Shown piece by piece: positions 1 through 63,006 of a stretch of 63,006 nt of DNA (positions are counted from its first letter, which is position 1; the number at the start of each line of letters is the position of its first letter). The notes under the pieces were generated by a model, which saw only the letters and a list, made by a program, of their open reading frames with translations, ran no database searches and was not told the origin of the DNA. Where the stretch lies: contig JACDOK010000012.1 of assembly GCA_017656185.1 (NCBI GenBank), positions 1 to 63,006 on the forward strand, in the 5' to 3' direction. The translations under genes were made by a program, and so were the position numbers. This stretch comes from Peptococcaceae bacterium. Lineage in GTDB: Bacteria; Bacillota; Desulfotomaculia; Desulfotomaculales; JACDOK01.

Positions 1-20
1 GCTGCCGGAACTTCTTTCAA

Positions 21-54
21 AACACCCGAGGTTTTAACCTCGGGTGTTCTTTTT
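21..54 (+). terminator. Intrinsic terminator
   Basis: A 13-bp perfect inverted repeat (arms 21-33 and 36-48, very tight loop) is followed by a T-rich run. It would end transcription of a gene lying before the window and isolate the nadE unit. Seen directly in the sequence. Confidence 0.85.
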
Positions 55-142
55 ATTATGTTATTATGGGGTGAGGCTTAAATCTAATTCTAATTTAGGT
101 TCACCCAGGAAAATGTGAAGTAATGTACTTATGCTTTTAATG

Positions 143-175
143 TTTACGACAGCATAGAAAACGTGTTAATATAAT
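143..175 (+). promoter_or_regulatory. Possible sigma-A promoter of nadE
   Basis: TTTACG (143-148) and TAATAT (67 is 167-172) are 18 bp apart, with an overlapping TATAAT at 170-175. Transcription from here would begin near 180, which fits the GTG start at 205 better than the upstream TTG at 175. This is a consensus match only. Confidence 0.3.
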
Positions 176-204
176 TGTGGATGCTTGTGCGCGGGGGGTA
201 TTTT

Positions 205-933
205 GTGGGTATTGAGAATTTGGCGGAGCAATTGGTTGCCTGGTTAAATGAAAAGAGGCAAACAGCAGGAGCAGATGGTTTTGTTGTTGGTTTAAGCGGT
301 GGTATAGATTCAGCGGTTGTGGCCGCTCTTTGTAAGAGAGCGTGTCCCGATAATGTCCTGGGGTTAATTATGCCTTGTTTTAGTAATCCCCAGGATGCTT
401 TAGACGCGCAGCTCGTAGCGGAAACCTTAGGCGTGCCCTTTAGAAGAGTTGTGTTGGACGAGGTGTTTCTGCGTTTGCTGAAGGAACTCGGAAATGAAGA
501 GTACGACCCTGAAAAACGTGATCTGCCTGTAGCCAACATTAAACCGCGCCTGCGTATGACGGCCCAGTATTTTTATGCCTCTCGTTATAACTATCTGGTG
601 GTCGGAACAGGTAACCTGAGCGAAATAATGGTTGGTTATTTCACCAAGTACGGGGACGGCGGAGCTGACTTGCTGCCGTTGGCTAACCTTGTTAAAAGGG
701 ATGTCAAGGCTTTGGCTTTTTGTCTCGGGGTACCTCAGAAAATAATTGACAAGGAACCTTCGGCGGGATTGTGGATTGGTCAGAACGACCGGGAAGAGAT
801 GGGGTTTTCTTATGAAGACCTGGACTGTTACTTATTAAACGGGGAAGGTAGTGAGGACGTAAAAAAGAAGATTCGAACCTTAATAGCAAAAAGCCAGCAT
901 AAGAGGGAACTTCCCTTAAAGCCTCCCTTTTAA
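205..933 (+). CDS. nadE: NH3-dependent NAD+ synthetase
   Basis: Catalyses ATP-dependent amidation of deamido-NAD to NAD in the cytoplasm, the last step of NAD synthesis. The PP-loop SGGIDS is at residues 31-36, and the segment VVGTGNLSE and the loop around KEPSAGLW are typical of the family. At about 242 residues it is the short, ammonia-using form without a glutaminase domain. An in-frame TTG at 175 would extend it, but GTG at 205 has a G-rich Shine-Dalgarno (GGGGGG) at correct spacing and starts at the conserved part. It lies 17 bp before the YebC gene, so the two are probably co-transcribed. Confidence 0.9.
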   Translation: MGIENLAEQLVAWLNEKRQTAGADGFVVGLSGGIDSAVVAALCKRACPDNVLGLIMPCFSNPQDALDAQLVAETLGVPFRRVVLDEVFLRLLKELGNEEYDPEKRDLPVANIKPRLRMTAQYFYASRYNYLVVGTGNLSEIMVGYFTKYGDGGADLLPLANLVKRDVKALAFCLGVPQKIIDKEPSAGLWIGQNDREEMGFSYEDLDCYLLNGEGSEDVKKKIRTLIAKSQHKRELPLKPPF

Positions 934-950
934 GCAAGTGAGGTGGGATT

Positions 951-1730
951 TTGGCAGGACATTCTAAATGGGCAAATATTAAAAGGAGAAAAGCCAGTGT
1001 AGATGCTAAACGGGGCCAGATATTTACAAAGATTTCACGCGAGATTGTTGTGGCCGCCCGGCAGGGCGGTGGTGATCCCGATGCGAATCCGCGATTAAAA
1101 GCAGCCATTCAGAGGGCTAAAGAAGCTAATATTCCTAATGAGAATATTCAAAGGGCTATTAAGAAGGCTACTGGGGAACTGGATGGCGGGAGTAACTATG
1201 AGGAGTATATCTATGAAGGATATGGTCCAAACGGGGTAGCAGTTCTGGTTAGGACTCTTTCGGACAACCGCAACCGTACCACCCCTGAAATAAGACACAT
1301 ATTCTCGAAGCACGGCGGCAATCTCGGGGAGGCCGGGTGTGTGGCCTGGATTTTTGAAGCCAAAGGGTTGATTATTGTTGATAAATCAAAAACGGAATTG
1401 ACGGAAGATGATCTCATCCTAATGGCTTTGGATGCCGGAGCAGATGATTTAACAGCTGCGGAAGACAGTTATGAAATTATTACGACCCCTGATCTGTTCC
1501 ATCAGGTGAAAGAGAAACTAGAATCCGAAGGTGTTCCTGTTGCTGCTGCGGAGCTTACCATGATACCCAAAAATACGGTAGAGGTTGGTGAAGAGGATAG
1601 AGCCAAGGTGGAGCGCTTGGTAGAAGCTTTAGAAAACCACGATGATGTACAGGAAGTATATACTAATGTCAGTTTAAGAAGTGATATAGAAATAATCACA
1701 TCAAGAAGTCAAATTAAAAATGAAGTTTAG
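951..1730 (+). CDS. YebC/PmpR family DNA-binding transcriptional regulator
   Basis: A YebC-type protein of 259 residues; members bind DNA or act on translation of poorly read peptides. The N-terminus AGHSKWANIK is the family signature, followed by the conserved LRTLSDNRNRT-like core (here VRTLSDNRNRT) and the acidic C-terminal domain. The start is TTG at 951 with GAGGTGGGA upstream. The tail is slightly longer and less acidic than usual (ends in KNEV). It precedes ruvCAB, the same neighbourhood as in many bacteria, which supports the call. The exact target is not visible from sequence. Confidence 0.93.
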   Translation: MAGHSKWANIKRRKASVDAKRGQIFTKISREIVVAARQGGGDPDANPRLKAAIQRAKEANIPNENIQRAIKKATGELDGGSNYEEYIYEGYGPNGVAVLVRTLSDNRNRTTPEIRHIFSKHGGNLGEAGCVAWIFEAKGLIIVDKSKTELTEDDLILMALDAGADDLTAAEDSYEIITTPDLFHQVKEKLESEGVPVAAAELTMIPKNTVEVGEEDRAKVERLVEALENHDDVQEVYTNVSLRSDIEIITSRSQIKNEV

Positions 1731-1802
1731 TGATGTCAGGGCCTTGAATGCCGCTTCAGAAAATCTAGATAAACTGCAGGACTAATATTTCTACCGTCGA
1801 AT

Positions 1803-1826
1803 AATCAGCCCGAGGGAGGGCTGATT
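1803..1826 (+). promoter_or_regulatory. Hairpin enclosing the ruvC ribosome binding site
   Basis: AATCAGCCC (1803-1811) pairs perfectly with GGGCTGATT (1818-1826). The loop is GAGGGA, and the right arm ends directly before the TTG start of ruvC. The Shine-Dalgarno (GGGAGG) therefore lies in the loop and stem. It could dampen ruvC translation, or it could be a weak terminator after yebC, since the T run after it is short. The structure is seen; the function is inferred. Confidence 0.5.
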
Positions 1827-2303
1827 TTGATTATTATAGGCTTAGATCCTGGTATTGCCATCACGGGTTATGGTGTATTGTCCTTAGAAGGTACCTCTTA
1901 TCACGTCAAGACTTTTGACTGCATCAACACCTCATCGAAACTTCCTCTGACGTTGCGATTGCAAAAAATATATCATGAACTATGCAACTTGTTTGAACAA
2001 TGGCAGCCGGCAGAATTGGCTGTCGAACAGCTTTTTTTCAATAAAAACGTTAAGACGGCGTTAATGGTGGGTCAGGCCCGAGGGGTATCTCTCCTGGCAG
2101 CGGCTCAAGCGGGTGTGCAGGTTTTCGAGTATACTCCCTTACAGGTTAAACAATCTGTAACTGGTTCAGGACGTGCCGACAAGCAGCAGGTACAGTATAT
2201 GGTACGTGCGGTATTAGGCTTACCTGAGGTGCCCAAGCCGGATGACGTGGCAGATGCTCTGGGTGTAGCTATCTGCCACTGCCATATGCGGGGAGGGGGA
2301 TAA
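1827..2303 (+). CDS. ruvC: Holliday junction resolvase RuvC
   Basis: Endonuclease that cuts Holliday junctions resolved together with RuvAB. The 158-residue protein begins with the RNase-H-like strand carrying the first acidic residue (GLDPG). It has the second acidic site in AVEQLFF, and ends with the paired aspartates in KPDDVADAL. Length is normal for the family. The start is TTG at 1827, immediately after a hairpin that contains the Shine-Dalgarno. It is the first gene of a ruvC-ruvA-ruvB set. Confidence 0.95.
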   Translation: MIIIGLDPGIAITGYGVLSLEGTSYHVKTFDCINTSSKLPLTLRLQKIYHELCNLFEQWQPAELAVEQLFFNKNVKTALMVGQARGVSLLAAAQAGVQVFEYTPLQVKQSVTGSGRADKQQVQYMVRAVLGLPEVPKPDDVADALGVAICHCHMRGGG

Positions 2304-2307
2304 CAGG

Positions 2308-2895
2308 TTGATTGCTCATCTCAAAGGAAAACTGGCAGCTATCAGCGAAGATTACGTTATAGTAGATGTCGGGGGATTAGGGTTTAAGGTAAATATATAC
2401 CCCTCTGCCTTTTCAAAACTTCCTCCCGTAGGTCAGGATGTTACCTTGTTAACACACCTTTTGGTAAAGGAAGACGGTCTGGAACTATTTGGTTTTACGG
2501 GCGAAGCTGAACGTGCTTGCTTTATGCGTCTCTTAACGGTTAATGGGGTGGGCCCGAGAACCGCGCTTGCATTGGTGGGGCTTTTAGGACCGGAGGAGCT
2601 TTGGGCGGCTATTTTGCGTGAAGATGCAGCGGTGTTGGCTAAGGCTCCCGGGATAGGAAAGAAAACGGCTCAACGTATTATTGTAGAATTAAAGGACCGC
2701 TTAGAAAAGGAACAACCGGAATGGAATATTGGTATTACAAATGGACAGGACGCTAGTGAAGTACTGGCGGCCTTGTTGAATTTGGGTTACAGCAGGCAGG
2801 AAGCACAAGCGGCTTTACGCGGCCTTGAGGGATATAAAGGGGCGACTACCGCCGACCTGCTTAAGGCGGCTCTTAGAAAACTAGGGCAGGTCTGA
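2308..2895 (+). CDS. ruvA: Holliday junction branch migration protein RuvA
   Basis: RuvA tetramers bind four-way junctions and load the RuvB motor. The 195-residue protein has an N-terminal OB fold, a central pair of helix-hairpin-helix motifs (VNGVGPRTAL and APGIGKKTAQ) and the C-terminal RuvB-binding domain (EVLAALLNLGYS). The start is TTG at 2308, 4 bp after the ruvC stop, so translation is probably coupled to ruvC. Length and order are standard. Confidence 0.95.
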   Translation: MIAHLKGKLAAISEDYVIVDVGGLGFKVNIYPSAFSKLPPVGQDVTLLTHLLVKEDGLELFGFTGEAERACFMRLLTVNGVGPRTALALVGLLGPEELWAAILREDAAVLAKAPGIGKKTAQRIIVELKDRLEKEQPEWNIGITNGQDASEVLAALLNLGYSRQEAQAALRGLEGYKGATTADLLKAALRKLGQV

Positions 2896-2915
2896 AGTGA
2901 ACAGGAGGTAGTATT

Positions 2916-3935
2916 TTGGAAGAGGAACGGTTGGTTTCGGCGCACCTGCAGGGGGAAGATGCCGACGAAAAAAACCTGCGCCCACGAAATTTGGACGAGT
3001 TTATTGGGCAGAGTAAGGTAAAAGAAACTTTAGACTTGTGCATTAAGGCAGCTTTAAACCGGAATGAGCCACTTGATCACGTCTTGTTGTTCGGACCACC
3101 GGGTTTAGGCAAGACCACACTGGCACATATTATTGCCAGGGAAATGAGAAGCAGTATCAGGGTTACCTCCGGTCCTGCTATTGAACGTCCCGGAGATTTG
3201 GCTGCCATTTTAACAAACCTTGCTGAAGGCGATGTGCTATTTATTGATGAAATCCACCGGTTAAACCGCGCGGTAGAAGAAATCCTGTACCCGGCAATGG
3301 AAGATTTCGCACTTGATATTGTAATCGGAAAAGGTCCCGGGGCAAGATCCTTGCGTCTCAACCTGCCCCGTTTCACACTGGTTGGGGCAACTACAAGGGC
3401 AGGGCTCTTGACTTCACCCCTGAGAGACCGCTTCGGTGTTATTAGCCGTCTGGAGTTTTATAGCTGCGATGCACTCACGGAAATTATCATTAGAGGTGCC
3501 GGTATTTTACAAATTGAAATTGAAAAAGAAGGTGCTGTAGAAATCGCGCAGCGGGCACGGGGGACACCCCGTGTAGCCAACCGCCTTTTAAAACGCGTTC
3601 GGGACTACGTGCAGGTAAGGGCACAGGGTGTTATTACCAAAGAACTTGCTCAAAAGGCCCTGGATTTCTTAGGTGTTGATCCTCTTGGGTTGGATTACAA
3701 TGACCGCAGGCTTTTGACCGTACTGATTAACAATTTTGGAGGTGGGCCGGTGGGCTTGGATACGTTGGCAGCGGCTATCGGGGAAGAGGCAGTGACGTTG
3801 GAGGATGTTTGTGAGCCCTTCCTTTTGCAGGCCGGACTGCTGGCGCGTACGCCCCGAGGCCGGGTAGCGACAGAGTTGGCTTACGGGCATATCGGTATTG
3901 CTCGGCCTAAGAACGCCCAGGGACGTTTATGGTAG
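2916..3935 (+). CDS. ruvB: Holliday junction branch migration ATPase RuvB
   Basis: Hexameric AAA+ motor that drives branch migration with RuvA. The 339-residue protein has Walker A GPPGLGKT, Walker B IDEIHR, the sensor region VGATTRAG and a C-terminal winged helix ending near the conserved RTPRGR. The start is TTG at 2916 behind a strong AGGAGG. It completes the ruvCAB operon; queH follows after 23 bp and is probably on the same transcript. Confidence 0.96.
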
Positions 3936-3964
3936 TTTAATGTGGTCAAGAAAGGAGGATGGTG

Positions 3965-4516
3965 TTGGCGAAGATATTGATGCACGTTTGCTGCGGGCCG
4001 TGTTCCATTTACCCGCTGGATTACTTGCGTGGGGAAGGACACAATGTGCACGGGTACTTCTTTAATCCCAACATCCATCCTTACACGGAATACATTAGGC
4101 GGAAGGAAACTCTGGATGCCTTTGCTGAAAAGGAAAACTGGCCGGTGATTTTTGCTGAAGAGTACCCTTTGGAAGAATATTTCCGGCATGTTGCCTACCG
4201 GGAGGGACAGCGCTGTCGATTTTGCTATGCAATGCGCCTGCTGCAGGCTGTAAGGGTGGCTAAACGGGGGAAATTCGATGCTTTCACCACCAGTTTATTA
4301 GTGAGTCCATTTCAAAAGCACGAGCTTATCAGGGAGGTAGCAGAGGACCTGGCTGATCGTTATGATGTACCGTTTTATTACGTAGATTTTCGTAAGGGAT
4401 TTAAAGAAGGCGTTGAGAAGTCCAAGCTCCTGGGTATGTACCGCCAGCAGTATTGCGGGTGTGTATTTAGTGAAAAGGAACGCTATGCCCCTCGAGAGAA
4501 AGGGAGGCAAAAATAG
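3965..4516 (+). CDS. queH: Epoxyqueuosine reductase QueH
   Basis: Non-cobalamin epoxyqueuosine reductase (former DUF208), which carries out the last step of queuosine formation in tRNA. The family's cysteine sets are all present: CCGPCS near the N-terminus, CRFCY in the middle and YCGC near the C-terminus. These bind an iron-sulphur cluster and a second metal site. ATG at 3959 abuts the AAAGGAGG; TTG at 3965 has normal spacing and gives a product beginning just before KILMHVCC, so it is preferred. queA and tgt, other genes of the same pathway, lie downstream in the window. Confidence 0.9.
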   Translation: MAKILMHVCCGPCSIYPLDYLRGEGHNVHGYFFNPNIHPYTEYIRRKETLDAFAEKENWPVIFAEEYPLEEYFRHVAYREGQRCRFCYAMRLLQAVRVAKRGKFDAFTTSLLVSPFQKHELIREVAEDLADRYDVPFYYVDFRKGFKEGVEKSKLLGMYRQQYCGCVFSEKERYAPREKGRQK

Positions 4517-4518
4517 TT

Positions 4519-4743
4519 ATGGAGATTTGGCAATCCTTCGGTAAGGTACTGATGGGAATTGGTATATTGATAACCATTATAGGGGGGCTAGTTTATTTAG
4601 GTGGCAAAATCCCGGGTATCGGGCGATTGCCGGGTGATATTTTTATCCAGCGGGGGAATTTTACTTTTTATTTCCCCCTGGCGACCGGTATCTTGCTAAG
4701 TATTATTCTAACGGTACTCGCAAATCTTTTTTTGCGGCGGTGA
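4519..4743 (+). CDS. DUF2905 small membrane protein
   Basis: A 74-residue protein with two membrane helices (about residues 8-28 and 50-71) separated by the loop GRLPGDI, which is the hallmark of the DUF2905 family. The function is unknown. It begins 2 bp after queH, so it is co-transcribed with it. In related Clostridia this family is found in the same ruvB-queA interval. Confidence 0.85.
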   Translation: MEIWQSFGKVLMGIGILITIIGGLVYLGGKIPGIGRLPGDIFIQRGNFTFYFPLATGILLSIILTVLANLFLRR

Positions 4744-4805
4744 GATATAGGGAAACGGTCTCTCAGTCACGGTCTTAGGGGGCTGGAATTCAAAAAGCTG
4801 CAGAT

Positions 4806-4834
4806 AAAGAACGGCAGGATGCCGTTCTTTTTTT
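4806..4834 (+). terminator. Intrinsic terminator after the ruv-queH-DUF2905 unit
   Basis: AAAGAACGGC (4806-4815) pairs with GCCGTTCTTT (4821-4830) across a 5-nt loop and runs into a stretch of T. It is a classical factor-independent terminator. Confidence 0.85.
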
Positions 4835-4929
4835 GGCATTTAACATCCCAATTCGAAAATATGGTTCTATCCAGTATATTTTCCCACCCCAAGTTAACAG
4901 ACTAGAAATGTTATTGGGGTATTGATTTA

Positions 4930-5259
4930 ATGGAAAGGTTGCCACATCTTTCGGAAATACTACGCGCTTATGCATTTAGCGGTGATCTTGGGTTGCGGCA
5001 TTTTGCCGTAAAGCATCCTATGTGTCCTTCTGACGTTCTTGAACGATTTACGGCCGGGAGGGATGTGCAACTTAGGTTACAGGCTTTACGGCATTTGTCT
5101 TGTCCTACATCAATCTTAAAGATGTACGCACTCAGGAATGGTTGCCCAGGAACGTTACTGGAAAAACTGGCATATTCGGACCATATAACGGTAAAAATTA
5201 ATGTAGCCGGTAACCGTTGTTTGCACCGCAAAACCAATTACTGTGCGGACGGTGTATGA
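4930..5259 (+). CDS. Hypothetical protein with leucine-rich-repeat-variant-like repeats
   Basis: Encodes 109 residues containing degenerate helical repeats of about 24 residues (LRHFAVKHPMCPSDVLERF, then LQALRHLSCPTSILKMYAL, then KINVAGNRCL). Each combines a hydrophobic helix with a C-P turn, resembling LRV/HEAT-like repeats. No function can be assigned. The Shine-Dalgarno is weak. The frame stops at 5259 while a second open frame begins at 5243, so the pair may be a single gene broken by a frameshift. Real coding is likely but not certain. Confidence 0.45.
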   Translation: MERLPHLSEILRAYAFSGDLGLRHFAVKHPMCPSDVLERFTAGRDVQLRLQALRHLSCPTSILKMYALRNGCPGTLLEKLAYSDHITVKINVAGNRCLHRKTNYCADGV

Positions 5260-5491
5260 TATTTTAAGGTCGCGGGGTAGAGATATTTCTATCGATGAAT
5301 TAAGACGTGCTTCCAGCCAAGAAGTTTACAAATTACTGATTGACTCCGGCACTGAAAAGGAAGCCGGCAAGGCAATAGATGATGAAATGCTTTTAACCTA
5401 TAGACATATGGCCCGGCGGGCCGCTAAAATAATTTTTGTGACGACGGGGAAAAATTCCCGGTTACCGGCAACCCGTGTCATTGCAATGTAA
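5243..5491 (+). CDS. Hypothetical protein, possible continuation of the preceding repeat protein
   Basis: An 82-residue open frame in a different phase from the gene before it, overlapping its end by 17 bp. It contains a charged helical segment (DELRRASSQEVYKLL) and a basic C-terminus. The GTG at 5243 has no clear Shine-Dalgarno, which favours either translational coupling or an origin as the 3' part of a frameshifted gene. I do not recognise the product. It ends 17 bp before queA. Confidence 0.35.
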   Translation: MRTVYDILRSRGRDISIDELRRASSQEVYKLLIDSGTEKEAGKAIDDEMLLTYRHMARRAAKIIFVTTGKNSRLPATRVIAM

Positions 5492-5508
5492 ATGTAATAG
5501 GAGGAACT

Positions 5509-6531
5509 ATGCGGCTAAGTGATTTCGACTATGAGCTCCCTGATGATCTGATTGCCCAGGAACCATTACCTTACCGCGATGCATCACGGCTGATGGTTAT
5601 TCACCGGGCACAGCATCACATAGAACACAAGCGTTTCCGTGACATCGTCGACTATTTAGATAACGGTGATCTTTTAGTTCTCAATGAAACCAAAGTGTTA
5701 CCCGTCCGCCTTTTGGGACATAAAAAAGGGACCGGGGGTAGGGTCGAAGTTTTGTTACTCCATCCTGCGGGGGATGATTGCTGGGAATGCCTGGTGCGCC
5801 CGGGCCGGCGGCTTCGACCCGGGGCTATTGTTGTTTTCGGCCCGGGATTGGAAGGTGAAGTTATTGATTACACCGAGTCCGGCGGCCGCATCGTACGGTT
5901 TCGGTACGAAGGTTCGTTTGAGGAGTTGCTGGCCCGCATGGGCCAGGTACCTCTTCCTCCTTATATTAAGAAACCTCTTCAAGACCGGGAGCGTTATCAA
6001 ACGGTGTATGCCCGTAAAACCGGGTCGGCAGCCGCCCCGACGGCGGGGATGCATTTTACAGAGGATCTGATTGCGTCTTTAAAGTCTAAAGGTGTGCAAA
6101 CGGCAACTTTGACTTTGCATATTGGACTTGACACCTTTCGTCCCGTCAAGGTTGAAGATATAACAAAACACAAGATGCACAAAGAGTATTATGAGATTTC
6201 AGAGCAAACCAGTGAACTTATCAATAAAGCCAAACGTGACAAGCGCCGGGTAATTGCCGTTGGGACTACAACCACCCGGTGCCTTGAGGCAGCAGCCGGC
6301 TGTGACGGTTTTGTCCGGCCCGGCAGCGGGTGGACGGATCTCTTTATTTATCCGGGATACAGGTTTAAAATAATAGATGCCCTGCTGACCAATTTTCACC
6401 TGCCGCGGTCGACTTTGTTAATGATGGTCAGTGCTTTTGCCAGCAGGGATTTGATAATGCATGCCTATCACGTGGCGGTAAAAGAAAAATACCGTTTTTT
6501 CAGCTTCGGAGACGCGATGCTGATTATATAA
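5509..6531 (+). CDS. queA: S-adenosylmethionine:tRNA ribosyltransferase-isomerase
   Basis: Transfers and isomerises the ribosyl part of SAM onto 7-aminomethyl-7-deazaguanine in tRNA, making epoxyqueuosine. The 340-residue length and conserved segments (DFDYELPDDLIAQEP at the N-terminus, AAPTAGMHFT in the middle, TNFHLPRSTLLMMVSAF near the end) match QueA throughout. ATG at 5509 has AGGAGG at ideal spacing. It acts between Tgt and QueH, both also encoded here. Confidence 0.96.
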   Translation: MRLSDFDYELPDDLIAQEPLPYRDASRLMVIHRAQHHIEHKRFRDIVDYLDNGDLLVLNETKVLPVRLLGHKKGTGGRVEVLLLHPAGDDCWECLVRPGRRLRPGAIVVFGPGLEGEVIDYTESGGRIVRFRYEGSFEELLARMGQVPLPPYIKKPLQDRERYQTVYARKTGSAAAPTAGMHFTEDLIASLKSKGVQTATLTLHIGLDTFRPVKVEDITKHKMHKEYYEISEQTSELINKAKRDKRRVIAVGTTTTRCLEAAAGCDGFVRPGSGWTDLFIYPGYRFKIIDALLTNFHLPRSTLLMMVSAFASRDLIMHAYHVAVKEKYRFFSFGDAMLII

Positions 6532-8234
<1,703 letters not shown>

Positions 8235-8315
8235 ATTTTTAGTAAAACTACTAATTGTAAGACAGGAGAAAAGCCTGGCGGCCAGAATATTGTACGGTGA
8301 AAGGAGGGAAAAGCA

Positions 8316-8591
8316 TTGAGCCCGGATGTTATTTCATTGCTTTATATTGTAGGTCTTTTTGCTCTTTTATACTTCTTACTAATTCGCCCGCAGCAAAAAA
8401 GGCAGAAGCAGCACCAGGAAATGATTAAAAACCTTAAAGTGAACGATAAAGTGATTTCGGCCGGCGGTATTTACGGCACCATTGTTAAGATTAAAGATGA
8501 TACGGTTATTTTGCATATTGCCGATGGTGTACGTATTGAAATGCTGAAAAATTCCATAGCCCAGGTAAGGAGCGAGTCCGAGGATAAATAG
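8316..8591 (+). CDS. yajC: Preprotein translocase subunit YajC
   Basis: Small accessory subunit of the SecDF complex. The 91-residue protein has one N-terminal membrane helix (residues 5-22) ending in the conserved FLLIRPQQKRQK, then a small cytoplasmic beta domain with VISAGGIYGTIVKI. The start is TTG at 8316 after AAAGGAGGG. It lies between tgt and secD, as in most bacteria. Confidence 0.95.
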   Translation: MSPDVISLLYIVGLFALLYFLLIRPQQKRQKQHQEMIKNLKVNDKVISAGGIYGTIVKIKDDTVILHIADGVRIEMLKNSIAQVRSESEDK

Positions 8592-8614
8592 CCGGTATCT
8601 TGGGAGGACACGAT

Positions 8615-9277
8615 GTGGCTGTTACACTTCAAGATGTTAAAAGCAATCCTATAATCGATAATTTTATTCGTTGCGGCAACCAATACCTCGGGGTTATGGG
8701 TTTTACCGAACACAGCTACCGTCACCTTAACCTGGTGTCCAGTATTGCCCGTAATGTGCTGGAGCGGCTGGGATACCCGGAAAGAGAAGCGGAACTTGCA
8801 GCCATAGCCGGTTACCTGCACGACATCGGCAACGTGGTGAGCCGTAATGATCACGGCATTTCAGGGGCTCTTATTGCTTTTAACGTATTAAGTCAATTGG
8901 GTATGCCTCCCGATGAAGTAGCCATGGTTATTTCTGCTATTGCCAATCATGAAGAACAGTACGGGCAACCGGTCAATAATGTGGCTGCAGCCTTGATACT
9001 GGCGGATAAGTCTGACGTGCACCGGTCACGGGTACGCAACCCGGATTTTGCCACTTTCGATATTCACGACCGGGTTAATTATGCCGCGGAACACTCTTTT
9101 TTATGGGTTAATGATGAGAGACGTACTATCACCTTAGAATTGACCATTGATATCGAAATTTGTCCTGTTATGGAATACTTTGAAATTTTTTTGACGCGCA
9201 TGACGCTTTGTCGCCGTGCGGCAAACTTTTTGTCTTCCAACTTTGAACTTGTTATCAATGGGGCAAAACTATTGTAG
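8615..9277 (+). CDS. HD-domain phosphohydrolase family protein
   Basis: About 220 residues with a metal-binding HD domain: HSYRHLNLV, then the HD pair in GYLHDIGNVV, then NHEEQYG and the aspartate in LADKSDVHR. Such proteins usually hydrolyse nucleotides or cyclic nucleotides, but the substrate cannot be read from the sequence. The annotation can be extended to a TTG at 8600, but GTG at 8615 has GGGAGG at normal spacing. An HD protein between yajC and secD recurs in Peptococcaceae-type genomes, so a link to the Sec operon is conserved but unexplained. Confidence 0.8.
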   Translation: MAVTLQDVKSNPIIDNFIRCGNQYLGVMGFTEHSYRHLNLVSSIARNVLERLGYPEREAELAAIAGYLHDIGNVVSRNDHGISGALIAFNVLSQLGMPPDEVAMVISAIANHEEQYGQPVNNVAAALILADKSDVHRSRVRNPDFATFDIHDRVNYAAEHSFLWVNDERRTITLELTIDIEICPVMEYFEIFLTRMTLCRRAANFLSSNFELVINGAKLL

Positions 9278-9289
9278 GGGGAGAACCGG

Positions 9290-10519
9290 GTGAAATGGGG
9301 TAACATTGCAAAAATTGCGGCTGTTATTGTAGTAGTAGCTGCAGTTGCCGTGGCGGCTTTTGTGCCTGTCAAAAATGTGTCCTGGCTGCCGCTTACAAAA
9401 GACATTAACTTGGGTCTTGACCTTAAAGGCGGCGTGCATGTTGTCCTGCAGGCTGTAGACACCGAGGATACCAAGGTAACTAAGGATGCTGTCCGGCGGG
9501 CCAAAGCCATTTTGGAAAGGCGCGTTAACGAGTTCGGCGTTGCCAATCCTGTTATTCAGCTGCAGGGTGACCGCCGTATTATCGTGGAGATTGCCGGGGT
9601 TAAAAACCCCAATGAGGTGGTCGATAAATTAATCCGGCCAGCTTATCTCGAGTTTAAGACCGAGGACGGCAGGACGGTCCTCACGGGTAGAGACCTTAAA
9701 AATGCCCAGGAGTCTATGATGCCTGAGAGCAACCTTGCCCAGGTGAACCTTACTTTTACAAAGGAAGGTGCCGATAAGTTTGCGGAGATAACTTCCAATA
9801 ACGTGGGAAGACCCCTGGCCATCTTTTTGGACGGCGAACTACTGCAAGCACCTGAAATAAGAGAGCCAATCAGGAACGGGCAGGCACGTATCACCAACTA
9901 CGAGTCTCTGGAGAGTGCACATCAAATTGCCGTCTTGCTCAGGTCCGGTGCCCTGCCGGTGAAACTGGACGTAATGGAAAAGCGTACGGTGGGGCCTACC
10001 CTGGGGCGGGATTCGCTCGACCGTTCGGTAAAGGCCGGCATAATAGGTGCTGTTGCCATTCTGTTGTTTATGATCGGCTACTACCGGGTACCGGGTGTGA
10101 TTGCCGGTTTTGCGCTGGCGGTATATGCCTTGCTAGTGTTATTAATCTTTTCTGCGTTTAACGTAACCATGACTTTGTCGGGTATCGCCGGTTTTCTGTT
10201 ATCACTGGGCATTGCCATCGACGCCAACGTCATCATATTTGAGCGTATCAAGGAGGAATTGCGGACCAGGCGCACGCTGCGTTCCGCCATTGACGCCGGT
10301 TTCAAGCGGGCTTTCGTGGCTATCGTGGATGCCAACGTGACCACATTACTGGCGGCCGGTGTTTTGTATTACTTCGCCCCTATTATTGTAAAGGGTTTTG
10401 CTTTAACACTGAGCATCGGTATTTTGGTAAGTATGTTTACGGCGCTGACTTTTACTAAATATCTCTTACACTTAGTGGCAGGGTCCGGACTAAAGAACCC
10501 GAAACTGTACGGGGCTTAA
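9290..10519 (+). CDS. secD: Protein translocase subunit SecD
   Basis: Membrane subunit that uses the proton gradient to assist protein export. The 409-residue protein has an N-terminal helix, the conserved GLDLKGGVHVVLQ, a periplasmic-type P1 domain, and five C-terminal membrane helices with GIAIDANVIIFERIKEE. GTG start at 9290. secF follows after 12 bp with a strong Shine-Dalgarno. Length is normal for a Gram-positive SecD. Confidence 0.96.
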   Translation: MKWGNIAKIAAVIVVVAAVAVAAFVPVKNVSWLPLTKDINLGLDLKGGVHVVLQAVDTEDTKVTKDAVRRAKAILERRVNEFGVANPVIQLQGDRRIIVEIAGVKNPNEVVDKLIRPAYLEFKTEDGRTVLTGRDLKNAQESMMPESNLAQVNLTFTKEGADKFAEITSNNVGRPLAIFLDGELLQAPEIREPIRNGQARITNYESLESAHQIAVLLRSGALPVKLDVMEKRTVGPTLGRDSLDRSVKAGIIGAVAILLFMIGYYRVPGVIAGFALAVYALLVLLIFSAFNVTMTLSGIAGFLLSLGIAIDANVIIFERIKEELRTRRTLRSAIDAGFKRAFVAIVDANVTTLLAAGVLYYFAPIIVKGFALTLSIGILVSMFTALTFTKYLLHLVAGSGLKNPKLYGA

Positions 10520-10531
10520 GGAGGGAGAAGG

Positions 10532-11422
10532 ATGGCTATTCATTTTGTTAAGAATCGTAGGTACTGGTACATTATTTCGCTGCTGATTATCATACCCGGA
10601 ATCATCTCCCTCCTGACACGGGGGTTGAACCTGGGGATTGATTTCACCGGTGGCAACCTGATGGAACTTAAATTCAAGCAGGAAATTAAGATAACCGAGG
10701 TGCGCGGCGTGCTCCGGGCTTACGATTTGGAAAAACAGCCGGTGCAAAAGAGCGGACCCCAACAGGTAATTATCAGGACGCCGGTTTTGTCAGAGGAAGA
10801 AAATCAAAAGCTGATAAGTGATTTTGACAAAAGGTTTGGCGGTGTGGAAGTACTGCGCAATAATAAGGTCGGCCCGGTTATCGGTAGAGAGATAACACAA
10901 AAAGCTTTACTTTCATTGTTGATTGCTTTGGTATTGATGGTTGTCTACATCAGCTGGCGCTTTGAATTTCAGCAGGGCATTGCGGCTATTGTAGCTTTGG
11001 TTCACGACAGCCTTATTACTCTGGGCTTATTTTCTATATTTTGGGTTGAAATTAATACTCCGTTTGTAGCGGCTATTCTCACCATTTTGGGTTATTCTAT
11101 TAACGCCACCATTATTATCTTTGACCGGGTACGTGAAAATGTCAGGCTCAAAAAGAAGGGCGATACGCTTGAAGGCATAACTGACAGGAGTATACGGCAA
11201 ACCCTGGCACGTTCCGTGAATACCTCTCTAACCACGTTGGCAATGCTTTTGGCGATTTACTTTCTGGGCGGTACGACCGTCAAAAACTTTATCCTGGCTT
11301 TGATTATCGGTATTTTAAGCGGTACCTATTCTTCAATATTCCTGGCGGGTCCTGTGTGGCTGGATTTGAAAAAACGTTTCGGTGACGGCAGGGAGCGGAA
11401 AACCGCCGGCGCACGTGCTTAG
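10532..11422 (+). CDS. secF: Protein translocase subunit SecF
   Basis: Partner of SecD. The 296-residue protein has the N-terminal GLNLGIDFTGGNLMEL and the membrane segment GYSINATIIIFDRVREN, both family hallmarks, with six predicted helices. ATG at 10532 is preceded by AAGGAGGGAG. A terminator follows directly after it, closing the tgt-yajC-HD-secD-secF operon. Confidence 0.96.
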   Translation: MAIHFVKNRRYWYIISLLIIIPGIISLLTRGLNLGIDFTGGNLMELKFKQEIKITEVRGVLRAYDLEKQPVQKSGPQQVIIRTPVLSEEENQKLISDFDKRFGGVEVLRNNKVGPVIGREITQKALLSLLIALVLMVVYISWRFEFQQGIAAIVALVHDSLITLGLFSIFWVEINTPFVAAILTILGYSINATIIIFDRVRENVRLKKKGDTLEGITDRSIRQTLARSVNTSLTTLAMLLAIYFLGGTTVKNFILALIIGILSGTYSSIFLAGPVWLDLKKRFGDGRERKTAGARA

Positions 11423-11444
11423 GACTCTCCAGCCGTTTTATTCG

Positions 11445-11482
11445 GCCCGATGCACGCCTGCCACTGGCGCGTCGGGCTTTTT
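11445..11482 (+). terminator. Intrinsic terminator after secF
   Basis: GCCCGA (11445-11450) pairs with TCGGGC (11472-11477), with an inner CGCC/GGCG pairing, followed by TTTTTAA. It separates the Sec operon from the ACT-UPF0210 pair. Confidence 0.75.
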
Positions 11483-11510
11483 AATTTACAACGTGATAGG
11501 GGAGATCGCG

Positions 11511-11792
11511 ATGGACCGACCGCAGCGAGTTGTTGTGACTGTTTTGGGTAAAGACCGGGTGGGCTTGATTGCCGGTGTGGCCAACGTACTGGCTGAGAAC
11601 AACATCAACATCCTCGATATCAGCCAGACCATCTTACAGGATTTCTTTGCTATGATCATGATTGTCGACATGCGGGACAGCTATATTGACCTTAGTACGC
11701 TTAAAGAACGGCTTGCCCGCAAAGGCCAGGAACTGGGTGTACGCATCGATGCCCAGCATGAGGACGCTTTTAATTATATGCATCGCATTTAG
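11511..11792 (+). CDS. ACT-domain protein (UPF0237)
   Basis: A 93-residue stand-alone ACT domain: the strand VVVTVLGKDRVGLIAGVA, then the helix and NINILDISQTI. ACT domains bind small ligands, often amino acids, and regulate partner proteins. The open frame reads further upstream into the terminator, but ATG at 11511 with GGGGAG is the plausible start. It lies directly before the UPF0210 gene, a pairing found very widely, which suggests that the two proteins work together. The ligand is unknown. Confidence 0.88.
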   Translation: MDRPQRVVVTVLGKDRVGLIAGVANVLAENNINILDISQTILQDFFAMIMIVDMRDSYIDLSTLKERLARKGQELGVRIDAQHEDAFNYMHRI

Positions 11793-11843
11793 TCCTTTGG
11801 GGAATATCTTGTTCAGGTTTTCGTATGGCAGGGGGATATCAAG

Positions 11844-13202
11844 ATGCTTACTATGGAAGAAATTTTGGAAACCATCAAGATGATTCAAGAAGAAAACCTG
11901 GATATCAGGACGATCACTATGGGTATCAGCCTGCGCGACTGTGCCGACACTGATATACAGTCCTTGTGCCGTAAGATTTATGACAAAATAACGGCTGCTG
12001 CTAACAGGTTGGTTGAAGTCGGGGATGAGATTGAACGTGAGTATGGCCTGCCGATTGTCAATAAGCGTATCGCCGTTACACCGGTATCGTTTTTGGCCGA
12101 CGGTAAAAGTTACGATGACTGTGTGGCCATTGCCCGTACTTTAGAGAGAGCCGCTGAAGCAGTGGGGGTTAACTTCATTGGCGGCTTTTCGGCGCTTGTG
12201 CACAAGGGATTTACCGCGGGCGATCACGTGGTCATTGAGTCTATCCCCGAGGTGTTATCCACTACAGAGCGAGTATGTGCTTCGGTAAATGTGGCTACCA
12301 CTAAAGCCGGTATAAACATGGACGCGGTATCGATAATGGGGCATGTTATTAAGGACGCTGCTTACCGTACGGCAGACCGTGACGGGCTGGCATGCGCCAA
12401 ACTGGTGGTGTTTGCAAATATACCTGAAGATAATCCTTTTATGGCGGGAGCTTTTCACGGGTTTGGTGAACCGGAAAAAGTGATCAACGTTGGTGTCAGC
12501 GGGCCCGGAGTTGTAAAAAAGGCTATTGAGGGTATGGGTAACGGTGATTTGGGTGCATTGTCAGAGAAGATAAAGAAAATGGCTTTCAAGATTACACGCA
12601 TGGGTGAGCTGGTTGGCAGGGTGGCTGCTGAACGCCTGGGTGTGCTATTCGGTATTGTAGATTTATCGCTGGCGCCGACGCCGGCGGTGGGAGACAGCGT
12701 GGCCGAAATCTTGGAAGCCATGGGTATTGAGCGGTGTGGTGCTCCCGGAACCACGGCGGCACTGGCATTGTTAAATGATGCCGTAAAAAAGGGTGGCGCC
12801 ATGGCTTCTTCGTACGTGGGCGGGCTTTCAGGGGCCTTTATTCCGGTTAGTGAGGATGCTGGGATGGTAAGAGCAGTAGAGAACGGCGCGCTCAATCTGG
12901 AAAAGCTGGAAGCGATGACGGCGGTCTGTTCGGTGGGGCTGGATATGATTGTGGTGCCCGGGGATGTTCCGCCCGAAACCATCTCGGCCATTATTGCCGA
13001 CGAAATTGCCATCGGAGTCATTAATCAAAAGACTACAGCCGTACGGATTATTCCCGCCCCCGGTAAAAAAGCCGGTGATTACGTGCAGTTTGGGGGGTTG
13101 CTGGGAAGTTCGCCGGTACTGCCCGTCAGTCGATACCGGGCGTCCCGCTTTATCAAACGTGGGGGACGTATTCCGGCACCGATACAAAGTTTAAGCAATT
13201 AA
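11844..13202 (+). CDS. UPF0210 (DUF711, PFL-like) family protein
   Basis: A 452-residue member of the UPF0210 family, recognised by its N-terminus ([19 protein letters not shown]), the central segment [11 protein letters not shown]-like region and the C-terminal [12 protein letters not shown]. The fold resembles pyruvate formate-lyase, but no radical-forming glycine system or reaction is established. Start ATG 11844 with GGGGGA upstream. The ACT-domain gene 51 bp before it is its usual companion. Confidence 0.88.
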
Positions 13203-13472
13203 GGTAATCAGTAATCAGTAATCAGTAGTTAGAATGTGGGGCGGGTCTCCGCGCCCGCCCAGGGTCTATAAGGAATCTATTCAAATTGAGTCGGGTATGC
13301 TTTTAGGGTTGCGGAAGCCTTACAAAGTCCCCTATGTACTTAGAAGTAACTTATCCAGAATGTAGGGATGGTCCTGAACCATATATTCCATTGTAGTCGT
13401 AGGGTCGGGTTTTTGCGTCACAGCCTTGCTGAGTTATCTTTTCCGGAATGATATGAAAAAAGACCGGAACCG
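13203..13472. repeat. Non-coding gap with short direct repeats and a GC-rich repeat unit
   Basis: Three near-perfect copies of GTAATCA occur in tandem at 13205-13226. They are followed by a hairpin-forming unit, GGGCGGG (13239-13245) with CCCGCCC (13254-13260), and CTATAAGGAAT. This unit resembles 6915-6965 (AGAATGTAGGGGCGG, then GCGCCCGCCC, then CATAAGGAAT). A second block, 13340-13369 (AAGTAACTTA, then AGAATGTAGGGA), repeats 6903-6926. No gene is seen. Confidence 0.5.
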
Positions 13473-14624
13473 GTGAGAGGTATGGTTAGGGCAAGTTTGA
13501 ACCGCTTTGAGATTATCATCGCAGGGGGTGGTCCGGCAGGGTCACTCCTGGCCTATTATGCAGCTCAAAGGGGTTATGAGGTATTGCTTGTGGACCGGGC
13601 GCGTTTTCCGCGGACCAAACCCTGCGGGGGAGGCATAACCGTTAAGGCGGCCGGTCTGATTCCCTTTGCCTGGCAGGACATTGTTGAGGATGTTACGCTG
13701 GTAAGCACCTTGGTAAACCAAAGGGTATGTCGTTTACAGTGGCCGCAACCCGTATGCTATATGATTACCCGGGATAAGTTTGACCACCTGATGCTCGATA
13801 ACGCACGGCGGGCCGGCGCCATAATCAAGGAAGGTTGCGGGGTCATGGAGGTAAGGCGTGACAGCGCCGGTGTTACGGTTCGCCTTGAGAACGGTACCCT
13901 GTATGAGGGAGAAATCCTGGTCGGAGCCGACGGAGCCCACAGTCGCGTGGCGCCGCTGCTGAATAAAGGTAAGCGGCAGGGTTTTGCGGCCGTAGCTGAG
14001 GTGGCAGCACCGGCTGACAGGTTGGAGGCCGTTAGAAATAGCTTGATTGTTGATTTCAAAGTAATTCCGTACGGGTACGGGTGGGTTTTCCCGAAAAGAG
14101 ACCACCTGAACGTCGGTGTATGTACTATGAACCCCACGGTCAAACCGCTCGGGTCTTACCTGCAATCCTTGCTTCGCAAACAAAATCTGGCACCTGGTTG
14201 GGTGCGCCGGAAGTACGGTTTTCCTCTGCCTCACCATGCCGGGGTCAATCGCGTTTTTGGTGAGGGGAGGATAATACTGCTCGGCGATGCGGCGGGTCTT
14301 AATGATCCTTTTACGGGAGAGGGTATTTATACGGCACTTTACAGCGCTACCTTAACGGCAGAGGTTTTACAGGACCGGTACCGCAGGTGGAACGATATCA
14401 CAGCGGCCTATCAAAAGCGCATTATGGAACTGGTAGTACCGGAATGGAAAAAGGCCTATTTAGTAGCCCGGCTGTTTTACGCGACACCGCTTGGTGCAAG
14501 TTTTTTGGAGAAAAGACCGTACCTGGCCCAGGAATTATGGGATGTTTTATACAGTGGGCGCTATTGTGATATCAAAAAGGTTTTGGGGCGCAACTGGTGG
14601 CGGCTGTTTTACCGGGGATCTTAA
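13473..14624 (+). CDS. Geranylgeranyl reductase family FAD-dependent oxidoreductase
   Basis: A 383-residue flavoprotein: the N-terminal Rossmann motif IIAGGGPAGS, the family-specific PCGGG, the GADGAHSRVA motif and the C-terminal FAD loop LLGDAAGLNDPFTGEGI. Relatives reduce isoprenoid chains (BchP/digeranylgeranyl type). A polyprenyl synthase lies 1.1 kb downstream on the same strand, so a role on an isoprenoid or quinone side chain is reasonable, though not shown. The start could be GTG 13473 or ATG 13482; neither has an ideal Shine-Dalgarno. Confidence 0.85.
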   Translation: MRGMVRASLNRFEIIIAGGGPAGSLLAYYAAQRGYEVLLVDRARFPRTKPCGGGITVKAAGLIPFAWQDIVEDVTLVSTLVNQRVCRLQWPQPVCYMITRDKFDHLMLDNARRAGAIIKEGCGVMEVRRDSAGVTVRLENGTLYEGEILVGADGAHSRVAPLLNKGKRQGFAAVAEVAAPADRLEAVRNSLIVDFKVIPYGYGWVFPKRDHLNVGVCTMNPTVKPLGSYLQSLLRKQNLAPGWVRRKYGFPLPHHAGVNRVFGEGRIILLGDAAGLNDPFTGEGIYTALYSATLTAEVLQDRYRRWNDITAAYQKRIMELVVPEWKKAYLVARLFYATPLGASFLEKRPYLAQELWDVLYSGRYCDIKKVLGRNWWRLFYRGS

Positions 14625-14640
14625 CGAAATTAGGTGGAAT

Positions 14641-15009
14641 ATGCGGTATGAAAAATTAACTTCTAAACAAATAATGTGGTATAAGAATAATTTTGGAGCC
14701 GATCGATGCCAAATGACCGGAAACAAGGATTTGATAGCTGAACTGGCGGGCAAAATAGAAAAACTCAGCATCAGCATGGAAAAAATGAAGCTGGCCGAAT
14801 ATGTGCATCTTCTGGAAAGTCCCTGGCGGCTGTTATATCTGAATTTTATCACCGGAATTGCCCGCGGTCTGGGTATGGCCGTTGGGTTTACCATTTTGGC
14901 ATCTTTGGTGTTGTTAGCGTTACAGCGGATTGTAATGATGAACCTGCCGGTTATCAGTGAATTTATTGCCAGGATCGTTAAGCTGGTTCAGTTTAACCTT
15001 GGATATTGA
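14641..15009 (+). CDS. DUF5665-type membrane protein
   Basis: About 122 residues. The C-terminal two thirds contain the recognisable block LAEYVHLLESPWRLLYLNF, then GIARGLGMAVGFTIL and a membrane helix, followed by NLPVISEFIARIVK, as in the DUF5665 family. The first 35 residues look poorly conserved, so translation may begin later. ATG 14641 has TAGGTGG at good spacing. The function is unknown. It precedes the DksA-type gene, a frequent arrangement in Clostridia. Confidence 0.7.
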   Translation: MRYEKLTSKQIMWYKNNFGADRCQMTGNKDLIAELAGKIEKLSISMEKMKLAEYVHLLESPWRLLYLNFITGIARGLGMAVGFTILASLVLLALQRIVMMNLPVISEFIARIVKLVQFNLGY

Positions 15010-15052
15010 AAAACTGAAAATGTTCCATTTTTAATAATGAGGAGTGAAGTCA

Positions 15053-15661
15053 ATGGACTACCAGACGATGCAAAACTTTAAGCAAAGACTGTTACAACTA
15101 CGGCGGGAATACAAGCAACGCGTGGGAAACATTGAGTCTACCTTATCAGTGGCTGCCGAAGATGCTATCGGGGAACTTTCGACTTACGATCAGCATCCCG
15201 CTGATATTGGAGACACCACTTTTGAAAGGAGCAAAGACTATGCTCTTGATGAGGATGCACGTTTAAAGATCCAGGCCATTGACGATGCCCTGAGGAGAAT
15301 AGAGCAGGGTACCTACGGGATTTGTGACCAGTGCGGGAAAACCATTGAGGTTGAACGTCTTAATGCCCAGCCATATACTACGAAATGTTTCGCTTGTAAG
15401 GTTGACGGTGAGGAAAGGTCCAATCTGCAAGCACGCCCTGTTGAGGAACAAACCCTGGAATCACCTTACGCGCATACCTTTGACGATAACACCTATTATG
15501 ACCGCGAGGACACGTGGCAGGATATGGCTCAACACGGCTTATCAACCGAAATTGAAGAAGTGGAAGAGGAAGACCGTGGGACGGTGCAGGATGTAGAAGG
15601 TATTGTGTACCGTAAAGAGGAAGGAATGTTTTTTGAGGATAAACGCCGGATGGAAGATTAG
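15053..15661 (+). CDS. TraR/DksA C4 zinc-finger protein, YteA-like sporulation type
   Basis: About 202 residues: an N-terminal coiled-coil region (residues 5-35) with the DksA-type ERSKDYALDEDA, then a four-cysteine zinc finger, CDQC and CFAC, and an acidic extension. The length and the tail with YDREDTWQDMAQHG match the YteA family of endospore formers rather than short DksA. It may bind RNA polymerase through its secondary channel. ATG 15053 has GAGGAG 8 bp upstream; GTG 15044 is too close to it. Confidence 0.82.
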   Translation: MDYQTMQNFKQRLLQLRREYKQRVGNIESTLSVAAEDAIGELSTYDQHPADIGDTTFERSKDYALDEDARLKIQAIDDALRRIEQGTYGICDQCGKTIEVERLNAQPYTTKCFACKVDGEERSNLQARPVEEQTLESPYAHTFDDNTYYDREDTWQDMAQHGLSTEIEEVEEEDRGTVQDVEGIVYRKEEGMFFEDKRRMED

Positions 15662-15758
15662 TACGGTATGTTGATCATTATCAAATAAGGGAGGATTTGA
15701 TCGGTAGATAGCGAAAGTAACCAGATGGCGATTGTTAAGGAAAGGAATATAGCGGTTC

Positions 15759-16715
15759 GTGTTGTCTTTGCTTGACGAAATCAAGGAAGATCTTATCATC
15801 GTAAATATGGAACTGGAAAAAGTGGTCGAAAGCCCCCAGGTATTGCTTGCCGAAACGTCCCGCCATTTGCTGCAGGCCGGTGGGAAGCGGTTAAGGCCTG
15901 CTTTTGCGCTTTTAGCTGCCAAAATGTTTCGTTATGACCTGCAAAAATTGCTGCCGCTGGCAATGGCTCTCGAATTAATTCATATGGCGACGCTGTTACA
16001 CGATGATGTAGTAGATGCTGCCGATAAACGCCGCGGTAGGCCCACAGTAAGGTCTATCTGGGGGAATAAGGTTTCCACACATACCGGTGATTTTCTTTTC
16101 GCCAAGGCGTTGACCCTTGTGGCCGAGTATGAGAACCCGATGATTGCCCAGGTGTTAGCTCAAACCTGTGTAAGTATGTCTGAGGGTGAGCTAATACAGA
16201 TGTCGGGTAAATACAAGCCGGACTTACGCAACTACCTGCGGCGTATTCGCTGTAAGACGGCGTTGTTAATTGCGGCCAGCTGCAAGTTAGGAGCCGTGGC
16301 TACAGGGGCGCCGCCTAGTATTTACTTACCGTTATGGCGTTATGGTTATTTTCTGGGAATGGCTTTTCAAATTACCGACGACGTACTGGACATAGTGGCT
16401 GATGAAAGGAAATTGGGTAAACCGGTAGGCGGTGACCTGCGGGAAGGCGTTATAACTCTACCGGTTATTTTGGCCCTTAGGGAAAGCCCACATGCCCGGT
16501 ACCTCGAAGAAATTATTCAAAAAAGAACGAAGAGTGATAGGGATATTGCTGAAGCCATCAATATTGTCCGCAATTGCGGCGCTACTGAAAAATCATTAGA
16601 CATAGCTGACCGCTATATCCGGAACGCAATTCGGGAACTACAAAGCCTACCTGATATTCCTACCAAAAACACTTTGCAGTACATCGCCGAGTTTATTAAG
16701 GTTCGCAGTTTTTAA
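15759..16715 (+). CDS. Trans-polyprenyl diphosphate synthase (heptaprenyl type, component II-like)
   Basis: Condenses isopentenyl diphosphate units to make the long chain of menaquinone. The 318-residue protein has both aspartate-rich motifs, HDDVVD (near residue 80) and the second, DDVLD, the GGKRLRP substrate loop and KPVGGDLREG. GTG at 15759 has only a weak Shine-Dalgarno (AAAGGAA, about 13 bp away). It lies directly before the haem operon, which fits co-expression of respiratory quinone and haem synthesis. Chain length cannot be fixed from sequence by eye. Confidence 0.88.
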   Translation: MLSLLDEIKEDLIIVNMELEKVVESPQVLLAETSRHLLQAGGKRLRPAFALLAAKMFRYDLQKLLPLAMALELIHMATLLHDDVVDAADKRRGRPTVRSIWGNKVSTHTGDFLFAKALTLVAEYENPMIAQVLAQTCVSMSEGELIQMSGKYKPDLRNYLRRIRCKTALLIAASCKLGAVATGAPPSIYLPLWRYGYFLGMAFQITDDVLDIVADERKLGKPVGGDLREGVITLPVILALRESPHARYLEEIIQKRTKSDRDIAEAINIVRNCGATEKSLDIADRYIRNAIRELQSLPDIPTKNTLQYIAEFIKVRSF

Positions 16716-16733
16716 CCGTAAACGGGAGGTATT

Positions 16734-17402
16734 ATGGCCGCCATATATCCTATATGCATTAAACTTGATAATTTACCTTGTTTAGTGGTCGGAGGCGGGA
16801 AGGTCGCCGAACGCAAGGTGAAAGCTCTTTTAGCTGCAGGAGGCCGTGTCACCGTAATTGGCCCCGACATCACACCTGATTTGAAGAATCTCGCGTTAAG
16901 TGATAAGCTAGTACATGTAGCTCGCCCCTATAAAAAGGGAGACGTGGATGGATTTTTTTTAGTAATCAGTGCCACCAATGACCGGCAAGTTAACCGGGAA
17001 ATCGCCGCTGAGTGCCATCAGCGGCGTATTTTGCTCAATACCGTTGATGATCCGGAAAACTGTACCTTTTATGTCCCTGCTACGGTGCGCCGGGGTGACC
17101 TGGTTATTGCCGTATCCACAGGAGGGAAAAGCCCATTAATGGCCCGTAAGATTCGCGAAGAACTGGAGCATTCATACAATGATGCCTTTGGTGCTTATCT
17201 TGACCTCCTGGGCGAAATACGCCATAATATCATTCGAAATGTCCGTGATACGGGGAAAAAAGAAGCGCTTCTGGAAGAATTGCTATCGGAGGCTATTTGG
17301 GCGGCATTGAAAAAGGGAGATTATGATAAAGCGAAGGAGCTGGTAAGCCGTGTTTATAACGGCAGTGGGTCTGAATCACCGGACGGCTCCTGTAGCCGTT
17401 AG
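16734..17402 (+). CDS. Precorrin-2 dehydrogenase (SirC/CysG-N type)
   Basis: Oxidises precorrin-2 to sirohydrochlorin with NAD. The 222-residue protein starts with YPICIKL, the Rossmann motif VVGGGKVAERK, then NTVDDPENCTFYVPA and the C-terminal GGKSPLMARKIREE helix. The aspartate pair in NTVDD aligns with the residue needed in Met8/CysG. The protein might therefore also insert iron, which would explain why no separate chelatase gene is seen in the operon. That is inference. It overlaps the start of hemA by 53 bp. Confidence 0.9.
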   Translation: MAAIYPICIKLDNLPCLVVGGGKVAERKVKALLAAGGRVTVIGPDITPDLKNLALSDKLVHVARPYKKGDVDGFFLVISATNDRQVNREIAAECHQRRILLNTVDDPENCTFYVPATVRRGDLVIAVSTGGKSPLMARKIREELEHSYNDAFGAYLDLLGEIRHNIIRNVRDTGKKEALLEELLSEAIWAALKKGDYDKAKELVSRVYNGSGSESPDGSCSR

Positions 17403-18663
17403 AGAAAAACTTTCCTTTCCGGAATCTGTTTTAAAAGATACCCTTTTGCGCTTTACTAAACTGGAAGGTGTTAACGGGGGGGTTATTCTTTCAACCTGTA
17501 ACCGTACTGAGGTATATACTATTTTACATCGTGAAGACGATGTGCAAGTTATCCGGGAATTTTTATCCCACTATTGCGGTGTTCCGGTTGATGAAATTAA
17601 AAAATATCTTTATACTTACTTTGCACGTGAGGCCATTAACCATCTTTTCAAGGTGGCTGCGGGACTTGACTCGATGGTATTGGGTGAGACACAGATTCTC
17701 GGCCAGGTAAAGCAAGCTTACGAGATCGCGCAAGATGTCGGTACAGTTAATAAAGTGCTTAATAAGGTTTTTCAACAGGCTTTGGCCGTCGGCAAAACGG
17801 TGCGCCATAAAACCGGTATTGATAAGAATCCGGTATCAATTAGCTATGCCGCTGTGGAACTGGCACGCCAAACGCTGGGAAGCTTGGAAGGGCGTATGGT
17901 TCTCATTATTGGCGCAGGTAAAATGAGCGAACTCACTGTCAAGCATTTGATTGCCAACGGTATTTCCGGGGTTATTGTATCCAATCGTTCTTTCGACCGG
18001 GCGGTCGAGCTGGCAGCACACTTTGGAGGTAGGGCCGTTCGCTTTGACGAGGTCTATCACTGGATGAAAAGAGCCGACATTGTTATTAGCTGTACGGCGG
18101 CTACCCATTATGTGGTAAAGGCCGAACCATTGCAGGCCGTAATGCGGAAACGTAAAGGAAAAAAGATATTTCTTATTGACATCGCTGTTCCCCGTGACAT
18201 CGACCCTGCGGTGGGACAAATACCGGGCGTGTCTCTTTATGATATCGATAGTTTGCAAAGTGTTGTAGATGCTAACCTTGCTGAACGACGCCGGGCAGCT
18301 TCTGTAGCTGAAGATATTATTGATGATGAGGTGGACAAGATTGCCTGCAGCTTGAGCACCGGGTATGTTATTCCTACTGTGGTAGCCTTAAAAGAATTAG
18401 GCGAGACCATCAAGGAAAAAGAACTCCAAAAGGCATTAAACCGGTTGGGAGACTTGTCCGACCGTGAAATAAAGATTATCTGTTCACTGGCTAATTCTCT
18501 TGTGAACCAGTTGCTGCATATGCCGGTAACTAATCTTAAGGCATATGCCCATACTCCGGAGGGGCACCTGCTGAAAAATGCGGTAGAGAAACTTTTTGCC
18601 CTTGAAATCGAGGAAGAAGATGACGATACCGTGATAAGCAAAGAAGGAAAGGCTAGTGTCTAG
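17350..18663 (+). CDS. hemA: Glutamyl-tRNA reductase
   Basis: First committed step of the C5 route: reduces glutamyl-tRNA to glutamate-1-semialdehyde. The 437-residue protein has GLNHRTAPV, the catalytic cysteine in LSTCNRTEVY, the GETQILGQVK motif, the NADPH-binding IGAGKMSEL and a C-terminal dimerisation helix. GTG 17350 lies within sirC, implying translational coupling. hemL, the next enzyme, is at the far end of this operon. Confidence 0.96.
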   Translation: MFITAVGLNHRTAPVAVREKLSFPESVLKDTLLRFTKLEGVNGGVILSTCNRTEVYTILHREDDVQVIREFLSHYCGVPVDEIKKYLYTYFAREAINHLFKVAAGLDSMVLGETQILGQVKQAYEIAQDVGTVNKVLNKVFQQALAVGKTVRHKTGIDKNPVSISYAAVELARQTLGSLEGRMVLIIGAGKMSELTVKHLIANGISGVIVSNRSFDRAVELAAHFGGRAVRFDEVYHWMKRADIVISCTAATHYVVKAEPLQAVMRKRKGKKIFLIDIAVPRDIDPAVGQIPGVSLYDIDSLQSVVDANLAERRRAASVAEDIIDDEVDKIACSLSTGYVIPTVVALKELGETIKEKELQKALNRLGDLSDREIKIICSLANSLVNQLLHMPVTNLKAYAHTPEGHLLKNAVEKLFALEIEEEDDDTVISKEGKASV

Positions 18664-18669
18664 AAAGTG

Positions 18670-19614
18670 ATGCACAAAAGGTTGGTTAGAGTTGGTACGC
18701 GTGGAAGTGCTCTAGCTTTAAAACAAACGGAGTGGGTCATAAGAAGTCTCCGTGAGGTTCATCCCGAGGTAAACTTTGAGATTAAGAAAATAAAAACCCT
18801 CGGTGATAGCATTTTAGATGTAGCCCTGGCCAAAATCGGTGACAAAGGGATTTTTACCAAAGAAATTGAGAAAGCGCTGCTGGGGGAAGAAATAGATCTG
18901 GCCGTACATAGTATGAAGGATTTACCTACGATATTACCCCCAGGATTGGTCATTGGAGCGGTTACCGTCCGGCATTTCCCGGGCGATGTATTGATATCGG
19001 CTGATGGATCGAGACTTGATGAGTTACCCCGGGGGGCCCGGATTGGCAGCAGCAGCTTGCGGCGCCGTGCCCAACTCCTGGCATACCGGCCCGACTTACA
19101 GATGACAACTGTGCGGGGTAACCTGCAAACAAGACTAAAGAAACTTGAAGAGGGGCAATTTGATGCCACGATTCTGGCATGGGTAGGTTTGCACCGCCTG
19201 GGAATGACCGATGTTATAGCGCAGCGTATCCCCTTTACTGTTTGCCTACCCGCCGTGGGGCAGGGGGCTTTGGCGGTAGAAATTCGCAGTGATGATACTG
19301 AAATGGCCGATTTGGTGCGGAAGATTGATCACCGGGAATCCCGCAGCGCGGTTACGGCGGAAAGGACCCTAATGCATTGTCTGGAAGGTGGTTGCCAGGT
19401 TCCGATAGGTGCTGTTGCCAGGCTTTGGGGAGGAACTTTGATTCTTGAAGCGATGGTGGGAACTCTTGACGGACGCCGGCTGGTGAGGACTATGGATTCC
19501 AGTCCGATTGACCAACCTGAGCAGCTGGGAATACGTGTGGCAGACAAATTACTTAAGCTGGGGGCTGCTGATATTTTGGCCGAAGTTCGTGAAAGGGCGG
19601 AATTGGATGGATAA
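18670..19614 (+). CDS. hemC: Hydroxymethylbilane synthase (porphobilinogen deaminase)
   Basis: Polymerises four porphobilinogens into hydroxymethylbilane. About 314 residues: RVGTRGSALALKQT at the N-terminus, the catalytic aspartate in AVHSMKDLP, RGNLQTRL and the dipyrromethane-cofactor cysteine in LEGGCQVPIG. Starts could be GTG 18667 or ATG 18670. It begins 6 bp after hemA and overlaps the start of the next gene by 8 bp, consistent with a tightly packed operon. Confidence 0.96.
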   Translation: MHKRLVRVGTRGSALALKQTEWVIRSLREVHPEVNFEIKKIKTLGDSILDVALAKIGDKGIFTKEIEKALLGEEIDLAVHSMKDLPTILPPGLVIGAVTVRHFPGDVLISADGSRLDELPRGARIGSSSLRRRAQLLAYRPDLQMTTVRGNLQTRLKKLEEGQFDATILAWVGLHRLGMTDVIAQRIPFTVCLPAVGQGALAVEIRSDDTEMADLVRKIDHRESRSAVTAERTLMHCLEGGCQVPIGAVARLWGGTLILEAMVGTLDGRRLVRTMDSSPIDQPEQLGIRVADKLLKLGAADILAEVRERAELDG

Positions 19615-21136
19615 GGGCGTTGTTTATCTTATTGGGGCCGGTCCCGGAGACCCCAAGTTGATAACACTTAAAGCTGTGGAATGTATGCGTGCGGCGGACG
19701 TTATTGTCTATGACCGTCTGGTGAATCCGGTATTATTGAAGTATGCCGGTTCCAATGTCGAAAAAATTTACGCCGGGAAGGTTCCCGACGGTCATGTCCT
19801 TAAACAAAAAGAGATTAACAGCATTTTGGTAGATAGAGCAAAGCAGGGTAAAGTGGTGGCCAGGCTCAAGGGGGGCGACCCCTTTATTTTTGGCCGCGGT
19901 GGTGAAGAAGCTGAAGAACTGGCAGCAGCAGGAGTACCTTTTGAGATTGTCCCCGGTGTTACCTCGGCTGTGGCTGTACCGGCTTATGCCGGTATTCCTT
20001 TGACGCACAGGGACCATACTTCCACGGTAGCTTTTGTAACGGGCAACGAGGATCCTGATAAGGCTGAGAGCGCTGTGGACTGGGAAAAAATCGGTACCGG
20101 TGCCGGTACTTTGGTTTTTTTGATGGGAATGGCTAATCTGCCCAAGATAGTGGCCAAGCTGCTGGCAAACGGTCGTAAACCTACCACTCCGGTGGCGGTA
20201 ATCCGTTGGGGTACACGTCCCGAGCAGTACACAGTGGAGGGTTGTTTGGGAGATATTGTTGAAAAGGTTCGGGCCGAAAAAATTACCAATCCGGCGGTAA
20301 TTATCGTGGGCAGTGTATGCCGTTTGCGTGCAACTCTTAAGTGGTTTGAGCAAAAACCTCTTTTTGGAAAACGGGTTCTGGTTACCCGGGCGCGCGAACA
20401 GGCCAGTGTCTTGACCGAGGCCATTGAACGGCTTGGAGGTGAAGCCCTGGAATTTCCGACTATCGCTATCGCACCCCCGCTCGACTGGGGACCTTTAGAT
20501 GCGGCGATAGCCGCCGTAACATCTTTTGACTGGTTGATATTCACCAGCGTTAACGGTGTTAAGTATTTCTTTAAACGTTTGCGTGAAACCGGAAAAGATT
20601 TGAGAGATATGGGACCGGCCAAGATTTGTGCTATAGGGCCCAAGACCCGCCAGGTTTTGGAATCGTCGGGACTTAGGGTGGATTACGTTCCTACCGAATA
20701 CCGGGCTGATAAGATTGCGGAGGGGTTAAAAGACCACGTTGGGCATGGAACGAAAATACTTATGGCACGTGCCGATATTGCACCTAAGTCTCTGGCCCAA
20801 GCCCTGGAGGGATTGGGGGCATCCGTTACTGACGTTACGGCCTACCGTACTGTACCTGTGGCCGACAATGCTGCTCTAATCCGGGAATGGTTGGCGCAGG
20901 GACGTATCCAGGTAGTCACTTTTACCAGTTCTTCGACGGTGCAAAATTTTGTCAAGGCGATGGATGTATACGATCCCGCAGCGTTATTAAGCGAAACGCT
21001 TGTTGCCTGCATTGGTCCTGTAACGGCGACTACGGCCCGGCAACTGGGGTTGCGAGTCGATATACAGCCAAAGGAATATACCATCGAGGGTCTTGTAGAT
21101 GCCATTGTAGGGTATTTCGCTAAGGAGAGGAAATAA
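19607..21136 (+). CDS. Fused uroporphyrinogen-III C-methyltransferase / uroporphyrinogen-III synthase
   Basis: A two-domain enzyme of 509 residues. Residues 1-250 are CobA (SUMT): [14 protein letters not shown], then [14 protein letters not shown], and GNEDP-type methyltransferase motifs. Residues 255-509 are HemD, with the strand [10 protein letters not shown] and [10 protein letters not shown] and [10 protein letters not shown] motifs. The fusion closes hydroxymethylbilane to uroporphyrinogen III and methylates it to precorrin-2. ATG 19607 overlaps the hemC stop; the longer open frame upstream is only hemC in another phase. CobA-HemD fusions are known in Clostridia. Confidence 0.94.
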
Positions 21137-22284
21137 TGTTAAGTATCTCCAAGATGGTTTCCGGTAAAAAAGAAAGTGGTGACCATCTAAGATATCACCG
21201 TAAACCCAATACCGGTCCCGTGGTCGTTTGGAATTCAACACGGGCCTGTAACTTGTTGTGTAAGCATTGCTACGCCAGCGCCAAACAGGAGCCCGAGACT
21301 TCCGAACTAACGACCGAAGAGGCGCGTGCTTTCATCGATGATTTGGCTCATTTTGGAGTGCCGGTTTTGTTGTTTTCCGGTGGAGAACCTTTGATGCGCC
21401 CCGATTTTTTTGAACTGGCGCGCTATGCACGTGAGTTGGGTATACGTCCGGTTCTGTCCACCAACGGTACGCTAATTACCCGCGAAGTGGCATGGGCTCT
21501 GAAGCAGGCGGGTATAGGTTACGTTGGTGTAAGCATTGACGGCTTACCGGAAACCAATGACCGGTTGAGGGGTTATGACGGTGCTTTCGAGGCCGCGCTG
21601 GAAGGCATCCGTAATTGCGTAGCCGTAGGACAGCGTGTAGGTCTCAGGTTCACCATTACCCGCAACAACTATCACGAAATAGAAGCTATTTTTGACCTTG
21701 TAGAAAGGGAAAACATCAACCGGGTTTGTTTTTATCACTTAGTGTATGCGGGACGCGGCAGCAAATTACGCGATTTGGATTTGGACTCCCGGGAGAAGCG
21801 GCGGGTACTTGACCTGATTATAGCCAGGGCGTCTGATTTTTCCCGGCGCGGTTTCGATAAAGAAATCCTCACCGTTGATAACCACGCTGATGCCGTGTAC
21901 CTTTATCTGAAAGCTGAGAAAAATAACGATGAACGTATTTCTTTAATCAGCAAATGGCTTCATAACGCCGGAGGCAATCGCAGTGGGGTAGCCATTGGCG
22001 CTGTAGATTGGTGTGGCAATGTTCATCCCGACCAGTTTACAATGAATCATACCCTGGGTAATATTAGGGAACGTAAGTTCAGTGAAATATGGACCGATTT
22101 ATCCAACCCTTTACTCGCTGGCTTGCGCAACCGCAGACCGCTCTTAAAAGGGCGTTGCGCCGCTTGCAAGTGGCTGGATGTTTGTAACGGCAACTTCAGG
22201 GCGAGAGCCGAGGCCGTCTACCATGATTTTTGGGCTTCGGATCCGGCTTGTTATCTTACTGATCAGGAAATCGGGATTGGATAA
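21136..22284 (+). CDS. ahbC: Radical SAM 12,18-didecarboxysiroheme deacetylase AhbC
   Basis: Removes the acetate side chains of didecarboxysiroheme to give Fe-coproporphyrin III. The 382-residue protein has the radical-SAM cluster motif CNLLCKHC, the SAM motif SGGEPLMRPD and a C-terminal SPASM-type cysteine set (CAACKWLDVC, then C). The segment preceding the cluster (KPNTGPVVVWNSTRA) is characteristic of AhbC/NirJ. The start overlaps the preceding stop by 1 bp and follows AAGGAGAGG. It lies next to ahbD, ahbA and ahbB, which fixes the subfamily. Confidence 0.88.
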   Translation: MLSISKMVSGKKESGDHLRYHRKPNTGPVVVWNSTRACNLLCKHCYASAKQEPETSELTTEEARAFIDDLAHFGVPVLLFSGGEPLMRPDFFELARYARELGIRPVLSTNGTLITREVAWALKQAGIGYVGVSIDGLPETNDRLRGYDGAFEAALEGIRNCVAVGQRVGLRFTITRNNYHEIEAIFDLVERENINRVCFYHLVYAGRGSKLRDLDLDSREKRRVLDLIIARASDFSRRGFDKEILTVDNHADAVYLYLKAEKNNDERISLISKWLHNAGGNRSGVAIGAVDWCGNVHPDQFTMNHTLGNIRERKFSEIWTDLSNPLLAGLRNRRPLLKGRCAACKWLDVCNGNFRARAEAVYHDFWASDPACYLTDQEIGIG

Positions 22285-22299
22285 CCGGAGGTGTTACGG

Positions 22300-23283
22300 A
22301 TGTCTTGTTTTCCGAAGACCAGGTTGCGGCGCCTTAGAGCAACTGCCTCGTTAAGACGGCTGGTCCGTGAATCGCATCTCAGGGTAGATGATTTGATCTA
22401 CCCTGTCTTCGTAGTAGAAGGAGAGGGTCAGAAACAACCGGTGAACGCTATGCCGGGGATTTACCGGTATTCCGTCGATACCCTGGCTGAGGAAATGCAG
22501 ACGGTAATGGATCTTAATATTCCCGGGATCATTATTTTTGGGGTACCTGGATTTAAAGATGCGCGGGCTTCGCAGGCGTATGCGGAAGATGGCGTGGTAC
22601 AGCGCGCGATAAGGGCTGTTAAGAAGGCTTTTCCGGAGTTATTGGTTATTACTGATGTATGCTTGTGTGCCTACACGGAACACGGCCATTGCGGGATAGT
22701 GGAACAGGGTAAGGTGGTTAATGATCCGTCCCTCGAGCTTATCGCGGCTACGGCATTATCTCATGCCCGGGCCGGGGCCGATATGGTAGCTCCTTCCGAT
22801 ATGATGGACGGGCGTGTGGGAGCAATCAGGGAACTGTTGGACGAAAACGGGTTCCAAGATATTCCTATTATGTCTTATGCCGCTAAATACGCTTCGGCCT
22901 TTTACGGACCTTTCCGGAACGCAGCCGGGTCCAGCCCGCAGTTCGGGGACCGCAAGACTTACCAGATGGACCCTGCTAACGCCGGGGAAGCGCTGCGCGA
23001 AGTAGAACAAGACCTGGCCGAGGGAGCCGATATCGTTATGGTTAAACCGGCCCTGGCCTATCTCGATATCATCAGGCGCGTTAAGGATGTTTTCCAAGTG
23101 CCTGTAGCAGCCTATAACGTAAGTGGAGAATATTCCCTGGTAAAAGCGGCGGCACGGGAGAACCTGGTGGATGAGCGTGCCGTCGTTATGGAGATGCTGA
23201 CCGGTATGAAGAGGGCCGGAGCCGATATTATCTTAACCTATTTTGCCAAAGAGGTGGCCCGTTGGCTCAGAGAGGAGCGGTAA
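22300..23283 (+). CDS. hemB: Porphobilinogen synthase (delta-aminolevulinic acid dehydratase)
   Basis: Joins two aminolevulinates into porphobilinogen. About 327 residues: RLRRLRATASLRRLV at the N-terminus, the metal-binding cysteines in DVCLCAYTEHGHCG, the first Schiff-base lysine in SYAAKYASAFYGPFR and the second in MVKPALAYLD. ATG 22300 has CCGGAGG at good spacing; GTG 22291 upstream lies within it. It is placed between the two radical-SAM ahb genes. Confidence 0.96.
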   Translation: MSCFPKTRLRRLRATASLRRLVRESHLRVDDLIYPVFVVEGEGQKQPVNAMPGIYRYSVDTLAEEMQTVMDLNIPGIIIFGVPGFKDARASQAYAEDGVVQRAIRAVKKAFPELLVITDVCLCAYTEHGHCGIVEQGKVVNDPSLELIAATALSHARAGADMVAPSDMMDGRVGAIRELLDENGFQDIPIMSYAAKYASAFYGPFRNAAGSSPQFGDRKTYQMDPANAGEALREVEQDLAEGADIVMVKPALAYLDIIRRVKDVFQVPVAAYNVSGEYSLVKAAARENLVDERAVVMEMLTGMKRAGADIILTYFAKEVARWLREER

Positions 23284-23284
23284 C

Positions 23285-24292
23285 GTGCTGGTTTCCTGGA
23301 ATACTACAAATGCCTGCAACCTCCAGTGCGCTCATTGCTACCGTGATGCCGGTGCTCAATCCGCACAGGAATTAAGTACGGTTGAAGGCAAGGCTCTTAT
23401 TGATGAAGTTGCAGCTGCCGGCTTTAAGATCATGATTTTCTCGGGCGGAGAGCCCTTAATGCGCGATGATATCTATGAACTCATCGGGTATGCTACCAGT
23501 TGCGGCCTGCGCCCGGTGCTCGGGTCCAACGGCACTTTGATTACTTCGGAAGTGGCGCGGATGTTGAAAGATGCCGGAGCCTGCGCTATCGGCATAAGCC
23601 TCGACAGTATGGATCGTGCCGCGCACGACAGCTTCCGTGCCCGGAACGGGGCTTGGGAAGCGGCCGTACAAGGCATGCGCCATTGCAGGGAGGCCGGGCT
23701 GCCTTTTCAAATTCATACCACTGTTATGGACTGGAACTATGATGAAGTGGAGAAGCTCACCGATTTCGCGGTAGAAATCGGGGCTATGGCGCATCATATT
23801 TTTTTCCTGGTACCTACCGGGCGGGCGGTAAATATTGCGGATAGCAGCCTTAAGGCCGTTCAGTACGAAAAGTTACTGCGGCGTATTATGAAGAAACAGG
23901 AACAAGTGCCCATTGAGGTAAAACCTACTTGTGCCCCCCAGTTTATGCGCATTGCGCGGCAGTTGGGAGTTGCTACGCGCTTTACGCGCGGCTGCATTGC
24001 CGGGATTGCTTATTGCTTGATAAATCCGCTGGGAGGGGTGCAGGCCTGCGCGTACCTCGATGAAGTTGTGGGGAACGTACGGGAGACCCCCTTCAGCCAA
24101 ATCTGGCGTGAGGCAGAACTTTTTCAAAACTTACGTACGCGCCGGTACAAGGGTAACTGCGGTACGTGTCAATATAACGATATATGCGGCGGCTGCCGGG
24201 CCAGAGCCTATTTTTACAGCGGCGATTACATGGGAGAAGAACCTTGGTGTCTTTACCGTAAAGGAAGCGTGGTAGAGAGTGAAGTTGGATAA
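23285..24292 (+). CDS. ahbD: Radical SAM haem synthase AhbD (Fe-coproporphyrin decarboxylase)
   Basis: Oxidatively decarboxylates two propionates of Fe-coproporphyrin III to form haem b. About 335 residues: the cluster motif CNLQCAHC close to the N-terminus, SGGEPLMRDD, and the C-terminal auxiliary-cluster cysteines in CGTCQYNDICGGC. GTG 23285, just after the hemB stop and with GAGAGGAG upstream, gives the right N-terminus; the longer frame overlaps hemB. It is followed by ahbA with 14 bp overlap. Confidence 0.9.
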   Translation: MLVSWNTTNACNLQCAHCYRDAGAQSAQELSTVEGKALIDEVAAAGFKIMIFSGGEPLMRDDIYELIGYATSCGLRPVLGSNGTLITSEVARMLKDAGACAIGISLDSMDRAAHDSFRARNGAWEAAVQGMRHCREAGLPFQIHTTVMDWNYDEVEKLTDFAVEIGAMAHHIFFLVPTGRAVNIADSSLKAVQYEKLLRRIMKKQEQVPIEVKPTCAPQFMRIARQLGVATRFTRGCIAGIAYCLINPLGGVQACAYLDEVVGNVRETPFSQIWREAELFQNLRTRRYKGNCGTCQYNDICGGCRARAYFYSGDYMGEEPWCLYRKGSVVESEVG

Positions 24293-24752
24293 GGTAGACC
24301 GTAAACTCTTAAACTTGGTGCAGTGGGAGTTTCCGGTGGCAGTTCGTCCTTATGCCGTTATGGCAGAAAAAATGGGTTTAACAGAAGAAGAAGTTTTGGC
24401 CCGCTTAACCCGGTTAAAGGAAATCGGTATCATCAGGCGTTTGGGGGGCATTTTTAATTCCCGCAAACTGGGGTATGTTGGTACGTTATGTGCCGCCAAG
24501 GTACCCCCCGGACGGGTTGACGAGGTAGCCCGTATAGTGAATTCATATGTGGCGGTAACCCACAACTATATCAGGGAGCACGAATACAATATGTGGTTTA
24601 CCGTTCTGGCCCTTTCCTGGGAAGAACTGGACCGCATTGTGGCGGAAATAAAGGAGCAGGCCGGAATTGAGCACTTGTTGAACCTACCTGCCCAACGCAT
24701 GTTCAAAGTTAACGTCCATTTTGAAGTTACCGAGGTGCAAGATGCTGAGTGA
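24279..24752 (+). CDS. ahbA: Siroheme decarboxylase subunit AhbA (Lrp/AsnC-like)
   Basis: One half of the AhbAB complex that decarboxylates siroheme to 12,18-didecarboxysiroheme. The 157-residue protein has an N-terminal winged helix (LDKVDRKLLNLVQWEFPVAVRPY) and a C-terminal AsnC-like domain with the conserved THNYIREHEYNMWFT, whose histidine is linked with catalysis in this family. GTG 24279 lies within ahbD. Which paralogue is A and which is B rests on order and similarity; I am less sure of that than of the complex. Confidence 0.87.
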   Translation: MKLDKVDRKLLNLVQWEFPVAVRPYAVMAEKMGLTEEEVLARLTRLKEIGIIRRLGGIFNSRKLGYVGTLCAAKVPPGRVDEVARIVNSYVAVTHNYIREHEYNMWFTVLALSWEELDRIVAEIKEQAGIEHLLNLPAQRMFKVNVHFEVTEVQDAE

Positions 24753-25245
24753 AATTGACAAGCAAATCATCCGGGAAATACAGAGCCGGTTTCCTATTAC
24801 CGAACGTCCTTTTGCCGTAATTGGTGAAAGGGTAGGCTTATCGGAAGAAGAAGTGTTTTCCCGTGTACAGCAATATCTTAAAGAAGGGAAATTGAAGCGT
24901 CTGGGAGCAGCTCTTAAACACCAGCGTGTCGGTTACCTGGCCAATGCCATGATTGTCTGGCGCGTTCCTGAGGACCGGATTGATCAAGTTGGCGAACAAC
25001 TGGCGTCGTTTGAGGAGGTAACCCACTGCTACCATCGTGCAACGGCTCCCGGCTGGCCTTTTAATGTTTACTGCATGGTACACAAGCATACGCGGGAAGA
25101 ATGTTACGAGGCAGCCCGCCGGCTCAGCGAGGCCGTGGGGATTAAAGATTATTTCCTTCTTTTCAGTACCAGGGAACTGAAAAGGACAAGTATGAGTTAT
25201 TTTCACCCCAAGGAGAAAGAGAAAGGAGATGTGCAGCTTGGGTAA
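24742..25245 (+). CDS. ahbB: Siroheme decarboxylase subunit AhbB (Lrp/AsnC-like)
   Basis: Second subunit of siroheme decarboxylase, a paralogue of the gene before it: the winged helix [21 protein letters not shown], then [17 protein letters not shown] in place of the equivalent AhbA region. ATG 24742 with GAGGTG overlaps the ahbA stop by 11 bp; the upstream ATG at 24721 lacks a Shine-Dalgarno. The winged helices are family relics, so a regulatory reading as Lrp is a common misannotation. Confidence 0.87.
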
Positions 25246-26530
25246 TAACAATACCCGTTCCGTTAAACTTTTTGAAGAAGCCCAAAGTTATATTCCCGGT
25301 GGTGTCAACAGCCCGGTACGGGCCTTCGGGGCCGTTGGAGGAAAACCATTTTTTGTGTCCCATGGTGAGGGCTCCAGGATCTATGATGTCGACGGTAACA
25401 GTTATATTGATTACGTAGGATCCTGGGGCCCCCTTATCTTAGGTCATGCACACCCTGCCGTAGTAGAAACTCTAACAAAGGTGGCAAGGCATGGTACCAG
25501 TTACGGGGCGCCGACCGAAGCCGAAACAGAACTGGCCCGCCTGTTAATCGAAGCTCTACCGGGTGTGGATATGGTTCGGATGGTTAATTCCGGGACGGAA
25601 GCCACGATGAGTGCTATTCGCCTGGCACGGGCGTATACAGGTCGCAACAAAATCGTAAAATTTGCCGGTTGTTACCACGGGCACGTTGATGCTCTGCTGG
25701 TCAAAGCGGGTTCCGGGGCAACGACGTTTGGGGTCCCTACCAGCCCGGGTGTCCCTGAGGATGTCGTTGCCGGGACCATTGTGCTTCCTTACAATGATCC
25801 ATCGGCTGTGGAAAATATTTTTGAAAAAGAAGGGGACAGCATTGCAGCAGTTATCGTTGAACCGGTGGCGGGCAATATGGGCCTGGTGCTTCCTAAACCG
25901 GGCTTTTTGGAAAGCCTGAGGGAAGTTACAGAAAAATATAACAGTTTATTGATCTTTGACGAGGTTATTACCGGTTTTCGGGTAGCATACGGTGGGGCCC
26001 AGAGTTATTTTGATGTTATCCCGGACCTTACCTGTCTGGGTAAGATAATCGGTGGCGGCCTGCCGGTTGGTGCGTATGGCGGCCGGAAAGAGATTATGGG
26101 GCAGGTTGCGCCCTTGGGACCGGTTTACCAGGCCGGCACTTTGTCGGGTAACCCTCTTGCGATGGCAGCGGGGGCTGCCACTTTAAAGTTACTGGGTGAA
26201 CCCGGGGTTTATGAAGAACTTGCACGCAAGGGAAAACTGCTTTACGATGGTCTAACCCGGGCCGTGGTTGAAACGGGAGCGCCGGTACAAGTAGTAAATA
26301 TAGGTTCAATGTGCTGTGTCTTTTTCACAGAACAAGAAGTGACGGACTATACCACGGCGATGCGCTGTAATACCGAAAAATACGCGGCATATTTTCGCTA
26401 TATGCTTGAGCACGGTGTATTTATCGCCCCGGCTCAGTTTGAAGTTATGTTTGTATCGCTGGCGCATAATGATGAGGACATTAATCAGACTGTCGAGATT
26501 GCCACGGAGGCCTTCAAGCGTATTTTTTAG
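25238..26530 (+). CDS. hemL: Glutamate-1-semialdehyde 2,1-aminomutase
   Basis: PLP enzyme turning glutamate-1-semialdehyde into 5-aminolevulinate. About 430 residues: [13 protein letters not shown] at the N-terminus, [17 protein letters not shown], the aspartate in FDEVITGFR and the PLP lysine in [15 protein letters not shown] 25229 directly abuts AAAGGAG, so TTG 25238 is the likelier start; it overlaps the ahbB stop. It is the last gene of the haem operon and is closed by a terminator. Confidence 0.95.
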
Positions 26531-26614
26531 TTTATTTACTACAACAGTATTCTCTACCGCTGTTAATTCTCTGATACGGGTGGGGAACTTCGCTGCCGGT
26601 AACCGGCTTGCAGC

Positions 26615-26647
26615 AAAAACCGCTTGCATAAACGCAAGCGGTTTTTT
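26615..26647. terminator. Bidirectional intrinsic terminator between hemL and hsp20
   Basis: AAAACCGCTTGC (26616-26627) pairs with GCAAGCGGTTTT (26634-26645) across a 6-nt loop, with A-rich and T-rich flanks. It can stop the haem operon on the plus strand and hsp20 on the minus strand. Confidence 0.85.
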
Positions 26648-26699
26648 GGTCCGTGTATGCCCTAGTCTTTATTGTAGGCGTTTTTAAATGTTGAAAAGG

Positions 26700-27131
26700 C
26701 TACTGAATAGGAACACGATAGGAATGTTTTTGCCGGGCCTGCTCGCTCTTGGGAATACGAATTGTTAAAAGGCCGTCCTTGTATTCTGCTTTAGCTTCTT
26801 CCGGCTTTACATCAACCGGTAAGGGGAGCGTGCGCGAAAATGTACCGTAAAATCTTTCCGAGTGCAGGAAATTATCTTCGTTGGCCTCATAAGAACGTTT
26901 GATTTCTCCTTTGATTGAGAGGGCTTCTTTACTCACGTTAACTTCTATTTCGTCCTTTGATTGCACACCAGGCAGTTCGGCTACCGCTACGATTTCATTT
27001 TCGGTTTCGTGCATGTCAACCCGCGGGGTGTTATTCTCGCGCCAGGCCGGTCTGATTACGTCCCACATACGGTTGAGCTGATCTCTAATCGCGTTCATCT
27101 CATTAAACGGGTCCCAACGTCTTAACGCCAT
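26700..27131 (-). CDS. Small heat shock protein, Hsp20/alpha-crystallin family
   Basis: ATP-independent holdase chaperone. About 143 residues: an N-terminal arm with RRWDPFNEMNAIRDQLNRM, the alpha-crystallin domain with AELPGVQSKDEIEV, and the terminal beta strand YKDGLLTIRIPKSE with a C-terminal I-x-I/V-like extension (YRVPIQ). ATG 27131 follows AGGAGG; the frame is open further upstream without a better start. It is transcribed towards the haem operon terminator. No CIRCE element was seen. Confidence 0.92.
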   Translation of the reverse strand: MALRRWDPFNEMNAIRDQLNRMWDVIRPAWRENNTPRVDMHETENEIVAVAELPGVQSKDEIEVNVSKEALSIKGEIKRSYEANEDNFLHSERFYGTFSRTLPLPVDVKPEEAKAEYKDGLLTIRIPKSEQARQKHSYRVPIQ

Positions 27132-27196
27132 TTTTCTGATGCAACCTCCTTTACCGTAATACCGTGATGATACTATTAAAGTTCCCTGTCGAAGCA

Positions 27197-27224
27197 TTTA
27201 TATGCAGGATAATTTAATAAACAA
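27197..27224 (-). promoter_or_regulatory. Possible sigma-A promoter of hsp20
   Basis: On the minus strand TTGTTT (27219-27224) and TATAAA (27197-27202) are 16 bp apart, about 66 bp before the hsp20 start. This is a consensus match only. Confidence 0.3.
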
Positions 27225-27299
27225 AAGAAGAGAGAAAATACAGGATATGTAAAGCTGAAGGATGATGGATAGTAATTGATGATAAGGATGGTGTACTAA

Positions 27300-27839
27300 A
27301 TGGGCTTAAAAGAAGAAAGGATATTATCGCAGTACGTGTACCGGGGGAAAATACTAAATGTACGCTTGGATTCCGTCAAATTGCCGGACGGAACCACCGG
27401 TACCCGTGAAGTCGTGGAATTTTCAGAAGCCGTGGCCGTGGTTGCTCTAACAGATAATAACGAGGTGCTTTTGGTGCGCCAATATCGGTATCCTGTAGGG
27501 CGTGAACTGCTTGAAATCCCGGCCGGCAAAATGGAAAAAGGCGAACAGCCTGAAGAATGTGCTCGCCGGGAACTTGCTGAGGAAACAGGATATATGGCCG
27601 CCAACATGCGACCGCTGCTGCGCATTTATTCAACACCGGGGTTTACCAGTGAAAAAATGCATCTCTTTTTTGCCAGTGGTTTGACTAGGGGAAACCAAAA
27701 CCTTGATGAGGGGGAATTCGTGGAATTGGTTAAAATTCCGCTGGTAAACGCCCTGAAGATGATTGCCACTGGAGAAATTTGCGACGCCAAATCAATTATC
27801 GGCCTGTTAACCGTGAAACAGATGATCGGAACTAGCTGA
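27300..27839 (+). CDS. nudF: ADP-ribose pyrophosphatase, Nudix family
   Basis: Hydrolyses ADP-ribose to AMP and ribose-5-phosphate. The 179-residue protein carries a full Nudix box (GKMEKGEQPEECARRELAEETGY region, residues 78-100) and the downstream FTSEKMHLFFA typical of the NudF type. The Shine-Dalgarno is poor (AAGGATGG). It ends by overlapping the convergent minC gene by 8 bp. Confidence 0.88.
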   Translation: MGLKEERILSQYVYRGKILNVRLDSVKLPDGTTGTREVVEFSEAVAVVALTDNNEVLLVRQYRYPVGRELLEIPAGKMEKGEQPEECARRELAEETGYMAANMRPLLRIYSTPGFTSEKMHLFFASGLTRGNQNLDEGEFVELVKIPLVNALKMIATGEICDAKSIIGLLTVKQMIGTS

Positions 27840-28416
27840 TTTTATTGGCTTTAAATGTTACAGTCAAAGGTTTGTTGTTTTGAGAACAGGTCGCCGGCGG
27901 GCACGCCTGCCCGGCGATGGTTACCGCGGCCCGTATCGTTTCACTGCACACCACACGAGCGGTAGTGTCACCGTATATGCCGGCATGAATTTGGCCTTCA
28001 CAACGGCCAAAGATAACGACGTTGCCTTTGGCCCATACCTGGGCCCCGGAATGGATGTCTCCCAATAAAACTACGTGGCCGTTCGGATTACAGACTGTTT
28101 GGCCTGATCTCAAGTTGTGTCTGACGAGCATAGTTGTTTCTCCTGATGGGGGTAACTGAGATACGGGACGTTTCGGGGTGAAGCCCGAGATAGGTATTAA
28201 ACCGTAAGAGCTCAATATGTTCTCCAGTTCCCTGTGTTGTTCAGCAGGTATAGTATCATTGTGTTTCAGGATAAATTTAGCTCCCCGGAAAAATCCCTTG
28301 GCTGTTTCCAATTTGTGAAGCAAATTATTTTTAATATCATCAAAACTGGCAGGTTTGTCGACAAGGATCAACAGGCCATTTCTAGTCCCCTTAATCTGCA
28401 CGATATCTCTGGCCAA
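27832..28416 (-). CDS. minC: Septum site-determining protein MinC
   Basis: Inhibitor of FtsZ ring assembly, normally positioned by MinD. The 194-residue protein has the N-terminal FtsZ-binding domain (to about residue 85), a linker, and the C-terminal beta-helix recognised by LRSGQTVCNPNGHVVLLGDIHSGAQV and GNVVIFG. TTG 28416 follows GAGGGGTG. Here it stands alone: no minD, mreB or mreC is adjacent, unlike the usual mreBCD-minCD order. A second minC elsewhere in the genome is possible. Confidence 0.88.
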   Translation of the reverse strand: MARDIVQIKGTRNGLLILVDKPASFDDIKNNLLHKLETAKGFFRGAKFILKHNDTIPAEQHRELENILSSYGLIPISGFTPKRPVSQLPPSGETTMLVRHNLRSGQTVCNPNGHVVLLGDIHSGAQVWAKGNVVIFGRCEGQIHAGIYGDTTARVVCSETIRAAVTIAGQACPPATCSQNNKPLTVTFKANKIS

Positions 28417-28579
28417 AGGAAAACACCCCTCACATACCGCTGCGTTGTTCCATTATTTACCCTGTTTCGACTTTAAATGACGTATTCCTGTTTGCTGCAT
28501 AAAAAAACTATTTTAGTACACGCTTCACATTAGGGTTTCCTACACGCAGTACTTTAGAATTATATAAGGAGGCTTATAA

Positions 28580-29626
28580 ATGCCCGAATGGCGTAAAGAC
28601 CCGGTTGTCGAACGGTGGGTGGTTATTGCGACCGAGCGTTCTAAACGTCCCACCGATTTTAAAACTCCACCGGAAGAAGTGGATCCCCTTGACTGCCCGT
28701 TATGCGTCGGCAACGAGGATAAAACACCTCCGGAGATTGTGGCCTTTAGGGAGCCCGGATCAAAGGCGGACCAGCCCGGCTGGTGGATCAGGGTGGTGCC
28801 CAATAAATTCCCCGCCGTGCGTGCCGATGAACGGTACTATACCTGGGATGAAGGTGTCTTTCAAGGGATGAACGGTGTTGGTGCGCATGAGGTTATTGTC
28901 GAGTCACCTGATCACGATACCAACTTGGCCGGAGAGACTGACAAGCAAGTTGAGGAGGTGTTGTGGGCTTGGCGGGAACGCTCCCTCGATCTCCGTAAAG
29001 ACAGCCGTTTGCAGTATATCTGTATCTTTAAAAACAAAGGTCGCACGGCAGGAGCCTCATTACAGCACACGCATTCCCAGCTAATTGCCACGCCGATGGT
29101 GCCGGAAACGATTCGGGAGGAAATAAACGGTGTGCGGTCCTATCACCAGCGCAAAGGCTCCTGTGTTTACTGCGATATGATCCAACAGGAACTGGCTCAG
29201 AATCAACGGGTGGTCATTGAAGGGGAACGCTTTGTGAGTATTGTGCCCTATGCGGCACGCTTCCCATTTGAGATGTGGATCCTGCCAAAGGAACACCAAC
29301 ATGACTTTGGACAAATAGTTGAAGCCGATGTGCGGGATTTGGCACCCGTGTTGAGGGGGTCACTGGCCAAGTTGGCCGGTACGGTAAACGATCCCCCGTA
29401 CAATTTGGCTCTGCATACCTCTCCGGTCAATACCGGTGAAGAACTGCTTTATCACTGGCATTTTCAATTGATGCCCCGTTTAACCATCATGGCCGGGTTT
29501 GAATTAGGCACTGGGTATTACATTAATCCTACCCCTCCGGAATTAGCGGCACGGGAACTTAGGGATACCCCGATTATATCACCGCGTATTGTGGAAACGT
29601 TGAGGGAGGAGGTCCAGCATGTTTGA
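28580..29626 (+). CDS. galT: Galactose-1-phosphate uridylyltransferase
   Basis: Swaps UMP between UDP-glucose and galactose-1-phosphate. The 348-residue protein has an N-terminal zinc-site CPLC, the nucleotide-binding region ENDRHD-equivalent, and the active-site histidine motif HTHSQ (in place of the more common HPHSQ). A second half carries HQHDFGQ. ATG 28580 follows AAGGAGG. It overlaps glgA by 8 bp, so sugar-nucleotide and glycogen metabolism are linked. Some close relatives act as ADP-glucose or sulphate adenylyltransferase-like enzymes, so the exact nucleotide is not certain. Confidence 0.88.
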   Translation: MPEWRKDPVVERWVVIATERSKRPTDFKTPPEEVDPLDCPLCVGNEDKTPPEIVAFREPGSKADQPGWWIRVVPNKFPAVRADERYYTWDEGVFQGMNGVGAHEVIVESPDHDTNLAGETDKQVEEVLWAWRERSLDLRKDSRLQYICIFKNKGRTAGASLQHTHSQLIATPMVPETIREEINGVRSYHQRKGSCVYCDMIQQELAQNQRVVIEGERFVSIVPYAARFPFEMWILPKEHQHDFGQIVEADVRDLAPVLRGSLAKLAGTVNDPPYNLALHTSPVNTGEELLYHWHFQLMPRLTIMAGFELGTGYYINPTPPELAARELRDTPIISPRIVETLREEVQHV

Positions 29627-31121
29627 CCGTCCGTTAAAAATCTTATTGGTTTCTTCAGAAGTCGTGCCGTTTGCCAAAACAGGAGGCCTAGCGGACGTGG
29701 CCGGTTCACTACCCAAAGCGTTGGCTACCGTAGTGGACCACGGTCTGCCCCACAATGATGTTCGTGTGGTAATGCCCCGGTACAAAATGATTGAAGATGC
29801 CCGTTATGTTATGGATTATCCGGTACCATTTATGGACCGCCAGGAGACGGCCATTTTACGCGAAAAAGAAATTGAGGCCAACTTTCAGGGAACCAAGCAT
29901 CGCGTACCGGTATATATGGTAGATAATTATCATTACTTTTATCGCGACGACATTTATGCCTACCAGGATGACGCCGAACGGTTCGCCTTTTTCTGCTGGG
30001 CGGTCTTGGAGACGCTTCCGCGGCTGAATTGGCAACCGGACATCATCCACTGCAATGACTGGCAAACCGGCCCCATTCCGCTGTTTTTGAAAACCCATTA
30101 TGCTCACAATCCATTTTACAATCACATTGCCACGATTTTTACTATTCACAACCTGCAGTACCAGGGTAACTTTCCGAAAGAGGTGCTTCGACTTTTAAAT
30201 TTGGGACCGGAATTCTATACCCCTGAAAAACTCGAGTTTTACGGTACGGTAAGCTTTATGAAGGCCGGGATCCAATATGCCGATATTTTAAATACCGTAA
30301 GCCGTACTTACGCTAAAGAAATTCAGACTCCCGAGATGGGTGAGCGGATGGACGGTTTGCTTCGTAAACGGGGCACTGATCTATACGGTATTATCAACGG
30401 TATCAACTACCACGAGTTTGACCCGACTACAGACCCCAGATTGCATAAAAACTATGATGTAAATTCATTGGATGCGAAAAAGGAGAATAAATTTGCCCTC
30501 CAGCGCGAAATGGAACTTCCTGTGCACGACGTGCCTGTGATTGGTATCATCTCGCGCTTGGTTAACCAAAAAGGACTTGACCTGGTAGCTGAAATTGCCG
30601 ATGAACTGATGCACCTGAGCCTCCAGCTGGTAATACTGGGTACCGGTGACCCGTATTACCACCAGCTGTTCAGCGGCATGAAGAAACGCTACCCGGATAA
30701 AATTGGGCTACAGCTTAAGTTTAACCCGGTTTTGGCCCAGCGTATTTATGCGGGTAGTGATATGTTCTTGATGCCTTCAAGGTTTGAACCTTGCGGTCTG
30801 GGGCAGCTTATTGCTTTACGTTACGGCAGCATCCCGATTGTCCGGGAAACCGGTGGCCTGGCGGACACGATTACGGAATACGACCCGGTGTCGAGGCAGG
30901 GCAACGGCTTCGTTTTCCGGGAGTATTCAGGACGCGCGCTGTACAGTGCCATTGCCCGGGCTTTGAAAGTTTACCGGGATGAACCTGACAGTTGGAAACA
31001 CCTTGTCAAAAACGCCATGGAGATGGATTTTTCTTGGGCACGTTCGGCCGTAGAATACTTACAGCTTTACCGCAATGCCATCACCAAACGTGCTCAAGAA
31101 CAGAAGGCGCGCATTGCTTAA
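29619..31121 (+). CDS. glgA: Glycogen (starch) synthase GlgA
   Basis: GT5 glycosyltransferase adding ADP-glucose units to alpha-glucan. The 500-residue protein begins with the GT5 loop KTGGLADVAGSLP, has HNLQYQG, and the C-terminal GT-B motif PSRFEPCGLGQL followed by ETGGLADT. ATG 29619 lies inside the galT end with GGAGG at good spacing. No glgB or glgC is seen close by. Confidence 0.93.
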   Translation: MFDRPLKILLVSSEVVPFAKTGGLADVAGSLPKALATVVDHGLPHNDVRVVMPRYKMIEDARYVMDYPVPFMDRQETAILREKEIEANFQGTKHRVPVYMVDNYHYFYRDDIYAYQDDAERFAFFCWAVLETLPRLNWQPDIIHCNDWQTGPIPLFLKTHYAHNPFYNHIATIFTIHNLQYQGNFPKEVLRLLNLGPEFYTPEKLEFYGTVSFMKAGIQYADILNTVSRTYAKEIQTPEMGERMDGLLRKRGTDLYGIINGINYHEFDPTTDPRLHKNYDVNSLDAKKENKFALQREMELPVHDVPVIGIISRLVNQKGLDLVAEIADELMHLSLQLVILGTGDPYYHQLFSGMKKRYPDKIGLQLKFNPVLAQRIYAGSDMFLMPSRFEPCGLGQLIALRYGSIPIVRETGGLADTITEYDPVSRQGNGFVFREYSGRALYSAIARALKVYRDEPDSWKHLVKNAMEMDFSWARSAVEYLQLYRNAITKRAQEQKARIA

Positions 31122-31500
31122 CCCTAAATTGGTTTTTCCATTCGTCTCGGTGTCTTTGTATTGGTTATCCCTTCCCCACGGAGGTTCCCTCTACGCTCCC
31201 GTTCCGTGGCTACCCAGCACTCAGGTAAGCACAAAATGTGAGCCCAACTGAGCGCTGGGCTCGAATCCAGCACTCAGAGCTGGTAATGTAGATCTGGTAA
31301 TGTAGATTAGGAATGCTAAAGAACCGTTGAAGCAAAGAGCGGACTTGAAAACCCTGTATTGTTGGCTGAGTGCTGGACTGATCCTCACCCTTTGTCGTTC
31401 TTTTGATTTAGACTCCAAGGTCGCGTTTTGGGAATCCCCGTGGGCTACCGACTTCCGGGAGATACAGATTATAACTTTCCGTGGTAGTGAATGAAGTTGT
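31122..31500. repeat. 379-bp non-coding gap with interspersed repeat
   Basis: No gene is seen here. The segments 31171-31225, 31357-31378 and 31394-31431 are related to blocks in 6661-7052, in the same order and orientation. The motif CCAGCACTCAG occurs twice (31213-31223 and 31268-31278), and its inverted form CTGAGTGCTGG is at about 31368-31378, so the unit can fold. A perfect 14-bp tandem duplication is at 31280-31307. Confidence 0.6.
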
Positions 31501-31899
31501 TTAATCAGTCAAACAAATGCCGAGTATCCCGCCGGTAGCGCCGGCTCCGATGGAAAGACAGAGTTTTTCCAAAACGCCGATCAAGGTAAAGGGTCCCGGT
31601 AAAGCAAATGCAGCAAGCAGCCCGATGATTATAAAGAACCCCAACCCTACGGCCAATCCATGCAGCAGACCCTTTTCCCCCGCTGTTTTAGCAGCTGTTC
31701 CGCTGCCGAGGGTAAGACTGAAAAAGAAAATCAAGGCGGCCAGCCAGGGTAGTACTGTTTCAGATAGGTTTGAAAGATAAAATATGAGACCGGCTAAAAA
31801 GCTGAAAACAATAATTAAAATCACTGTTACGAGGATGCCTTTACCCACTGCGCGCCAATTAAGGGTTAGAGAACGGCTGGTTTCGGTTTGAAAATTCAT
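31501..31899 (-). CDS. TIGR04086 family membrane protein
   Basis: About 132 residues with four predicted membrane helices (centred near residues 25, 50, 80 and 110) and the conserved small-residue pattern FFSLTLGSGTAAKTAGEKGLLHG. The family is of unknown function and common in Peptococcaceae, where it is often close to Sec or SpoV genes. ATG 31899 has GGAGGG 9 bp upstream; the first ATG (31908) is too close. Confidence 0.78.
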   Translation of the reverse strand: MNFQTETSRSLTLNWRAVGKGILVTVILIIVFSFLAGLIFYLSNLSETVLPWLAALIFFFSLTLGSGTAAKTAGEKGLLHGLAVGLGFFIIIGLLAAFALPGPFTLIGVLEKLCLSIGAGATGGILGICLTD

Positions 31900-31971
31900 A
31901 GGCGACATCCCTCCAGGCTTTTGGAAAAACTTATGAAGGTACGGGCGTTATTATGCCAGGATCATAAAACC

Positions 31972-32454
31972 TCATCTTTGCATTGTTTTTAGATGCCGGG
32001 TAGTATTGAGACGGTCGGCTGGTTTGTAGAGGCGGGAAATAATGTAGCATATACCGACGGCTAAAAGTACTCTGGGCACGAGAATCAGGAAACCGTTGGC
32101 CCCAATGGCGACAAAAAGAATGGTATCGTCGATAAAGCCGTGGCAAATCACCAGGAAGATATGAATAATGTAAAGGTCACGAAGGGTTAGATGACCTTCA
32201 CGCACGGTTTGCAAGATAACGCCGGCGCCAAAAGCAATGCCGAAGAAGAGACCCGCCAAGAGGGGCAGGCAGGCATCTTTAGGAAGCCTGTAGAGGCGTA
32301 AAAAGGGGGCCACCGGCCGTGATAAAAGATCCAGTACGTTAAGATCTCGTAAAATTTCGATGAAAACCATAATTGGAATAATAAAGGCTGCCATTTGCAG
32401 CACATTGGTAATGGCACCATGCAAACATTCTTTGCCAAGTGCTGACCAATCCAT
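31972..32454 (-). CDS. Nucleoside-recognition (Gate) domain membrane protein, second of a pair
   Basis: A 160-residue membrane protein with about four helices and the Gate-domain sequence IIPIMVFIEILRDLNVLDLLSRPVAPFLR. Paired Gate proteins (SpmA/SpmB-like, YjiH-like) form membrane complexes of unknown substrate. It follows its partner gene after 13 bp. The catalytic or transport role cannot be told from the sequence. The shared operon and lengths indicate a two-part complex. Confidence 0.75.
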   Translation of the reverse strand: MDWSALGKECLHGAITNVLQMAAFIIPIMVFIEILRDLNVLDLLSRPVAPFLRLYRLPKDACLPLLAGLFFGIAFGAGVILQTVREGHLTLRDLYIIHIFLVICHGFIDDTILFVAIGANGFLILVPRVLLAVGICYIISRLYKPADRLNTTRHLKTMQR

Positions 32455-32467
32455 TTGAGATCGTCCT

Positions 32468-32887
32468 TTACAAAACTAAATTGAGTGTGAAACCATACAA
32501 AAAAGAAAGTACGATGCGAAGAAATATTAAGGGGGCTACACGCACACCGGTTTTCTTAGCTACGATGCTTTCAATAAACAGGCAGTGAGCCAGAAGAAGC
32601 ATCCCGGCAATAATGGTAATCTGCTTGGGCGTAAGAGAAAGTGACAGAATAGCTCCGATAGCAGCATAAAGGTTCAGTACATAGCCCATTACGAGGGCCA
32701 GGGAAGCCTCTCCGGGCAGGCCGATAAGAGTCATAACGGGAGCGCAAAAATCTGCTATCCAGGGTAAAACCGGAGTGTACTTGAGAAAAGTGATAAAAAT
32801 ATAAACGGGAACGGTGACTTTGGTTAATTCCCATGTTATATTTAGACCGTTGATTATTCCTTGCTTAAAGGTTGTTAACGTAACCAA
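32468..32887 (-). CDS. Nucleoside-recognition (Gate) domain membrane protein, first of a pair
   Basis: A 139-residue membrane protein starting with FKQGIINGLNITWELTKVTVPVYIFITFL, a typical Gate-domain N-terminus, and the internal LIGLPGEASLALVMGYVLNLYAAIG. It begins the two-gene unit with the 160-residue protein. Together they resemble split halves of larger nucleoside-recognition transporters. Confidence 0.75.
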   Translation of the reverse strand: MVTLTTFKQGIINGLNITWELTKVTVPVYIFITFLKYTPVLPWIADFCAPVMTLIGLPGEASLALVMGYVLNLYAAIGAILSLSLTPKQITIIAGMLLLAHCLFIESIVAKKTGVRVAPLIFLRIVLSFLYGFTLNLVL

Positions 32888-33035
32888 AAAACTTACTCCC
32901 CATAGTTAATCTTATAATACCTTAGCACTGGAAATATGAAAAAAACAAGTAAGATTTTCGGGAAAGTTTGCTGGACACTGCAGTTTATATAAGCAAATTG
33001 CGAAGTGTTAGAAAAGACAACAGGAGGGATATTAC

Positions 33036-33995
33036 TTGCGTGTTGCCGTAATGGGAGCAGGAGCGCTGGGGTCTGTTTTTGGGGGGTTCTTGGCACGTGC
33101 CGGTTATGATGTAACTTTATTGGGGCGACCATGGCATTTGCAAGCTGTAAAACAAGAAGGCTTGAGTATAGAGGGCATTTGGGGCGATTATGTTGTTTCC
33201 GGTTTTTCTTTGGCGCTGTCTGCGGGAGAACTGACAGGACCTTTCGACTTAATTCTGGTTACGGTAAAATCGAACGATACCCGTACCATGGCTATGGTTG
33301 CGAAAAATCTGCTGGCTCCGGGCGGGCTGGTGGTATCATTACAAAACGGGCTGGGAAACGGCGAGTTGTTGGCGGAAGAAATTGGTCGCGAGAGATGTGC
33401 GGCGGGTAGGGTTATTTTCGGTGCCGAAATCCTGTCACCCGGTCGGGTCAGGGTTACCGTTTGTGCCGATGATGTAGTCATTGGTCCTTTGGGTAAAGGT
33501 TATTCCTCCGCGAGGTTGGAGGCTATTCGTGAATGCGCCGCTATTATTAATAATGCCGGTATCCCGTGCCGGTATAGTGATGAGGTGCAGGTTTATCTCT
33601 GGGCCAAAGCCCTTTATAACTGTGCTCTCAATCCCTTAGGGGCGTTGCTGGAAGTTAACTATGGTGCTTTGGCTGACCACGAAGGTGCACGCTATATCAT
33701 GGAACGGATAATTGACGAAGCTTTTGCTGTGGCGCGTAGCCGTGGAGTCTCACTGCCTTGGCCTGATGCGCAGGTGTACAAGAAAGAGTTTTATGAAAAG
33801 ATGCTGCCTCCTACACGAAACCACCGGCCGTCCATGCTGCAGGACCTGGAGAGGGGGCGTCGTACCGAAATCGATGCCCTGAACGGTAAGATAGTAGATT
33901 ACGGGCGTAAGGCGGGTATTGCCACTCCTGTCAATGAGACGATCAGGTGTTTAGTGAAGTTTCGAGAGCGGATGGAAATACAGCATAGAAAATAG
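33036..33995 (+). CDS. panE: 2-dehydropantoate 2-reductase (ketopantoate reductase family)
   Basis: NADPH-dependent reduction of ketopantoate on the way to pantothenate and CoA. The 319-residue protein has the Rossmann motif VMGAGALGSVFG, the conserved LVTVKSNDT, the lysine in LWAKALYNCALNPLGALL and the C-terminal PSMLQDLERGRRTEIDALNG. TTG 33036 follows GGAGGG. Members of this family can act on other 2-keto acids, so the symbol carries some doubt. Confidence 0.85.
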   Translation: MRVAVMGAGALGSVFGGFLARAGYDVTLLGRPWHLQAVKQEGLSIEGIWGDYVVSGFSLALSAGELTGPFDLILVTVKSNDTRTMAMVAKNLLAPGGLVVSLQNGLGNGELLAEEIGRERCAAGRVIFGAEILSPGRVRVTVCADDVVIGPLGKGYSSARLEAIRECAAIINNAGIPCRYSDEVQVYLWAKALYNCALNPLGALLEVNYGALADHEGARYIMERIIDEAFAVARSRGVSLPWPDAQVYKKEFYEKMLPPTRNHRPSMLQDLERGRRTEIDALNGKIVDYGRKAGIATPVNETIRCLVKFRERMEIQHRK

Positions 33996-34003
33996 CAACG
34001 ATT

Positions 34004-34027
34004 ACCCCCTAACGGGGGTTTTGTTTT
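34004..34027 (+). terminator. Intrinsic terminator after panE
   Basis: ACCCCC (34004-34009) pairs with GGGGGT (34014-34019) over a 4-nt loop, followed by TTTTGTTTT. Confidence 0.7.
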
Positions 34028-34101
34028 AAACACAACTTATTCGGGTTATACGGGAAAAATAGGGTAGGAACAAGTAGCGTAGTAAGGATGTGTGAAGTCG
34101 G

Positions 34102-34713
34102 GTGCGAATTGGATTAACGGGCGCTCAGGGAGTTGGCAAAACCACTTTGGCCAGAAAATTGTCCGAAGAAACAAAACTGCCGCTGATAGAAGAACAGGCA
34201 CGAGTGGTGGCGCGGGAAATGGATATAGACAGGCCGGCGGTTCTAAGGGGTCGCCACAAGCTATCCCGGGAATTTCAATGGCGCTGCCTGCGTTACCAAA
34301 TCGGCAAGGAAGACAGTCTCAATAACTTTATAGCCGACAGGACGGTGATTGATAATGCCGTTTATTGGATTAAATGGCGTGCTTGGAATAGCAGCAGCGC
34401 AGAAAACCTGGCTTATTATCGCCGGTGTGAGGTACAGGCGCGGAAATATGACCTGGTGATTTATGTCAGGCCGGAAATTCCTTTGGTTGCCAATGGGTTT
34501 CGCAGTACCAACCCGACATACCAGCAGGAAATGGACTGGTTGATTAGAACGGTATTGTTTGGCTTGGTATCGCGGGAAAAGATATTGATTGTTTCCGGCG
34601 GTTTCAAGGAAAGAATGGACCGTGTGTTGGATTGGATTAGGCAGCAAAACCACGCGCACAACGAACCATCGTATGGAACCCCCACAACCAGCCATATCCA
34701 TGGGTTCCATTAA
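34102..34713 (+). CDS. NadR-like P-loop ATPase/kinase (AAA_28 family)
   Basis: About 203 residues with an N-terminal P-loop (LTGAQGVGKTTLA), a central DRTVIDNAVYW and an arginine-rich lid (YVRPEIPLVANGFRSTNP). This architecture is that of NadR-type nucleoside kinases or thymidylate-kinase-like proteins. The substrate is unknown. GTG 34102 has a modest Shine-Dalgarno. The last 20 residues are low in conservation. Confidence 0.7.
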   Translation: MRIGLTGAQGVGKTTLARKLSEETKLPLIEEQARVVAREMDIDRPAVLRGRHKLSREFQWRCLRYQIGKEDSLNNFIADRTVIDNAVYWIKWRAWNSSSAENLAYYRRCEVQARKYDLVIYVRPEIPLVANGFRSTNPTYQQEMDWLIRTVLFGLVSREKILIVSGGFKERMDRVLDWIRQQNHAHNEPSYGTPTTSHIHGFH

Positions 34714-34727
34714 ACGGTTTGCGTTAT

Positions 34728-34753
34728 CGATTTGTATCAACGATTTGTATCAA
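34728..34753. repeat. Perfect 13-bp tandem duplication
   Basis: CGATTTGTATCAA occurs twice back to back (34728-34740 and 34741-34753) in the leader before the endonuclease/phosphatase gene. It looks like a replication slip; no regulatory meaning is evident. Confidence 0.8.
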
Positions 34754-34814
34754 GGAGAGGGTACTGATCATAAGATAAACTAATAATTACCAACGCACTG
34801 GCTAAGGATGGTCT

Positions 34815-35501
34815 ATGAATATTAAAGTACTAACCTATAATATTCATCACGCGGAGGGTGTTGATAATGAGGTCGATTTGGGTCGTATCGCACACGTGCT
34901 TGCGGCATCGGCAGCCGAACTTATTGCTTTGCAAGAAGTAGACCGTTTTATGCCGCGTACCGGATTTGTTCCCCAGGCCAAAAGACTGGCCCAGAAACTC
35001 GGCAAAACATATGTTTTTGCACCCACGCTGCGGCTGGTATGCCTTCCCCTCTTTGGTAATGCGGTTATTAGTGCTTATCCCATTATTTCTTGGACCAACC
35101 ACCGGTTGCCCGGTACCGGTGAACCGCGCAGAATGTTGGAAACACGAATACTGATGCAGGGGGAAACAGTATGTTTCTGTAATACCCATTTGGGGCTTAA
35201 TGCCGTCGATAGAAAAGGGCAGGTGGCAGAAATCATCCGGATTGTCAGCGATATTAAAATTCCCCTGATCTTGTGTGGTGATTTCAACGCCTTACCCGAT
35301 GCCCCCGAAATCCGGGACCTGTTGATAGTACTTGATGATGCCTGTGTTATTAACGGTTATACTTTCCCGCCCCAGGAACCAACGGCACGGATTGATTATA
35401 TCTTTACATCTTCCCACTGGAAGGTACGCAAATGTTTTACGATTAATAGCCAGGCTTCTGACCACCTGCCTATCGTTGCACACTTGACGCTGGACCTTTA
35501 A
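34815..35501 (+). CDS. Endonuclease/exonuclease/phosphatase family protein
   Basis: A 228-residue metal-dependent phosphoesterase. Visible motifs are VLTYNIHH, the metal-binding glutamate in IALQEVDR, NTHLGL, the CGDFNALPD motif and the terminal SDHLPIVAHL. The family includes DNases, sphingomyelinase-like and inositol phosphatases; there is no signal peptide, so a cytoplasmic role is likely. The stop overlaps the convergent end of the sigK 3' part by 4 bp. Confidence 0.85.
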   Translation: MNIKVLTYNIHHAEGVDNEVDLGRIAHVLAASAAELIALQEVDRFMPRTGFVPQAKRLAQKLGKTYVFAPTLRLVCLPLFGNAVISAYPIISWTNHRLPGTGEPRRMLETRILMQGETVCFCNTHLGLNAVDRKGQVAEIIRIVSDIKIPLILCGDFNALPDAPEIRDLLIVLDDACVINGYTFPPQEPTARIDYIFTSSHWKVRKCFTINSQASDHLPIVAHLTLDL

Positions 35502-35881
35502 CCACGGGTGTACTGCGGTGAATTTTCAGTGGTTAGGTCCCTGGTCAGTTTTTGCAGGGCCCTTTTCTCAATCCGGGAAACATAGCTCCGAGAGATGCCC
35601 AAACTTTTCGCAATTTCTTGTTGTGTCTGGCGGATTCCGTTTGCCAGACCGAAGCGCAGGGCAATCACCTTTTTCTCACGCCGGGATAAGTTCTTCATTT
35701 TATCGCGCAGCTTATTGTACTGTAAAATACCTTCCACTTTTTCTTCAACAATTTCCGGATCGGTACCCAGAACGTCGATAAGCGTAATTTCATTGCCCTC
35801 TTTATCCACGCCGATGGGGTCTTGCAGGGATACTTCCGACTTAGTTTTTTTCATGGCTCGTAGGTGCATTAAAATCTCGTT
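35498..35881 (-). CDS. sigK: sigK 3' part (sigma-K regions 3-4), detached from its start
   Basis: Encodes the C-terminal half of the mother-cell sporulation sigma factor. Read in frame from the att core, it gives EILMHLRAMKK, the region-3 segment VSLQDPIGVDKEGNE, and the region-4.2 helix-turn-helix TQQEIAKSLGISRSYVSRIEKRAL. It has no ribosome binding site of its own. Its missing N-terminal half lies 9 kb away (44833-45176), separated by the mobile element. Joining the two at the 5-bp core restores codons N-E-I-L-M without loss. The same gene is split in this way (spoIIIC/spoIVCB) in Bacillus subtilis. Confidence 0.93.
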   Translation of the reverse strand, partial: NEILMHLRAMKKTKSEVSLQDPIGVDKEGNEITLIDVLGTDPEIVEEKVEGILQYNKLRDKMKNLSRREKKVIALRFGLANGIRQTQQEIAKSLGISRSYVSRIEKRALQKLTRDLTTENSPQYTRG

Positions 35882-37421
35882 GGTAATGACAAGAGATAAA
35901 ATCGGGGGATACCCGGGCGTATATCACGGCATTACATTTGTTTTCAATGACGATTTTTTCAATCAAACGCCTCACCAGCAGTTGCCGGCGTGGAAAAGGC
36001 AGATTATCAAGTTGTGCCAGGTAGGAAAATGCCATCTTTTCCGGGCGCATATTAGGAGCTGATGAAGTGATTTTTGACAAGCGGCTTTTTTCATTCTCCA
36101 AAGCGATAATCCTGGCCGTAATCTGTTTCAGCTGCATAGGAAATTGGGACTCGGGCATTTCCCCGTATTCCAATAAATGATAAAGAATGCGGCGGGCCGC
36201 TTGTAACCTCGCCAACTGACTATTAATGTTCTGCAGCTGAACCTCGTAATCGCTCGTGTGTCTAAGGGTATCAGCAATAATGGTTGCAAACGCTGCCGGG
36301 TCGTCGAGCCAGGTCTTAACCTGGTCCCAAACGATTTTTTCTAAGTGTTCGGCTTTGATACGCAGGCCGCATTTCTTGCCGCTGCTGGCTGTTTGACGGC
36401 AGTAATAGTAGGCGTAGGACCGGTTTTTCTTAGTGGTTTGATGACCGTAAAGCTTTCCGCCGCAGTACCCGCACTGGAGCAGGCCGCTTAAAAGATATTG
36501 CCGCTTGTGATATCCTTGTTGTAACCGGCGGATTTGGGACATGCGGGCTTGGGCTTTTTCCCACTGCGTGTATGATATGATGGGTGGTACGGGGACGGGA
36601 ATCCATTCTTCCCGAGCTCGCAGCGAGGGTTTAACTTTTTCCGACGGCGGTTTGTATTTATTAAGACCAACGTCCTTGCACCGGTAACGGTTAACGAAGA
36701 ATGTACCGGTGTAAACCGGGTTGGAGAGGATTTGCTTTATGACCATGCGGTGCCAGGGACCGCGACCTTTTTTAGTAGGAATACCGCGCTTGTTCAAGTG
36801 CCTGGCAATAGCACTGAAACCCCAGAGAAGATCGGTAAAAAGGTGAAAAATATACCTGACTACGCGAGCTTCCGGTTCATTAATAACTAACGCCGCCTCA
36901 GCATGGTCATAATCGTAACCGTAAGGACGGTGGGCGTGAGGCAGTTTGCCGGCTTTGGCTTTTTGAAGCCGCCCGTACATAGTGCGCTCTCGGATTTTTT
37001 CCTTCTCATATTGGGCCACTGCTCCGCGAATAGCGTAAAAAAGCTGGCCTTCCGGAGTGTTCTTCCATTCAAAGTTGACAAATTCAAGACGGATGTTTTT
37101 TCTTTCGATTTCTTCGGTGACAAGCAGTTGGTGGACAATATTGCGGGCAAAGCGGTCAGGATCAAGGACTACGACCATTTGAATGGCCCCTTGTTTAACA
37201 GCTTTGCGCAGGGCGGAAAGACCGGGGCGGGACAACACCGCTCCACTGACGCCCTGGTCCGTAAAGATAAGGCTGCTGGTGGCTCCGAGGCGTTCGGCGT
37301 GCCGGCGGCATTGATCGATTTGGTAGTCGATGCTGTAACCTTTGCGGGCCTGTTCCTCAGATGAAACGCGTGCATAAATTCCGGCTGTCAGGCCGGTTTT
37401 TCGGGTTTCATGGACGCTCAT
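35841..37421 (-). CDS. Large serine recombinase, SpoIVCA-like (copy 1)
   Basis: Site-specific recombinase expected to excise the element and restore sigK in the mother cell. The 526-residue protein has the resolvase domain with the nucleophilic serine in YARVSSEEQ, the DPDRFARN and YEKEKIRERT segments, a recombinase domain (about residues 165-280), a zinc ribbon (CGYCGG, then CRQ and CG) and a C-terminal coiled coil. Its 3' end crosses the att core, and the last 11 residues are read from sigK DNA in another phase. In copy 2 the tail differs. ATG 37421 overlaps the 62-residue gene by 4 bp (ATGA). Confidence 0.93.
   Translation of the reverse strand: MSVHETRKTGLTAGIYARVSSEEQARKGYSIDYQIDQCRRHAERLGATSSLIFTDQGVSGAVLSRPGLSALRKAVKQGAIQMVVVLDPDRFARNIVHQLLVTEEIERKNIRLEFVNFEWKNTPEGQLFYAIRGAVAQYEKEKIRERTMYGRLQKAKAGKLPHAHRPYGYDYDHAEAALVINEPEARVVRYIFHLFTDLLWGFSAIARHLNKRGIPTKKGRGPWHRMVIKQILSNPVYTGTFFVNRYRCKDVGLNKYKPPSEKVKPSLRAREEWIPVPVPPIISYTQWEKAQARMSQIRRLQQGYHKRQYLLSGLLQCGYCGGKLYGHQTTKKNRSYAYYYCRQTASSGKKCGLRIKAEHLEKIVWDQVKTWLDDPAAFATIIADTLRHTSDYEVQLQNINSQLARLQAARRILYHLLEYGEMPESQFPMQLKQITARIIALENEKSRLSKITSSAPNMRPEKMAFSYLAQLDNLPFPRRQLLVRRLIEKIVIENKCNAVIYARVSPDFISCHYQRDFNAPTSHEKN
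35877..35881. other. att core at the sigK 3' junction
   Basis: TCGTT (AACGA on the coding strand) is shared by this junction, the internal junction (40355) and the other outer junction (44833). To the left lies sigK 3' sequence (ATTTTAATG on the coding strand). To the right lies element sequence (ATTACC before the core). The crossover may be anywhere in the 5 bp, since the product is identical. Confidence 0.88.
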
Positions 37422-37606
37422 TCTCTTTTGTGCTCCGGAATGGTTTTAAAATTATTGTCAATTTGCGTAGCCCATTCGACCATTAATTTAAAGCATATTT
37501 CCTTTTCGGCGCGGGCCCGCTCCTTATCACAGACAGGTACGATCCGTACAGTAATATTGTTTGCGCACGGTTTGTCACTCGTAGAATCACCCCCCCTTTG
37601 CAACAT
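37418..37606 (-). CDS. Small gene upstream of the recombinase (copy 1)
   Basis: Up to 62 residues, ending on the ATGA overlap with the recombinase start, so the two are translationally coupled. The core TVRIVPVCDKERARAEK, followed by a helical segment, looks like a folded small protein. The ATG at 37606 lies upstream of the AAAGGGGGGG stretch, so the actual start may be further in, possibly a non-ATG codon. The function is unknown. A recombination directionality or accessory factor is one possibility, by position only. Confidence 0.5.
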   Translation of the reverse strand: MLQRGGDSTSDKPCANNITVRIVPVCDKERARAEKEICFKLMVEWATQIDNNFKTIPEHKRE

Positions 37607-37835
37607 TATGTGTATGAAGAAGGAAAAATGGTGTTATATGTTGTCTTGATGCCCATGTCATGGTAATAACGGTCAAAAAATTTTTCTCTTACAATTATCA
37701 ATTAGGAGGAATTTTCAAATAAAACACGAATAATATGTCGGACAAATAGAATTGTTTGCAGTCCGTTCTAAGTACCACACACTACCAAGGGATTTATTTA
37801 ATCCTTAATAAAAATTTTTACAAAGGGGTGGTTTG

Positions 37836-39335
37836 GTGGAAGCTCAAGGTCGCGAACAATGGGGAACAAGAGTAGGCTTCATCTTGGCCGCTGTGGGCTC
37901 AGCCATCGGGCTGGGTAACATCTGGCGGTTCCCGTACATGGCCTACGAGAATGGTGGTGGTGCTTTTTTAATTCCATACTTTTTCGCGCTGCTGACGGCC
38001 GGTATTGCGATTATGATTTTGGAATTTGGTATCGGCCACAAATACCGGGGTGCTGCTCCGGCAACGTTTGCTGCTATTAACAAAAACTGGGAATGGCTTG
38101 GTTGGCTGCAAACCCTCGTGGCGTTTTGCATTTCGGTCTATTACGTTGTAATTATCGGTTGGGCTATTTCATATTTCTACATGTCATTTGGGCAGGGATG
38201 GGGCGACGACCCCAAAGGATTTTTCTTTGAAAATTTCCTGCACCTTACTGAGGGTCCTTTCCAATTGGGATGTCTCGTGTGGCCTATCCTCGGCGCTACG
38301 CTTATTGCGTGGCTGATTAACTGGATAGTTCTTTACAGCGGCGTCCGGCGTGGCATTGAGGTCGCGAACAAGATCTTTATGCCCATCCTTTTTGTGCTGG
38401 TACTGGTTATGCTGGTGCGTGGTGTGACGCTTCCCGGTGCTGCGGAAGGCCTGAATTGGTTGTTCCGTCCCGATTTCAGCGCTATTTGGGATTATAGGGT
38501 ATGGGCCGATGCCTACGGTCAGATCTTCTTCAGCTTGAGCATCGCTTTTGCTATCATGATTACTTATTCCAGTTATCTGCCTAAGAAATCCGATATTGTC
38601 AACAATGCTTTTATGACGTCCCTCATTAACTGCGGTTTTAGTATGCTGGCAGGCATCGCTGTTTTCAGCATCCTGGGCTACATGGCGGCTGAGCAGGGAA
38701 AGGCCATTCAGGATGTTGCCGGTGCCGGTGTCGGTTTGGCCTTTGTGACTTTCCCGCAGGCCATTAACCTGCTTCCCGCTGCATCGTTCTTTGGAGCGCT
38801 GTTCTTCTTGTCGCTGACTTTTGCAGGGTTGTCTTCAGAAATATCAATCAACGAGGCTGTTATTTCCGCTTTGATGGATAAGTACGGTTGGAGCCGCAAG
38901 GTTGTCGCCACCTGGTTCTGTATCGTTGGTTTTGTTATCAGCCTGTTCTTTGTAACCGGCGGCGGTCTGTATCTGCTGGATATCGTTGACCATTTCATTA
39001 ACAACTTCGGTATTGTTTTCGGAGGTCTGATTGAGGTCATACTCCTAAGCTGGTTCTTTAACTTAGAAAGCGTCAGAAAGCACATCAATGCTGTTTCTGA
39101 TTTTGCCGCCGGAGCCTGGTGGAAGTTCTGCCTGCAGGCCGTTACCCCGATTGTACTAGGCTACATGGCTATTGCCAACCTTATCGGCGATATTAGGGAA
39201 CCCTATAGCGGGTATCCAGTAGGTGCCCTGATAGCCTTCGGTTGGGTTGTTGTTGTGGGTGTCGTAGTTGCTGCCTTTATTCTTCAGGCATCGAAGGGTA
39301 AAGGTCGTATGCTGGACAGCTCGAGCAATCTCTAA
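37836..39335 (+). CDS. NSS-family sodium-dependent transporter, MetP-like (copy 1)
   Basis: Sodium-coupled symporter of the neurotransmitter:sodium symporter fold (LeuT type), about 499 residues with 12 predicted helices. The sodium- and substrate-binding helix 1 is intact (VGSAIGLGNIWRFPYM), as are helix 6 (FFSLSIAFAIMITYSSY) and helix 8 (LTFAGLSSEISINEAV). A MetS-like small subunit gene follows, as in methionine/alanine importers, so neutral amino acid uptake is likely. GTG 37836 has AAAGGGG at normal spacing. Such cargo is unexpected inside a sigK intervening element. A terminator follows the small subunit. Confidence 0.9.
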   Translation: MEAQGREQWGTRVGFILAAVGSAIGLGNIWRFPYMAYENGGGAFLIPYFFALLTAGIAIMILEFGIGHKYRGAAPATFAAINKNWEWLGWLQTLVAFCISVYYVVIIGWAISYFYMSFGQGWGDDPKGFFFENFLHLTEGPFQLGCLVWPILGATLIAWLINWIVLYSGVRRGIEVANKIFMPILFVLVLVMLVRGVTLPGAAEGLNWLFRPDFSAIWDYRVWADAYGQIFFSLSIAFAIMITYSSYLPKKSDIVNNAFMTSLINCGFSMLAGIAVFSILGYMAAEQGKAIQDVAGAGVGLAFVTFPQAINLLPAASFFGALFFLSLTFAGLSSEISINEAVISALMDKYGWSRKVVATWFCIVGFVISLFFVTGGGLYLLDIVDHFINNFGIVFGGLIEVILLSWFFNLESVRKHINAVSDFAAGAWWKFCLQAVTPIVLGYMAIANLIGDIREPYSGYPVGALIAFGWVVVVGVVVAAFILQASKGKGRMLDSSSNL

Positions 39336-39351
39336 TAAAGGGGGTAACAAA

Positions 39352-39453
39352 ATGTCGGCTGGCGCAGTGATAATGATGATCTTCGGACTTGCAGTTACCT
39401 GGGGCGGGGCAGCCATCTGCATAAACCTTGCGATGAAAAAGAGAGGGATATAG
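39352..39453 (+). CDS. MetS-like NSS transporter small subunit (copy 1)
   Basis: A 33-residue single-helix protein: SAGAVIMMIFGLAVTWGGAA, then a basic end KKRGI. This pattern matches the small subunit that partners bacterial NSS transporters (methionine and alanine importer, small subunit). The start has GGGGG 8 bp before it, and the gene is 16 bp after the transporter. It is too short for usual gene finders. Confidence 0.85.
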   Translation: MSAGAVIMMIFGLAVTWGGAAICINLAMKKRGI

Positions 39454-39479
39454 CCCGAAATTTTAGATCTTACTTTACT

Positions 39480-39502
39480 ACCCCGGTCGTAATGACCGGG
39501 GT
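39480..39502 (+). terminator. Intrinsic terminator after the NSS-MetS unit (copy 1)
   Basis: ACCCCGGTC (39480-39488) and GACCGGGGT (39494-39502) form a 9-bp stem with a 5-nt loop, followed by ATTTTGTG. It ends transcription within the element. Confidence 0.8.
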
Positions 39503-39583
39503 ATTTTGTGTTATAAACGTAGTTATAAACGTACGGTCCCGGCCATATAATAGTTAGAACCTTTTATCAAAGGAGCCGGGATC

Positions 39584-39700
39584 ATGCGTGTCTTATATTT
39601 TCAAGGGACCGTTAAGGAGTTTCGGAAGTGGCTTATAAAGTGGCGGCACCTTGGCTCAATGCCTGCCCGGTACTTGGCGTACAGCAAATACCGTCAGTGA
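39584..39700 (+). CDS. 38-residue small protein (copy 1)
   Basis: ATG 39584 is preceded by AAAGGAG at 7-bp spacing. The product MRVLYFQGTVKEFRKWLIKW and its basic C-terminus form an amphipathic, positively charged helix. It has a full start, ribosome site and stop, but I do not recognise a family. It could be a DNA-binding accessory factor or a small regulatory protein; neither is shown. Confidence 0.45.
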   Translation: MRVLYFQGTVKEFRKWLIKWRHLGSMPARYLAYSKYRQ

Positions 39701-39716
39701 ACGTGCATTTGGCGCA

Positions 39717-39851
39717 CTATTCTTGGGTTTTGACCGTTTCCTGTTTTTGCAAGGTACGCTTTTCCGCCATCCGGTGTTTGAATTCCTCTACTTCAAGCCT
39801 GCCCGGGCTGCTGTTATTGAGCTTTACGTCTTCTTTGCTTTGTTTTACCAA
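39717..39851 (-). CDS. 44-residue charged small protein (copy 1)
   Basis: TTG 39851 is preceded by a strong AGAGGAGG at 7-bp spacing and lies 26 bp after the ferredoxin/zinc-ribbon stop. The product is rich in Lys, Glu and Gln (LEVEEFKHRMAEKRTLQKQE) and is predicted helical. No family is recognised. The good ribosome site argues for real translation, in an operon with the ferredoxin gene. Confidence 0.4.
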   Translation of the reverse strand: MVKQSKEDVKLNNSSPGRLEVEEFKHRMAEKRTLQKQETVKTQE

Positions 39852-39877
39852 GGGGGATACCTCCTCTGTTACGGTAT

Positions 39878-40263
39878 TTATTCTCCATGAATGAGGGCAG
39901 GAAGACACTTTACATATACCCATGTGCTGTTGCCTTTGCGGCGAACCGGCAGCAGGGCACGGTTTTTGTCGGAGGCACCGCAAGAGTAGCAGGTAATGGC
40001 ATCGGCAGCAGTATTCTTATTTCTTTGGCGGAGGTGTTCCTTACGGCTTCTTCGGAAAACTCCGGGGCTTCTCGTTCTTTAATACTCAGTGCTCCGGTAG
40101 GGCATACTGGAATGCAGAAACCCGCCCCGTCGCAAAGTTCTTCACGTATGACCCTGGCTTTACCGTCCTGCAGTTCGATGGCCCCTTTGGCACAGGGGCC
40201 GATGCACTTCCCGCATCCATTGCAAAGTTCTTCGTTGATGCGGACGATTTTTCTTTTAACCAC
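39878..40263 (-). CDS. Ferredoxin with C-terminal zinc-ribbon, apparently frameshifted (copy 1)
   Basis: The N-terminal 75 residues hold two [4Fe-4S] sites (CNGCGKCIGPC and CDGAGFCIPVCP). In this frame the sequence then continues as an unrelated tail. One frame back (-1) the DNA encodes CYSCGASDKN, then VKCLPALIHGE and a stop at 39878, a recognisable zinc-ribbon end. The switch lies near 40037-40046, where one added base would join the frames smoothly (EEAV to KEHL). It may be a genuine mutation, a programmed shift or a sequencing error; it is the same in both copies. GTG 40263 has AGAGG upstream and a TACAAT box at 40301-40306. Confidence 0.65.
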
Positions 40264-40333
40264 GTTTTATCAGCCTCTTATGTTTTAGGATTCATAAATT
40301 ATTGTACCCTAAAAACAGTGGTTTTACATAAGT

Positions 40334-41899
40334 TTAACCGCTGTAAGCACAAAGTCGTTGGTAATGACAAGAGATAAAATCGGGGGATACCCGGGCGTAT
40401 ATCACGGCATTACATTTGTTTTCAATGACGATTTTTTCAATCAAACGCCTCACCAGCAGTTGCCGGCGTGGAAAAGGCAGATTATCAAGTTGTGCCAGGT
40501 AGGAAAATGCCATCTTTTCCGGGCGCATATTAGGAGCTGATGAAGTGATTTTTGACAAGCGGCTTTTTTCATTCTCCAAAGCGATAATCCTGGCCGTAAT
40601 CTGTTTCAGCTGCATAGGAAATTGGGACTCGGGCATTTCCCCGTATTCCAATAAATGATAAAGAATGCGGCGGGCCGCTTGTAACCTCGCCAACTGACTA
40701 TTAATGTTCTGCAGCTGAACCTCGTAATCGCTCGTGTGTCTAAGGGTATCAGCAATAATGGTTGCAAACGCTGCCGGGTCGTCGAGCCAGGTCTTAACCT
40801 GGTCCCAAACGATTTTTTCTAAGTGTTCGGCTTTGATACGCAGGCCGCATTTCTTGCCGCTGCTGGCTGTTTGACGGCAGTAATAGTAGGCGTAGGACCG
40901 GTTTTTCTTAGTGGTTTGATGACCGTAAAGCTTTCCGCCGCAGTACCCGCACTGGAGCAGGCCGCTTAAAAGATATTGCCGCTTGTGATATCCTTGTTGT
41001 AACCGGCGGATTTGGGACATGCGGGCTTGGGCTTTTTCCCACTGCGTGTATGATATGATGGGTGGTACGGGGACGGGAATCCATTCTTCCCGAGCTCGCA
41101 GCGAGGGTTTAACTTTTTCCGACGGCGGTTTGTATTTATTAAGACCAACGTCCTTGCACCGGTAACGGTTAACGAAGAATGTACCGGTGTAAACCGGGTT
41201 GGAGAGGATTTGCTTTATGACCATGCGGTGCCAGGGACCGCGACCTTTTTTAGTAGGAATACCGCGCTTGTTCAAGTGCCTGGCAATAGCACTGAAACCC
41301 CAGAGAAGATCGGTAAAAAGGTGAAAAATATACCTGACTACGCGAGCTTCCGGTTCATTAATAACTAACGCCGCCTCAGCATGGTCATAATCGTAACCGT
41401 AAGGACGGTGGGCGTGAGGCAGTTTGCCGGCTTTGGCTTTTTGAAGCCGCCCGTACATAGTGCGCTCTCGGATTTTTTCCTTCTCATATTGGGCCACTGC
41501 TCCGCGAATAGCGTAAAAAAGCTGGCCTTCCGGAGTGTTCTTCCATTCAAAGTTGACAAATTCAAGACGGATGTTTTTTCTTTCGATTTCTTCGGTGACA
41601 AGCAGTTGGTGGACAATATTGCGGGCAAAGCGGTCAGGATCAAGGACTACGACCATTTGAATGGCCCCTTGTTTAACAGCTTTGCGCAGGGCGGAAAGAC
41701 CGGGGCGGGACAACACCGCTCCACTGACGCCCTGGTCCGTAAAGATAAGGCTGCTGGTGGCTCCGAGGCGTTCGGCGTGCCGGCGGCATTGATCGATTTG
41801 GTAGTCGATGCTGTAACCTTTGCGGGCCTGTTCCTCAGATGAAACGCGTGCATAAATTCCGGCTGTCAGGCCGGTTTTTCGGGTTTCATGGACGCTCAT
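40334..41899 (-). CDS. Large serine recombinase, SpoIVCA-like (copy 2)
   Basis: Same protein as copy 1 up to the att core, 521 residues in total. Beyond the core the last six residues are LCAYSG, read from element DNA of the neighbouring copy. This is the tail the recombinase would also have in the free circle. The catalytic serine, zinc-ribbon cysteines and coiled coil are intact, so both copies could be active. Confidence 0.93.
   Translation of the reverse strand: MSVHETRKTGLTAGIYARVSSEEQARKGYSIDYQIDQCRRHAERLGATSSLIFTDQGVSGAVLSRPGLSALRKAVKQGAIQMVVVLDPDRFARNIVHQLLVTEEIERKNIRLEFVNFEWKNTPEGQLFYAIRGAVAQYEKEKIRERTMYGRLQKAKAGKLPHAHRPYGYDYDHAEAALVINEPEARVVRYIFHLFTDLLWGFSAIARHLNKRGIPTKKGRGPWHRMVIKQILSNPVYTGTFFVNRYRCKDVGLNKYKPPSEKVKPSLRAREEWIPVPVPPIISYTQWEKAQARMSQIRRLQQGYHKRQYLLSGLLQCGYCGGKLYGHQTTKKNRSYAYYYCRQTASSGKKCGLRIKAEHLEKIVWDQVKTWLDDPAAFATIIADTLRHTSDYEVQLQNINSQLARLQAARRILYHLLEYGEMPESQFPMQLKQITARIIALENEKSRLSKITSSAPNMRPEKMAFSYLAQLDNLPFPRRQLLVRRLIEKIVIENKCNAVIYARVSPDFISCHYQRLCAYSG
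40355..40359. other. Internal junction core, attP-like
   Basis: At the seam between the copies the core TCGTT is flanked on both sides by element sequence only (coding strand ATTACC before, CTTTGTGC after). This is the sequence expected at the closed junction of an excised circle, that is attP. No sigK sequence remains here. Confidence 0.85.
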
Positions 41900-42084
41900 T
41901 CTCTTTTGTGCTCCGGAATGGTTTTAAAATTATTGTCAATTTGCGTAGCCCATTCGACCATTAATTTAAAGCATATTTCCTTTTCGGCGCGGGCCCGCTC
42001 CTTATCACAGACAGGTACGATCCGTACAGTAATATTGTTTGCGCACGGTTTGTCACTCGTAGAATCACCCCCCCTTTGCAACAT
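41896..42084 (-). CDS. Small gene upstream of the recombinase (copy 2)
   Basis: Identical to the 62-residue frame of copy 1, with the same ATGA overlap with the recombinase. The N-terminus is uncertain for the same reason: the purine-rich AAAGGGGGGG lies inside the frame. Confidence 0.5.
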   Translation of the reverse strand: MLQRGGDSTSDKPCANNITVRIVPVCDKERARAEKEICFKLMVEWATQIDNNFKTIPEHKRE

Positions 42085-42313
42085 TATGTGTATGAAGAAG
42101 GAAAAATGGTGTTATATGTTGTCTTGATGCCCATGTCATGGTAATAACGGTCAAAAAATTTTTCTCTTACAATTATCAATTAGGAGGAATTTTCAAATAA
42201 AACACGAATAATATGTCGGACAAATAGAATTGTTTGCAGTCCGTTCTAAGTACCACACACTACCAAGGGATTTATTTAATCCTTAATAAAAATTTTTACA
42301 AAGGGGTGGTTTG

Positions 42314-43813
42314 GTGGAAGCTCAAGGTCGCGAACAATGGGGAACAAGAGTAGGCTTCATCTTGGCCGCTGTGGGCTCAGCCATCGGGCTGGGTAACATC
42401 TGGCGGTTCCCGTACATGGCCTACGAGAATGGTGGTGGTGCTTTTTTAATTCCATACTTTTTCGCGCTGCTGACGGCCGGTATTGCGATTATGATTTTGG
42501 AATTTGGTATCGGCCACAAATACCGGGGTGCTGCTCCGGCAACGTTTGCTGCTATTAACAAAAACTGGGAATGGCTTGGTTGGCTGCAAACCCTCGTGGC
42601 GTTTTGCATTTCGGTCTATTACGTTGTAATTATCGGTTGGGCTATTTCATATTTCTACATGTCATTTGGGCAGGGATGGGGCGACGACCCCAAAGGATTT
42701 TTCTTTGAAAATTTCCTGCACCTTACTGAGGGTCCTTTCCAATTGGGATGTCTCGTGTGGCCTATCCTCGGCGCTACGCTTATTGCGTGGCTGATTAACT
42801 GGATAGTTCTTTACAGCGGCGTCCGGCGTGGCATTGAGGTCGCGAACAAGATCTTTATGCCCATCCTTTTTGTGCTGGTACTGGTTATGCTGGTGCGTGG
42901 TGTGACGCTTCCCGGTGCTGCGGAAGGCCTGAATTGGTTGTTCCGTCCCGATTTCAGCGCTATTTGGGATTATAGGGTATGGGCCGATGCCTACGGTCAG
43001 ATCTTCTTCAGCTTGAGCATCGCTTTTGCTATCATGATTACTTATTCCAGTTATCTGCCTAAGAAATCCGATATTGTCAACAATGCTTTTATGACGTCCC
43101 TCATTAACTGCGGTTTTAGTATGCTGGCAGGCATCGCTGTTTTCAGCATCCTGGGCTACATGGCGGCTGAGCAGGGAAAGGCCATTCAGGATGTTGCCGG
43201 TGCCGGTGTCGGTTTGGCCTTTGTGACTTTCCCGCAGGCCATTAACCTGCTTCCCGCTGCATCGTTCTTTGGAGCGCTGTTCTTCTTGTCGCTGACTTTT
43301 GCAGGGTTGTCTTCAGAAATATCAATCAACGAGGCTGTTATTTCCGCTTTGATGGATAAGTACGGTTGGAGCCGCAAGGTTGTCGCCACCTGGTTCTGTA
43401 TCGTTGGTTTTGTTATCAGCCTGTTCTTTGTAACCGGCGGCGGTCTGTATCTGCTGGATATCGTTGACCATTTCATTAACAACTTCGGTATTGTTTTCGG
43501 AGGTCTGATTGAGGTCATACTCCTAAGCTGGTTCTTTAACTTAGAAAGCGTCAGAAAGCACATCAATGCTGTTTCTGATTTTGCCGCCGGAGCCTGGTGG
43601 AAGTTCTGCCTGCAGGCCGTTACCCCGATTGTACTAGGCTACATGGCTATTGCCAACCTTATCGGCGATATTAGGGAACCCTATAGCGGGTATCCAGTAG
43701 GTGCCCTGATAGCCTTCGGTTGGGTTGTTGTTGTGGGTGTCGTAGTTGCTGCCTTTATTCTTCAGGCATCGAAGGGTAAAGGTCGTATGCTGGACAGCTC
43801 GAGCAATCTCTAA
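42314..43813 (+). CDS. NSS-family sodium-dependent transporter, MetP-like (copy 2)
   Basis: Identical in translation to copy 1, with an intact helix 1 motif (GSAIGLGNIWRFPY) and small subunit following. The genome segment therefore carries two equal doses of the transporter while the dimer is integrated. Both would be lost from the mother-cell chromosome on excision, though not from the spore. Confidence 0.9.
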   Translation: MEAQGREQWGTRVGFILAAVGSAIGLGNIWRFPYMAYENGGGAFLIPYFFALLTAGIAIMILEFGIGHKYRGAAPATFAAINKNWEWLGWLQTLVAFCISVYYVVIIGWAISYFYMSFGQGWGDDPKGFFFENFLHLTEGPFQLGCLVWPILGATLIAWLINWIVLYSGVRRGIEVANKIFMPILFVLVLVMLVRGVTLPGAAEGLNWLFRPDFSAIWDYRVWADAYGQIFFSLSIAFAIMITYSSYLPKKSDIVNNAFMTSLINCGFSMLAGIAVFSILGYMAAEQGKAIQDVAGAGVGLAFVTFPQAINLLPAASFFGALFFLSLTFAGLSSEISINEAVISALMDKYGWSRKVVATWFCIVGFVISLFFVTGGGLYLLDIVDHFINNFGIVFGGLIEVILLSWFFNLESVRKHINAVSDFAAGAWWKFCLQAVTPIVLGYMAIANLIGDIREPYSGYPVGALIAFGWVVVVGVVVAAFILQASKGKGRMLDSSSNL

Positions 43814-43829
43814 TAAAGGGGGTAACAAA

Positions 43830-43931
43830 ATGTCGGCTGGCGCAGTGATAATGATGATCTTCGGACTTGCAGTTACCTGGGGCGGGGCAGCCATCTGCAT
43901 AAACCTTGCGATGAAAAAGAGAGGGATATAG
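43830..43931 (+). CDS. MetS-like NSS transporter small subunit (copy 2)
   Basis: Same 33-residue single-helix protein as in copy 1, 16 bp after the transporter and with the same GGGGG ribosome site. Confidence 0.85.
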   Translation: MSAGAVIMMIFGLAVTWGGAAICINLAMKKRGI

Positions 43932-43957
43932 CCCGAAATTTTAGATCTTACTTTACT

Positions 43958-43980
43958 ACCCCGGTCGTAATGACCGGGGT
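43958..43980 (+). terminator. Intrinsic terminator after the NSS-MetS unit (copy 2)
   Basis: Same 9-bp stem (ACCCCGGTC / GACCGGGGT) with trailing T-rich stretch as in copy 1. Confidence 0.8.
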
Positions 43981-44061
43981 ATTTTGTGTTATAAACGTAG
44001 TTATAAACGTACGGTCCCGGCCATATAATAGTTAGAACCTTTTATCAAAGGAGCCGGGATC

Positions 44062-44178
44062 ATGCGTGTCTTATATTTTCAAGGGACCGTTAAGGAGTTT
44101 CGGAAGTGGCTTATAAAGTGGCGGCACCTTGGCTCAATGCCTGCCCGGTACTTGGCGTACAGCAAATACCGTCAGTGA
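44062..44178 (+). CDS. 38-residue small protein (copy 2)
   Basis: Same reading frame, AAAGGAG ribosome site and basic amphipathic product as in copy 1. Not recognised as a known family. Confidence 0.45.
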   Translation: MRVLYFQGTVKEFRKWLIKWRHLGSMPARYLAYSKYRQ

Positions 44179-44194
44179 ACGTGCATTTGGCGCA

Positions 44195-44329
44195 CTATTC
44201 TTGGGTTTTGACCGTTTCCTGTTTTTGCAAGGTACGCTTTTCCGCCATCCGGTGTTTGAATTCCTCTACTTCAAGCCTGCCCGGGCTGCTGTTATTGAGC
44301 TTTACGTCTTCTTTGCTTTGTTTTACCAA
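44195..44329 (-). CDS. 44-residue charged small protein (copy 2)
   Basis: Same TTG start and AGAGGAGG ribosome site as copy 1; a Lys/Glu-rich helical product of unknown role, downstream of the ferredoxin gene. Confidence 0.4.
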   Translation of the reverse strand: MVKQSKEDVKLNNSSPGRLEVEEFKHRMAEKRTLQKQETVKTQE

Positions 44330-44355
44330 GGGGGATACCTCCTCTGTTACGGTAT

Positions 44356-44741
44356 TTATTCTCCATGAATGAGGGCAGGAAGACACTTTACATATACCCA
44401 TGTGCTGTTGCCTTTGCGGCGAACCGGCAGCAGGGCACGGTTTTTGTCGGAGGCACCGCAAGAGTAGCAGGTAATGGCATCGGCAGCAGTATTCTTATTT
44501 CTTTGGCGGAGGTGTTCCTTACGGCTTCTTCGGAAAACTCCGGGGCTTCTCGTTCTTTAATACTCAGTGCTCCGGTAGGGCATACTGGAATGCAGAAACC
44601 CGCCCCGTCGCAAAGTTCTTCACGTATGACCCTGGCTTTACCGTCCTGCAGTTCGATGGCCCCTTTGGCACAGGGGCCGATGCACTTCCCGCATCCATTG
44701 CAAAGTTCTTCGTTGATGCGGACGATTTTTCTTTTAACCAC
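44356..44741 (-). CDS. Ferredoxin with C-terminal zinc-ribbon, apparently frameshifted (copy 2)
   Basis: Carries the same two [4Fe-4S] motifs, and the same -1 switch near 44515-44524 before the CYSC and KCLPALIHG zinc-ribbon end. Because the defect is shared, it predates the duplication if it is real. Confidence 0.65.
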
Positions 44742-44801
44742 GTTTTATCAGCCTCTTATGTTTTAGGATTCATAAATTATTGTACCCTAAAAACAGTGGT
44801 T

Positions 44802-45176
44802 TTACATAAGTTTAACCGCTGTAAGCACAAAGTCGTTTTCGATGCACCGCGCCGCATAAGTTGCCAGGCGGGTTCCTTTCGTAGGGTTATAGGTCTTAAT
44901 GGCCTTAATTAAACCAATGGTACCGATGGAAATGAGATCGTCCAGGTCTTCTCCGGTATTGTCATATTTTTTTATTATGTGCGCGACAAGCCTTAAGTTA
45001 TGTTCGGTAAGAATGTGACAGGCTTCCTGGTTACCTTCCAGCATAAGATCTAGGTACTTTTTTTCTTCTTCGCGGGAAAGGGGTTGTGGAAAGGTATTGT
45101 TAGTGATGTAAGATAACAATAAAAGGATACCGTTAATTACAGAGACGACGCCGATACTAAGGATGGTCGGTAGCAT
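44802..45176 (-). CDS. sigK: sigK 5' part (pro-sequence and regions 1-2), truncated by the element
   Basis: Encodes the N-terminal 114 residues of pro-sigma-K plus 10 residues of element-encoded tail before a stop. It has the hydrophobic pro-peptide, the processing region [14 protein letters not shown] (serine-tyrosine pair at 22-23, equivalent to the SpoIVFB cut site) and region 2 ([13 protein letters not shown], then GTIGLIKAI and [11 protein letters not shown]). ATG 45176 has GGGGAGGTG at ideal spacing; the longer frame from 45224 starts before the likely promoter. Joined to the 3' part it gives about 240 residues, the normal pro-sigma-K length. Without excision only a non-functional fragment is made. 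Confidence 0.94.
44833..44837. other. att core at the sigK 5' junction
   Basis: TCGTT, third occurrence of the core, 4478 bp from the internal one. On the coding strand it follows CATCGAAAA (sigK codons C-I-E-N) and precedes element sequence CTTTGTGC. Confidence 0.88.
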
Positions 45177-45204
45177 AGGACACCTCCCCAAATCTATGCA
45201 TTTT

Positions 45205-45231
45205 ATTCTATGAAAGTTCGCCATAATGTGT
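45205..45231 (-). promoter_or_regulatory. Possible sigma-E-type promoter of sigK
   Basis: On the minus strand CATAGAAT (45205-45212) matches the sigma-E -10 CATACAAT closely. ACACATT (45225-45231) is a weaker -35 with 12-bp spacing, slightly short. Its position, about 20-30 bp before the sigK ribosome site, fits mother-cell control as known for sigK. It is an eye match and not proof. Confidence 0.35.
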
Positions 45232-45273
45232 ACCGGTTACTAAAACATTAAAGAGAAGGAAGATTATCCTCGC

Positions 45274-45302
45274 TTGACGAAAAATGGAGCAAGATGTTTA
45301 AT
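45274..45302 (+). promoter_or_regulatory. Possible sigma-A promoter before mobA-mobB
   Basis: TTGACG (45274-45279) and TTTAAT (45297-45302) are 17 bp apart. Transcription would start only a few bases before the mobAB start codon, giving an almost leaderless message, so this may be chance. Confidence 0.35.
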
Positions 45303-45316
45303 GGAGATGGTTGTCT

Positions 45317-46429
45317 ATGGTTCTTCCTGCTTCGGCGGCTATCTTGGCAGGTGGGAAGAGTAAACGCATGCGGGTTCACAAGGCTTTTCTCGAACTCGCC
45401 GGCAAGACTTTGATGGAACGTATTCTCTGGGAATTATCACCCTATTTTCGGGATGTTTTGATTGTGACTAACGATCCTGTGCGTTACCGGCGTTTCGGTA
45501 CAAGGATCGTTAGTGACATATACCCGGATATGGGGCCTTTAAGCGGCATTCATTCGGCACTGGTACACAGTGAACACCGATACGTTTTTGTTGTCGCGTG
45601 TGACCTTCCTTTTGTAAACGGTCTCCTGGTAAAAAGGATGGTTGAGAGTATAGAAGACTATGACTGCGTGGTGCCCAAAATCAATGGCTATACGGAACCT
45701 TTATACGCCGTTTATGCCCGGAGTTGTATTAGGTATATTGAGAATTGCCTCTTGGAGAAAAAACTTAAGGTTTCCGATTTATTTTCACAGGTGCGGGTAA
45801 AGTATATGGAAGAAAAAGATATTTGTAATATTGTAGATCCCAGCACGACTTTTTACAATGTTAATTTCCCGCAAGATTGGGCGCAGGCGTGGAAGATTTT
45901 AAGTAAAAGTGTATCGGAACAAGTTGCTGTGCCAAATATTGCCGAAACAACCCCTCTCTTTGTTACGGTAGTTGGAACTTCTGATTCCGGCAAGACGGCG
46001 CTGGTAACCGGTCTGGTAAAGTATTTTACAGAGCGCGGTTTTAAGGTAGGTACCGTAAAACATTGTCCCCACGGAGCGGATCTCGACAGAGAGGGGAAAG
46101 ATACCTGGCGGCATGCCCATGCGGGAGCTACCATGACAGGATTACTTACCCCGGAAGGTTATGTTATTCAGCGAAAACAGCGGGAAGCGGACCTTGGAGA
46201 TGTATTGGGCCATTTTACCGGTGTTGATCTAGTTCTGGTGGAAGGGTTTAAAAATCAAGATTACCCTAAGATTTTAGTCCATGGCGGTGGTGCCTGGGAA
46301 GGCAGCGTAACGGGTTTGATTGCCGTTGCCGGGACGCCACCTCCCGGGATTACGGCGCCGGTTTTTGACCCTGAAGACTACCGGCAGATAGGGGAAGAAA
46401 TCTTTAAATACCTCGGCCTCGATAAGTAA
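45317..46429 (+). CDS. Fused MobA-MobB molybdopterin guanine dinucleotide synthesis protein
   Basis: Residues 1-195 form MobA, the guanylyltransferase attaching GMP to molybdopterin (LAGGKSKRM, then DMGPLSGI and ACDLPF). Residues 205-370 form MobB, a P-loop GTP-binding partner (GTSDSGKT, then TVKHCPHG and VEGFK). The fusion implies use of molybdenum or tungsten bis-MGD enzymes. TTG 45311 and ATG 45317 are both possible starts; GGAG at 45303 fits the ATG better. It is divergent from sigK. Confidence 0.92.
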   Translation: MVLPASAAILAGGKSKRMRVHKAFLELAGKTLMERILWELSPYFRDVLIVTNDPVRYRRFGTRIVSDIYPDMGPLSGIHSALVHSEHRYVFVVACDLPFVNGLLVKRMVESIEDYDCVVPKINGYTEPLYAVYARSCIRYIENCLLEKKLKVSDLFSQVRVKYMEEKDICNIVDPSTTFYNVNFPQDWAQAWKILSKSVSEQVAVPNIAETTPLFVTVVGTSDSGKTALVTGLVKYFTERGFKVGTVKHCPHGADLDREGKDTWRHAHAGATMTGLLTPEGYVIQRKQREADLGDVLGHFTGVDLVLVEGFKNQDYPKILVHGGGAWEGSVTGLIAVAGTPPPGITAPVFDPEDYRQIGEEIFKYLGLDK

Positions 46430-46443
46430 CAGGGGGATCCAGT

Positions 46444-46968
46444 ATGCGCCTATTTTATCCCAAACTGTATGTAGACTCTCTTTTTGACATCGACCTGGAT
46501 ATACTGCACCGTAATAACATCAAGGGCATTATTCTTGACCTGGATAATACCATAATGGAACGGGGCGCTAATGCCATACCACCGGAGGTTGTTTCCTGGT
46601 TGGAAAGATTACGTCGTAACGGATTTGAACTTAGTATTGTATCTAATAGTCGTACCCGCGAAGCGGCCAAACTGGCCCGCAAGCAAGGTATTCCTGCCAT
46701 TATCCGGGCGGCCAAACCCCGCCGCCGGCCTTTCAAGAAGGCCCTGGCTATGATGGGTACAAAGCCCGGGGAAACCGCCGTGATAGGCGATCAAATCTTC
46801 ACCGACGTGCTGGGAGGTAACCGCTTGGGGATGTTTACTATTCTGGTACGTCCCATGGCAGGCAAGGAGTTTATCGGTACGAGACTTATCACCCGGCAGC
46901 TCGAAAAAGTTTTTCTGCCCAAAATACGTCGTCAATTCAGCCACGAGAGGAGATGCTCCAATGATTAA
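46444..46968 (+). CDS. YqeG family HAD-type phosphatase
   Basis: A 174-residue HAD superfamily protein: nucleophile motif ILDLDNTI, motif II SIVSNS, and the acidic motif GDQIFTDVLGGN. YqeG/PGP1 relatives dephosphorylate phosphatidylglycerophosphate-like substrates. The start has AGGGGG upstream, and the gene overlaps aroE by 8 bp, as often seen (yqeG-aroE neighbours in Firmicutes). Confidence 0.9.
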   Translation: MRLFYPKLYVDSLFDIDLDILHRNNIKGIILDLDNTIMERGANAIPPEVVSWLERLRRNGFELSIVSNSRTREAAKLARKQGIPAIIRAAKPRRRPFKKALAMMGTKPGETAVIGDQIFTDVLGGNRLGMFTILVRPMAGKEFIGTRLITRQLEKVFLPKIRRQFSHERRCSND

Positions 46969-47875
46969 TGCCGACACAAGGTTGGTTGGGCTTCTGGGCA
47001 CTCCCGTGAGGTACTCTTTGTCTCCTGTGATGCAAAACGCGGCTTTCCACGAGCTTGGGCTTAATTACGCATACGTAGCTTTTGATGTTGGCCGCGCCGA
47101 TCTCGCCGTGGCGGTTGGGGGGATCAAGGCCCTCGGTTTGGCCGGCGCTAATGTTACCGTTCCCCACAAGGAAGCTGTGTTTGCCCTCGTGGACGAAGTT
47201 TCCCGGTCGGCTTACCTTACTGGCGCGGTAAATACCATTGTCAACCAGGGTGGCAAGCTAGTTGGTTATAATACGGACGGAGAAGGGTTCATTGCATCTT
47301 TAAAGGAACACAACTTTGATCCCACCGGAAAACAAGCCGTTGTCATCGGTGCCGGGGGTGCATCGCGCGCCGTGTGCACTGCCCTGGGATTGAACGGGAT
47401 GAAGCGGATTGTCTTGGTAAACCGTTCTACGGAACGAGCGGGCAAGATCGCGGCTATCCTGAATGAAATCGGTATGAATACGGCGGTCTATCATTGGGAC
47501 GCATTGGTTTGCCGCGACGATAAGTTGCGGGGAGAGTTCGCGAACGCCGCACTGGTGGTCCAGACGACACCTTTGGGAATGCATCCCCGGGAGGATGAGC
47601 TGGTTCCGGTTCCTCCGGAGTGGTGCTCCGCGGAGCACTTAGTATACGACTTGGTATATAATCCTCCCGAAACGGCTTTGCTGCGGATGGCGCGGCAGGC
47701 AGGGGCCCGGACGGCCAACGGGCTGGGAATGTTGGTCCACCAGGGTGCGGAAGCCTTCAAGCTTTGGACAGGCAAGGATGCGCCTTTGGATGTGATGCGC
47801 GCGGTTGTAAACGGTTATTTTAATTCCAAGGTCACCTGCCGGAAAAACTTCGTGCCTCGTGAGGGTATGAAGTAA
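46961..47875 (+). CDS. aroE: Shikimate dehydrogenase
   Basis: NADPH-dependent reduction of 3-dehydroshikimate. The 304-residue protein has YSLSPVMQNAAF (substrate site), GANVTVPHKE with the catalytic lysine, NTDGEGF and the Rossmann loop VIGAGGASRAV, and the C-terminal GLGMLVHQGAEAF. ATG 46961 follows GAGAGGAG. First gene of a shikimate run. Confidence 0.95.
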   Translation: MINADTRLVGLLGTPVRYSLSPVMQNAAFHELGLNYAYVAFDVGRADLAVAVGGIKALGLAGANVTVPHKEAVFALVDEVSRSAYLTGAVNTIVNQGGKLVGYNTDGEGFIASLKEHNFDPTGKQAVVIGAGGASRAVCTALGLNGMKRIVLVNRSTERAGKIAAILNEIGMNTAVYHWDALVCRDDKLRGEFANAALVVQTTPLGMHPREDELVPVPPEWCSAEHLVYDLVYNPPETALLRMARQAGARTANGLGMLVHQGAEAFKLWTGKDAPLDVMRAVVNGYFNSKVTCRKNFVPREGMK

Positions 47876-47935
47876 CTTTCTCGGGGTAATTGAGTAGTTT
47901 CCATTTTGGTATTTAAGGTAAAGGATGATGTTGCT

Positions 47936-49096
47936 TTGTTACGTTATCTTTCAGCCGGTGAATCACATGGCCGCGCCCTTGTGGCCATAATTGAAGGGCT
48001 GCCCGCCGGTATGCCAATAACCACTGATTACATTAACCGGCAGTTGGCACGCAGGCAGGGTGGTTACGGTCGCGGCAAGAGGATGGCTATCGAAACGGAT
48101 ACCGTTACCATCCTTTCCGGTGTACGGGGAGGATACACGTTAGGAAGCCCTATAGCCCTGCAGATTGAAAACAAGGATTGGGCGAACTGGGAGAAAACGA
48201 TGAGCCCGGAGGAAGGAGTACCCCCTGGTGACCGGGTGGTCAGCAAGCCGCGCCCGGGCCACGCGGATTTGGCCGGAGCCTTGAAGTACGGGCATAAGGA
48301 TATGCGCAATGTTTTGGAACGTGCCAGTGCGCGGGAAACCGCCATCCGTGTTGCTGCCGGCAGTATGGCACGGCGGCTGTTGGAAGAAATGGGCATCGAA
48401 GTGTTTGGTTTTATCAGACGTATTGGGGCCGTAAAAGTGGATGTCGGGGATATGGCGCCGGATATCCTTAAAGCCCGTGCCGCAGCTTCGGAAATGTTAT
48501 GTCCTGATCCGGTCCTGGCTTACCGCATGATGGAAAGCATTGACCATGCCCGGGAGGCCGGTGACAGCCTGGGGGGCGAATTTGAAATCCGGGTAACCGG
48601 CGTACCGCCGGGACTCGGCAGCTACGCACAGTGGGATCGTAAGCTGGATGCCCGGCTGGCGGGCGCTGTTATGAGTATTCAGGCCATCAAGGGAGTTGAA
48701 ATCGGGCTTGGATTTGAGGCAGCGTCACGGTTTGGATCTCAGGTTCAGGACGAAATTTTCTTCGATCCCGGCCGCGGGTTTTACCGGTCCACGAATAATG
48801 CCGGTGGTATCGAAGGGGGCGTCTCCAACGGCGAGACAATTGTGGTAAGGGGTGCTATGAAGCCTATTCCGACTCTACGCCGGGCGCTGCGCAGTGTTGA
48901 TTTTGTGACCAAGGAACCGGTCGAAGCCGCCGTGGAGCGTTCCGATATCTGTGCCGTTCCTGCGGCCTGTGTTATTGGTGAAGCTGTAGTGGCCTGGGAA
49001 GTCGCCTGTGCCTTTCTTGAGAAGTTTGGCGGGGACAGCCTGCAGGAGGTACAGTATAACTACCGGGGATACCTGGCGCGATTGAAAGAGGTGTAA
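47936..49096 (+). CDS. aroC: Chorismate synthase
   Basis: FMN-dependent final step to chorismate. About 386 residues: [10 protein letters not shown] at the N-terminus, RRQGGYGRG, the [10 protein letters not shown] motif, and the C-terminal [12 protein letters not shown] 47936, with AAGGATG about 9 bp upstream, gives the normal N-terminus [12 protein letters not shown]; the longer frame from 47906 adds unconserved residues. Confidence 0.95.
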
Positions 49097-49099
49097 GAC

Positions 49100-49615
49100 C
49101 TGAAAAATATCGTATTAATCGGTTTTATGGGGACCGGCAAAAGTACCGTGGGGCGGCGCTTGGCGAGACACCTGGGTTTAAGGTTCATTGATACTGATGA
49201 AGAGATTGAACGCTTAACGGGCAAGACAATCCAACGCATTTTTCGGGAAGACGGGGAACGCCGGTTTCGTTCCGAAGAAGCACTTTTGTGCCGCCGCGTT
49301 GCTTCTGCCGAAGGCCTGGTTATAGCTACCGGGGGGGGCATGGTGCTCGATCCGGAAAATGTCCGGCTGCTGCGGCGAAACGGTATTCTTATCGGGCTTA
49401 AGGCCCACCCGGACGTTATTTTCCAGCGGGTACGCAGGAAAGAAAACCGTCCTTTATTACAAGGTGATACGGCAGCGCGTATTAAAGAACTATTGAACGC
49501 GCGCCAAGGGGTTTACGATGTGGCTGATGTTACCATAGACACCGGTGATAAATCGCCGGAAGACGTGGTGGATGTCATCCTTGAGTATTTGGAAGGAAGA
49601 TACGCTTTTGGCTAG
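49100..49615 (+). CDS. aroK: Shikimate kinase, probable CTG start
   Basis: Phosphorylates shikimate at the 3-OH. The conserved opening KNIVLIGFMGTGKST needs translation from 49100, whose codon is CTG with GAGGTG 6 bp upstream. The first ATG (49127) would cut off the strand leading into the P-loop GTGKST. The aspartate in FIDTDEEIE, GGGMVL, and the lid RKENRPLL are present. About 171 residues, normal for the family. It overlaps aroB by 8 bp. Confidence 0.9.
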   Translation: MKNIVLIGFMGTGKSTVGRRLARHLGLRFIDTDEEIERLTGKTIQRIFREDGERRFRSEEALLCRRVASAEGLVIATGGGMVLDPENVRLLRRNGILIGLKAHPDVIFQRVRRKENRPLLQGDTAARIKELLNARQGVYDVADVTIDTGDKSPEDVVDVILEYLEGRYAFG

Positions 49616-50687
49616 AGAAGTTACCGTCAATCTTGGTCCACGGAGTTATCCTATCTGTATCGGTGATGCTTTGCTGCCGGAAACTGGCTGGCTGGTATCG
49701 CATGTCCGGCTTACCGGCCGTGTAATGGTGGTTACCAATCCCACGGTAGGAAAATTGTACGGTGAAGTGGTAAGAGGCAGCCTGGAAAAGGCGGGTTTTA
49801 CCGTAGTATGGGCGGAAATTCCTGATGGGGAAGAGTTTAAGACGTTAGATACGGCGTCGTTGCTTTATGATACGGCATTTCAAAATAACCTTGATCGCTG
49901 GAGTGCGGTCATTGCCCTGGGAGGGGGCGTGGTCGGAGATGTGGCCGGGTTTGTGGCTGCGACTTACATGCGGGGTGTTCCGTTTATTCAGGTGCCTACT
50001 ACGCTGCTTGCTCAGGTGGACAGCAGTGTCGGCGGCAAGGTGGCCGTAAATCACCCTAAGGGCAAGAACATCATCGGTGCCTTTTACCAGCCCCGCCTGG
50101 TTATAGCGGATACGGGCACGCTTAAAAGCCTGCCCCCGCGCGAGCTTAAAGCGGGTATGGCCGAAGTGATCAAGTATGGAGTCATCAAGGATGCGGCCTT
50201 TTTTAGCTGGTTGGAAAAAAATTTGGACCGGGTACTGGCCCTGGACAATGCCGCCCTGCAACAGGTAGTGGAGGTTTCCTGCCGCATCAAGGCTGAGGTG
50301 GTAGAAGCCGATGAAACCGAGCAGGGTATGCGCCAGATCCTGAACTTCGGGCATACCGTGGGACATGCCCTCGAAAGCCTGACCAATTACGAAGTCTACC
50401 GGCACGGTGAGGCCGTGGCGATAGGAATGGTAGCCGCAGCCCGCATTGCCGTAGCAATGGGATTATTACCGGCCGAAGAGTTTGAACGCCTTAGAAACCT
50501 CGTGGTAAGGTGCGGGCTGCCGGAAGCCGTGCCTGATGGGATCGATCCTAAATTACTGTGGACCTACCTGCACTGCGATAAGAAAGCCCGTGGTAGGAAG
50601 GTTGTGTTTGTACTGCCCCGGGCGATAGGACAGGTTATCGTTTGTGATAATGTGGTCCCCGAAGTATTCAAGCAAGTAGTGCGATAG
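49608..50687 (+). CDS. aroB: 3-dehydroquinate synthase
   Basis: NAD-dependent cyclisation of DAHP. About 359 residues: the GGGVVGDVAGFVAATYMRG glycine-rich NAD loop, PTTLLAQVDSSVGGKVAVN, and metal-binding histidines in ILNFGHTVGHALE. TTG 49608, lying within aroK, has GGAAGGA at about 10 bp; the longer frame is only aroK in another phase. Confidence 0.95.
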   Translation: MAREVTVNLGPRSYPICIGDALLPETGWLVSHVRLTGRVMVVTNPTVGKLYGEVVRGSLEKAGFTVVWAEIPDGEEFKTLDTASLLYDTAFQNNLDRWSAVIALGGGVVGDVAGFVAATYMRGVPFIQVPTTLLAQVDSSVGGKVAVNHPKGKNIIGAFYQPRLVIADTGTLKSLPPRELKAGMAEVIKYGVIKDAAFFSWLEKNLDRVLALDNAALQQVVEVSCRIKAEVVEADETEQGMRQILNFGHTVGHALESLTNYEVYRHGEAVAIGMVAAARIAVAMGLLPAEEFERLRNLVVRCGLPEAVPDGIDPKLLWTYLHCDKKARGRKVVFVLPRAIGQVIVCDNVVPEVFKQVVR

Positions 50688-50699
50688 GAGCTAGACTAT

Positions 50700-52409
50700 A
50701 TGACCGCAGATTGGGCACCTAAAAAACAGCTTGGCGACTATCTCATTGAGAATAACCTCATAACCGAAGCACAGCTCCAAGAGGCCTTAAAAATCCAAAG
50801 GCAAACCGGCGAGCGCTTGGGGAAAATACTTATAAACCTGGGGTATGTTACAGAACAGGATATTATGGAAGTCCTGGAGTTTCAGTTAGGGATTCCCCAG
50901 GTAGAGCTTTCTAAGTATACCATCGACCCGCTGGTAGTGAAAAGCGTTCCCGAAAAACTCATTCGCCGCTATAAGGCCATTCCGATAAAAAAACAGGGCA
51001 GGCAGTTGACGGTTGCCATGGTGGATCCGCTGAACGTGGTGGCCATTGATGACCTGCGGTTGGCCTCCGGACTTGAAATTATTCCGGTGCTGGGCAGTGA
51101 AAAGGAAATCGACGCTGCCATTCAAAAGTACTTTGCCCTACCTGAACTGGAAAAGGTAGCGGAAGAATTGGGCGGCGTAGAGACATTGCGCCGGGAAGCG
51201 GTAACCCTTGACGACAGCGATGAGGCCCAGGTTGACGAAGGTCCGGTGGTACGCTTGGCTCATTCTCTGATTACCCAGGCCATCCAGGAACAGGCGAGTG
51301 ATATTCATATCGAACCTGAACAAGAACATGTACGGGTTCGTTACCGGATAGACGGTACCCTGCGGGAAATTATGAAACTACCCCGCAAATTCCAATCCCC
51401 GCTGACTTCCCGGATTAAGATCATGGCCGAAATGAATATTGCGGAGAAACGCTTACCGCAGGACGGGCGGATTCAAATAAAGTATCGGGAAAGAGATATT
51501 GACCTGCGGGTGTCATCTATGCCGACCGTATTTGGCGAGAAGATCGTGATTCGCCTGCTGGATAAAAGCCGGGTTCCGTTAAGCCTTGGGGAATTAGGCT
51601 TCAGTAGTCGAAACCTGGAACGGTTTAACAAGATTATCAGGCAGCCTTACGGCATGGTTTTGATAACGGGTCCTACGGGAAGCGGTAAAACCACCACACT
51701 CTACGCGGTACTGAGGGAGCTAAGCAATCCTGAAGTGAACACTGTTACCATCGAGGACCCGGTAGAATATCTGTTAGACGGGATTTCCCAGATCCAGGTT
51801 AACCCTGTGGTAGGGCTGACTTTTGCCCGAGGACTGAGGTCGATCCTGCGGCAGGACCCCGATATTATTATGGTCGGTGAGATCCGCGACCGGGAGACCG
51901 CCGAGATAGCGGTACAGGCCGCCAATACCGGTCACCTGGTATTGTCCACTCTGCATACCAACGATGCGGCAGGGGCTTTAACGAGGTTGACCGATATGGG
52001 CGTTGAGCCGTTCCTAGTGGCGTCAAGCGTACTTGGTGTCGTGGCCCAGCGCTTGGTGCGTGTTATCTGCTCCCGCTGCCGCGAAACGGTTCAGTTATCT
52101 CCTGGAACGCCGGAACATTACTTTATGGGTCTTGACCCTGAGAAACCTATTACGGCATTTTGTGGGAAGGGATGCCGGTTCTGCAATTACACCGGCTTTA
52201 AGGGGCGCACCGCTATTAGCGAGGTGCTTCCTCTTAGCGCCCGTATACGCCAGCTGGTTAACGAGAAGGCGTCTTCCGATCGTATCCGCCGACAGGCCAT
52301 AGATGAAGGGATGATATCGATGCACCGCGATGGGGTGCAGAAAGTACTGGAAGGTATTACGACAGTTCAGGAACTAATGCGGGTATCTCATGCCGATGAA
52401 ACCAATTAA
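50700..52409 (+). CDS. pilB: Type IV pilus assembly ATPase PilB
   Basis: Hexameric motor that extends the pilus. The 569-residue protein has an N-terminal MshEN domain (residues 5-150, LGDYLIENNLITEAQL), the N2 domain with DIHIEP, Walker A GPTGSGKT, the IEDPVEY Asp box, LRQDPDIIMVGEIRD, HLVLSTLHTND, and a zinc tetracysteine (CSRC, then CRFC). First gene of the pilus cluster, starting 12 bp after aroB with a weak ribosome site. Confidence 0.95.
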   Translation: MTADWAPKKQLGDYLIENNLITEAQLQEALKIQRQTGERLGKILINLGYVTEQDIMEVLEFQLGIPQVELSKYTIDPLVVKSVPEKLIRRYKAIPIKKQGRQLTVAMVDPLNVVAIDDLRLASGLEIIPVLGSEKEIDAAIQKYFALPELEKVAEELGGVETLRREAVTLDDSDEAQVDEGPVVRLAHSLITQAIQEQASDIHIEPEQEHVRVRYRIDGTLREIMKLPRKFQSPLTSRIKIMAEMNIAEKRLPQDGRIQIKYRERDIDLRVSSMPTVFGEKIVIRLLDKSRVPLSLGELGFSSRNLERFNKIIRQPYGMVLITGPTGSGKTTTLYAVLRELSNPEVNTVTIEDPVEYLLDGISQIQVNPVVGLTFARGLRSILRQDPDIIMVGEIRDRETAEIAVQAANTGHLVLSTLHTNDAAGALTRLTDMGVEPFLVASSVLGVVAQRLVRVICSRCRETVQLSPGTPEHYFMGLDPEKPITAFCGKGCRFCNYTGFKGRTAISEVLPLSARIRQLVNEKASSDRIRRQAIDEGMISMHRDGVQKVLEGITTVQELMRVSHADETN

Positions 52410-52423
52410 AAGGGGTGTTGTAG

Positions 52424-53512
52424 ATGCCAGCTATTACCGAAATCCTGCGCGTGGCGCGTGATGCGGGGGCTTCGGACGTACACCTGACGGTTGACAGCCC
52501 TCCTTTTTTACGCCTGCACGGTCGCCTTTTACCTTTGGATCGCGCGGTCCGGGAAGGTTGGTTGTCTGTTAATGACACTCTACAGCAGCCACTATCGGAA
52601 GATAAACTATGGCAACTAGCTAGAAAAATGCTGTCTTCCGACCAGTGGAACCGGTTAAAAGAATACGGTGAATGTGACCTGGCTTTTGCCCTGGAGAGCC
52701 TCGGCCGGTTTCGCGTTAACGTATACCGGCAGAGCGGCCGTATTGCCCTTGCTATCAGGTTGCTGCATTCAAGGATTTCGTCTTTTCGCGAGTTGGGGTT
52801 ACCGCCCGTATTGGAACAGCTATCGCGTAAAACCAGGGGCCTGTTGCTTGTCACCGGCCCCACCGGATCCGGCAAGTCCACTACCCTGGCCGCGGTGATC
52901 GACCTTATCAACAGCGAGCGGGACTGCCACATCATTACTCTGGAGGATCCGGTGGAGTATGTCCATCACCACAAGCGTTCCTTAATACACCAGCGCGAAA
53001 TCGGACAGGATTCGCTTTCCTTTGCCAACGCCTTACGGGCGGCCTTGCGGCAGGACCCCGATGTCATCCTGGTCGGTGAGATGCGTGATGTCGAAACCAT
53101 CGGTATTGCCATTACGGCTGCCGAGACCGGGCACCTGGTCCTGGCCACACTGCATACCTCTAGTGCTGCGGAGACCATCGACCGTATTGTAGACGTCTTT
53201 CCGCCCCACCAGCAGCAGCAAATTCGCCTCCAGCTTTCCAATACCCTCCAGGGAGTCGTGGCCCAGCAGCTCATTCCCCGTTCGGACCAAAAAGGACGCG
53301 TGCTGGCTGTTGAGGTCCTGGTAGCCACACCCGCGGTACGCAATCTTATTCGTGAAGGTAAAACTTATCAGATTTTCTCCCAGATTCAGACCGGGAGCCG
53401 CTACGGTATGCAGTCTCTTGACAACGCGCTGCGTGCCCTGTACCAGGCCGGCTTGATTACGCGGGATGAGTTAATTAGCCGGGCCAGTGATGCGGCATTT
53501 GTTCAACGGTAA
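52424..53512 (+). CDS. pilT: Type IV pilus retraction ATPase PilT
   Basis: Motor that depolymerises the pilus, giving twitching motility or DNA uptake. The 362-residue protein lacks the MshEN domain and zinc site of PilB and shows DVHLTVDSPP, Walker A GPTGSGKST, LEDPVEYVH, LRQDPDVILVGEMRD and HLVLATLHTSSA. ATG 52424 follows AAGGGGTG. Presence of both motors indicates a retractile pilus. Confidence 0.94.
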   Translation: MPAITEILRVARDAGASDVHLTVDSPPFLRLHGRLLPLDRAVREGWLSVNDTLQQPLSEDKLWQLARKMLSSDQWNRLKEYGECDLAFALESLGRFRVNVYRQSGRIALAIRLLHSRISSFRELGLPPVLEQLSRKTRGLLLVTGPTGSGKSTTLAAVIDLINSERDCHIITLEDPVEYVHHHKRSLIHQREIGQDSLSFANALRAALRQDPDVILVGEMRDVETIGIAITAAETGHLVLATLHTSSAAETIDRIVDVFPPHQQQQIRLQLSNTLQGVVAQQLIPRSDQKGRVLAVEVLVATPAVRNLIREGKTYQIFSQIQTGSRYGMQSLDNALRALYQAGLITRDELISRASDAAFVQR

Positions 53513-53622
53513 AAAGAAAATTATTCCGTTTTAGGCAGGATTATGGTGAATGCTAAAGAAATATGTCTAGCTGCAGCAACTTTGGTTCTATCGTATCTAT
53601 TTATGGGATAATTACGTGAAGA

Positions 53623-54852
53623 GTGATGCCTATGCCGCTGGTGTTTGGTTATAAAGCCCGCGATGCCCGGGGCCGGCTTGTTAGCGGCTTTGTAGAGGCT
53701 GAAAGTGAGGCGGCTGCCGTCGCGTCACTGCGGGAACGGAATTATTACGTGGTGAATTTGCACGCCGCCCCTGAAAAGCAGCGGGAAACGGACCTAGCTT
53801 CTATATTCCGTAAAAAGGTTTCGGCCCGTGACCTGGCTGTGTTCTGCCGGCAGTTTAGCGCTATGATTAATGCCGGTGTACCGGTACTTCAAAGCATTCA
53901 TATCCTGGCGAAGCAGGCCGAAAACAGGCACTTGCGTTCTGTGCTATCCCAGGTGGCCGAACACCTGGAAAGCGGGTCGAGCTTATCAGAAGCCTTTCGC
54001 TTTTTCCCAAGAGAATTTCCTACGGTATTTACCAGTATGATCGAGGCCGGGGAAGTCGGCGGGGTGCTCGAGGATGTATTATCCCGCCTCGCCGTGCATT
54101 TTGAAAAGGAGCAGAAAATCCGCGACAAAACGGTTTCGGCTTTAACCTATCCGGTTGTTGTACTAGTGGTGGCCGTTATTGCCGTTGCCGTATTGTTGAC
54201 CTTTGTATTGCCGACCTTTGTCGGGGTTTTACAGCAGCTAAGCGTGACTCTGCCCTGGCCGACCCGGGTCACGCTTGGTATCAGCGGTTTTTGCCGGGAG
54301 TACTGGTATCTGGTATTTGGAGTATTAGGGCTCTTTCCACTGCTTTTCCGGATGTTACTCCAAAGCGATGCCGGCCGGGAGTGGTGGGATCGGCTTCTTT
54401 TACGGCTGCCCATCTTTGGAAAGTTAGTGCAGAAGATTATCATTGCCCGCTTCAGCCGGACTCTTGCAACTTTGGTTAGAAGCGGGGTACCGATTATGCA
54501 GGCGCTGGATGTGGTAAGAAAAACGGCGGGTAACGTTGTAGTGGCCAAAGTAATTGAGCAAACGACGGCCAATGTCGGCGAGGGAGGTGAAATCGCCGGG
54601 CTTTTGGAGAAAAGCGGAGTATTCCCCTTGATGGTGGCTAAAATGATCGCAGTAGGTGAAGAAACCGGTGCCCTGGATTCGCTACTGGAGAAAGTGGCGG
54701 ATTTTTACGAGGATGAAGTGGATCACAGCGTTTCACAGCTTTCTTCGATGCTGGAACCCGTAATGGTAATTATCATGGGCGGTATTGTAGGTTTCATTAT
54801 CCTGTCAGTCTTACTGCCGATGTTTGATGTTATCGGGTCGTATGGGGGATAG
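53623..54852 (+). CDS. pilC: Type II secretion/type IV pilus inner membrane protein PilC
   Basis: Platform protein of the pilus machine. About 409 residues with two repeated T2SF domains (residues 70-190 and 275-395), each beginning FCRQFSAMINAGVPVLQ or FSRTLATLVRSGVPIMQ, and three membrane helices. The start may be GTG 53623 or ATG 53632; the latter has GAAGAG at better spacing. 110 bp separate it from pilT; no gene or terminator was seen there. Confidence 0.93.
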   Translation: MMPMPLVFGYKARDARGRLVSGFVEAESEAAAVASLRERNYYVVNLHAAPEKQRETDLASIFRKKVSARDLAVFCRQFSAMINAGVPVLQSIHILAKQAENRHLRSVLSQVAEHLESGSSLSEAFRFFPREFPTVFTSMIEAGEVGGVLEDVLSRLAVHFEKEQKIRDKTVSALTYPVVVLVVAVIAVAVLLTFVLPTFVGVLQQLSVTLPWPTRVTLGISGFCREYWYLVFGVLGLFPLLFRMLLQSDAGREWWDRLLLRLPIFGKLVQKIIIARFSRTLATLVRSGVPIMQALDVVRKTAGNVVVAKVIEQTTANVGEGGEIAGLLEKSGVFPLMVAKMIAVGEETGALDSLLEKVADFYEDEVDHSVSQLSSMLEPVMVIIMGGIVGFIILSVLLPMFDVIGSYGG

Positions 54853-54980
54853 GCGCGGAGTGTGAGGGGTAAGGAGTCAGGAGAAAGCATGAAGCGGGAA
54901 GTAGGAAGCGGGTAGGAGTTAGGAACTGAATATTTGGGGACATAGTTAGTTAACGAATTAATATTGAGGGGGTATCTGGT

Positions 54981-55436
54981 ATGAAAAGGTTGTTACGGTT
55001 AATCCGCCGGCAGGCGCGCAACGAAAAAGGTTTCACCCTGATCGAGCTGATGGTCGTCGTGATCATCCTGGGTATCCTGGCGGCTATAGCCGTCCCGCGG
55101 TTTATAGGACAAACGGATACGGCTAAGCAAAAGGCTGCTTTGGCAGAATTGGCGTCCATTAAGACAGCCATCGAGATTTATTATGCCGAGAATAGTACGC
55201 TACCATTTAGTGGTAATCACACACTTACTGATGAATTGACAAACTCTGGAATTGATAATCCAATAGATCCTTGGGGGGGAAGTTATCACTACGATACTAG
55301 TGGTGATAGTTATGTAGTATACTGTCAAGACCCAGATGGCCACTACTATTTCATTAGTGATAACTGTTCTCCTTACGGTCCATATGGGGATGAGCCACAA
55401 CCAGGGGCATCGAGGCCCCCTACTAGTGGGATTTAA
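54981..55436 (+). CDS. Type IV major pilin-like protein
   Basis: A 151-residue prepilin with a long basic leader (residues 1-17), the prepilin peptidase site KG/FTLIE at 17-22, the hydrophobic helix LMVVVIILGILAAIAVP, and a Gly/Tyr/Ser-rich C-terminal domain. Conserved E5 of the mature protein is present. The two cysteines near the C-terminus (VYCQDP and DNCSPYG) could form the usual disulphide loop. As the largest and first pilin of the cluster it is probably the major subunit. Codon use in its C-terminal half is more AT-rich than in neighbours. Confidence 0.9.
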   Translation: MKRLLRLIRRQARNEKGFTLIELMVVVIILGILAAIAVPRFIGQTDTAKQKAALAELASIKTAIEIYYAENSTLPFSGNHTLTDELTNSGIDNPIDPWGGSYHYDTSGDSYVVYCQDPDGHYYFISDNCSPYGPYGDEPQPGASRPPTSGI

Positions 55437-55660
55437 TCTCTTTTAAAAACATCCTTAGTCCATAATTATTATTTAAGAAGGGGTTTTAAAAGGGACCAGA
55501 ATTGAAAGTACGGTTTATGGACTATTTGAATAACTACTAATCTACGGTACGGTATGAAATAGATTCGTGTATTAGTTTCATTTATGTATAGGGTTTTCAA
55601 GATATTGGTCCAAAGGGACAGGGATGAAGGGAAATAATTCAGTGCATTGGTTGGTTTTTT

Positions 55661-56407
55661 ATGCTTGGAATATTAGTATTGCTAGTAGCCGGTTTTTTGA
55701 TAGGCTCCTTCCTCAACGTCTGTATTCACCGGATACCGCGGGGCGGGTCGGTGGTGGTACCCTCGTCCCGCTGCCCCCGGTGCGGGCACCGGCTGGGCGC
55801 CGCCGACCTGGTGCCTGTACTGAGCTGGCTGCTGCTGCGGGGCAGATGCCGTTATTGTGGGGGGGCTGTCAGTTTACGCTACCCGCTGGTGGAACTGCTT
55901 ACCGGATTTGCTTTCGCCCTGGTGTTCTTAAAGACGGGCTTCAACTTAATGTTGCTCAAGTATTTGGTCCTTACTTCACTTCTGATCACGGCATCATTTA
56001 TTGACTTGGAACACTATATTATTCCTAATCAATTGATTGTTTTCGGACTGGGGAGCGGTTTGCTTTTAAGTCCGTTTACCCAACCAGGTATTGTCTCCAG
56101 TCTCATTGGGGCGTTACTCACGGGAGGAGTGCTTCTGCTCCTGGCTGTGGCTAGCCGAGGCGGGATGGGCGGCGGCGACATCAAACTGGCGGCCGTGGTG
56201 GGCCTTTACCTGGGATGGTCCCAGGGGTTACTGGCCCTTTTTTTGGCAGCGGTGATGGCAGGAGCTGCGGGGTTAGTACTGATGGTCCTCCGCATAAAAG
56301 GCCGCAAGGATTACATTGCCTTCGGGCCCGGCATTGCTGCCGGGGCTTTCGTAACGATATTATGGGGAGAATCCATTGTGCAGTGGTACCTGGCAAGCTT
56401 TTGGTAG
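55661..56407 (+). CDS. pilD: Prepilin leader peptidase / N-methyltransferase PilD
   Basis: Integral membrane aspartic protease that cleaves and methylates prepilins. The 248-residue protein has an N-terminal helix with GSFLNVCIHRIPRG, the zinc CPRC and CRYC pairs, and the catalytic aspartates in FIDLEHYIIPN and GGGDIKLA. ATG 55661 lacks a good ribosome site. The preceding 224 bp carry nothing recognisable. Confidence 0.93.
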   Translation: MLGILVLLVAGFLIGSFLNVCIHRIPRGGSVVVPSSRCPRCGHRLGAADLVPVLSWLLLRGRCRYCGGAVSLRYPLVELLTGFAFALVFLKTGFNLMLLKYLVLTSLLITASFIDLEHYIIPNQLIVFGLGSGLLLSPFTQPGIVSSLIGALLTGGVLLLLAVASRGGMGGGDIKLAAVVGLYLGWSQGLLALFLAAVMAGAAGLVLMVLRIKGRKDYIAFGPGIAAGAFVTILWGESIVQWYLASFW

Positions 56408-56440
56408 CGCCTTGGAAATTGATGAGTGAGGTGCGGCAAG

Positions 56441-56914
56441 GTGTCGCAGGCCCGGATAAGAACTGAAGCCGGACTTACCCTGTTGGAAATGGTTATTGTG
56501 ATGCTTATTATGGGCGTACTCCTGGCGGTAGCTGTGCCCAGTATTACCAAAACTACGGCCCGTGCTAATTTGGATACCATAACTCGCCAGTTGATGGCCG
56601 ACATTCGCGAGGCCCGAGAACGTACTATGGCCGAAAAACAGACTTATTTCGTGCGCTTTTATCCCGACGTGGAAAAATACAAGGTTTTTAAAGCCGGTGG
56701 TTCCGACCGGTGGGTGGAGTTCCCGGCCCATATCGACTTAACCAGTACTAATTTTCCTAATCATGAAATGTATTTCAATGTTATTACCGGTGCTCCCAGC
56801 CGGGGCGGATATGTAACAATATGTAACACCCAGACTAGTGAATACCGTTATGTTATTGTTACCCCCGTTACCGGACGAGTAAGGATAGATAACACTCCTC
56901 CCGAGGAGCAATAA
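56441..56914 (+). CDS. Minor prepilin, GspH/FimT-like
   Basis: About 157 residues. The leader ends in EA-G before LTLLEMVIVMLIMGVLLAVAVP, a class III prepilin signal with glutamate at +5. A beta-rich C-terminal half follows. Starts at GTG 56426 or GTG 56441 are both possible; the latter has GAGG about 9 bp upstream. First of four consecutive minor-pilin genes with very small gaps, probably forming the tip complex that primes the pilus. Confidence 0.83.
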   Translation: MSQARIRTEAGLTLLEMVIVMLIMGVLLAVAVPSITKTTARANLDTITRQLMADIREARERTMAEKQTYFVRFYPDVEKYKVFKAGGSDRWVEFPAHIDLTSTNFPNHEMYFNVITGAPSRGGYVTICNTQTSEYRYVIVTPVTGRVRIDNTPPEEQ

Positions 56915-56917
56915 GGT

Positions 56918-57295
56918 ATGAAGTTTATTAGGAAATTTTTTAAGGATGAAACTGGGCTTACTCTTTTAGAGGTCCTAGTGGCTACCGTAATTCTCGGTGT
57001 GGCCGTAGCGGCTATGTTTAATATGTTCGTTGTGGGCAGTCATATAGCCGTTGATGCGCAGGCTGAAACCCAGGCCCTTAACTTGGCGCAGAAGGTGCTG
57101 GAAGAGTATAGGGCCATGCCATATGGAGAGGTGGTATCGACAACCGAACCGCAGAACCTTGCTGTAGACGGTTATATCTATACCGTTGACGTCGTGGAAG
57201 GAGAGAGTTCCAAAACTGTCACCGTGACGGTAAGCTACCCGGTGGGTGGTCGTACCGAAACGTTATCGCTTACCATGGAGCGTGTAAATTGGTGA
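56918..57295 (+). CDS. Minor prepilin, PilV-like
   Basis: A 125-residue prepilin: short basic leader ending KDETG/LTLLEVLVATVILGVAVAAMF, then a compact domain with NLAQKVLEEYRAMPYGEV, a typical PilV/GspI region. It overlaps the next gene by 7 bp. Its role as minor pilin is inferred from order and size. Confidence 0.82.
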   Translation: MKFIRKFFKDETGLTLLEVLVATVILGVAVAAMFNMFVVGSHIAVDAQAETQALNLAQKVLEEYRAMPYGEVVSTTEPQNLAVDGYIYTVDVVEGESSKTVTVTVSYPVGGRTETLSLTMERVNW

Positions 57296-57846
57296 TGTTA
57301 CCCGAATGGCGCACCATATTACACAATCAGCGTGGAGTAACCCTGGTTGAGGCTCTTACTGCTGCCGTCTTGCTTGCAATAGTGCTGGTTGGGGCCTTTG
57401 GGCTTTATGAACAAGGAGTGCGCCATTGGGTGCACACCGAAGCCAATCTGGATGTTCAGGATAACCTGCGTATTGCGATGGATTTTTTAGTGCGGGATAT
57501 CAGACAGGCGCGGGAGATCATATTTCCATCGCCAGAGTCTCCGGTAGATTTCAATAAAGATATAGCAGGAGAGACGGAGAAGGTACTAATTCTCATAGTT
57601 CCTAACGGAGAAGAAGACGTTAAGGTAACTTATCAATGGAAAACTTCAGGAGCAGGCTCGGAAAGATTTGTACTTGATCGCCGGTATGGTGAAGGCAGTC
57701 CCTATAACCGGGTGGCCTATGGCATTACAAGGGTACTGGTGGAGCAGCCAGTACCGGGAGTGGTTGAGATAATGCTGAGCGGGAATACCGGCTATGAAGA
57801 GTTAACCGTACAGACTACGGTGCGGGCTCGGGCGTTATCGGAGTGA
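57289..57846 (+). CDS. Minor prepilin, PilW/GspJ-like
   Basis: A 185-residue prepilin with leader ending NQRG/VTLVEALTAAVLLAIVLVGAF and the PilW/GspJ pattern LRIAMDFLVRDIRQAREI. TTG 57289, GTG 57292 or ATG 57295 could be the start. Between the PilV- and PilX-like genes, the standard order for minor pilins. Confidence 0.8.
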   Translation: MVMLPEWRTILHNQRGVTLVEALTAAVLLAIVLVGAFGLYEQGVRHWVHTEANLDVQDNLRIAMDFLVRDIRQAREIIFPSPESPVDFNKDIAGETEKVLILIVPNGEEDVKVTYQWKTSGAGSERFVLDRRYGEGSPYNRVAYGITRVLVEQPVPGVVEIMLSGNTGYEELTVQTTVRARALSE

Positions 57847-57872
57847 TGTTTCACGTATAGGGAGCGATTTCC

Positions 57873-59084
57873 TTGATGACTCGTTACCTGTTTAAAAAGT
57901 CCGGTCAAGCCCTGTTGGCCGTAGTTATGGTTTTGGCGGTGCTTCTAATTTTGGGGGCGGCAGCGACCACTCTTGCGGCAAGCGGAAAGAAGGCTATTGT
58001 TAGACAGAAGGAAAAAACCCAGGCCTATTATATTGCAGAAGCCGGAGTGGAACGGGCATTCTTAAAAATTAAGCAGGAATATGATTGGTTTACTAGCTTA
58101 CCAATTGAAGAAAACGTTATCTTAAGTGAATTATGTGGGGTGAATTATGCGCAGGGACAAATCGAGGAAGTAATAGTAAAAAAATCTATGGCTGGCATAG
58201 GAACAAAGGCGGAAGTAACCGCGACCGGGAGTTATGGCTTGGCTCGGAAAATACTTAAAGTTAGTATTCGGATTTTTTCTCTTGCTAATCTGTTGAACGG
58301 CATTAGTATACTTCCACCTGAGCCAGTTTTGCTGCAGATAGGTGGTAATATAAACATAGACTGTCCTGACTTGCTTGTAAACGGAAGTTTAGCCCTAAAA
58401 GGGAATAGTTCAGTAACGGGAGATATATATGCTTCAGGTGTTGTAAGCGGACAGGATCAAGTCGAGGGATTAATTTATGAGGATTACTTGCCTTTTCCCT
58501 CATTTCCTGACTTAGATCAAGACTGGTTTAGGGATCACGCGACGGCATTTTTTAATGAAGACATAACTATCGGTGAACCATCAGGTGCGACTGGCGGTCA
58601 AGGCGGAAAACAAGGTGGAAAACAAGATGGAGGACAAGGGGGAGAACAAGTCGATCTAGATATTTCGCAGCTAACCCAAGAAGGTATTTACTTTATCGAT
58701 GGAAATGTTACGATTTCGGGAACATATAATGTCCCGGCTATTATCGTGGCTACGGGCAATATCGAAATTTGTGATGATCTTAAAAGAACAGATAATAATG
58801 GTGATTTTTTACTTACTCTTATTGCTTTTGGTAGTAAGAGTCATACAAACGGGGACGTTTCCGTGAAGAAAGGGAATACCGATGTCGAAGCTTTAATCAT
58901 AAGCTATGGTTGTTTCGATACACACGGAAATAGTTCGTTATATGGCGGGATAGTAGCACAGGGTCTAAATCTAACCGGTGGAGTACAAGTTGCCTGTGAC
59001 CCGAATATTATACGACAAAATCTACCGGAAGAAATTGTATGTTATAACCCCTTAATAAAGATTAAATCCTGGAACGAATTGTAA
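57873..59084 (+). CDS. Large PilX-like pilus-associated protein
   Basis: A 403-residue protein with one N-terminal membrane helix (GQALLAVVMVLAVLLILGAA) but a degenerate peptidase site (SGQALL), as in PilX/GspK relatives. Residues 130-400 form a polymer-forming beta-helix-like region (LLVNGSLALKGNSSVTGDIYASG), interrupted by a Gly/Gln repeat of about 20 residues (GGQGGKQGGKQDGGQGG, near residue 240). The gene is more AT-rich than its neighbours. Its function is uncertain; a surface-exposed tip protein or adhesin is plausible. Confidence 0.7.
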   Translation: MMTRYLFKKSGQALLAVVMVLAVLLILGAAATTLAASGKKAIVRQKEKTQAYYIAEAGVERAFLKIKQEYDWFTSLPIEENVILSELCGVNYAQGQIEEVIVKKSMAGIGTKAEVTATGSYGLARKILKVSIRIFSLANLLNGISILPPEPVLLQIGGNINIDCPDLLVNGSLALKGNSSVTGDIYASGVVSGQDQVEGLIYEDYLPFPSFPDLDQDWFRDHATAFFNEDITIGEPSGATGGQGGKQGGKQDGGQGGEQVDLDISQLTQEGIYFIDGNVTISGTYNVPAIIVATGNIEICDDLKRTDNNGDFLLTLIAFGSKSHTNGDVSVKKGNTDVEALIISYGCFDTHGNSSLYGGIVAQGLNLTGGVQVACDPNIIRQNLPEEIVCYNPLIKIKSWNEL

Positions 59085-59132
59085 TTATTGTAATTATTGG
59101 TTCTAGTGATAGGGTTTGGGGGCAACAATTTG

Positions 59133-60815
59133 ATGAAATGGATGCCAAGCGGTTTAAAACGCCTGCTTTCCAGGAAGGTGGGCACGGTAGCGGCGGTTGA
59201 TATCGGTTCTCATCATATCAAGGCCCTTAAGGTTACGATAGGACCTGACGCACCGCGGGTTATTGGTTCGGCCCGGGCACCGACACCTGCCGGAGCTTTG
59301 GACGATGCTGTCAATGGAGACCTTCTGATTTCGGCGTTGAAGCAGGTGGTTCAGGATGCGGGAGTAACTTCCGAGGTTCCGATTATAACGGCTATAGGTG
59401 GTAATAAGGTTATTACCAGAGATATTTTAATGCCGGTAATGCCCTCCAGGGAATTGGAAGCATCTTTAAAGTGGGAAGCCGAAAGGTTTATACCCCTGCC
59501 GGTTAAGGATTTGATTGTCAAACACGTTAACCTGGGTGAGAAAGATACAAAAGAAGGGCGGCGGCTGCATATTTTGTTAGCAGCCGCACCGAGAAATTTG
59601 GTTTACTCCTATCATACCCTTTTCGAGGCGGCGGGTCTTACTTTAAAGGCCATCGATCTTCAGGCTTTTGCCCTCTGGCGCTGTTTTTGTTTTGGAAAGG
59701 ATATGGCGAGCTGCGCGGGAACGGTGGCCATCGTCAATATTGGTGCTGCGACGACTCAGCTGGTCATTGTCCGTGACGGGGAAATTCAGTTCACCCGCTC
59801 GCTGTTGGGAGGTGGTAATGCCGTTACGGAAACGATAGCTCAAATGCAGGGTATAAATGTCCATAATAACGAAGTAGGGCAGGAAGATGCCGCCGCTACG
59901 TCATCCTTACAGACAGAGCTGGATGAGCAATTCCGTATGCCGTTTTTAGATTTTGTTTTGCAAACCGGATTGGGGGAAATCGCCCGGGATATAAGACGTT
60001 CTATGAAGTGGTATCAAGCTCAGCAGTCTGGGGATAGCGTGGAGAAGGTTATTGTAAGCGGTGGCGGCAGTAAATTTGAGGGGATTCAGAATATTCTTGC
60101 TGAGCAGCTGGAGATTCCAGTGGAAGCGGCGGAAAGCGTGTTGACTTTGCCGGCGGAGGAAGAGGCGTGCGATCCTGCCTTCGATGTCGCCCTGGGCCTG
60201 GCTCTCCGGGAGGTGGACACGACATACAGGGTCAACATCCTTCCTGACGAGCTTGCCAGGGGAGATCAGCCCACCGGCCTGCGGTTACCTTCTCGCCCTG
60301 TGCTGATAGGTTTGGTGAGCGGGGTGCTTTTGCTGGGTGCGTACGGGGCTTTTCTTTCTTCCTGGTTTTCGGCGGGCCAGGAACTCGAGGAGACAAGGGT
60401 ACAGCTGCGGGCTTTAGAACCGACACTACAGAAAGTAGAGGAAGTACGGGCCGCTAAAGAAAAGGCTCAGGCCAGGGTGGATGCCTGGCGCGGTATTATG
60501 AATGAGCGCGCCGTATGGACACCGCTGCTGGATGACCTGCAGTACAGTTTACCCGTTGATATGTGGTTTACCCGGGTGACCATTGGTGAGAGGAAAACGA
60601 TGGCGCAGGGGGAAAAGGAAAGCACCTTTGAGATTCCCGGTGTTTCAATGATAACCATCGAAGGTTCTTCCCTTTCCGTGCCCTCGGTGGGTGTTTTTGT
60701 ACGTAATTTGCAGTTGCTCTCTTATTTTAGCAGTGTGGAAGTGATTGAAATCACCGAAGACAAGGAAGGGTCGTTTTATAATTTTAAGCTTGTTTGCTAC
60801 TTGGGTGGGTCGTAG
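59133..60815 (+). CDS. Fused PilM-PilN pilus assembly protein
   Basis: Residues 1-380 are PilM, an actin-like ATP-binding protein (AAVDIGSHHIKALKV, then WEAERFIPL, then GGGSKFEGIQNIL). Residues 385-560 are PilN, with one membrane helix (PVLIGLVSGVLLLGAYGAF), a coiled coil and a periplasmic-type domain. In most species these are separate genes; PilM binds the cytoplasmic tail of PilN, so the fusion locks that contact. TTG 59097 is possible, but ATG 59133 gives a normal N-terminus with GGGGG upstream. Confidence 0.85.
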   Translation: MKWMPSGLKRLLSRKVGTVAAVDIGSHHIKALKVTIGPDAPRVIGSARAPTPAGALDDAVNGDLLISALKQVVQDAGVTSEVPIITAIGGNKVITRDILMPVMPSRELEASLKWEAERFIPLPVKDLIVKHVNLGEKDTKEGRRLHILLAAAPRNLVYSYHTLFEAAGLTLKAIDLQAFALWRCFCFGKDMASCAGTVAIVNIGAATTQLVIVRDGEIQFTRSLLGGGNAVTETIAQMQGINVHNNEVGQEDAAATSSLQTELDEQFRMPFLDFVLQTGLGEIARDIRRSMKWYQAQQSGDSVEKVIVSGGGSKFEGIQNILAEQLEIPVEAAESVLTLPAEEEACDPAFDVALGLALREVDTTYRVNILPDELARGDQPTGLRLPSRPVLIGLVSGVLLLGAYGAFLSSWFSAGQELEETRVQLRALEPTLQKVEEVRAAKEKAQARVDAWRGIMNERAVWTPLLDDLQYSLPVDMWFTRVTIGERKTMAQGEKESTFEIPGVSMITIEGSSLSVPSVGVFVRNLQLLSYFSSVEVIEITEDKEGSFYNFKLVCYLGGS

Positions 60816-60818
60816 ACC

Positions 60819-61544
60819 ATGTGGAATAATTTGAGCACGCGCGAAAAAAGGTTGTTGGGATTACTGGCGGTACTACTGGTTTGTGTCGGCCTGTACTGGT
60901 TTGTTTTCAAGCCCCAGTGGCAGGCCTGCAGCCGCCTGCGTAGTGAACTCGAGCTGGCCAGGAAGCAGTTGAAAGCCGCGCGCAATACTTGTGCGGCGCT
61001 GGATCGGGAAACCAAGGCTCTGCACAAGGCGGAAGCGGAACTGGCTGACCTGCGGGCTTTCTTCTATACGGACCTTCAAGACGGCGGTACGGTGTTTGAC
61101 TTTGGTTTGAAAGCCCTGGAAAAGAACGTTGTTATCACAAAATTCAAGCCGTTTGCTGTGATTGATCGCGAGACGCATTTGGTGCTGCCGATCGAACTGG
61201 GCGTACGTGGTGCGTACCCTGCTGTTGCGGCCTATCTGGATTTGTTGGAGCACCTTTTCTGCCTATCGGAAATACGGTTTTTAGACATCGAAGCCGAAAA
61301 AGAGGATGCTTTACCTACCGGAGATGTGCAGGCCGAGGCACTGCTTTTGCTGTACTCCGAGCCTTCCCCGGAGGGACGTCTGATGCTTGAAGAAATGTCG
61401 CGGTGGGACGTTGGCCGCTTTAATGCTTTTGCTCGCCCTGCAAGTACTGCCGCTTTGCTGCCGGGTAAAACAGCACCCCGGAACAATTACCGGTCTGGGA
61501 ACGCATCCGGCGTATCTGAACCTGATTTTGGCTATGTAAAATAG
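60819..61544 (+). CDS. Pilus assembly protein PilO-like
   Basis: A 241-residue protein with one N-terminal membrane helix (LLGLLAVLLVCVGLYWFVF), a coiled coil (residues 40-75) and a ferredoxin-like domain (YPAVAAYLDLLEHLFCLSEI), as in PilO. It begins 3 bp after pilMN, so the two are co-translated. The C-terminal 40 residues look disordered. Part of the alignment complex linking PilM to the outer envelope. Confidence 0.85.
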   Translation: MWNNLSTREKRLLGLLAVLLVCVGLYWFVFKPQWQACSRLRSELELARKQLKAARNTCAALDRETKALHKAEAELADLRAFFYTDLQDGGTVFDFGLKALEKNVVITKFKPFAVIDRETHLVLPIELGVRGAYPAVAAYLDLLEHLFCLSEIRFLDIEAEKEDALPTGDVQAEALLLLYSEPSPEGRLMLEEMSRWDVGRFNAFARPASTAALLPGKTAPRNNYRSGNASGVSEPDFGYVK

Positions 61545-61602
61545 CAGTTTTGTATTAGCAGCGCACTTTTGCGGTAAACTGGTGCTAGACACTGAAGATG
61601 GG

Positions 61603-63006
61603 ATGGTGGTTAAACTGGTTGACAGGGAGTTACTGAAAGAAGTGCTGGCTCTGGCTCTGCAGCGCGGTGGCGATTTTGCCGACATATTTGTGGAAAGAAG
61701 ACAGGTGACCGGCATTGGCTGTGAGGATGGTAAAATCGAGCGGGTGAACTCGGGCCTTGATACCGGGGCAGGGATCAGGGTTTTGGCCGGGGATGCTACG
61801 GCGTACGCCTATACCAACGAACTTAGCCGGGAAGGGCTCTTGCGGGCCGCCGAAGTGGCAGCGCGTGCCGTTAATAGTGGACAACAACAAACTATCCGAG
61901 ACTTGACAAAGACTCAGGCGCAGGTACGGTTTGATATCAAGAAACTACCCGGTGACATACCTGCCGAGGAAAAGGTAGCGCTCGTGCAGAGGGCTGACCG
62001 GGCGGCACGGGATGTGAACCGTGATGCCATCAAGCAGGTTATTGCCGGTTATGGCGATATCGTGCAGGATGTAATTATTGCGAACAGCGAGGGTGTCTAC
62101 GTTGAGGACCGGCGGGTACGAAGCCGCTTTGTAGTCAACGCGGTTGCCGCTGCGAATGGCGTAATGCAGACGGGATACGAAGCCATTGGTGGGGCCAAAG
62201 GCTTTGAATTGTTCGACCAATATGACCCGGAAGATGCTGCTGTCAAAGCGGCCCAAAGGGCGACGGCCATGTTGAAGGCGCAGCCTGCCCCGTCAGGGCG
62301 AATGCCTGTTGTTCTTGCCTCCGAGGCGGGTGGGACGATGGTTCACGAGGCTTGCGGTCACGGGCTTGAGGCCGACCTGGTTCAAAAAGAAATCTCGGTA
62401 TATGCCGGGAAGCGGGGACAAGAGGTCGCTGATGAAAGTGTCACCGTCATTGATGACGCGACTATGGACGGCAAATACGGGTCCTACTCCTTTGATGACG
62501 AGGGTCAACCCGCACATTCCGTAACGCTTATTGAAAAAGGGGTGTTAAAGGACTACCTGTACGATTACCTCACGGCGCGGAGAGAAAACCGGCGTTCTAA
62601 CGGGCACGGCCGCCGGGAGTCCTATCAGCATAAACCTATTCCCCGTATGGGTAATACCTATATTGCGCCGGGTAAGTTCGATCCGGAAAAGGTTATTAAA
62701 GAAGCCAAAGAGGGCCTGCTGGTGCGTAAAATGGGGGGCGGCCAGGTCAATACCACCACTGGCGATTTCGTGTTCGAGGTGGCCGAAGGTTATCTGATTG
62801 AGGACGGGGATATTGGACCTTTGGTACGGGGAGCCACTTTAACGGGCAACGGTCCGGAGGTTCTGCGCAAAGTTTCTATGTTGGGCAAAGATCTTGGCTT
62901 TACCATCGGGACCTGTGGCAAGGATGGGCAGGGTGTGCCGGTAAGTGACGCGCAGCCAACGATGTTGCTAGGACAACGCCCGGAAGACTCCCCGATAATT
63001 GTCGGC
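61603..63006 (+). CDS. tldD: TldD/PmbA family metalloprotease, 3' end missing
   Basis: TldD type: an N-terminal segment ELLKEVLALALQRGGDFADIF, the metal-binding motif VHEACGHGLEAD (HExxxH), and GNTYIAPG plus TTTGDFVFEVAEG near the visible end. TldD-TldE complexes process unfolded peptides and peptide toxins. ATG 61603 or GTG 61606 starts it; the window ends inside the gene after about 468 codons, so roughly the last few residues are missing. It lies 59 bp after pilO. Confidence 0.9.
   Translation, partial: MVVKLVDRELLKEVLALALQRGGDFADIFVERRQVTGIGCEDGKIERVNSGLDTGAGIRVLAGDATAYAYTNELSREGLLRAAEVAARAVNSGQQQTIRDLTKTQAQVRFDIKKLPGDIPAEEKVALVQRADRAARDVNRDAIKQVIAGYGDIVQDVIIANSEGVYVEDRRVRSRFVVNAVAAANGVMQTGYEAIGGAKGFELFDQYDPEDAAVKAAQRATAMLKAQPAPSGRMPVVLASEAGGTMVHEACGHGLEADLVQKEISVYAGKRGQEVADESVTVIDDATMDGKYGSYSFDDEGQPAHSVTLIEKGVLKDYLYDYLTARRENRRSNGHGRRESYQHKPIPRMGNTYIAPGKFDPEKVIKEAKEGLLVRKMGGGQVNTTTGDFVFEVAEGYLIEDGDIGPLVRGATLTGNGPEVLRKVSMLGKDLGFTIGTCGKDGQGVPVSDAQPTMLLGQRPEDSPIIVG

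Follow-up and report, generated by a model that had tools for sequence, protein, structure and literature searches.

We analysed a 63,006-nucleotide stretch of contig JACDOK010000012.1 (hereafter the window) from the draft genome of a spore-forming Peptococcaceae bacterium (82 contigs; G000 in our comparisons, with other genomes also given G numbers). Sequence comparison showed that sigK, a gene of late sporulation, is interrupted at window positions 35876/44833 by two tandem copies of an element, both of which sit between sigK region 4 and sigK region 2 (each on the minus strand). The copies are letter-identical over 4483 bp and are spaced 4478 bp apart, as revealed by repeat comparison within the window. 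Such a pair of identical tandem copies is unusual for a skin element. The 4478-bp element codes for a large serine recombinase, a transporter of the NSS family, a 33-aa MetS-like subunit, a damaged ferredoxin and several small ORFs, and the features of the locus are as follows.

35498..35876, minus strand: 3' half of sigK, flanking the element and holding region 4 (region-4 range 35498-35869; seen in the translation and in the NCBIfam match to SigK, C-part, with 164.5 bits)
35841..37421, minus strand: large serine recombinase, copy 1, with a 3' end that runs across the core and on into sigK
35877..35881: att core TCGTT, left end of copy 1 (limit of the 4478-bp repeat)
37418..37606, minus strand: ORF of 62 aa, copy 1, which overlaps the start of the recombinase gene and is a candidate directionality factor
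37833-39335, plus strand: NSS (SNF-family) transporter, copy 1 (Pfam SNF, PDB relatives, alignment)
39352-39453, plus strand: 33-aa MetS-like NSS small subunit, copy 1 (NF033493, MetS_like_NSS)
39479-39503, plus strand: terminator-like hairpin 3' of the small subunit, copy 1
39584..39700, plus strand: orf38, a conserved 38-aa ORF, copy 1 (homologues in G004, G049 and G058)
39717..39851, minus strand: fdpost, a 44-aa ORF following the ferredoxin, copy 1 (homologues in G004, G049 and G058, weaker in G014)
39910..40263, minus strand: 2[4Fe-4S] ferredoxin-like ORF, frameshifted, copy 1
40334..41899, minus strand: large serine recombinase, copy 2, 521 aa, circle form (Pfam, NCBIfam, phage comparison)
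40355..40359: att core TCGTT at the copy junction, equal to attP, an inverted repeat centred on TC (symmetry test)
41896..42084, minus strand: ORF of 62 aa, copy 2, which overlaps the start of the recombinase gene
42311-43813, plus strand: NSS transporter, copy 2, identical (ORF, copy comparison)
43830-43931, plus strand: 33-aa MetS-like NSS small subunit, copy 2 (copy comparison)
43957-43981, plus strand: terminator-like hairpin 3' of the small subunit, copy 2
44062..44178, plus strand: orf38, copy 2
44195..44329, minus strand: fdpost ORF, copy 2 (copy comparison)
44388..44741, minus strand: ferredoxin-like ORF, copy 2, with the identical frameshift
44833..44837: att core TCGTT, right end of copy 2 (limit of the repeat)
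44838..45224, minus strand: 5' half of sigK (region 2; region-2 range 44802-45224), outside the element (NCBIfam, flank join)

The 5-bp direct repeat TCGTT was found at both element ends and at the copy junction, as in skin elements. The attP at the junction is symmetric at 14 of 25 positions (shuffle mean 6.3, p 0.0002), compared with 19/25 in G004 and 16/25 in G011, and the att sites of all three genomes have a central TC/GA dinucleotide in common. When the flanks were joined in silico at the common 5-bp core, one open sigK of 256 aa was obtained in frame; precise removal likewise restores the reading frame in G004 and G011. The sigK halves contain no extra stops, and the only other sigK-like match in G000 at the search threshold (48%) is at the level of sigE in relatives. 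The Pfam families recognised among the seven element proteins were only recombinase, transporter, ferredoxin and MetS-like; the same scan showed no phage structural or replication genes of the kind that mark a prophage. We consider it very likely that this is a minimal, very compact, non-phage element of the skin type, with its excision predicted from these features. The earlier note had described a very compact skin element that carries an intact NSS transporter, a 33-residue MetS-type subunit and a terminator, a description borne out by the ORFs, the Pfam and NCBIfam matches, the hairpins and the sigK join.

The recombinase ORF is intact, and a scan of the copy 2 protein placed all three of its domains (Resolvase, Recombinase and Zn_ribbon_recom) above the Pfam cut-offs, which agrees with the serine recombinase of a skin element. 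Ten of 21 named recombinase relatives adjoin a sigK half. XisF of the fdxN element belongs to the same superfamily, but its model scored only 140 bits against our protein, far under the family cut-off of 375 bits; the fdxN element is excised developmentally (heterocyst rearrangement) in other hosts and from another target. Among phage proteins the best match, at 38.8% identity, was the integrase of Alicyclobacillus phage MMB025; within the 4.5 kb surrounding that integrase gene, the site of highest symmetry is centred on GA/TC (18/25). MMB025 is described as integrated in sigK in the part of the source consulted (PMC13141910). The target, a related integrase and a symmetric site centred on GA/TC are shared, whereas MMB025 is a 105-kb phage and our element is without phage genes.

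A small ORF lies at the equivalent place in most sigK recombinase loci. One clear family occupies this position in 19 of 33 recombinase loci, to which the 62-aa ORF of the window is only weakly similar, and its similarity to the G004 counterpart is also weak (E 0.003). We infer that the 62-aa ORF is a candidate recombination directionality factor (RDF). The conserved orf38 was rejected as a general directionality factor, with clear matches only in G000, G004, G049 and G058 among the loci compared. No sigma-E promoter was recognised upstream of the recombinase or sigK, and the simple consensus occurs five times in the window (5.1 expected by chance), at neither of those two places. One of these matches, at 39525, precedes orf38; it was rejected on the same count and is not kept in G004, G049 or G058.

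In the mechanism that we propose, the large serine recombinase, probably aided by the small coupled protein, would recombine the flanking att sites at the central TC. This would join the sigK halves in frame, presumably in the mother cell, and release the insert as a circle, with the NSS-MetS pair representing accessory genes added to the element.

Known systems resemble this arrangement in part. The skin element of B. subtilis splits sigK, has a 5-nt core and is excised by a serine recombinase, according to the portion of PMC13141910 consulted, and it carries an ars operon with the Acr3-type arsenite efflux pump ArsB (PMC12607644, in part). Our element has the same split sigK, core length and recombinase class and also has a transporter gene aboard; however, the B. 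subtilis element is prophage-like and about 48 kb, whereas ours is 4.5 kb, tandem, without a phage family and with a transporter of another family. In Clostridioides difficile, a large serine recombinase adjoins the sigK 3' half and a small RDF is present (PMC5025042, in part), as here with a candidate RDF, but that skin comprises 19 genes and is prophage-like, unlike ours. The same source, in the part consulted, termed skin elements an exception in clostridia in 2016. Another such system is gin, a non-phage intervening element in gerE of Bacillus cereus with a serine recombinase and a 42-aa RDF (PMC5595907, in part); it differs in its size (28.6 kb), target and three recombinases. There are exceptions to the statement in the earlier note that the cargo of known skin elements is mainly phage-like, namely the ars operon of B. 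subtilis and gin, described without phage genes in the consulted parts of these two sources (PMC12607644, PMC5595907). Our literature searches, with subscription journals mostly outside their scope, turned up no paper on split sigK in Desulfotomaculum/Pelotomaculum (the papers listed concern arsenic genes), and among the papers listed none dealt with an NSS or amino-acid transporter carried by a skin element.

The NSS protein has 500 aa from a TTG start, with a GTG start at 37836/42314 equally possible. It matched Pfam SNF over its full length with 416.5 bits (cut-off 27), placing it in the SNF family, and the related structures in the PDB are those of dopamine, noradrenaline and further transporters of the NSS family. 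Across 20 NSS relatives 193 alignment columns are near-invariant, and because the window protein departs at only 8 of them it appears intact; for the alignment and tree, 8 of 29 relatives were removed by a motif filter (seven outside the order, and G009), and G010 and G079 were not included. The small subunit passed the NCBIfam MetS_like_NSS model (NF033493) with 52.4 bits (cut-off 25) and failed the methionine/alanine MetS equivalog model (20.5 bits, cut-off 70). The earlier wording of a MetP-like transporter for amino-acid uptake is a guess from the family. The pair has its own orientation, a Shine-Dalgarno-like sequence and a terminator. A recent foreign composition was rejected, since the GC of the NSS gene is 0.496 against 0.495 in the rest of the window, as was a phage origin (best match to a phage record, 43% identity). 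No known RNA family that might regulate NSS matched at the Rfam gathering score in the window. The NSS-MetS pair is probably an ordinary uptake system of growing cells, independent of excision, with transport activity predicted, and unless evidence to the contrary appears the transporter alone counts as an accessory passenger.

Since the assembly is an 82-contig draft, the two chromosomal copies may be the assembler's reading of one integrated copy together with excised circles whose reads span attP. We give this explanation nearly an even chance. Perfect identity over 4.48 kb is in line with it, as is the homologous element of G011, which forms a contig of its own (4902 bp) with both ends at the att core, as expected if integrated and excised forms were mixed; for the yin element, cultures contain circles alongside the integrated form (PMC10747680, in the part consulted). 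On the other hand, homologous recombination of a circle into a resident copy would also yield an identical tandem. A 16S search, intended as an rRNA-operon check, gave no match in G000 and matched in 9 of 14 controls.

Some of the DNA between the sigK halves may be captured neighbourhood, because three small genes of the element also lie downstream of an intact sigK in a related genome. In G049, the ferredoxin gene (fd), fdpost and orf38 are found just downstream of intact sigK, ordered and oriented as in the element, and this block precedes the same next gene; two of the three are present in G058. We tentatively entertain that fd, fdpost and orf38 were originally downstream of sigK and that the sigK 3' half and the recombinase were displaced to their far side. 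The reverse history, in which cargo was left behind once sigK was whole, fits equally, however, and in G014 sigK adjoins the same next gene (0.8 kb) with neither fd nor orf38. It is rather unlikely, on this evidence, that the DNA splitting sigK is not simply foreign but enclosed the resident fd, fdpost and orf38 before the NSS-MetS pair was added. If it were so, ordinary chromosomal genes would have turned into DNA that every sporulation removes from the mother-cell chromosome, with the gap in sigK acting as a landing site for small metabolic cargo.

Relative to its counterparts in G004 and G049, the ferredoxin-like ORF carries a frameshift beyond residue 75-80 or so, which could suggest a dead element, a permanently broken sigK and a strain unable to finish its spore coats. 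This is highly improbable given the intact three-domain recombinase, the symmetric att sites and the sigK halves that join in frame.

When 112 other genomes of the order were compared, 19 proved to encode an NSS protein 58-71% identical to this one, and the nearest relatives lie at non-sigK loci. The earlier note had proposed that the transporter would be lost from the mother cell and that amino-acid uptake would thereby depend on cell fate. That the transporter was placed in the element to make uptake differ between mother cell and spore line has very little probability: the only NSS genes of this genome do lie in the element, both intact, but none of the 19 NSS-bearing relatives has NSS beside sigK within the stretches read, the syntenic G004 element (2895 bp; recombinase, ferredoxin, fdpost and orf38) is without NSS, the excised circle holding the whole NSS unit should remain in the mother cell, so that loss was overstated, protein already made would persist, and excision of skin elements is a late event in a terminal cell. 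Nothing shows a purpose for the transporter's place in the element. The NSS-MetS pair is a private cargo and most likely joined the element after its split from the G004 element. The earlier note had regarded transporters at unrelated loci, together with an intact sigK, in relatives as speaking for a chance passenger; the former are indeed found, but sigK is often split in the order.

Compact sigK elements of about 2.9-6.1 kb are present in G004, G011, G006, G019, G021, G023 and G082. They share the split sigK with a related recombinase beside it while their cargo differs, being non-phage where recognised and never including NSS. A mobile skin lineage always carrying NSS was rejected, as no other such element was found. 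A recombinase, its tiny partner and some metabolic genes are evidently enough to make up a sigK-interrupting element. Among 59 other genomes of the order, 16 have sigK in two separate pieces, so that one can test whether these elements are kept as regulatory switches, as vehicles for useful genes, or as both.

We found that sigK in the window is interrupted by two identical, directly abutting copies of a 4478-bp insert, which carries a SNF-family sodium-coupled transporter gene (NSS). The window is the whole of contig C12 of the draft genome G000, which comprises 2.31 Mb in 82 contigs. The features read as follows.

35498-35869, minus strand: sigK region 4 (3' half), left of both copies
35877-40354: element copy 1, 4478 bp, letter-for-letter identical to copy 2
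40355-44832: element copy 2, 4478 bp, directly abutting copy 1
44802-45224, minus strand: sigK region 2 (5' half), right of both copies

Each copy contains, in this order:

Minus strand: large serine recombinase
Minus strand, 37418-37606 in copy 1: 62-aa ORF overlapping the recombinase start
Plus strand: NSS transporter
Plus strand: 33-aa MetS-like subunit
Terminator-like hairpin
Plus strand: orf38, 38-aa ORF
Minus strand: fdpost, 44-aa ORF
Minus strand, 39910-40263 and 44388-44741: ferredoxin-like ORF

The identity of the copies extends 5 bp further, through the core TCGTT. When the flanks were fused with a single core copy, one 256-aa open frame was obtained, a complete sigK containing RCIENEILMHLRAMKKTK. 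Used as a query against G000, the restored sigK matched the two halves and, at 48%, a sequence on contig C10, which is the level of sigE-like genes in relatives; thus, no other sigK was found in the assembly with this query. The identical tandem can be real, formed by recombination of a circle into its resident copy, or can be an assembly of one copy together with circles. Under either reading a sequence crossing attP, the site on the excised circle, was assembled, and the junction of copies 1 and 2 should be that site. In this attP, 14 of 25 positions were symmetric around a central TC (shuffle mean 6.3, p 0.0002), and the reconstructed sites of two relatives, G004 and G011, showed 19/25 and 16/25; fusing the halves restored sigK in these two genomes as well. 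The homologous element of G011 forms its own 4902-bp contig with both ends at the att core, the pattern expected if integrated and excised DNA had both been sequenced; the adjacency of the three contigs is deduced from their sequences. This separate contig suggests that mixed forms occur in the DNA of such strains. The contigs neighbouring it stop exactly at the sigK att core (L085, L086 and L087, on C11, C12 and C10 of G011).

We searched for sigK relatives in G000 and 59 other genomes of the order. sigK appeared as separate N and C matches in at least 16 of the 59, and 15 of these 16 carry a serine recombinase adjacent to one of the halves, without a contig break; in the sixteenth, G011, it is on a separate contig. 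Among the matches listed, several of these genomes have, in addition, a sigK-like paralogue of full length, indicating that not all need depend on excision. Across G000 and the 16 relatives, the sigK elements range in size from roughly 2.9 kb to tens of kb (L075-L094, L109-L114).

The window recombinase has its top phage match in Alicyclobacillus phage MMB025, whose integrase is 38.8% identical over 93%; this phage is reported to integrate in sigK with the core TCTC (PMC13141910). Within the 4.5 kb searched around this integrase, the most symmetric site lay just behind it, centred on GA (TC on the other strand), with 18/25 positions. The window recombinase thus appears to belong to an integrase line targeting this point of sigK. 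Among 33 selected recombinase loci (the window, 31 beside a sigK half and the separate G011 contig), 19 carried one clear family of ORFs of about 50-70 aa that end at or overlap the recombinase start; no small recombinase-coupled ORF was found in two of the 33, L109 and L189. The 62-aa ORF of the window weakly resembles its G004 counterpart (26% over 34 aa, E 0.003). We propose the small ORF as a candidate directionality factor; known factors of such elements are similar in size, with 42 aa (GirX, PMC5595907) and 53 and 72 aa (those compared in PMC10747680).

The NSS protein scored 416.5 bits with the SNF model (cut-off 27); of the 193 columns that are nearly invariant among 20 relatives, it deviates at 8. 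Its subunit passed the broad MetS-like model and fell short of the methionine/alanine MetS model. NSS genes of 58-71% identity were present in 19 of the 112 other genomes of the order (113 with G000), and the surroundings of all 19 were read. None had a sigK half or related recombinase in the stretch read, which is one-sided for G017, where NSS starts 232 bp from the end of its contig, and for G067, where that distance is 1.4 kb. A recombinase scan of named genomes yielded 21 loci; 10 of them adjoin a sigK half, and NSS was absent from the flanks examined at all 21. Where neighbouring genes were read (G017, G067, G011 and G029), transporter and subunit form a free-standing pair amid unrelated genes. 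In the tree, the window NSS falls within the NSS genes of the order and groups with that of G017 (82/100). The syntenic G004 element (2895 bp) contains the recombinase, a small ORF, orf38, fdpost and ferredoxin, and lacks NSS, indicating that the pair joined after the split of G000 and G004 or was lost in G004. NSS is not typical cargo of sigK elements in the order. The skin-type element with NSS cargo described in the earlier note is real and unusually compact, with metabolic cargo private to it.

Content varies between compact sigK elements. In that of G006, a TdeIII restriction endonuclease is encoded alongside a DNA methylase (L077 3754-5826), and these genes could make loss of the element harmful. 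G023 carries genes for a LysR regulator, B3/4 and HD proteins and an EamA transporter (L080 3856-9403); G082 shares this 6-kb element by sequence likeness (L184 6110-11496), the families having been scanned in G023. G011 carries an AMP-binding ligase, and G019 a cyclic-nucleotide/DUF2225 protein, with a similar one by sequence in G074; two element proteins tested in G021 gave no recognised family. As with the window NSS, the B. subtilis skin element contains a transporter, an Acr3-type arsenite pump (PMC12607644); given also the EamA transporter, the window element is not the only sigK element with transporter cargo.

By analogy with skin elements (PMC5025042), the recombinase and its partner would most likely fuse the two parts of sigK in the mother cell, with release of a circle. 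The NSS pair is encoded on the strand opposite sigK and has a ribosome-binding-like sequence and a terminator of its own. It would be whole in both integrated and circle forms, and its expression need not change. The proposal that uptake depends on cell fate would require loss or silencing of the circle, and nothing speaks for either.

The element ferredoxin retains both cluster motifs, and its second part is frameshifted identically in both copies relative to G004 and G049. In the window (39584-40263) and G004 (L075 6297-7165), ferredoxin, fdpost and orf38 lie between the sigK 5' half and the recombinase with the 3' half, in the order and orientation seen in G049. There, a whole sigK is followed by a 100-aa ORF, ferredoxin, fdpost, a reversed orf38 and an endonuclease-like gene, which in the window likewise comes after sigK (L076 8190-9805). 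In G058, of the same genus as G049, this place is taken by fdpost, orf38 and extra genes, and ferredoxin is absent (L212 8188-11014). Among 20 other genomes, orf38 was near a ferredoxin homologue in none, and a weak fdpost-like match in G011 only. The three genes were either sigK neighbours that became trapped between its two parts, or element genes that stayed outside once sigK was whole. In G014, which favours neither history, a whole sigK, with a weak match to fdpost upstream of it, lies 0.8 kb from the endonuclease-like gene.

Follow-up and report, generated by a model that had tools for sequence, protein, structure and literature searches.

Two identical copies of a 4,478-bp element interrupt the sigK gene in the window analyzed here (the whole stretch of 63,006 nucleotides, contig JACDOK010000012.1 of a Peptococcaceae bacterium), and the seam between them has the sequence of the closed attP site of the element. 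We are confident that this locus represents a small element of the skin-like (sigK-intervening) type, which owes its insertion to the large serine recombinase that it encodes, and that the seam is its attP. This reading is based on the exact geometry of the junctions, on the sigK open reading frame that is regained when the element is deleted in silico, and on the catalytic, recombinase and zinc-ribbon domains of the element-encoded recombinase. It also draws on the recurrence of such recombinases near split sigK genes in the same bacterial class, on the precedent of the Clostridioides difficile skin element (PMC5025042) and on the contig ends in a related genome, G035, which lie where they would be expected if both integrated and excised states were present in that sample.

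Results

The seam between the element copies has the structure of an attP site

A self-BLAST comparison of the window returned a single repeat, in which positions 35877-40359 and 40355-44837 match over 4,483 bp with 100% identity and no gaps; the length of the repeat excludes a chance origin. It consists of two identical 4,478-bp units arranged head to tail, and a 5-bp core, TCGTT on the plus strand or AACGA on the sigK strand, is present at the left junction, at the seam and at the right junction (Table 1). The seam is identical to the left junction from the core at 35877 rightward and to the right junction up to 44837. Since the left and right junctions have only the 5 bp of the core in common at this point, the point of strand exchange lies within these 5 bp. 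At the seam, element DNA lies to the left and to the right of the core, and each side matches the corresponding arm of one outer junction, while each outer core is bordered by sigK on one side. The seam is thus the closed attP of the element, at which the ends of the excised circle are joined, a conclusion that is well supported. The preliminary description of this DNA had proposed an intact attP-like site at the seam and had taken the outer junctions, each with sigK on one side, for attL and attR; the junction comparison bears out both proposals.

The element lies inside the coding region of sigK, at the IENE codons. When the DNA between the outer cores was deleted in silico, an uninterrupted sigK open reading frame was obtained that continues in frame through IENEILMHL. 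The sole other sigK-like match in the host genome is a 48%-identical paralogue, probably sigE, and the split copy is therefore the only sigK that was detected in the assembled sequence. The host genome carries spoIVA, and by gene content the host is therefore a spore former.

Table 1. Coordinates of the element copies, att sites and genes at the sigK locus (positions in the window).
Feature	Position	Strand	Basis or remark
sigK 3′ part (C-terminal half; sigma-70 region 4)	35498..35881	-	domain match
Large serine recombinase, copy 1, 526 aa, ends RDFNAPTSHEKN	35841..37421	-	frame runs through attL into sigK DNA
attL core (sigK 3′ part / element)	35877..35881	.	junction comparison
Element copy 1, 4,478 bp	35877..40354	.	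100% identical to copy 2
62-aa ORF overlapping recombinase start, copy 1	37418..37606	-	weak positional candidate for directionality factor
Sodium-dependent NSS/SNF-family transporter, copy 1	37833..39335	+	Pfam SNF 2e-124
MetS-like NSS transporter small subunit, copy 1	39340..39453	+	NCBIfam MetS_like_NSS 4.5e-14
4Fe-4S dicluster ferredoxin-like protein, copy 1	39910..40263	-	Pfam Fer4_7; 72.5% identical relative in G073 sigK element
attP	40325..40390	.	same as attR on left, as attL on right; arm length assumed
Large serine recombinase, copy 2, 521 aa, ends RLCAYSG at seam	40334..41899	-	Pfam Resolvase, Recombinase, Zn_ribbon_recom
attP core TCGTT at seam	40355..40359	.	5 bp common to three junctions
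Element copy 2, 4,478 bp	40355..44832	.	identical to copy 1; may be assembly rendering of circle
62-aa ORF, copy 2	41896..42084	-	as in copy 1
Sodium-dependent NSS/SNF-family transporter, copy 2	42311..43813	+	identical copy
4Fe-4S dicluster ferredoxin-like protein, copy 2	44388..44741	-	identical copy
attR core (element / sigK 5′ part)	44833..44837	.	junction comparison
sigK 5′ part (N-terminal half; sigma-70 region 2)	44833..45224	-	domain match; residues 1-118 of rejoined sigK

Gene content of the element

In each unit there are genes for a large serine recombinase, an NSS/SNF transporter, a MetS-like small subunit (whose start codon in copy 1 is probably the ATG at 39352) and a 4Fe-4S ferredoxin-like protein, as well as a 62-aa ORF; no phage structural or replication genes were found among the genes of the element. 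The recombinase gene sits near one end of the element, beside the 3′ part of sigK. Its reading frame crosses the att core, and its last residues consequently differ between the integrated form (526 aa) and the closed form (521 aa). Elsewhere in the host genome, near a contig end, another stretch matches a serine recombinase in part (49% over 107 aa; G000:C60:4694-5014).

By its position, the 62-aa ORF is a lead, although a weak one, for a recombination directionality factor. An ORF of 50-70 aa is found just upstream of, or overlapping, the start of most of the recombinases of the class that were examined, both in sigK and elsewhere, and these recombinase-adjacent ORFs have a conserved pattern (V.VVY, GL..AYRLLAKKVLE). 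Those that were scanned, among them the 62-aa ORF, gave no Pfam or NCBIfam match. A model made from other recombinase-adjacent ORFs weakly found the ORF of locus L003 (E 0.029), and the same model gave no significant similarity to the 62-aa ORF of the window (E 8.4). Upstream of the 62-aa ORF a possible sigma-E promoter was noted by eye, for which no claim is made.

Related elements recur in sigK genes of the same class

The comparison set comprised 113 genomes of the same class. A strong relative of the recombinase was found in 38 of them. About two dozen genomes, those of the window and of G035 among them, have a recombinase close to a split sigK; in most genomes of the class sigK is uninterrupted. 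The comparison of related genomes that the preliminary description had called for thus turned up both monomeric relatives and uninterrupted sigK genes. Wherever both junctions were in hand, the break fell at the same ENE codons. The cores of the other elements, as read by eye, are mostly TGAAAT or longer, and since (C/T)GA is common to the cores, the central dinucleotide is probably GA.

The nearest element, that of G073, is present as a single copy of ca. 2.9 kb; its recombinase is 47% and its ferredoxin 72.5% identical to those of the window element, whereas the transporter is missing. More generally, the elements of G073 (ca. 2.9 kb), G030 and G029 (ca. 3.2 kb each) and G035 (ca. 4.9 kb) share with the window element the sigK site and a recombinase gene that is collinear with sigK and lies beside its 3′ part, but they differ from it in carrying other cargo, in being single-copy and in having recombinases at most 47% identical to that of the window. 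By sequence inspection, G035 encodes an acyl-CoA-synthetase-like protein, G030 and G029 each encode a cyclic-nucleotide-binding-domain-like protein, and locus L004 has a PEP-carboxykinase-like one. Small sigK elements with differing non-phage cargo, mostly metabolic-looking, were observed at loci L071, L072, L078, L084 and L004. In the recombinase tree, the window recombinase falls into a group with the recombinases of four further sigK elements (100/97, 99/94, 96/92), namely those of G073, G035 and two elements from other Bacillota. Two labels in this tree are in error (L077 wrongly marked as sigK, L028 wrongly left out), which invalidates the number of label changes counted on it; the clade of the window is unaffected. 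In some genomes (G026, G028, G030, G032 and G033) an intact sigK-like gene was seen alongside the split one.

At the G035 locus (contigs C11, C10 and C12; loci L072, L113 and L114), contigs end exactly between the sigK halves, i.e., between GAAAAC and GAAATT, and the element itself forms a separate contig of 4,902 bp, in which a check for circularity revealed no terminal overlap. Judging from these contig ends, the G035 sample may have contained a mixture of excised and integrated DNA.

Searches of viral contigs retrieved neither an exact match to the attP nor a match to the recombinase, and among phage and plasmid records the recombinase matched only distant serine recombinases (best ca. 39%). 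Among the papers searched, none dealt with an interrupted sigK in Desulfotomaculum. The skin kind of element is already known; the window adds to it a compact member free of phage genes and supplies the exact attP of one such element. Within this single class of spore formers, roughly one in five of the genomes sampled has such a skin-like element, and several of the elements differ in their small cargo.

Tandem dimer or integrated copy with excised circles

Exact overlaps of 53-55 bases were found at many of the host contig ends tested, and the 5′ end of the window overlaps contig C53 by exactly 55 bases. It follows from the 55-base overlaps that the genome was assembled from short reads by the de Bruijn method at k=55, and hence that a perfect repeat of 4,478 bp could not have been read through. 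One integrated copy and one circle would together yield precisely the set of 55-mers that the contig contains; this equality was also found at k = 127, 250 and 4,478. Since 49 seam 55-mers are missing from the monomer, the attP junction must, barring assembler error, have been present in the reads, and the attP sequence is probably read-supported. A site of this kind inside a short-read contig calls for caution, as it may mean either a dimer or excised circles, and whether the attP resided in a chromosomal dimer or in an excised circle is about an even question.

The contig as assembled reads attL-element-attP-element-attR, as the preliminary description had it; that part stands, whereas the further step to a physical dimer does not follow, since the k-mers at k=55 equally describe a monomer and a circle. 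A true chromosomal tandem dimer, arising by homologous recombination of a circle with an integrated copy or by integration of a dimeric circle, has in our estimate nearly an even chance. It agrees with the outer junctions, which are unbroken, and with the result of a search for attB, which was not found in host contigs of 3 kb or more at up to 3 mismatches: a dimer predicts attP without attB, while simple excision predicts the two in equal numbers. Against it stand the inability of an assembler at k=55 to cross the repeat, the k-mer equivalence at all values tested up to 4,478, the absence of tandem copies among the other sigK elements fetched, and the instability of perfect tandem repeats of ca. 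4.5 kb. The sequence does not separate the origins that had been proposed for a dimer (integration of a circle into or next to an occupied site, or homologous recombination).

The same k-mer set would result from one integrated copy accompanied by excised circles in the sampled population, drawn as a dimer because the assembly graph holds a loop; to this we give a probability just short of one half. Here the k=55 overlaps of the contig ends, the breaks of the sibling G035 contigs exactly at the att point and the lack of tandem copies at the other fetched loci are all in favor, and an attP-bearing circle is the known product of skin excision (PMC5025042). The continuity of the contig through both outer junctions argues the other way, as does the failure to find attB in contigs of 3 kb or more, where excision should have left it in numbers equal to attP. 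16S was likewise not found in host contigs of 3 kb or more, a weak sign of the assembly type.

Short-read assemblies can misjoin, and the seam might then be present in no molecule. We consider this very improbable: the point at which the seam brings the element ends together is exactly the 5-bp core of the outer junctions, an assembler working at k=55 would not be misled by an overlap as short as 5 bp, and a de Bruijn contig normally holds only k-mers taken from reads.

That the chromosome stably maintains a tandem dimer, with an intact attP kept inside the interrupted sigK, can be put forward only tentatively, at somewhat less than even probability. If so, the circle freed by excision would be of double length (8,956 bp) and would carry attP twice, and the control of sigK would have to handle three att sites.

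Proposed excision cycle and comparison with known systems

By analogy with known skin elements, the recombinase, presumably active in the mother cell during sporulation and assisted by a putative directionality factor, would recombine attL with attR. All DNA lying between the outer cores would thereby leave as a circle and sigK would be restored, allowing sigma-K to be made, while in vegetative cells the element would stay in place. Whether a dimer or a monomer is excised, all element DNA would leave and sigK would be restored.

In C. difficile the recombinase alone is sufficient for attP × attB recombination (PMC5025042), and by the same token the window recombinase alone would return an attP circle into a free attB, with a directionality factor required for attL × attR. 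The suggestion that the restored sigK site could be re-entered in cis or by the circle is therefore retained in one half: by analogy, a circle could in principle re-enter the site (PMC5025042), which in the mother cell would have no heritable effect. Re-entry in cis is not expected, since the occupied site contains no attB and the inner attP departs with the circle.

The Bacillus subtilis skin is a large defective prophage, whereas the window element is 4.5 kb long with metabolic-type cargo; the exact codon position of the B. subtilis insertion is probably equivalent to that of the window element. The B. subtilis recombinase is SpoIVCA. In both elements, sigK is interrupted and short 5-bp repeats mark the exchange site (PMC5025042). 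The C. difficile skin (CD1231 recombinase, CD1234 directionality factor) likewise interrupts sigK, carries its own large serine recombinase, is flanked by attL and attR, and yields an attP-bearing circle upon the precise excision that restores sigK (PMC5025042), a restoration seen in silico for the window element. It differs in being prophage-like, whereas the window element has neither phage genes nor a recognizable directionality factor. The gin element of Bacillus cereus ATCC10987 (PMC5595907) is, like the window element, a non-phage element, equipped with serine recombinase, that intervenes in a sporulation gene, but it is 28.6 kb long, resides in gerE and has three recombinases.
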